Source of the DNA: a virus
IMG/VR virus record: IMGVR_UViG_3300043464_000879
Coordinates: 1-22,845 of that record
Strand: one strand, 5' to 3'
Length of the DNA stretch: 22,845 nucleotides
Part shown: positions 1 through 22,845 of the stretch, piece by piece
How the letters are laid out: each line of letters starts with the position of its first letter
Numbering within the stretch: position 1 is the first letter of the stretch
Made by a program: the position numbers and the translations under genes
Notes under the pieces: model-generated
Told to the model about the DNA's origin: nothing
Databases searched by the model: none
What the model saw: only the letters and a program-made list of their open reading frames with translations

Positions 1-3000
1 GACAGGGATCTTGCTAACATCTTCAAGAACCTCGCGCTGCGGACTCATCGCCACCTTCTTCTGAGTAGAAAGTTGTTTGGCTCGCTTCTGTGCATCCTTT
101 GCCTCGCGGAGATCTGCATCGTAGTTGGCATTCTCCACAACCTTGGCTGCGTATTCTGAGAAAGCCTCAACACTCTTTTCGCTTGTCCAAATGACACGGG
201 CTGCACGTTTAGCCAGAGCCTGAACCTGCTTCGGGCGCACGGGGCCAAGCAGTTCCATGGCTTTAATGATCTCAACCACCTCTTCTGCGGTGCGCTTCTG
301 CTCTGCTTTAGCTGCTCGATTGGCCGCTGCCTTTAGTCGGATCTGCTGTTTGAGCGCGGTCTTTTCATTGACCTGAATCTTGACGGGGGGAACGCGCACA
401 CCCATGAACACATCAAAGAGGCGTTGCATGACGGGCTTCGGGCGATCAGGGTCAACCTCCTTGGGGAGTGTTACACCTTCAGGCAGGGCTTCGACAGACA
501 ATCCCGTTTGGGTTTCAATGAATGCCGTAGCGATGGACTGCTGGATATCGTATTGCTTGGCAATGGCATCGGCCACCTTCTTGGCGTTGGCTGGCGTGAG
601 GTTGGTGTACTCTGTCACCATGTCTTGGAGTTGTCGCTCATCTCCGCCCTGATCCATCCAGACAGAGGCTATCTCGCTGATCTTGTAGGTTTCGGGCTTG
701 CCGCCTTTGGCCTCGGACGCCGCATCCACTTTGGCCATAGACTCCTTCATAGTAGAAAGAGTAGATGCTTCGGGGCTTCCCTCGGAGAAGGTGGGGATAC
801 CGTCTTCTCTGCGGGATTCGCGGATGTCTACGGGCTGGCCATTTCGCCCAGTAATACTGATCACATCCTCATCAAAGATAACGTAGTTTCTGGTTTGAGC
901 CTCTTCCGCAAACTTAGTTGCTTCTTCTTTGGTTTTAAAATAGTTTGATCCGCGATAGTCATCCACAAGCCACCCGAATCCTGTTTTTTTCGGCTGCGCG
1001 AATCTACTTCCTTGATCAAGATATCGGATGCCAATAATACCAGCACTCCTAAATGCCTCGGAAACTTTTTGTTTTGCTCGGAATTCCCTTTCGTCTTGGG
1101 GTAATGCCCTGAACATATCCAAAAATGAGGTCTTGTTCATTTCCTCCATTACGCGATATCTGTAGACATATTGAATTGTAGGATCTTCGTCTACGAGTTC
1201 TTGGATTGTTTTTTTCTCAAATGGCTTCTGTAGCGCGGGCGGAAGAAGCGGCTCCAGTTTTTTGCGGACTTCTGGATTTTGTTCGCTCAATGGCTTGTCC
1301 CAGTCCATCAACTGATCTTCAGAAACATCTAAATCAACACTGTATAGATTCCCCACCCTTTCTATTTTAGCTTCGTTATTATCTCTGAGAATTTGAACTA
1401 TCTGCTGGCTCCATTGCTGGGCTTGTGTGTTTTCGTTATCTGCGTAATAGTCTACATCATTTTCTAGTTCTTGAATTACTTCCTCGCGAGACTTTCCATA
1501 AAATTTGCCCATAGCAAGCCTATCTGCCGCAACATGCGATGGGTTTTTATTGTCGAATTCAGAACCAGCATATCTCAATTCTTTTGCTAGTCTGTTTTTG
1601 TATTCAAGGGCGACATCGATATTCTCGGCAAAGTAAAGCCCCCATCCATAGACAGTTGCACCTTCACCAGTTCCAATCTTTGCCAACTGGAATCTTCCCT
1701 TGATTTCATGCGGTGTTCCGTGGTAGGCGGCGATAGAGTAGGCAAACTCCATCTCGCTCGGAGGAATCAAGACGGCGCGGAGTCCGTTGAAGTTGACCTT
1801 CCTTGCGCCCCGTAGATTTGCAAGAGCATCAGCGGTTGACATCTTGCGGAAAGCGTCATTTACTTCCGCCATGTTTCGGGCGGCGATGTATTCGGCGGCT
1901 CGGCGGGTAAGCTTGTATCCCAGCTTGTTGGCCCACGCCTCAACACGCGCCACGGCACGATCAAACCATTTCCTGCCCCTCCATCCTTCGGCTAGTAGCT
2001 CGACGGCTCTGGCGGCTTCCTCGGCGGTTCTGGCCTTCTCTGCGTAGCCCAACCTAGTGATGGCATCGTTGATTTCTTTTCTTTCTTTCGGGGTCAACCC
2101 CGCAACCAAAGTATTCAATGCTCCATCGGCATTGGCGGATTCGGCAATCTCATGGTTTAGAACTCGCTCAATAGCAGTATCGTCTTTCAAGGCTGCGGCG
2201 TTTAGCTCAATGGCTACTACCTTCCCGTCTCGGATGATGGTGCGGCCTTCAAAGGAGGCATCGGGTTCATTGACCACCGATACGATCCCACCCCGCCCAA
2301 ACCCCAAAGACTCAAGCTTGGTCGCTACTGCTTCGGTCTCCATGCCAGCAGGGCGCGGCATCTGAATCTTGGCATAACGCTCACCCATCGTGACTCCAGT
2401 TGGGCGAGGCTCCAAAACTGCATCCTTAACAAACACACGGGAGCCAACCATAATGGCTTCAGATCCACCAACCACAGCATTCTTGCTGCGAACGTCTACA
2501 AAGAAGCTAGAACGGATCGGATTGTATCCAACCTCAGTCCAGACATTGGGGTCATTAATGTCTGTTGGGAGATCGGTGATTGGTTCGTAGTTACCCTTCA
2601 CGGTTGCTAGTCGGAACTTGCCAGCACCCGTTGCAATGGTTATCGCCCCGCCCTCTCGCACATTGCGGGTCATAAATCTCGGATCTGTAACTTTAGCTAT
2701 GCCAGTAAATGCAGCAACCTCTCCAACCGTTTTGGAATCATCAGCAACTGGAAGATGTGCCGTGATTGCATATACCGTATCTCCCGCCGTTGTTGACCTG
2801 TTATATGTTGGAATATCTATTCTAAACTCATATTCAGAACCTTCTTGAAGTCTGGGATTTCCTTTTTCGTCAATCAATCCAACCTTACCGACTTTATCAC
2901 TCTGAATGTATTGTTTGATTTTGTCATCAGTCGCGACAGGATCTGGGCCTTTGGCCGTAAACGGATCAATGGCATCCACCAAGTCGGCATAGTCTCCAGC

Positions 3001-6000
3001 AGTGATCTCGCCGTTTTTCATCCTGACGGCAGCTACTGCGAGTTGTGGGCTTCGCGCTAAAATTTTATTGGTTGATGCCTTGTCGAAAGCTTTTTGCTCT
3101 TCTTCCGTTTTTGGTGCGTATTGCTGACGCATCTCGACGGAGGGCTCCCGTCTGGCATACCTGATATCTTCTTCTGTGGGCTGGAAGCGTTGGCTGGGAG
3201 GGATGATATTGCCTTGGTTGTCGCGGGTTACGGAGTCTGCCGATTTGACTTGAGATGGCTTAAATACAACCGTGGCATAGTCGCCAATAACGATGGCTGT
3301 CGCCCTGTTTCTTTCGCGGAAAATTCTAATCCAATCTTTTGGCTTACCAGAATTTTGCCACTCTTTAACCTGTTCTGGGGTTAATGTTATTGGATTGCTT
3401 CCTAGATCAGCATACGCATTAATGACTGTGGTTGGATATTCTCCAGAGCTAGGAGTTGCCATCTTCTTGTCAAAGGCCAACCAGATTCCAGTGAGTTTTT
3501 TCCTAAACCTATTGATTACCGAAGCTTCTGTTCCGTGAAAAAGCGGAAGAACTTGGTAGCCACCCCGCCTCGCTGCTTCATTTACAATGCGCTGTTGAGT
3601 TTCGGTGTCGCCGCGATCCACCGCATCCAGATACTCTCTGTCTTGTTGGGTAAGGGGAGCGGGTTCCCTGCGGGATTCTCTTACTTCGGGGGCGGGGGCC
3701 ACTTCTTGAGGAGTCGGCGGCACATAGATATCCTCTACCAGCGTCCAGCCTGCGGGCATACGCACATTGGCTCCCACCTGATCAACTCCGATACGAAGAT
3801 TCTTGGAGATGGCTTCAGCTACTACTTCGTTTGATCCTGTGTCGATTTGGATCTTTCGGGCTTCGGGGTTCAACCTTGGGCGCTCGGCCTCTGGCAACGC
3901 CTCTAGACCCGCTTGCGTGATCACTGGTTGGCCGTTGTATAGCTCGACTAGTCCTTGACCGACCAACCCCGAAACATCCTCTTCTGTTTGTTCTGCTCTT
4001 GCTACTCGGCGTAGAGGTTCAAGATTCGGGGTTTCGGGGGTCGGGGTTACTTCGGGAGCAACCTCGGCGGGAGGAGTCACTGCGGGAGCGGTTGGCGTTA
4101 CAGGCGGGGTAGTCGGAACTGTGGGAGTAGTAAGGGTTGGGGTAATATCGGTAGGAGAAATTTCTTCTGGCGGGGTTTTCCTCCCAAGAATTTCGGTCAT
4201 TGCATCCACAGAGTCATTCCAGTCTTGGTTTTCTCTGTTTATGGTATCGATCTCTTCTTGAGTTAGTGTTTCATCAGTAGCCTTGAACCAGCCATCAATA
4301 GTATTGTTTGTTTTGCGCTTGCCAGATTGTATCGACTTCAATACAGATTCGGCCTTTTGGGTCTCGCCGCGCTCGTTAAATGCCAAGTAGAGTTTTCCAA
4401 GATCCGTAAGTTCTTGATCGGAAACTGGCTTGGTTGTGAGTTTTATCTTTTCCCACCTACCAAAGTCCGCATCATCCAGTTTCGCCGCATCCCGCCATCC
4501 AAGTTCAACGACTTGTTTGTTATATTCTCCATATTGATTTAAAAGATTGCGCTGCTCTTCTGTAAGATTTTCCCTCGTTGCATACATTGAGTTGAACGAA
4601 GCGATATTATCGGCACCAAGTCTTTTTGCTTCGGCGTCCAATTCAGACTTTCTTGTAAGCAGGGATTCGGCTGGTGTCGGGGCAGTGGCGGGTTCTGTAG
4701 GCGTTACCACTGTGGGTTCGGCGGGCTTGACCTGATAGCCATAGCGTTCCGCGATTTGTTCTGGTGTCGGATTGCTTTGGAGGAAGGTGTATTCTTCGGT
4801 CTCTTGGGTGGTGAAGTCCTCTCGTCCCTCCTCATCTTTCTTGCGGAGTTCTTCTAGGCGATTGCGGGCGGCGGACTCAAACCACCTAGCAGACTTGATT
4901 CTTTCTGGAGGAACTGTCGGCTGTGTAGGGGTCGGCCCCGCACCCTCCTCATCAAGTTCTATTCCTGCTGCTGCGGCAGCTTCTTCTTGGAGACGGGCTA
5001 CTCGCTGTTCGGGGGTTTCGGCGCGTTCCCGCTCAATCCTAGCCCTCCATTGTTGGTCGGTCTCTCCTTCTCTGCGAGGGGTAACGGTAGCTGGTATATT
5101 AAGGGTTTCGCCAACCCGTTCAATTTGTTCTTCAACAGCAGCAGCAGAGGCGGGGGCGTTGCTTTGCTTGGCTTCTTGTGCGGCCTTCGCGGCATCCCGC
5201 AAGGCTACGGATTCGCGCATACCAAGTTGCTCTACCTTCGCGCTAATACCGCCAGCCGCGCCACCAAGAACACCACCAAGGGCACCTTCAAGTGCGGCCT
5301 GACCAAATACCCCGCGCATAGGTTCAACATCAAATCCCTCTCTGCCAACAGCCACGTTCGCGGCCAACCTCTCTTGACCGCCCTGCAAAGCCTCCGTGGC
5401 CGTCTCGACAATGCCATCCTTGACCGCACCCCTGACAAATCCTGTTCGCAACACTTCTTGGATAGCCTGCTCAGACACTTGTTCTGCCGCTTCCTTTCCA
5501 ACTTTTCGGGTGATCAAAGAACGGATTGCACCTTCAGCACCAGTGGCAGACGCCGCAATACCCAATCCCGTTCCAAGCATGATCTGATCAAGGTTCTTGC
5601 CATTGTATGCTTGGGCCTCGTTTGCGGCTTTTTCAGCCTTGGCTTCATCCACTCCGCTGTTGATTAGCTGCTCTTTGACCGCATCGTAAATTTCTCCCTT
5701 AACAATACCACCACCAACGGCACCGCCTTGCACCCCCTGCAAGACCGCAATACCAGCCCTGCTTAGTCCAACCGCTTTACCCACACCCGCCGTGGCGATA
5801 AAGGGAATCAAAGATCCGATACCTTGAGAAACCAAGTCTACAGGAGCAACGCTCAACGCCTTGAGACCAGCCCCGATTTCCGCCAGAACACCCTGCCCTT
5901 CGGCCTCCTGCATGATGCGACCGATTTCTTCTGCATCCTCCTTGGCCCCCGCCGAAAGAAGACTCCTATACCACTCGGAGTTCTTGGCAAGATTTTGGGA

Positions 6001-6411
6001 GACCGCATTATTGGCCCCGAAAGCATCGGAAAATCCCTTGACTACATCATTGATTCCAGCGCCAATATTAAGGAAGGGATCGGCTAGGGGACGAAGAAAG
6101 CTTTCTTCGGGAGCCTGTTTAATTGGTGTAACCCCAAGAGACTCTAGTGTCGGGGCTTCAGCGCGGACAAAAGACGGTCTAGCCGTTGCTCTAACTTCTT
6201 CTTCTAGGTATGGCTTTAAAAAAGAATATTCTTCAGGAATCTCTACAGCTTCGGAAACTGGTTCTGGTTGGGGCTGTTCCTCAAGATATGGGCGAAGGAA
6301 CGAGTATTCTTCTGGAATCTCGTCTTCTTTTTCTTTCTCTTCTTCCTCTAAATAAGGCCGAAGAAAAGAAAACTCGTCTTCCGTATTTTCCAACAAATCT
6401 TTAGAGGCCAT
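1..6411 (-). CDS. Giant polyvalent virion-type protein with two ADP-ribosyltransferase-like regions (C-terminus cut off by window edge)
   Basis: Starts at ATG 6411 and stays open to base 1, so at least 2137 residues are visible; every in-frame triplet checked from 1740 down to 1 is free of stops. Residues 12-109 hold repeats of a SFLRPYLEE motif. About 190-390 is rich in Gly/Ala/Val helices that could be membrane-active. About 745-795 is a Thr/Pro linker. About 920-1090 looks like a first ADP-ribosyltransferase fold, with FHGT at H959 and VKSADSVT then IIPPSQRF near 1056-1075. About 1295-1310 has a GYNPIRSSFFVD motif typical of polyvalent proteins. HEIAE at 1420 resembles a broken zincin site. 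About 1560-1850 is a second ART-like domain, with AYHGTPHEI (H1564), GWGLYFAE and NYVIFDED. The visible C-terminus is Lys/Glu/Ala-rich and probably helical. Known proteins of this type are carried in the capsid and injected with the DNA to modify host targets. Such a role here is inference. The fold calls are fairly confident, activity is not. Confidence 0.8.
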   Translation of the reverse strand, partial: MASKDLLENTEDEFSFLRPYLEEEEKEKEDEIPEEYSFLRPYLEEQPQPEPVSEAVEIPEEYSFLKPYLEEEVRATARPSFVRAEAPTLESLGVTPIKQAPEESFLRPLADPFLNIGAGINDVVKGFSDAFGANNAVSQNLAKNSEWYRSLLSAGAKEDAEEIGRIMQEAEGQGVLAEIGAGLKALSVAPVDLVSQGIGSLIPFIATAGVGKAVGLSRAGIAVLQGVQGGAVGGGIVKGEIYDAVKEQLINSGVDEAKAEKAANEAQAYNGKNLDQIMLGTGLGIAASATGAEGAIRSLITRKVGKEAAEQVSEQAIQEVLRTGFVRGAVKDGIVETATEALQGGQERLAANVAVGREGFDVEPMRGVFGQAALEGALGGVLGGAAGGISAKVEQLGMRESVALRDAAKAAQEAKQSNAPASAAAVEEQIERVGETLNIPATVTPRREGETDQQWRARIERERAETPEQRVARLQEEAAAAAGIELDEEGAGPTPTQPTVPPERIKSARWFESAARNRLEELRKKDEEGREDFTTQETEEYTFLQSNPTPEQIAERYGYQVKPAEPTVVTPTEPATAPTPAESLLTRKSELDAEAKRLGADNIASFNSMYATRENLTEEQRNLLNQYGEYNKQVVELGWRDAAKLDDADFGRWEKIKLTTKPVSDQELTDLGKLYLAFNERGETQKAESVLKSIQSGKRKTNNTIDGWFKATDETLTQEEIDTINRENQDWNDSVDAMTEILGRKTPPEEISPTDITPTLTTPTVPTTPPVTPTAPAVTPPAEVAPEVTPTPETPNLEPLRRVARAEQTEEDVSGLVGQGLVELYNGQPVITQAGLEALPEAERPRLNPEARKIQIDTGSNEVVAEAISKNLRIGVDQVGANVRMPAGWTLVEDIYVPPTPQEVAPAPEVRESRREPAPLTQQDREYLDAVDRGDTETQQRIVNEAARRGGYQVLPLFHGTEASVINRFRKKLTGIWLAFDKKMATPSSGEYPTTVINAYADLGSNPITLTPEQVKEWQNSGKPKDWIRIFRERNRATAIVIGDYATVVFKPSQVKSADSVTRDNQGNIIPPSQRFQPTEEDIRYARREPSVEMRQQYAPKTEEEQKAFDKASTNKILARSPQLAVAAVRMKNGEITAGDYADLVDAIDPFTAKGPDPVATDDKIKQYIQSDKVGKVGLIDEKGNPRLQEGSEYEFRIDIPTYNRSTTAGDTVYAITAHLPVADDSKTVGEVAAFTGIAKVTDPRFMTRNVREGGAITIATGAGKFRLATVKGNYEPITDLPTDINDPNVWTEVGYNPIRSSFFVDVRSKNAVVGGSEAIMVGSRVFVKDAVLEPRPTGVTMGERYAKIQMPRPAGMETEAVATKLESLGFGRGGIVSVVNEPDASFEGRTIIRDGKVVAIELNAAALKDDTAIERVLNHEIAESANADGALNTLVAGLTPKERKEINDAITRLGYAEKARTAEEAARAVELLAEGWRGRKWFDRAVARVEAWANKLGYKLTRRAAEYIAARNMAEVNDAFRKMSTADALANLRGARKVNFNGLRAVLIPPSEMEFAYSIAAYHGTPHEIKGRFQLAKIGTGEGATVYGWGLYFAENIDVALEYKNRLAKELRYAGSEFDNKNPSHVAADRLAMGKFYGKSREEVIQELENDVDYYADNENTQAQQWSQQIVQILRDNNEAKIERVGNLYSVDLDVSEDQLMDWDKPLSEQNPEVRKKLEPLLPPALQKPFEKKTIQELVDEDPTIQYVYRYRVMEEMNKTSFLDMFRALPQDEREFRAKQKVSEAFRSAGIIGIRYLDQGSRFAQPKKTGFGWLVDDYRGSNYFKTKEEATKFAEEAQTRNYVIFDEDVISITGRNGQPVDIRESRREDGIPTFSEGSPEASTLSTMKESMAKVDAASEAKGGKPETYKISEIASVWMDQGGDERQLQDMVTEYTNLTPANAKKVADAIAKQYDIQQSIATAFIETQTGLSVEALPEGVTLPKEVDPDRPKPVMQRLFDVFMGVRVPPVKIQVNEKTALKQQIRLKAAANRAAKAEQKRTAEEVVEIIKAMELLGPVRPKQVQALAKRAARVIWTSEKSVEAFSEYAAKVVENANYDADLREAKDAQKRAKQLSTQKKVAMSPQREVLEDVSKIPV
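6199..6378 (-). repeat. Three-fold SFL(R/K)PYLEE linear-motif repeat in the giant protein
   Basis: Residues 12-23, 34-45 and 60-71 of the giant protein follow [DE]E[FY]SFL[RK]PYLEE almost without change. They are separated by acidic, disordered-looking linkers that differ in length and sequence. A fourth, worn copy reads EESFLRPL at residues 102-109. Conserved motifs within variable linkers suggest repeated docking sites for one partner, perhaps a capsid or portal protein, rather than a folded domain. That partner is a guess. Confidence 0.8.
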
Positions 6412-6417
6412 GACTTA

Positions 6418-8052
6418 TTATGCCCCCAATAATACTTCTCTTTCTTGTTGTAGTCTAATGTATTCCTCTCTGAGGGACGGATTTGAATTGAATGCGCCAA
6501 TCTCGTTCATTCTTTTACGAATCTCACCAGCCCTTTTAAATTTTTCCTTATTCTTTGAGGATCTTGTTTCTTTAAGCTGGCTTGAAATCCTTGAATAAAG
6601 TTCGCGCTGTTGTTTGTTGGGACTAAATTTGTATCCCAATTTATAAAGACGATCAAGTTCTGATCCTAGCGTTTCTTCATCAGTCATATCCCGAATCATT
6701 GACTCAGAAGCAACGGTTTCTAATGTGGGTTCTGGCCTTGTCTGGGGCCGTGTGACCTGTGCTGTTGGGGCGGTCTCTGTAGTGCCCCCCCGTGTAGCTG
6801 GAGCTTGGGTTGGCGCTGTCTGGGTCTCAATAGGAATATTGTTATTTTCCAAAAATCTTTGAGCAGCCCTGCGAATTGATTCGCTTTGATTTGGGTCATT
6901 TGCCGCTTTTTGTGCTGTCGCAATCTGTGTCTCTGACGGGCGCTCTCTTTCGGGCCTTTCGGCTGCTGGAGTTGGCTCTGTTTGTCCAGTTTGGGAGAGA
7001 TAGCTATCAATTCCAAGAAGATCGGTAGCCAGCATGTTGCGTTGGATGGTTAGTTCTTCCAACTTTTGTTGCGCCACTTCTCTTTTCTTTTCATTTGTTC
7101 CAGCCGCTTCTAGTTCCTTTGTGGCTGTAACAATACCCATGTCTTTCTCTCTGATAGAAGAGCGAAGTTCTTTGGCTTCCTGACGCAACACCGAAGAAGC
7201 TGGATCGGCAGCTTGCCTTTCGGGTCTACGCGCAAGCTCGGCCTCCGCCTCTCCAACAGCTATGGGATCGACAATAAGCTCCTGTGTTTGTATGTCGCTT
7301 TGGGCTAAGTCAGAAAGATTACGCCCTGTCAACTTGGCAAGTTTAGTAAGCTGCATCAATTGCTGATCCCGTTGTCCACTTGTTGCTTCAGTTTCTTGTG
7401 CTTTTTTCTCATCTCTCTCCCGATAAATTTTGTTTATCTCATCATACTCGTTTGTGAGTTTTTGAATGTTCGGGTCCGCAAGAGCTAGAGGATTGTCATC
7501 ATAGAGTTTGGTGCGCTCAATCAGATAGTCGGGAGATCTGGGATCAAGCTGCCTCAATCCCGAAGCAAAGGCCATTCCTTGTTTTTCTATTTCTAAATCT
7601 TTTGTGCTATTAGCAAGGTCTGCTTCCACCTCTTTGTTATAGCGATATTCTTCCCGCGCTTCTTGCCTTGCGGCTCTTTCAAGTTGTCTTTGATATTCTG
7701 CTTGCGCCCGCATCTCTTGTTGTTGTTGAACGGCGGCTGCTTGTTGTTCATCCCAAGCTTGTTGCATGCGAAAGGCTCTGCGAGTGGTTCCTGTCGGGCG
7801 ACCACCATAAGCTTCAGGTAATTGCGATGCTGGACGGTCTCCGCGCCTCACCTCTTCTGCCACCATGGCTTCACGGGATTCTTTGCTGGCTAAAGGAGAA
7901 GCCCCCCAACCCCGCTCCATCCTCATGCGTTCTTCGCTGGTTAACGGCGAAAGCCCAGCTTGGGCAAAACGCTCGCGTTCGGCGGGATCACTGGATGTTC
8001 CCCAGCCCCAACGGACCCTTGCTGCGTCAAAAGCTGAAAGAGGTTCGGCCAT
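6418..8052 (-). CDS. Coiled-coil, Gln/Glu/Arg-rich protein, probable virion or internal protein
   Basis: 544 residues from ATG 8052; the stop lies six bases before the start of the giant protein gene, so the two are surely co-transcribed. The N-terminus has two related stretches, WGWGTSSDP (residues 15-23) and GWGASPLA (48-55). Residues 92-158 form a strongly charged, Gln-rich predicted coiled coil. A long polar region follows, with more helix-prone heptads (about 270-360), a Pro/Thr/Gln-rich linker near 360-450 and a helical, basic C-terminus. There is no signal peptide or membrane segment. I do not recognise a family. Position next to the giant protein, and the elongated helical make-up, fit an internal core or ejection protein, but this is context only. 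Confidence 0.75.
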   Translation of the reverse strand: MAEPLSAFDAARVRWGWGTSSDPAERERFAQAGLSPLTSEERMRMERGWGASPLASKESREAMVAEEVRRGDRPASQLPEAYGGRPTGTTRRAFRMQQAWDEQQAAAVQQQQEMRAQAEYQRQLERAARQEAREEYRYNKEVEADLANSTKDLEIEKQGMAFASGLRQLDPRSPDYLIERTKLYDDNPLALADPNIQKLTNEYDEINKIYRERDEKKAQETEATSGQRDQQLMQLTKLAKLTGRNLSDLAQSDIQTQELIVDPIAVGEAEAELARRPERQAADPASSVLRQEAKELRSSIREKDMGIVTATKELEAAGTNEKKREVAQQKLEELTIQRNMLATDLLGIDSYLSQTGQTEPTPAAERPERERPSETQIATAQKAANDPNQSESIRRAAQRFLENNNIPIETQTAPTQAPATRGGTTETAPTAQVTRPQTRPEPTLETVASESMIRDMTDEETLGSELDRLYKLGYKFSPNKQQRELYSRISSQLKETRSSKNKEKFKRAGEIRKRMNEIGAFNSNPSLREEYIRLQQEREVLLGA

Positions 8053-8055
8053 GAA

Positions 8056-8709
8056 TTAGTAATTTCTTAGTCCATAAGGATTAAGAATTTCTTCTTCTTT
8101 AGTGGGAAACGAAATGCTGGGAGACGGACCAGCAAGCGGAGAAGTAAGAGAAGATCCACCCAATCCAAACTTTGGAGTCTGTTCTGTTGTGGGTGGGGTA
8201 TAATTTCCCATTCCAAGATTTGGGGAGCCGAATCCAAAACCACTATATGGAGACGGCGTGTCGGTTAATGTTGGCGCTTGCCCTTTAGCAATATCAGTAG
8301 CCACTCCTGCTGCGGGTTGTGGCCCGCCGCCACCCCTCATGCGTTTTGCCAAATCATATCCACTGCTACCAGCAGATCCAAGCGGGGCACCAGCTTTTAG
8401 CTTGCCAGTAGATTTTGGCTCACGATCCATTCCAATAGATCCCCATCCACCGCCGAATCCTCCACTTGCACCCAATACGGCAGAATAAATTGGAGTATAT
8501 CCAGCAGTATATCCAGAAACAAAAATTCTTTGAGGATCAATGTCGGGTGGAAGTCCCTTTTGAACATTTTCAGACATTCTTCGCTGGCCTTCTGGACCTG
8601 CTTGTATGAAAGGTAGACTAGCTTCCAATCGGGCCTGTCTTGTAAATGGATTATCTCTCATGTAATCCTGCATTGATGTTGGCTGTCTTGATGAAATTAT
8701 TGGATTCAT
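8056..8709 (-). CDS. Gly/Pro/Ser-rich hypothetical protein in virion cluster
   Basis: 217 residues from ATG 8709, ending three bases before the coiled-coil gene. The N-terminal 70 residues are polar and partly helical, with the stretch MQDYMRDNPFTRQARLEASL (residues 13-32). Residues 65-190 are low complexity: Gly, Ser, Pro and Thr with runs such as GASGGFGGGWG and FGFGSPNLGMG. There are no cysteines and no membrane segment. Glycine-rich flexible proteins are common among minor virion proteins. No family is recognised, and the role is inferred only from tight linkage to the neighbouring genes. Confidence 0.7.
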   Translation of the reverse strand: MNPIISSRQPTSMQDYMRDNPFTRQARLEASLPFIQAGPEGQRRMSENVQKGLPPDIDPQRIFVSGYTAGYTPIYSAVLGASGGFGGGWGSIGMDREPKSTGKLKAGAPLGSAGSSGYDLAKRMRGGGGPQPAAGVATDIAKGQAPTLTDTPSPYSGFGFGSPNLGMGNYTPPTTEQTPKFGLGGSSLTSPLAGPSPSISFPTKEEEILNPYGLRNY

Positions 8710-8710
8710 A

Positions 8711-9685
8711 TTAAGTCATGTTTACGAGTCGGCGGGTAAGCCAAGGAGCAATTTGCATAACCCCTTCTTGCCCTGCGTTATACTCTTTTAGTTCGGCGTT
8801 GAGAAGAAGAATCGCTCTGTCCATGTAATATTGTCCACGCTCGACATCGGCCTTTTCTTCGGCGTTGAGGGCCATAAGACCAAGCTTGATTGCTTCCAGA
8901 GAATCGGGATAGAGCGGATCATTGTCGCTAATAGCCCAGCAATGCTTACGCTTGAAGATGCCTTGGACAGCGTCCCAATTGCGGTCTACCAGATAGCGGC
9001 GGTAGCTGATTACCCGCTCGCCTGCCTCATACTTGGCAAGCGTAGTCGCCCCAGCCGATAGGGAGATAACGCCCGTGGTAGGGGTCTTCTCGACAGAATA
9101 GATCTCTTTAAACGTCTGTGAAGTGGTTTGGGTTCCGTCTCCAAGGTCAAGACGAATTCCCTCCACTCGTTCTCCATCCACTGTAGAATAAATTTTATTC
9201 CCATTTGAGTCCTTTCCGCGAATCCAGATGTAGCTTCCTGCACACTCTGTCTCGCTGCTAGATATGGTAAGTTGGGACGGCGTCTCCATGTCCCGAAATG
9301 TGACAAAGCCTTCTCCCATGTCTTGGATGGGGCCGAAGTATTTCTCATCCGCCTTACGGATGCCGCGCCCTTGGGGCAAATACTGATACCACTCACTCTG
9401 CACGGCTACGGTCTTGTATCCCGCCTTGCCAGCCCGAATACAAGTCTCCAGATGGCGAGGAAGGGTAATAAACTTGTTGTCGTTGGCGTCCTCGTAGGCG
9501 GTGATAAGTGCCTGCACCAGAGTACCTTGCCACTTGCCTTCGGCCAATACCCTCTCGCAGAAGCGATTGATGTTATTGCGAAGTTCTGCTTCCGCATCAA
9601 AACCCGCCAGATCAGGAGGATCGGCAATGGGTTTTACTGATGCAGGAATTCTCTCGCAGGCGAGGCCAAGGGTCAATGAGGACAT
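8711..9685 (-). CDS. Putative virion structural protein, head-tail connector-like
   Basis: 324 residues from ATG 9685; the stop is one base from the start of the next gene. The N-terminal 60 residues are helical (FDAEAELRNNINRFCERVLA, about 29-48) and lead into ITLPRHLETCI. A central all-beta region (about 85-215) has IRGKDSNGNKIYSTVDGE and repeated Gly/Asp turns. The C-terminus (about 250-310) is helical, with a LEAIKLGLMAL segment and a RAILLLNAELKEYNAG segment. This helix/beta/helix plan, with a late LLNxxLKEY-type helix, resembles proteins I associate with podovirus head-tail adaptors or tail tubes. The resemblance is by pattern only. The 46 bases upstream separate it from the glycosyltransferase gene and contain a weak six-base stem (CCTTCT/AGAAGG). 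Confidence 0.6.
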   Translation of the reverse strand: MSSLTLGLACERIPASVKPIADPPDLAGFDAEAELRNNINRFCERVLAEGKWQGTLVQALITAYEDANDNKFITLPRHLETCIRAGKAGYKTVAVQSEWYQYLPQGRGIRKADEKYFGPIQDMGEGFVTFRDMETPSQLTISSSETECAGSYIWIRGKDSNGNKIYSTVDGERVEGIRLDLGDGTQTTSQTFKEIYSVEKTPTTGVISLSAGATTLAKYEAGERVISYRRYLVDRNWDAVQGIFKRKHCWAISDNDPLYPDSLEAIKLGLMALNAEEKADVERGQYYMDRAILLLNAELKEYNAGQEGVMQIAPWLTRRLVNMT

Positions 9686-9731
9686 TTTGCCCGCGAAATT
9701 ACCACGCCTTCTCTAGAAGGTCAATAGCGGA

Positions 9732-10517
9732 TTATTGCTTGAAAAGTAAATCCGCCGAAGCCCCGCTACCAACCCAAGGCAAAAACTGTTTAAGATCTTT
9801 GACAGGCCATTTCATGTTGCGCTGTAGCCTATCCCAATCTTCACAGGCATTTTCGTATCCACCTTTGTATATGCGTTGCTTCTGGGATACTTGTTGCGGG
9901 GTCACCCATGCCATGTGGAGGACTGGTCCTAGCATAGCTGTTGCTTCGTCTCGTTCGCAAATCTTACCCTTGTTACCATTAAACACGGGAGGTTCATGGC
10001 GCTCCATCCAGAGTCCAACGCTGTACCTCCAAGCCCGCACCCACTCGTCTTTCCTGTTTCCGTAACCTTCTGTGGATGTGGACTTTACGTTAGGACCAAG
10101 CATGTAATCCATCTTGATCTTCAAGGTGTTGATTTCGGGGTTGCCATCAAAGATTGGAATGAGATCACTCATTTGCTGCGCCGTCCACAACTCATCACTA
10201 TCCATTTGAAGTAAGACGCCGTCTTTCTTAAATGCGGTCAACGCCGCATTAATCATCTCTGTCTTACCACCCCATTCCGATTTGCTATTAACCGTGATTC
10301 GGGGATGGTGCGCTAGGGCTTGTAGGAATTGATGAGTACCATCGTGGGAAACTTTCCCTGTCTGGTTACCCATCCAAGCGGTATCTTTCTGTGGCATCGC
10401 CGCCCCCTCGACAATAGACCAATGCCAGTCAACGCCCCTCAATCGGCACAACTCAGCAAACTGCGCCCCGATCCACGGAGACCCATCAAGGACAATCGTG
10501 AAGATGTTGAGGGTCAC
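9732..10517 (-). CDS. Family 2-like glycosyltransferase
   Basis: 261 residues if started at GTG 10517, which overlaps the upstream stop as GTGA; a TTG at 10529 would add four residues but is less likely. The N-terminus begins with a beta strand, TLNIFTIVLDG, as in GT-A enzymes. LLQMDSDELW near residue 100 carries the DxD motif that binds the metal and nucleotide sugar. Further conserved-looking segments are SEWGGKTEMINAAL (about 80-93, an acceptor or nucleotide loop) and EWVRAWRYS (about 155-163). There is no membrane segment, so it should act in the cytosol. Donor and acceptor are unknown. Candidates are the phage's own virion proteins, modified phage DNA or a host surface polymer. Family call strong, target unknown. 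Confidence 0.75.
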   Translation of the reverse strand: MTLNIFTIVLDGSPWIGAQFAELCRLRGVDWHWSIVEGAAMPQKDTAWMGNQTGKVSHDGTHQFLQALAHHPRITVNSKSEWGGKTEMINAALTAFKKDGVLLQMDSDELWTAQQMSDLIPIFDGNPEINTLKIKMDYMLGPNVKSTSTEGYGNRKDEWVRAWRYSVGLWMERHEPPVFNGNKGKICERDEATAMLGPVLHMAWVTPQQVSQKQRIYKGGYENACEDWDRLQRNMKWPVKDLKQFLPWVGSGASADLLFKQ

Positions 10518-10741
10518 AGCCCGTCCCAAAGATCCCCAAGCCCGAAACCATCAAGATGCTCACCAAAGGTGATCATCTCTGTTTCGTTATAGATATAGTC
10601 GAATAGATGATCTTTAAGTTCATCTCCGTCACCTAATCCAAGCTCAAAGCACAGAGACTCAAAGTAAGAATCTTGAACCCGCGAGAGTTCGTTGATGAAG
10701 TCTTTGACCTTGAAAATGCTATCGTCTGGATGTGGTTTCAT
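10514..10741 (-). CDS. Small acidic hypothetical protein
   Basis: 75 residues from ATG 10741, linked at both ends by four-base overlaps (ATGA upstream, GTGA downstream), which makes it a real coupled gene. It is strongly acidic and helix-rich, with many Asp/Glu and the C-terminal run LDGFGLGDLWDGL. There are no cysteines, membrane segment or known motif. I do not recognise the family. Its charge would suit a protein that binds a basic partner, and two very basic small proteins are encoded just upstream, but that pairing is speculation. Confidence 0.65.
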   Translation of the reverse strand: MKPHPDDSIFKVKDFINELSRVQDSYFESLCFELGLGDGDELKDHLFDYIYNETEMITFGEHLDGFGLGDLWDGL

Positions 10742-10875
10742 TTTTCTTTAAACCCACCCTTTTTGCTCTTCATCTTCTTATAGACCTTGGGATCGATAGT
10801 AGATTTGGATTTCGGGCGGCTAGTGCCAGCCTTCTTCCGTGCGTTGATATTATCGTATAGTCCTTTTTTCTTCAT
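10738..10875 (-). CDS. Small Lys-rich phage protein (KKGLYDNIN type)
   Basis: 45 residues from ATG 10875. The reading frame can be extended to 11016, but that part overlaps the upstream gene in another frame, and the chosen ATG sits four bases after that gene's stop. The protein opens MKKKGLYDNINARKK and is about one third Lys/Arg. Many phages encode a short basic protein beginning with this KKGLxxNI pattern near structural genes. No function is established that I know of. The high charge suggests nucleic acid binding (inference). The five bases before the start, TACT after an AT-rich stretch, match those before the next upstream gene. Confidence 0.7.
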   Translation of the reverse strand: MKKKGLYDNINARKKAGTSRPKSKSTIDPKVYKKMKSKKGGFKEK

Positions 10876-10879
10876 AGTA

Positions 10880-11137
10880 TTAACAATCCCATTTTTTCCT
10901 CGACCAGTAGTTGGCAGAGAGTTTGTTTCCTGTTCCCTTGATCCCTCCAGAACGAGCGCAATAGCTTTTCTTTCGGGCTGGCTGATCCTTCTTGATTGAC
11001 ATATTGGGATCACCAAATCTTACGAGTTTTACCTCGTCGCCTTGCTTGGCTAAGACCGCAAATTTCTTGGGTCCTCCAGACGTTCTTTTTGGCTTGTTAT
11101 AGCCACTGAATTTTTCTCCTCTATATTCTATGCTCAT
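10880..11137 (-). CDS. Small conserved phage protein of the SGYNKPKRT / YWSxKxW type
   Basis: 85 residues from ATG 11137. It matches a family common in phages, often labelled with a DUF number (I believe DUF5754, unsure). Signs are FSGYNKPKRTSGGPKKF at 10-26, VLAKQGDEVKLVRFGDPNM at about 28-46, KKDQPARKKSYCARSG at about 49-64, and a C-terminal NYWSRKKW. Family members usually show cysteine-rich C-terminal segments like RHxCxxxxxxxxARYWSCKxW; here most of those cysteines are missing and only C60 and the last residue remain. The protein is basic and soluble. Its function is unknown. It lies between the nuclease and another small basic protein, so a DNA-linked or virion role is possible. Confidence 0.75.
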   Translation of the reverse strand: MSIEYRGEKFSGYNKPKRTSGGPKKFAVLAKQGDEVKLVRFGDPNMSIKKDQPARKKSYCARSGGIKGTGNKLSANYWSRKKWDC

Positions 11138-11141
11138 AGTA

Positions 11142-12008
11142 TTATTTTAGGTTTCTTCCGAAATGGCACCAACGCCTGACTTGGCAATAGCTAAGACATC
11201 TTGTTTCCTCACCCTCCCGTTTCTCAACATGACCATTGACTCGACGGGCGTGTGACAAAGCTTCAGCCTCAGATCCGTATAAGCCACCATTAAGGGCACG
11301 TTTCGCTCCTTTTTCTTTGAGGACGGCCCACGTTGTGGGTTTGCTCCAACGCTCTTCCTCGGTGCAGGCGGGGATGTCATCCTCTTTTTCTATCAGCTTT
11401 GCAGCATTGTGCAAGGCGATACGGGAACGAATGTAGGCCATTGTTTCGGCCTCATGCCAAATCTGGAGCGGGATTTCTTGGATGGCGCACTTGGGATAGT
11501 CGGCTTTGAATTCGGCGTCCTTGCGCTTCCAATCCTTACAAACAAGCAGGATGGCCAGTTTCTTGGGATGGATGCCGTTGTGTTCGCAGAGGAGTTTATT
11601 GACGTTGGCTTGCTTTGTCCACTCAAGCTTGTCATCACTCATGGCTTTGTAGACGCTACTGACCTTGTAATCCCACAGGGTTTCAGTCTCGCGGTCATAG
11701 AGGTCGATCTGTCCACCCAGCTTGACCCCGTCCACCGTGACGTAAAATCTCTGTTCGCAAACGTAGCGTTCGGGATTGCGTTTTGCAATCTGCTCCAGAA
11801 CGTAGTGATTGGCAGTTCCTAACATTGTCCACACTTTCTCGGAACAGTCCATGGTGATCTCGTTGCCATGGCGTCTCCACAGTTCTGAAATCTTGGGGGG
11901 TTGGGCCAATCCCGTAGTAGTGATATCGGACTCGCCCTTGCTGTAGGTATCCTCGCTGACGAGGTCTACGAAGGGCTGTGGGAGATTGTATGTATTAGTG
12001 ACAGTCAC
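11142..12008 (-). CDS. PD-(D/E)XK nuclease, Cas4/RecB-like exonuclease
   Basis: 288 residues from GTG 12008, whose G shares the last base of the upstream TAG stop (TAGTG). The nuclease core is clear: H68 in LGTANHYVLE, E85, D102 in GGQIDLYD, and DYK at 113-115, followed by WTKQANVNKLL (Q133), the order found in RecB/Cas4-type PDDEXK_1 enzymes that cleave DNA with a divalent metal. Four cysteines (C215 in IPACTEEERW, then C271, C275 and C281) are placed like the cysteine sets of Cas4 and AddB, and may hold an iron-sulfur cluster. It probably resects DNA ends for phage recombination together with the SSB-like gene upstream. No cas1 or cas2 is nearby, so CRISPR adaptation is unlikely. Confidence 0.85.
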   Translation of the reverse strand: MTVTNTYNLPQPFVDLVSEDTYSKGESDITTTGLAQPPKISELWRRHGNEITMDCSEKVWTMLGTANHYVLEQIAKRNPERYVCEQRFYVTVDGVKLGGQIDLYDRETETLWDYKVSSVYKAMSDDKLEWTKQANVNKLLCEHNGIHPKKLAILLVCKDWKRKDAEFKADYPKCAIQEIPLQIWHEAETMAYIRSRIALHNAAKLIEKEDDIPACTEEERWSKPTTWAVLKEKGAKRALNGGLYGSEAEALSHARRVNGHVEKREGEETRCLSYCQVRRWCHFGRNLK

Positions 12009-12160
12009 TAGCGTTTCTTTTTCTTCTTGCTCATGCCAGCCTCGCTGAGTGCGATAGCAATGGCTTGCTTCTGACTTTTAACTTTCTGGCCAGAGCTACT
12101 TTTAAGTTTGCCCTTGCCGTACTCTCCCATGACTTTTGCTACTTTCTTTTTGCCTTTCAT
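12008..12160 (-). CDS. Lysine-rich small protein, DUF6496-like
   Basis: 50 residues from ATG 12160, ending in TAG 12008-12010, and two bases from the SWIM gene stop upstream. It reads MKGKKKVAKVMGEYGKGKLK then QAIAIALSEAG and a KKKKKR tail. This KVMGEYxxGKL...KQAIAIALSEAG pattern is a small family frequent in phages and bacteria, which I know as DUF6496. About 35% of residues are Lys/Arg. Function is not established; nucleic-acid binding is a reasonable guess from charge. It is too short for common gene-calling cut-offs and is easily missed, but spacing and family pattern make it convincing. Confidence 0.75.
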   Translation of the reverse strand: MKGKKKVAKVMGEYGKGKLKSSSGQKVKSQKQAIAIALSEAGMSKKKKKR

Positions 12161-12161
12161 A

Positions 12162-12419
12162 TTATGCTGCTCTTTCTAGTTGGTTGTTTGTTGGCTTCGG
12201 CGTTTGGACGCCCAAGAGTTTACAGAGGTATCGGATGTGGAAGCACTCTTTGCGGAATTGATAGCTTGAACAAGTGCAGGAACACCCTGTGATATCCCCG
12301 ACTTCATCGGTAGCGAATTCCACCATGTAGTAGTCTTCGCGATTCGTCCGACTTTGAACGAGGAATGATCCTTTATCATGCGACAGAATTTCGATGCCGC
12401 GCTCTCGTTCATCAGTCAT
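12162..12419 (-). CDS. SWIM-type zinc finger protein
   Basis: 85 residues from ATG 12419, overlapping the end of the SSB-like gene by eight bases. The motif CTCSSYQFRKECFHI gives C48-x-C50-x8-C59-x-H61, the SWIM zinc-finger pattern CxCx(n)CxH. A preceding two-strand segment, SFLVQSRTNREDYYMVEF, is usual for SWIM modules. SWIM domains bind nucleic acid or proteins and occur in recombination factors, transposases and SNF2 proteins. Here the domain stands alone, between an SSB-like gene and a Cas4-like nuclease, which suggests an accessory part of the phage recombination set. The context role is inferred; the zinc site is seen directly. Confidence 0.8.
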   Translation of the reverse strand: MTDERERGIEILSHDKGSFLVQSRTNREDYYMVEFATDEVGDITGCSCTCSSYQFRKECFHIRYLCKLLGVQTPKPTNNQLERAA

Positions 12420-13035
12420 TCGCTTGTGGACTGTTCAGGGATTCTGCCTTGCTCGCCCCGAAGCCAAGTTGTTCGGGGGTGTATGCCGTGATTGGCATGG
12501 CTTGGATAAAACCCTGTCGATCCGCTTGGATAAACATCGTCGTTGCTATCCCTTGACGGTGCTGGTCGGGAAGGTTCAGTTCTACCGCAATGTCATTGGC
12601 CTTCTTGACGCACAGCCGCATCAGATTTGCCGCCTGACAGAGGAATTGCTTTGCATCCTTGTCTGGGTGGGCTGGGGCCGTAATGACCTTTTCTGTGGGC
12701 TTCTGAGGCGATTGCGGGGCACTCTGGACTGCGGGTAGGCTTGAAGCGGGAACCCCAGCAGGCTGGATCTCCATGGAATCGGTCTTCTGCTTGGAGTTAC
12801 CAGAGGCAATCAGCACCACGGACTTGCCCACATATTGCTGGAACTTCGACGCAATGTCCTTGTTCTCAGTGAAATACACATGGGCTGCGCCATCAACAAT
12901 TAATTCGATAACGCACAATGAGTTGTTCTTCACCCATTTAGGGGGCGATTTGACGGCTACGAGTTTCGGCCCGTTTTTAGCCAAGGTAAAATGTGAGAGG
13001 ACTGGTGCTTTGGGTTGGTTTGATTGATATGCCAT
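12412..13035 (-). CDS. Putative ssDNA-binding / recombination accessory protein (OB-like N-terminus)
   Basis: 207 residues from ATG 13035, the first gene of the left block. Residues 10-80 are beta-rich (SLCVIELIVDGAAHVYF, then SVVLIASGN), which could be an OB-like fold. Residues 91-125 are a Pro/Gln/Ser linker. Residues 126-178 are helical (AKQFLCQAANLMRLCVKKA, then IATTMFIQADRQGF). The layout of folded N-terminus, flexible linker and C-terminal element, and the gene order with a SWIM protein and a Cas4-like nuclease, suit a phage SSB or annealing helper. I do not recognise a named family, and the OB call is weak. The upstream 15 bases have no SD motif; a promoter candidate lies 15-41 bases upstream. 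Confidence 0.6.
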   Translation of the reverse strand: MAYQSNQPKAPVLSHFTLAKNGPKLVAVKSPPKWVKNNSLCVIELIVDGAAHVYFTENKDIASKFQQYVGKSVVLIASGNSKQKTDSMEIQPAGVPASSLPAVQSAPQSPQKPTEKVITAPAHPDKDAKQFLCQAANLMRLCVKKANDIAVELNLPDQHRQGIATTMFIQADRQGFIQAMPITAYTPEQLGFGASKAESLNSPQAND

Positions 13036-13049
13036 ATAGGTAGGTGTTC

Positions 13050-13076
13050 GTTATATCCGACAACCCAACTTGTCAA
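13050..13076 (-). promoter_or_regulatory. Candidate sigma70-like promoter for the left block
   Basis: Read on the minus strand, TTGACA (13076-13071) is a perfect -35 box. It is followed after 15 bases by TATAAC (13055-13050), a near-consensus -10 box. The spacer is shorter than the ideal 17. Transcription would begin about seven bases before ATG 13035, giving an almost leaderless mRNA, which fits the absence of an SD motif there. It lies just downstream of an intrinsic terminator on the same strand. Confidence 0.45.
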
Positions 13077-13082
13077 GCGTTC

Positions 13083-13118
13083 AAAAAAAGCGGGGCCGAG
13101 TTTTTAGCCCGACCCCGC
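13083..13118 (-). terminator. Rho-independent terminator, minus strand
   Basis: On the minus strand an 11-base GC-rich stem (arms 13118-13108 and 13100-13090, two G-U pairs, seven-base loop) is followed directly by seven T (13089-13083). On the plus strand the two wobble pairs become mismatches and no T run follows, so the direction is minus. It would stop transcription coming leftward from the region behind the plus-strand genes, just before the left-block promoter candidate. Confidence 0.65.
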
Positions 13119-13239
13119 CCCACACACATGAAAACAGGAAGACGAATGCCTTCCAAGTGAGCAACTTATCATTACTGCTAACCAATGCAAGCGGAAAATC
13201 ATCTTGCCGCAATCTTCTTTTTAGAGTAAGTTTTCCGAA
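13119..13239 (+). other. Leader region of the plus-strand gene cluster
   Basis: These 121 bases must carry any dedicated plus-strand promoter, but no good -35/-10 pair is seen. A small inverted repeat GGAAG...CTTCC (13137-13154) could be a weak operator or leader hairpin. A ten-codon ATG frame at 13128-13160 is too short to support. The bases just before ATG 13240 (AGAGTAAGTTTTCCGAA) lack a real SD motif. Confidence 0.4.
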
Positions 13240-16200
13240 ATGGCAGAGCAACCACCCCTAAATCGTTCCTACGTTATTTCTTATGCGGCGAACGATAGAG
13301 ACTTTCCAACGATTGGACTGAGAGCAGATCCCCGTGTTGCGGGGTATCGGGTGCCAGAGGATTTAAGTCCCCATCCTGATAGCAAGCGTTATCCTAACCA
13401 TGTCTTTACAGGTTCCCAGCCTTCCAATGGGGACGAGCGGGTTACCCACATTTACGAGATCCTACCTTCTCCTTGGGTGCCGTTTACCCGCTACGATGAC
13501 GATCTGGGCCCGATTCAGGGAAGGCGCAGGGCAGTCAAAAACGAGAACCAACAAGCCAGTCTAGCCACCGATAAAAAGGTTTCCTATGAGGGTCGCGAGG
13601 GTTCGGCAATTGTTTCAAATGAAATTGAGGAGACTTGGTCGATCAAAACCGATGAAGATGGCAACTCTCTTTTTCCTATTCGGGATCGGGATTTTTATGA
13701 TGCTTCTCGCGGCCCAGTTCAAGAACGCCGTCAACTCTTCGTGCCCACGGGAGAAGAAGAGGGAAGCCTAGAAAATATAAACGGAATCATTACCCAGACT
13801 TCTTACGAACCTTACAACGAATTTCTTTCGGTCAAGATTGTCCAGACCTACAAGGTGGATGGACCACAACTGATTGGCAGGGCCACCGACAATGATGGGC
13901 AACTCGTTACAATTACAACACAACGCAAGGGAGCCGATGGATATGTCCCTCCCAATCCCACTGCTACTAGGACTGTAGAAGTTTCCCGCGAGGATGCCGA
14001 ATCTCTTGTTGAGCGCATTGTCGATACGCCAGAAGTATTTACCGCCAAGACGTTTTCTGTTGAACGTCCCGATCCTATTCCACAAAAATTTCGCGTAGCC
14101 GTCCCGCTTCAATCAGAGCAGGAGGTAATTGCGGGTGAAGCCGAATTACCAACCCTGCTTACTGGTGAGATTTCCAGAACCGAAGAACAGCGCAACAAGT
14201 TTCTCAAGAGAACAACAGCGACTTCGCGTGATCAATCAGTTTTGCCCAAGACCCTCATTCAAAAGGCCACCGACAATGACCGTCAAGAAGTAACCATTAC
14301 CGAAACGCTTCAGCTTGGAAATACTTCAGAAAAACCAACGGCAACCACCACCATTGAAAGTGAAGCTTTAGGTGATGGTAATTTTGTTATTCGCAAAACC
14401 CAAGTTCCAGAAGTCTTTTCCGCCAAAACATTTCAAAAAACAAAAGATGACCTTACTCCGCAAAAGTTTCGCGGGGCACAAGAAAGTAATACCATTGAGG
14501 AAAACGTTGCTGGAACAGCCACCGCACCCAAACTTTCCGCTGGAGAGTTTGCCAAGAGCGAACAACAGATAAACAAATTTGTAAAAAGAGTTTCCACTAC
14601 ATCAAGGGCTATCACTTCGGCGGTTACTCTTGGTGAGAAAGTTCTTACCCCAGAAGGACTGATTGGATCAAGGGTTCTTACACTTGCAAGTGGAGATCAA
14701 TCTTTTACACCATCAGCCAAAATGATCGATGCTTCGGTAGAAGCTCTTGGAGATGGCAGGACTGTCAAAACCGAAACCACTATACAAAAAATCTTTGATG
14801 GCAAATCAATCCGAAAATCCAAGCCAGATCTAACGCCAGAAAAATTCCGAGCCAAACAAGAAGAGTTTCTTACTGAAGAAAATGTTGAAGGAATTGTTAT
14901 TGAAAATTTTTCGCTTGAGGATGGTGAGTTTTCAAAAACCGAACAACAAATTACCGAATTCGTTAAAAGAATATCCACCACATCAAGGGATATTACTGCC
15001 GCCGTTTCTTTGGAAGAAAGTGTACTTACACCACAAGGCCAACTGGCCACCAGAATAATTCGTTTAGCTGATGGTCCCCAAACCATAAATCCGAGCGCAA
15101 CGCTAATTGACGCCTCTGTTGAAGAACTGGGTGATGGAAGAACCATTAAAACAGAAATTAACGTTCCCGTTGTTTTTGACGAAAAACAGCAGTCTTTACA
15201 AAAACCCGACTTTATTCCTGTGGAGTTTCGGGCTTCCCTGCCAGACTTGACAGAAGTCACGGTAAAATCTGGAACCGAGGCCACAGTTGGTTCGCTTGAA
15301 GAAAACGAAGTCGCGAAGAGCGTTCAAAGGGTGACCGAAGATAAAATTCGGGAAACAAAAACCACAAGACAAGTTGGTCCATATCCCCAACTTACAGAAC
15401 AAATAGTTGATAATGACGGATTGGTCATTACTAGAACCAAAACGGTTGTTGATGGACAACAACAGATTTCAGTATCCGCAACTCGAAGCGGAAGCGTTCA
15501 GGCTTTAGGTGATGGATTCACTTTAAAAACACAAGATACAAAGTCTAAAATTTTTAGAGGTCAGACGTTTTCATCCGAAAAGCCAGACAATATTCCTGTA
15601 GAATTTCGCGCCGAAAAGCCAGCCATTACAGAAGAATTTAATGAAGTTGGAACGGCAACAAACGTAACGCTGTTCAACAATGAAATAGCCAAATCAGAGC
15701 AACAAATTACTGAATTTGTAAAGAGAACAAGAAAGACTACAAGAGATCTTACTAATTCTGCCATTCTTACTGGTGAACAAATAGATGAAAATGGATTAAA
15801 GGCCGTTGTAACAAGGACACTTTCAAATGGAGTTCAGTCCATTGAACCATCCGCATTTGTCAGTGGTCAGGTTGAAGATATTGGTGACGGAAAAACAATT
15901 AAAACAGAGATTACTAAAGATGAAGTTTTTTCAGAAAAAGTTCTATCTGTTGAAAGGCCCGAAACTATTCCAGCCGCTTTTCGCGCCGAAAAACCAATAA
16001 AAATAAATGAAGAAACAGTAGAAGGGGAAATCGAAGAAGAATTACAGCTTGAAGAAACCGAGCTATCAAAAAGCGAGCAGCAGGTTACAAAATTTACAAA
16101 AAGAAAAAGGACCACATCAAGAGATGATATTGATGGCACCCAACTTACAGACGAACGAATCAATGAATTTAAACAAAGGGTCATAATTACAAGAACGGTT

Positions 16201-17580
16201 GACAGGGGGACACAGGTTATAAATCCATCGGCAACCATAAGCGGAAATGTGGAATCTTTGGGGAATGGATACACCTTAAAGACAGAAGAAGAAATAGGTG
16301 AAATATTTGAAGCAAAAACAGTTTCCACGGAGCGTCCAGACCCAGCACCTCAAAAGTTCAGAATTGAACTTCCTTTGGTTACGAAGCAATCAACGATTGA
16401 AGGAGAAGTTGAAGAAAGTCTAAGTCTTAATAATGACGAAATATCAAAATCCGAACAACAGATTGACGATTTTGTTAAAAGAATATCCACCACATCAAGA
16501 GATGACGCTCCAAGTGGAACACTGGTTGGAAAACAAACGGGAACTTGGGGAGCAGAATCTGTTACCGAAACATACAGTGAAGACGAAACATTGGAGGTTG
16601 GCTATTCAATTTTATCCAATAGAAAAACTCCGTTGGGTGGCGGAAAATATATTGGAGAAAAGATTCAAGTCGATTCGCCAGCCCCGTTAATCGAATACAA
16701 GCAAGATCCAGAAACAAAAACATTACTTAGAGTTGAGAAGTCCCTTATACAGGGTCCGCCGCTTTCTCCACAAACTATTCAAAATGGTTCCATAGAACAT
16801 CAATCTATTGATGTTTGGAACACCATTCAAATTATAACAAGCGTTCAAAAACTCCCAGATGAAGAAGTTTTTGAAACAACAATGAATTATAGATATCCAG
16901 ATGTATTGAGAGAAGCTGGAATTAATTGGGAGGTTGGCAAGGATACAGGATCAGAAAACGATGGAGTTTTTAATGCAGACTTTATAAGAGATAATGGATT
17001 GAGTTGGAATTTCGGCATTTCAACATACGGATCTTCAACTCTGAGGGGCTCTGCTTATGTAAAAATAGAACAGGGATATTCTGGGCCAGTAAGGTGCAGA
17101 GTGACAAGAAAGTATTATTTGAATCCTCCCTCAAACACCCCTCAAATCTATAAGTGGAATCCAGCTTATGGATCTATAACAATTAATGGAATTGGAAGAT
17201 TTTTAAAAAGCGGAATTAATGTCAGCGGCACTGGCGATACAAGATTAAAAGAGGCAAGGACAACACAGCTTAAATCCGACACATTTGCAAATACCATTGT
17301 GTTTGGTCCAGTTCTTCAAGATGGTATCCAATTACAAAATGAAACCCCAGATGAAGACACGTTTATTCAAATAGAGTCCTCAAGCAACTCAGATTTGCCA
17401 GATAGGGGCGCTTTCCCAAGATCTTTCACAGAGGTTGGTTCAAATGGCGTTGCCACTCTTCATATAGGATCAACGGCCACGCCCCCAAGTTCTGGATTTG
17501 AAAATGTTGGAATGGTTAACGTGGAAAAATGGAGATTTGGAATTTGGATCGAAGAAGTATACAAGGTGTTCCATCCATAA
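13240..17580 (+). CDS. Long tandem-repeat fibre-like structural protein
   Basis: 1446 residues from ATG 13240. Residues 1-250 form a non-repetitive head (opens MAEQPPLNRSYVISY, many Tyr/Pro). Residues about 263-1090 contain seven copies of a repeat of about 126 residues, each with LGDGxTxKTE (worn or absent in copy 1), then PDxxPxxFRAxxP, then KSEQQxxxFVKRxxTTSRD. Residues about 1100-1446 are a separate beta-rich, Gly/Ser/Asn-rich domain ending KWRFGIWIEEVYKVFHP. There is no signal peptide or membrane segment. Regular repeats capped by distinct end domains are typical of phage fibres and other elongated surface proteins, with the C-terminal cap often binding the host. Gene order with two further beta-type genes supports an appendage module. 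No named family is recognised, and enzymatic activity is not indicated. Confidence 0.8.
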   Translation: MAEQPPLNRSYVISYAANDRDFPTIGLRADPRVAGYRVPEDLSPHPDSKRYPNHVFTGSQPSNGDERVTHIYEILPSPWVPFTRYDDDLGPIQGRRRAVKNENQQASLATDKKVSYEGREGSAIVSNEIEETWSIKTDEDGNSLFPIRDRDFYDASRGPVQERRQLFVPTGEEEGSLENINGIITQTSYEPYNEFLSVKIVQTYKVDGPQLIGRATDNDGQLVTITTQRKGADGYVPPNPTATRTVEVSREDAESLVERIVDTPEVFTAKTFSVERPDPIPQKFRVAVPLQSEQEVIAGEAELPTLLTGEISRTEEQRNKFLKRTTATSRDQSVLPKTLIQKATDNDRQEVTITETLQLGNTSEKPTATTTIESEALGDGNFVIRKTQVPEVFSAKTFQKTKDDLTPQKFRGAQESNTIEENVAGTATAPKLSAGEFAKSEQQINKFVKRVSTTSRAITSAVTLGEKVLTPEGLIGSRVLTLASGDQSFTPSAKMIDASVEALGDGRTVKTETTIQKIFDGKSIRKSKPDLTPEKFRAKQEEFLTEENVEGIVIENFSLEDGEFSKTEQQITEFVKRISTTSRDITAAVSLEESVLTPQGQLATRIIRLADGPQTINPSATLIDASVEELGDGRTIKTEINVPVVFDEKQQSLQKPDFIPVEFRASLPDLTEVTVKSGTEATVGSLEENEVAKSVQRVTEDKIRETKTTRQVGPYPQLTEQIVDNDGLVITRTKTVVDGQQQISVSATRSGSVQALGDGFTLKTQDTKSKIFRGQTFSSEKPDNIPVEFRAEKPAITEEFNEVGTATNVTLFNNEIAKSEQQITEFVKRTRKTTRDLTNSAILTGEQIDENGLKAVVTRTLSNGVQSIEPSAFVSGQVEDIGDGKTIKTEITKDEVFSEKVLSVERPETIPAAFRAEKPIKINEETVEGEIEEELQLEETELSKSEQQVTKFTKRKRTTSRDDIDGTQLTDERINEFKQRVIITRTVDRGTQVINPSATISGNVESLGNGYTLKTEEEIGEIFEAKTVSTERPDPAPQKFRIELPLVTKQSTIEGEVEESLSLNNDEISKSEQQIDDFVKRISTTSRDDAPSGTLVGKQTGTWGAESVTETYSEDETLEVGYSILSNRKTPLGGGKYIGEKIQVDSPAPLIEYKQDPETKTLLRVEKSLIQGPPLSPQTIQNGSIEHQSIDVWNTIQIITSVQKLPDEEVFETTMNYRYPDVLREAGINWEVGKDTGSENDGVFNADFIRDNGLSWNFGISTYGSSTLRGSAYVKIEQGYSGPVRCRVTRKYYLNPPSNTPQIYKWNPAYGSITINGIGRFLKSGINVSGTGDTRLKEARTTQLKSDTFANTIVFGPVLQDGIQLQNETPDEDTFIQIESSSNSDLPDRGAFPRSFTEVGSNGVATLHIGSTATPPSSGFENVGMVNVEKWRFGIWIEEVYKVFHP
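14026..16500 (+). repeat. Seven in-frame tandem repeats of about 378 bp
   Basis: The FR motif anchor codons begin at 14086, 14464, 14842, 15223, 15601, 15976 and 16354, which is spacing of 378, 378, 381, 378, 375 and 378 bases (126, 126, 127, 126, 125 and 126 codons). Copies have diverged a good deal in DNA but keep a shared protein pattern. Copies 3 and 7 share an exact 26-base stretch (14962-14987 and 16474-16499), exactly four units apart. An eighth, partial unit may follow (PLGGGKYIGEK). Confidence 0.9.
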
Positions 17581-17583
17581 ATT

Positions 17584-18351
17584 ATGCGAGAAAACGAACA
17601 ATCCAGAATATCAGAATTGGAAAGGCAAATAAGCCAAATTGCTTCGACTATCGAACAATTAAGTACGGGCTCCTCTCAAACTCAAAATATCCAACAAGAA
17701 ACAACAAAAAGTTTTAGCGAGTTGGTTCAAGCCTTAAAAGAAGCCCAACCATCTTGGGAAAAAGATGGCGGTGGCGTTATTGGAACCCAAGCAAGCAACT
17801 CACCTCTAGCAGCAAGTAACGCAGTAAATAATAATCTTCCAGAAATTCCTAAATTTGATTTTAAACAAACAGTTCCAGAAACAGCAAAACTTGAAGAAGA
17901 TCCACCAGTAACACAGGAAGTTGTTCAAAGTGGCGGCGTTGGTCAAAATTGCGTTGGATTAAACATTTACACCAAAACAAATGAAGATGGAGATCAAGAA
18001 GTTTGGATTGGAGCGGGAACAGTTGCTGGACAAGTTCCTGACGATTTCGATTCCATAGAAGGAAAGCTTATTGAAAATAGTGGAAGTGGCCTTGTTTGGG
18101 CAAAAATTGAAATTGACGAAAATCTCGGAACAATTGTTTCGGTGAATGTTGATAATGGAGAAGAAATACCAGATAATTCAAATACTAGTTTTCATTATCC
18201 ACTTGGAGCCTATGAACAAATTGAAAGCGACAACGAAGGAAACATAAGATTTACTGTTGAAAATTATGATTGTGGATCTGTCGATGTAAACATTTGTCGC
18301 AACTGGTTTAGATCAACAGCCCCATTTTATGGAGTTTCTTTTAGTAGATAA
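17584..18351 (+). CDS. Fibre-associated protein with N-terminal coiled coil
   Basis: 255 residues from ATG 17584, three bases after the fibre gene stop. Residues 1-55 form a heptad-like coiled coil (ISELERQISQIASTIEQL at 9-26), likely for oligomerisation, possibly trimerisation. Residues 60-120 are a low-complexity Ser/Asn/Pro/Glu linker containing EIPKFDF at 87-93. Residues 125-255 are beta-rich (VWIGAGTVAGQVPDDFD, then GLVWAKIEIDENLGTIVSV) with three cysteines. The plan resembles a short tail-fibre or fibre-tip protein. It is AT-rich, like the end of the preceding gene. Family unknown; the structural role is inferred from architecture and position. Confidence 0.7.
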   Translation: MRENEQSRISELERQISQIASTIEQLSTGSSQTQNIQQETTKSFSELVQALKEAQPSWEKDGGGVIGTQASNSPLAASNAVNNNLPEIPKFDFKQTVPETAKLEEDPPVTQEVVQSGGVGQNCVGLNIYTKTNEDGDQEVWIGAGTVAGQVPDDFDSIEGKLIENSGSGLVWAKIEIDENLGTIVSVNVDNGEEIPDNSNTSFHYPLGAYEQIESDNEGNIRFTVENYDCGSVDVNICRNWFRSTAPFYGVSFSR

Positions 18352-18356
18352 TTTTC

Positions 18357-19211
18357 ATGTCAGTGTCATTAAATTCGGCCTGTAACTGCTGTGACGAAAT
18401 TCCAAGATTTGATTTTTCGGAATTACTGCCAGATCTATCAATAGATTTTTATCCTTTTGAAATAAGATCACGCACAAAATCAGTTGCGGTTTCTGCGTGT
18501 GGGGTACAGAATCCCGATGACGGATTCTATTACAAGATGTATGTTGAAACTTACGAAATAGGAAGCATAACAAGAACATATACCTATGATCCAGTAACTA
18601 ATAATTGTATTGAAGAAATTATTTCTGATCTTCCTGAAGGTGGAGGGGAAGGCGAGCTTCAAAGCGTGGAATACTCAGAACAGGTAACACCAGAAGAATT
18701 AATTGGATACGCAGAGACTAGACTTTCTCAAGTTGAATATTCTGAATGGAATGAAACAATTAATCCAGTAGCATCTAGGTATTCAGATTTTAGCGGTGCT
18801 GCCATTACAGTGTCAGAAGTCCAAGCATTTCACCCACCAACATTTTCTGGTTTTTTTAAAATGTGGATAGATGGGGTAAATTTTACTTGGGATCCTGATC
18901 AGGGATTTATCAATCCACAAAGTGACCCTTATGATACATACGAGTGGTCTGGAGGATTGCAATCAATGTCGCATTCAGTTAATGCTGAAGAAAATAGAAT
19001 TTATGGACCGACATTTAATTTGACGGCACCGAATCAAACGCAAATCATTCTCTATATAAGCAAGTTTTCATTCTTGCCAGATTATGTACCAAATGATCCA
19101 AATATAGATGTTGAATCTGGCTTTCCAGTAATAACAAGACCTGATCCAGACTGTTTTTCAAATGGGGTTCCTACAGTTAACGCATCCTGCCCAGCGAATC
19201 TTTTTATTTAA
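18357..19211 (+). CDS. Cysteine-containing beta-rich hypothetical, appendage cluster
   Basis: 284 residues from ATG 18357, five bases after the previous stop. The N-terminus has SACNCCDEIPRFDF (residues 8-21), including a CxCC cluster and a motif shared with the preceding protein. The rest is rich in Tyr, Thr, Asn, Pro and aromatic residues, with probable beta strands (YKMYVETYEIGSITRTYTY, about 59-77) and a Gly/Glu-rich hinge (EGGGEGE). More cysteines lie near the C-terminus (DPDCFSNG, NASCPANLF). There is no signal peptide or membrane helix. It is likely a virion surface component working with its two upstream partners. I do not recognise a family. Its stop codon overlaps that of the facing minus-strand gene. 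Confidence 0.65.
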   Translation: MSVSLNSACNCCDEIPRFDFSELLPDLSIDFYPFEIRSRTKSVAVSACGVQNPDDGFYYKMYVETYEIGSITRTYTYDPVTNNCIEEIISDLPEGGGEGELQSVEYSEQVTPEELIGYAETRLSQVEYSEWNETINPVASRYSDFSGAAITVSEVQAFHPPTFSGFFKMWIDGVNFTWDPDQGFINPQSDPYDTYEWSGGLQSMSHSVNAEENRIYGPTFNLTAPNQTQIILYISKFSFLPDYVPNDPNIDVESGFPVITRPDPDCFSNGVPTVNASCPANLFI

Positions 19212-19498
19212 ATTTTTGGCCTGACAAATACCATCTCGCGGGTTTTACCAGTTTGAATAACCTTTTTCTTTATCGACTCCATCTTGTCGCTATTAGCCAA
19301 CTCCAACACCCTCTGCCTTGATAGGCTGGTCATTCGGGCGACATCCCGAACCGTCTTCCATCCTTCGGCCTCCATGGCTTCAATTGTGGTCTTGGTGTTG
19401 TCTTCCCTGAAAGACTCCCAGACGCTATCCCATGACGGGACTACAATTTTATCATCGGAGCCTTTTGCTCTTCCAGTTTTGCTATAATGGGTTGCCAT
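19208..19498 (-). CDS. Helix-turn-helix DNA-binding protein
   Basis: 96 residues from ATG 19498. It overlaps the end of the phosphoesterase gene by 58 bases, more than any other pair here; the only later ATG (residue 43) would remove much of the N-terminus. Residues 46-68 (GWKTVRDVARMTSLSRQRVLELA, read in two parts) make a helix-turn-helix, and GKTREMVFVRPK at 84-95 looks like a wing. Similar small phage proteins bind DNA through such a motif, and a regulator is possible. Its start is preceded by AAAGGAAC eight bases upstream, the only plausible SD motif found in the window. Target genes are unknown. Confidence 0.65.
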   Translation of the reverse strand: MATHYSKTGRAKGSDDKIVVPSWDSVWESFREDNTKTTIEAMEAEGWKTVRDVARMTSLSRQRVLELANSDKMESIKKKVIQTGKTREMVFVRPKI

Positions 19499-20229
19499 GT
19501 GTATGTTCCTTTGTTAACGGTGAAAGTGACGAAACCGAAGTCCACAATACCCGTGCAGCGTCTGGCTCCGTAGCGACTACCGAATCCTTGTAGGGCTGGG
19601 GTGGTCATAGCCAGCCAGTCTGGGCCTCCAGCAAAGTTATGGTAGTGGACATGGGATCTGATAAATACATCTCCCTTGGGCTGCAACTCTTTTTCGGCCC
19701 ATATAAGGTTCCAGAGGCGGTCTCTGGCCACTCCGCTATGGCGACCGTGGGGAATACCGCTGGAGCCTGCTGGGTGGTGTTTAAGGTCAAATACAACCCC
19801 TTCCACATCCACCCATTCATGTTCTCCGATAGCTGCTCCAACCCTATCAGCAACAATGTTTTCCCAATCCTCCGAATCCCCTGTATGGTAGGGCGTTCCA
19901 CGGGTAATGACGATAGAACAGTTTTTTGTTTTCGGGATTTCACGGATAATCTTAACCGCCATATCACACTGCTCTTCCATGTCAGTGGTGATTTGTTCGG
20001 TGCCTCCCGACTTTTTACCTGTGCCGTCTACAAGGTCTCCGTTGAGGAAGATAACATCGTAAGGTCCATGGAGGTTGATGTGTTTCTTATACCAGTTGTA
20101 GTAAGCCTGATTGGCGCGAACCCACCGTGCCCTTTCGTTTGCTGGTTCTTCGGGTAGATAGCCTTTTGGGGTCAGTCCGACCTTGTGGCCGCAATGGAAA
20201 TCCGAAAGGACTGCTATTTTTTTACTCAT
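19441..20229 (-). CDS. Calcineurin-like metallophosphoesterase
   Basis: 262 residues from ATG 20229, coupled to the upstream gene by ATGA. The metal-binding motifs of the superfamily are in order: SDFHCGH (D10, H12), NGDLVDG (D65, D68), RGTPYHTG (H115) where most members have GNHD/E, KHHP (H151/H152), and SHVHYH (H193, H195). The GTxxH variant is seen in a subgroup of phage phosphoesterases that I recognise by pattern. Such enzymes hydrolyse phosphodiesters or monoesters with a pair of metals; the substrate cannot be told. Neighbouring nucleotide-type genes suggest nucleic acid or nucleotide turnover (inference). No signal peptide, so cytosolic. The family assignment is secure. Confidence 0.88.
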   Translation of the reverse strand: MSKKIAVLSDFHCGHKVGLTPKGYLPEEPANERARWVRANQAYYNWYKKHINLHGPYDVIFLNGDLVDGTGKKSGGTEQITTDMEEQCDMAVKIIREIPKTKNCSIVITRGTPYHTGDSEDWENIVADRVGAAIGEHEWVDVEGVVFDLKHHPAGSSGIPHGRHSGVARDRLWNLIWAEKELQPKGDVFIRSHVHYHNFAGGPDWLAMTTPALQGFGSRYGARRCTGIVDFGFVTFTVNKGTYTWQPIIAKLEEQKAPMIKL

Positions 20230-20828
20230 AGAGAGGTTGCTTGGTTACAGAGATCCAGACACCGTGCGTAGCCGCAAATATCTGCGACTGAGTCCCGATG
20301 ACGGGGTGAGTTGGTAAGTCTGGAGAGTTTGACGGCGATCATGCACATGGCGATTTGTTGCGGGGTTACATTGACGCCAAGGATGGCTCCCCACATCTTG
20401 GCTTGTTTGGTAAAGTCATCAATCGGGCTTCCGTAGTCGCTTTGACGATCATAGGAAGTAAGACGTTTGGCAATGTCGCACACATCTTCTTTCTCCAATC
20501 TAACCATAGATGGGTAGAGACGCAAGGGTTTTTCCAGCCATTGGGCTACGGCGACTTCAGCCCGTGCGCCCTTGGACTTCTCCCACTTAGGAAGCAAGAC
20601 AAGCTCATCGCATTCAAAAACGGCGTCAATGTCCCTTCTTGCTGCCTCTTCAATGAACTTCCCATCCATCTGGGAGTTGTGGGGGTCTAGCCCAAGATTC
20701 TGATCCATCCTTGCGGGATTGATTACTTGATGTCCAGCTTTGAGCAAGGTTTCTTCGGCCTCAAAGAAGGCAGGATGGTTAAGCTTCGGGTAGCCCCTCA
20801 TGGGGCCACAGATGTATACTGTAGTCAT
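20226..20828 (-). CDS. DUF4406-DUF6378 fusion, nucleoside 2-deoxyribosyltransferase-like
   Basis: 200 residues from ATG 20828; an upstream TTG or GTG frame would add 13 residues but cross the preceding gene. The N-terminal half opens MTTVYICGPMRGYP and carries HPAFFEAEETLLKAGHQVINPA, the DUF4406 pattern related to nucleoside 2-deoxyribosyltransferases, with a CDELVLLPKWEKSKGA segment. The C-terminal half (about 118-195) has DYGSPIDDFTKQAKMWG, VTPQQIAMCMIAVKLSRL and RDSVADICGYARC, the DUF6378 pattern. Both domains occur in phages, together or apart, and are thought to act on nucleotides. The real substrate is not established. Coupled by ATGA to the phosphoesterase gene, suggesting linked expression. 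Confidence 0.85.
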   Translation of the reverse strand: MTTVYICGPMRGYPKLNHPAFFEAEETLLKAGHQVINPARMDQNLGLDPHNSQMDGKFIEEAARRDIDAVFECDELVLLPKWEKSKGARAEVAVAQWLEKPLRLYPSMVRLEKEDVCDIAKRLTSYDRQSDYGSPIDDFTKQAKMWGAILGVNVTPQQIAMCMIAVKLSRLTNSPRHRDSVADICGYARCLDLCNQATSL

Positions 20829-20838
20829 ATGTGCGTGG

Positions 20839-21060
20839 TTAGTGGATGGTGATGCCGTAGTCGGCAATCAAATCGTTAAGAATCTGTCTAATTTCTTCAA
20901 CAGTTGTGCTGTCCCAAGAGGAATGAGAATTATGGCGAAGATGGTTGCGAAGCTCATCGTCAAAACGATTAAGAACACAGTAGATGTCGCCAGCCTTGCA
21001 AGCTCTTTCAAACTCCACTTGTTCTTCTGGTAGGGTGAAGGATAGGGTTCCATTGGCCAT
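20839..21060 (-). CDS. Conserved small phage hypothetical (LPEE...DDELR type)
   Basis: 73 residues from ATG 21060, ten bases from both neighbours. The pattern TLPEEQVEFERACKAGDIYC, then LNRFDDELRNHLRH, then VEEIRQILNDLIADYGI is one I have seen in small proteins from many tailed phages, often near the middle of early or accessory gene runs. It is acidic and helical, without membrane segments. No function is known to me. Start choice is firm, since the gap upstream is short and the family begins at this point. Confidence 0.75.
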   Translation of the reverse strand: MANGTLSFTLPEEQVEFERACKAGDIYCVLNRFDDELRNHLRHNSHSSWDSTTVEEIRQILNDLIADYGITIH

Positions 21061-21070
21061 TGTGTGTAGT

Positions 21071-21331
21071 TTATGTGTCTTTGATTACTTTTTCTAAATC
21101 CCCGTCATCCAAGTCGTCGTCGTCCTCGTCCTCTTCTTGTCCATAGAGGATGTCATGGATATTGGATACAATGCCTTCGATGGCATAATCATTGCCAAAC
21201 TTGAGGAAGGCGTTCTTGGTTTCGGTGCCGTCCTGAAAAGTGGCAACGACAAAGCCCGAATCAAAGTATTCAACCAAATCGCGACATAGTTTGTCCAATA
21301 CCTTCTGGAGTCTCTGGTCATGAGATGCCAT
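21071..21331 (-). CDS. Small hypothetical with acidic C-terminal tail
   Basis: 86 residues from ATG 21331. The frame can be opened to GTG 21418, but those extra residues lie inside the zinc-ribbon gene in another frame, so the shorter start, four bases after that gene's stop, is preferred. Residues 1-65 appear helical then beta (HDQRLQKVLDKLCRDLVEYF, then GFVVATFQDG). Residues 66-79 are almost pure Asp/Glu (EEDEDDDDLDDGD). The acidic tail could mimic DNA or bind a basic protein. No family is recognised. Confidence 0.65.
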   Translation of the reverse strand: MASHDQRLQKVLDKLCRDLVEYFDSGFVVATFQDGTETKNAFLKFGNDYAIEGIVSNIHDILYGQEEDEDDDDLDDGDLEKVIKDT

Positions 21332-21335
21332 TGGT

Positions 21336-21488
21336 CTAGTCTTGGGTTTCTCCGCAATGCTTGCATCGGATAATATTGACGCCTCCCATTGATAAACGTT
21401 CAATCTTTTCCGACCCACAGTAGAAACAGGTTTTGCTTTCGGGCTTGCGGTAGATCTTTTTCTTTCGGGGCTTGGGCTGGTCTTTCAT
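21336..21488 (-). CDS. Zinc-ribbon microprotein
   Basis: 50 residues, ATG 21488 to TAG 21336-21338. It opens with a basic stretch (MKDQPKPRKKKIYRKP) and then has CFYCGS at 21-26 and CKHCGE at 42-47, two CxxC knuckles about 17 residues apart, the layout of a zinc ribbon that binds one zinc ion. The start overlaps the endolysin stop as ATGA and the next gene starts four bases after its stop, both typical of this genome. The basic arm plus zinc ribbon suggests nucleic acid or protein binding. Too short for usual cut-offs, which explains why it could be missed. Confidence 0.8.
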   Translation of the reverse strand: MKDQPKPRKKKIYRKPESKTCFYCGSEKIERLSMGGVNIIRCKHCGETQD

Positions 21489-22162
21489 CGCGCTGTTGAC
21501 GAGTTAATCCTGACGTAATTCCTTACCAATGAAGATGTTCTGGTTTTGAGCCACACGCCGTCACCAGAGGTAGAATCTCGCGTTCCCCGACCGTTGGTAT
21601 TTCCCTCCACGCATTGGAAGTTTTTTTCACCAACCTTGACCACAATCCCGATATGGGAAAAATCAAAGATGACAAAGTCCCCCACTTGAGGCTTGGCTTT
21701 TGAGGATAAAACCTTGGTGGTTGCAGGACGCCCCTTTGCCCACTGGATATACCCGAATGCTGCTGCGGTCTTGGGCCTCCACTTTTCTGGGGTCATAACC
21801 TTGAGTCCAAGCCATTCCACGTTCTCCTTGTCTTTGAGCCACTCTTGAATTACCCAACCCGTAAACGCCGCACACCACGGCCATGAAGCTGGCTTCAGAC
21901 TGGTTGCCGATTGGTACTTGCGGATCTTGGCCCCGTTGTTGTTGCCGCCAGACTCCTTCACCCCGACTTGGGATAGGGCAATCTTGGCTAGATTCTCAAG
22001 AGCCTTGGGGGTCTTCTGTTTCGGGGCAGGTTTGGTCTTGGGTTCTTTTGGCGGTTCGGGCTTTAAGCTCTCTTGCGATTCGGAGGGCAAGCTCGGTGAG
22101 GACGGCGCTTGGCCAGTATCGAAGCCGATAGAACCAAAGAGTTTCTGGATTAACTTTAACAT
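21485..22162 (-). CDS. CHAP-domain endolysin or peptidoglycan peptidase
   Basis: 225 residues from ATG 22162. The N-terminus is short, amphipathic and Lys/Leu-rich (MLKLIQKLFGSIGF), followed by a Pro/Ser/Lys linker at 18-53. The CHAP (NlpC/P60-like) domain covers about 55-215: ALSQVGVKESGGNNNG, then WPWCAAFTGWVI with catalytic C97, GDFVIFDFSHIGIVVK with H170, and CVEGNTNGRG with N188 or E186 as third residue. CHAP enzymes cut peptide bonds in peptidoglycan. There is no cleavable signal peptide, so export would depend on the holin-like gene two genes upstream. It might instead be a virion-borne lysin, but the gene order favours lysis. Confidence 0.85.
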   Translation of the reverse strand: MLKLIQKLFGSIGFDTGQAPSSPSLPSESQESLKPEPPKEPKTKPAPKQKTPKALENLAKIALSQVGVKESGGNNNGAKIRKYQSATSLKPASWPWCAAFTGWVIQEWLKDKENVEWLGLKVMTPEKWRPKTAAAFGYIQWAKGRPATTKVLSSKAKPQVGDFVIFDFSHIGIVVKVGEKNFQCVEGNTNGRGTRDSTSGDGVWLKTRTSSLVRNYVRINSSTAR

Positions 22163-22187
22163 GGGGCCAACTGCTCACCCATTCATT

Positions 22188-22385
22188 TTACCACTTGCAC
22201 TGACGCCTGCCAATATCCCAATTCCTAGAAATCCGCTCCACCTCGGACTCCGATGGTGACGGAAGTTTTTCCATCATCGCCCCGCTTCCCTTTGACCCAG
22301 AAGCGGATGGAACTGAATAAACGGACAAGGAAACTTCTGCGATCTTCTTCGCGCTTTTTGGTAAATATGGCTTTGAGGACTTCAT
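22188..22385 (-). CDS. Small hypothetical between holin-like gene and endolysin
   Basis: 65 residues from ATG 22385, twelve bases after the holin-like gene's stop. It is Ser/Lys-rich (KSSKPYLPKSAKKIAEVSL, then GSKGSGAMMEKLPSP) and polar, with a basic C-terminus ending GRRQCKW. I see no membrane helix and no lipobox, so it does not look like a spanin even though it stands at a spanin-like position. It could be a real unknown lysis accessory or a chance frame; operon spacing favours real. Confidence 0.45.
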   Translation of the reverse strand: MKSSKPYLPKSAKKIAEVSLSVYSVPSASGSKGSGAMMEKLPSPSESEVERISRNWDIGRRQCKW

Positions 22386-22397
22386 CTTTGATTGGTT

Positions 22398-22733
22398 TCA
22401 CTTACGTTTACGCTTGGTTGCGGGCTTTTTGACTTCAATGGCCCTGCGGACTTCGGTGAAAGTAATAGGTCCAGCCACTCCATCCTCATCCGTATTGACC
22501 AAGGCTTGGATTTTTTTGACCCCCCTGACGTTCACTTCGTTAGTGATGTAGTTAACGATAGAGATAAGGAGGGCAACAATGAAGCCTGTGAGACTGACCT
22601 GATCGACGGATTCGGCCAGCTTCGGATCAACCATAGCAAGACGGGAGACAATAGCGGCTACCGCCATGGCGATGAGGGGGGTAAGAACCCCGCCCGCCTT
22701 ACTGACCAAGAATGCTAGAAGTTTGTCTTTCAT
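22398..22733 (-). CDS. Putative holin with peptidoglycan-binding-like C-terminus
   Basis: 111 residues from ATG 22733, coupled by ATGA to the preceding gene. Two hydrophobic helices are visible, at about 13-33 (GGVLTPLIAMAVAAIVSRL) and 47-65 (SLTGFIVALLISIVNYIT), separated by a short polar loop. A segment near 69-98 (VKKIQALVNTDEDGVAGPIT) resembles the core of a peptidoglycan-binding repeat, and a Lys/Arg tail follows (ATKRKRK). Two transmembrane helices with a basic C-tail fit class II holins, which form membrane holes and release the endolysin. Position just before the endolysin supports this. Confidence 0.7.
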   Translation of the reverse strand: MKDKLLAFLVSKAGGVLTPLIAMAVAAIVSRLAMVDPKLAESVDQVSLTGFIVALLISIVNYITNEVNVRGVKKIQALVNTDEDGVAGPITFTEVRRAIEVKKPATKRKRK

Positions 22734-22843
22734 TGTTCGATTTTGACACGTTGGACAGCCGATTCAATAGTAAAACGAATCAAAGATTCGGAGGCATCAA
22801 TCCCATTACGGATGGCTGCGCTGGTGAGCTTTTTGACAGCGGC
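22730..22843 (-). CDS. 3' end of an unknown gene (cut by right window edge)
   Basis: The last 37 codons are visible and end at TGA 22730-22732, overlapping the holin-like start as ATGA. The visible part reads AAVKKLTSAAIRNGIDASES near its start and ends with SAVQRVKIEQ; it is helical and basic. Nothing can be said of function from this piece. The coupling shows the holin-like gene is not the first gene of its operon. Confidence 0.6.
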   Translation of the reverse strand, partial: AAVKKLTSAAIRNGIDASESLIRFTIESAVQRVKIEQ

Positions 22844-22845
22844 CT

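What the first reader, a model, noticed from the sequence alone, without database searches (positions are those of the whole stretch)
1..6411. One giant phage protein with two separate ADP-ribosyltransferase-like regions
Seen: two HGT-type sites about 600 residues apart (H959 and H1564), each with its own downstream signature (VKSADSVT...SQRF in one, GWGLYFAE...NYVIFDED in the other). Known: polyvalent phage proteins join effector domains and enter the cell with the DNA. Inferred: two ARTs of different subtype could modify two host targets early in infection. The long Gly/Ala helices near 190-390 might help cross the membrane.
Basis: partly seen in the sequence, partly recalled or inferred. 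Interest (0 to 1): 0.62.

Follow-up and report, generated by a model that had tools for sequence, protein, structure and literature searches.

The report
Mosaic phage ejection protein, two ART folds
A very large phage protein, probably packed in the virus head and injected with the DNA, carries two swappable ADP-ribosyltransferase-fold domains that both lack the usual catalytic acid, and close relatives show that such domains are exchanged like cassettes between conserved seams.

Summary
Window 6411..1 (minus strand) is one open frame of 2137 aa, cut at the contig end; relatives imply about 970-990 more residues. H959 and H1564 each start an ADP-ribosyltransferase (ART) fold, by Pfam PF18760 and AlphaFold (pLDDT 80 and 87). 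ART2's best structural match is a cyanophage A4 pre-ejectosome chain (Z 11.3), so a comparable ART-like domain has been seen inside a virion; PARPs follow (Z about 8.5).

Neither domain has a canonical triad. ART1 reads H959-W977-A1046, yet is under purifying selection (dN/dS 0.04-0.15). ART2 belongs to a widespread phage/prophage family with H1564, Y1593 and an Asn (N1842; 142 of 144) where PARP1 has Glu988. "Two enzymes for two host targets" is therefore unproven.

New here: the gene is a multi-slot mosaic. Ten relatives share the same DNA seams (65 of 72 block ends coincide, 21 expected). One relative, L007, is a natural empty site for the ART1 cassette, the junction falling in a repeated RREP motif. 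ART1's caps are 63% and 73% identical across phages, its core 22%.

Polyvalent proteins with ARTs are known (up to 12 copies), so I file this as a new variant of a known kind.

The parts
1..6411 (-). Giant polyvalent-type protein gene, 2137 aa seen, C-terminus cut by the contig end; relatives suggest about 3,110 aa in full
   Evidence: complete relatives L003, L006, L007 and L011 run 971-988 aa beyond the residue matching W 2135-2137
6085..6369 (-). N-terminal tandem motif SFL[RK]PYLEE (residues 15, 37, 63; partial copy at 104)
   Evidence: best 9-mer repeat score 47 against a maximum of 31 in 40 shuffles
4942..6117 (-). Conserved Gly/Ala-rich helical N-terminal region, residues 99-490
   Evidence: 79-88% DNA identity to relatives, dN/dS 0.068
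3703..4092 (-). Seam module, residues 774-903, shared by nearly all relatives
3661..3681 (-). Seam motif copy 1, RESRREP (residues 911-917)
3142..3660 (-). ART1 cassette, residues 918-1090; absent from L007, which joins copy 1 directly to what follows copy 2
3229..3564 (-). ART1 fold, residues 950-1061; H959, W977 (Tyr position), A1046 (Glu position)
3142..3162 (-). Seam motif copy 2, RYARREP (residues 1084-1090)
1843..2379 (-). Conserved module, residues 1345-1523, with HEIAE at 1420 (zincin-like? a HEXXE, not HEXXH, motif)
   Evidence: identity as a peptidase not shown
838..1743 (-). ART2, residues 1557-1858; H1564, invariant E1583, Y1593, N1842 at the PARP1 Glu988 position
898..990 (-). Small inserted beta/alpha element in ART2 before the last core strand (GWLVDDYRGSNYFKTKEEATKF), present in part of the family
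802..822 (-). Seam motif copy 3, RESRRED (residues 1864-1870), start of the constant C-terminal region
1..828 (-). Start of the constant C-terminal region (residue 1862 onward), truncated here
6418..8052 (-). 544-aa gene directly upstream, same strand; relatives keep a homologue there
   Evidence: no Pfam or PHROG match
8711..9685 (-). 324-aa gene upstream in the same run of genes, 77-98% identical in relatives
   Evidence: function not identified

Best explanation
A giant mosaic ejection (polyvalent) protein of a divergent tailed phage. It is most likely made late, packed in the capsid and injected with the genome. Along it lie at least five interchangeable slots separated by conserved seam sequences at which related phages recombine, so the set of injected domains can be changed without losing the frame or the delivery ends. 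Two slots hold ART-fold domains. ART2 (H-Y-N) most likely binds NAD+ and mono-ADP-ribosylates, or otherwise acts with NAD+ on, a host molecule early in infection. ART1 (H-W-A) is a maintained but catalytically atypical ART fold, more likely a binding domain or pseudo-enzyme than a second active transferase. Shown: the ORF, both ART-like folds (predicted), residue conservation, seams, natural empty site, purifying selection. Inferred: packaging, injection, NAD+ use, host target.
For: Fold: PF18760 match. AlphaFold models have pLDDT 80/pTM 0.73 (ART1) and 86.7/0.80 (ART2). VIA-align of ART2 puts cyanophage A4 pre-ejectosome chain 9k3a_B first (Z 11.3, 160 residues, rmsd 4.3), then PARP10, tankyrase and PARP13 (Z 8.2-8.5) and diphtheria toxin (7.6). 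ART1: ParT 7.8, NatT 6.8, tankyrase 6.8. Virion link: by its annotated genes and size, A4 gp27 (Anabaena phage A-4L, 1717 aa) appears to be that chain and carries SLYHGT...GSGTYFS...TTLVINPD. An ART2 relative in virus vir555 lies in a 1974-aa protein two genes after an annotated internal virion protein; phiGT1_5 is an ART2-type protein between the portal and scaffold genes. Mosaic: DNA blocks against 10 relatives share 65 of 72 ends within 5 residues (21.0 +/- 5.2 in rotations, maximum 42); L007 lacks ART1 with a clean junction at RREP. Function kept: dN/dS ART1 0.037-0.146, ART2 0.097. ART2 residues: H 141/141, E1583 141/141, Y 141/141, N1842 142/144.
Against: No proteomics for this phage or its relatives. 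No terminase, portal or capsid gene was recognised in the relatives by Pfam or PHROGs. Foldseek alone gave no significant hit for ART2, and VIA Z under 8 for ART1 is in the range the tool calls common. Neither ART has the canonical acid, so catalysis is not shown. H and partly E/Y conservation of ART2 is inflated by the search patterns, though N1842 is not. Seams may be conserved as protein modules and only incidentally serve recombination.
Confidence: 0.63

Rival explanations
1. Both ART-fold domains are active ADP-ribosyltransferases with two different host targets; ART1 would use a non-canonical set of residues.
For: Two folds, both under purifying selection; mono-ART PARPs work with a non-acidic third residue (own knowledge: PARP10 is H-Y-I); Alt of T4 is a packaged ART that modifies RNA polymerase (PMC5512222).
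Against: ART1 lacks both the Tyr (W977) and the Glu/Asp (A1046); in its slot Glu is present in only 8 of 21 relatives and the Tyr position holds Y, F, W or H.
Confidence: 0.13
2. The ART folds are structural or scaffolding parts of the ejection apparatus without NAD+ chemistry, as may be the case for the ART-like domain in the A4 pre-ejectosome.
For: Best structural match is a pre-ejectosome chain whose own Glu position reads Thr; triads are atypical in both domains.
Against: The ART2 family keeps the HG[TS], Y, E, R and N positions almost without exception from viruses to bacterial genomes, and phiGT1_5 is a single-domain version, which suggests an active pocket rather than a scaffold; slots are swapped out entirely in relatives.
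Confidence: 0.2
3. The giant protein is an N4-like virion RNA polymerase with ART domains, as in Roseovarius Plymouth podovirus 1.
For: Size, and the ART plus peptidase-like arrangement of CBX87992.1.
Against: PF21769 vRNAP_dom is found strongly in the RPP1 control (1.2e-46) but in none of the window protein or its ten relatives; the window protein's last third is missing, but complete relatives lack it too.
Confidence: 0.04

Closest known systems
Polyvalent proteins of phages with ART-PolyVal / Tox-ART-HYD2-like domains (Iyer et al. 2017, PMC5512222; Pfam PF18760)
   Same: Giant multidomain phage protein, ART domains in several copies, shuffled architectures, predicted injection with DNA
   Different: Described active site is H-Y-D; here H-W-A and H-Y-N. 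DNA seams, a natural empty site and a cap/core ART slot are not described in the passages I read
Cyanophage A4 (Anabaena phage A-4L) pre-ejectosome protein, PDB 9k3a chain B (Hou et al. 2025, doi 10.1073/pnas.2423403122; paper not held, cited in PMC12810830)
   Same: Giant internal protein of a short-tailed phage with an ART-like domain; best structural match to ART2 (Z 11.3)
   Different: One ART-like HGT site found in gp27, no detectable profile-sequence similarity to ART2 (E about 0.35-1), Thr at the Glu position
Roseovarius Plymouth podovirus 1 vRNAP CBX87992.1
   Same: HGT-type PF18760 ART inside a giant virion protein
   Different: Has an RNA polymerase; by my reading keeps Glu at the third position (GEIMVVK)
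T4 Alt
   Same: Packaged, injected ART that modifies host proteins
   Different: R-S-E clade, not H-Y type; not a polyvalent protein (PMC5512222)
Polymorphic toxins (PMC3482391)
   Same: Conserved frame with exchangeable effector domains
   Different: There variability is mainly C-terminal; here at least five internal slots lie between constant ends

Membership tests
PF18760 ART-PolyVal | Score over the curated cut-off (31.2 bits) for the whole protein | tested here: met
   33.8 bits, two stretches; each region alone is below it (25.8 and 19.9)
PF18760 ART-PolyVal | ART fold | tested here: met
   Predicted models; PARP, tankyrase, ParT and A4 matches; not experimental
PF18760 ART-PolyVal | H-Y-D(/E) active site as described by Iyer et al. 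| tested here: not met
   ART1 H959-W977-A1046; ART2 H1564-Y1593-N1842
Polyvalent phage protein (class) | Several unrelated functional domains in one phage polypeptide | tested here: met
   Two ART-fold domains here; GNAT, HD, LPD38 and HEXXH segments in slots of relatives
Polyvalent phage protein (class) | Packaged in the virion and injected | not testable with these tools
   Only indirect: gene context and A4 structure
N4-like virion RNA polymerase | vRNAP domain PF21769 | tested here: not met
   Absent from window and relatives, present in the RPP1 control
T4 Alt/VIP2 ART clade | R-S-E active site | tested here: not met
   Histidine-type sites with HGT motif
Zincin-like metallopeptidase (residues 1345-1523) | HEXXH motif | tested here: inconclusive
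   HEIAE at 1420, also present in five relatives; no Pfam match; fold not predicted

The most novel reading that the evidence does not exclude
Related phages keep an arms cabinet inside one gene: a giant ejection protein with constant delivery ends and at least five internal slots bounded by conserved DNA seams, where effector cassettes are inserted, lost and swapped in frame. One slot keeps ART caps and exchanges only the core. Another holds a founding case of an H-Y-N ART family whose acid may have moved to the invariant Glu of the GTGEG loop.
Probability: 0.4. Interest if true: 0.72.

Novelty: new variant of a known kind. Interest (0 to 1): 0.55.

Why it matters
It turns a general idea (phages shuffle injected effector domains) into something testable: named seams, a natural empty site and a cap/core slot predict where new effectors will be found. 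The ART2 family occurs in viral contigs and in more than 60 bacterial-genome loci, with an Asn in place of the catalytic Glu almost without exception, so one biochemical assay would settle the activity of a large unassigned group. The A4 pre-ejectosome match links such domains to a solved in-capsid structure.

Tried and rejected
Sequence search of solved structures with ART2, with its alignment and with the whole protein found nothing relevant. Foldseek against the PDB gave no significant hit for ART2, and only weak PARP/RES/exotoxin A hits for ART1 (E 0.009 at best); VIA-align was needed. The first genome scan with a narrow alignment found nothing; the wider one worked. NCBIfam gave only sub-threshold noise, Cse1 and a lipoprotein. 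tblastn of the constant C-terminal region and of the upstream 324-aa protein against isolated phages: no match. Terminase family PF03237 in six relatives: none. Two large G001 genes of terminase/portal size had no convincing PDB or Pfam match. The motif string DIRYSR and 'H-Y-N' with ADP-ribosyl occur in no held paper. A protease-site reading of the RREP/DIRYS motifs was considered; nothing supports it beyond recurrence at domain borders. Mass-spectrometry Table S3 for phiGT1 exists (PMC10386132) but was not readable here. One pair-counting call was misapplied to a protein alignment. Searches failed on frame, holding, file or time.
Full report
What is there. The window is a 22,845-base IMG/VR virus record. 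The ORF 6411..1 on the minus strand encodes 2137 residues without a stop and runs off the contig. H959 and H1564 and all quoted signatures are at the stated residues. Nine relatives from viral contigs carry homologues of 2,173-3,647 aa (several complete, some cut), and a tenth, L002, a fragment; alignment to the complete ones puts 971-988 residues beyond the cut, so the full protein should be near 3,110 aa.

Two ART folds. Pfam ART-PolyVal is passed by the whole protein (33.8 bits against 31.2) but by neither region alone. AlphaFold with alignments of relatives gives pLDDT 80 (ART1, 21 sequences) and 86.7 (ART2, 58 sequences). ART1 matches ParT (Z 7.8), NatT and tankyrases (Z about 6.8). ART2 matches the cyanophage A4 pre-ejectosome chain 9k3a_B (Z 11.3), then PARP10, tankyrase 2, PARP13 (8.2-8.5) and diphtheria toxin (7.6). 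Foldseek alone was weak for both, so the fold call rests on Pfam plus VIA-align plus the motif order. Profile comparison of the two domains aligns only their HGT-to-GxYF parts (probability 88%): two divergent subtypes, not a recent duplication.

Active sites. In ART2, model residue 298 (N1842) lands on PARP1 988, tankyrase-1 1291, tankyrase-2 1138 and PARP10 987 by counting back from the aligned range ends, and model H20 (H1564) lands on PARP1 862 and tankyrase-2 1031 from the other end. That those are the catalytic residues is my own knowledge, and the arithmetic assumes no gap between the counted positions, but several independent chains agree. N1842 is Asn in 142 of 144 sequences; H1564, E1583 and Y1593 are kept in 141 of 141, R1803 in 141 of 144 (earlier subset 65 of 65 Asn). 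The H motif and, for bacterial loci, the E/Y motifs were part of the search patterns, so those are partly selected; N1842, R1803 and Y1604 were not, and E1583/Y1593 were not for the viral set. The family is therefore H-Y-N with an extra invariant Glu in the GTGEG loop. ART1 has H959, W977 at the Tyr position and A1046 at the Glu position; in its slot the third position is Glu in 8 of 21, otherwise V, A, S, H, Q or I. Even so, ART1 evolves under purifying selection (dN/dS 0.146, 0.037 and 0.044 for three pairs), as does ART2 (0.097). It is not decaying; it does something that does not need the classical triad.

Seams and slots. DNA comparison of the gene with ten relatives gives matching blocks that begin and end at the same places: about 464-490, 774-903, 905-932, 1045-1090, 1349-1519 and 1862 onward. 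Of 72 block ends (blocks ending at contig edges and one short block were left out by hand), 65 lie within 5 residues of an end in another relative; rotating each relative's blocks 2000 times gives 21.0 +/- 5.2, maximum 42. Block ends are BLAST alignment ends, so they are approximate, and some relatives share ancestry. Between seams the content differs: slot 490-774; a junction at 903/905 where L006, L098 and L109 hold some 285-409 extra codons; the ART1 core; 1090-1349; and ART2. In L007 the DNA reads straight from the first RREP copy (residues 911-917) into what follows the second (1084-1090) of the window, without the ART1 cassette: a natural empty site, or the state before insertion. The ART1 cassette is 95-96% identical in L008 and L009, in different neighbourhoods. 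Across 16 non-redundant sequences the N-cap is 63% and the C-cap 73% identical while the core is 22%; the C-cap was in the search pattern, the N-cap was not. Slots of relatives hold other domains: GNAT, HD, HEXXH segments, LPD38 (some below Pfam's cut-off).

Virion link. No proteomics is available for this group and its morphogenesis genes are too divergent to name. Indirect evidence: A4 gp27, 1717 aa, lies next to the annotated internal protein gene and carries the ART-like motif; its identity as chain 9k3a_B is my inference from length and residue numbering. In vir555, a predicted virus of methanogenic archaea, the ART2 relative sits in a 1974-aa protein two genes after an annotated internal virion protein. 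In phiGT1 an ART2-type protein lies between portal and scaffold genes. A weak PHROG match to an internal virion protein falls in the N-terminal region of L006/L101 (E 0.044). A polymerase of the N4 type was not found, with a control that works.

Mechanism. I think the protein is packed and injected, that its constant ends serve packaging and delivery, and that the slots carry early-acting domains chosen by recombination between related phages. ART2 probably uses NAD+; ART1 more likely binds than catalyses. Delivery, NAD+ use and target are inference.

Known or new. Polyvalent proteins with multiple ARTs are established (PMC5512222). The seam/slot organisation with a natural empty site, the cap/core ART slot, the H-Y-N family and the A4 structural link are, as far as the held papers show, not described; the search for them in the literature was limited.

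Noticed in passing
window 6085-6369, and N-termini of L002, L003, L004, L006, L007, L009, L096, L104, L109, L124: Giant polyvalent proteins often begin with 2-4 tandem copies of a short aromatic/acidic motif, different in each phage (SFLRPYLEE, FDPDAYLSE, NPDEFIRKY, WWERDL, SFLDEF, PWSDFSEP...). 20 of 42 distinct N-termini beat all 40 shuffles. Possible capsid-packaging tags; not tested.
   Followed up: partly
L208:18011-19591: A relative's calcineurin-like phosphoesterase gene carries an intein-like insert with a LAGLIDADG segment (sub-threshold Pfam); the window's copy (19441-20229) is about 264 residues shorter and lacks it.
   Followed up: no
window 3112-3270 and many loci (L099-L121): The ART C-cap IKSADPVTRDDQGNVIPLSQRF..DIRY is nearly invariant across unrelated phages although the ART core before it varies; function of this tail unknown.
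   Followed up: partly
BK063671 (L212:4552-10476): An ART2 relative occurs in a predicted virus of Methanomicrobiales, so the family may reach archaeal viruses; the Tunturi_5 relative is annotated MutT/NUDIX hydrolase.
   Followed up: no
window 13240-17580: 1446-aa protein of repeated units (EFVKR..TTSRD, KPD..P.KFRA), without Pfam match; probably a fibre, its homologues differ strongly between relatives.
   Followed up: no
window 21485-22162: CHAP-domain protein (1.2e-6), a likely endolysin.
   Followed up: no
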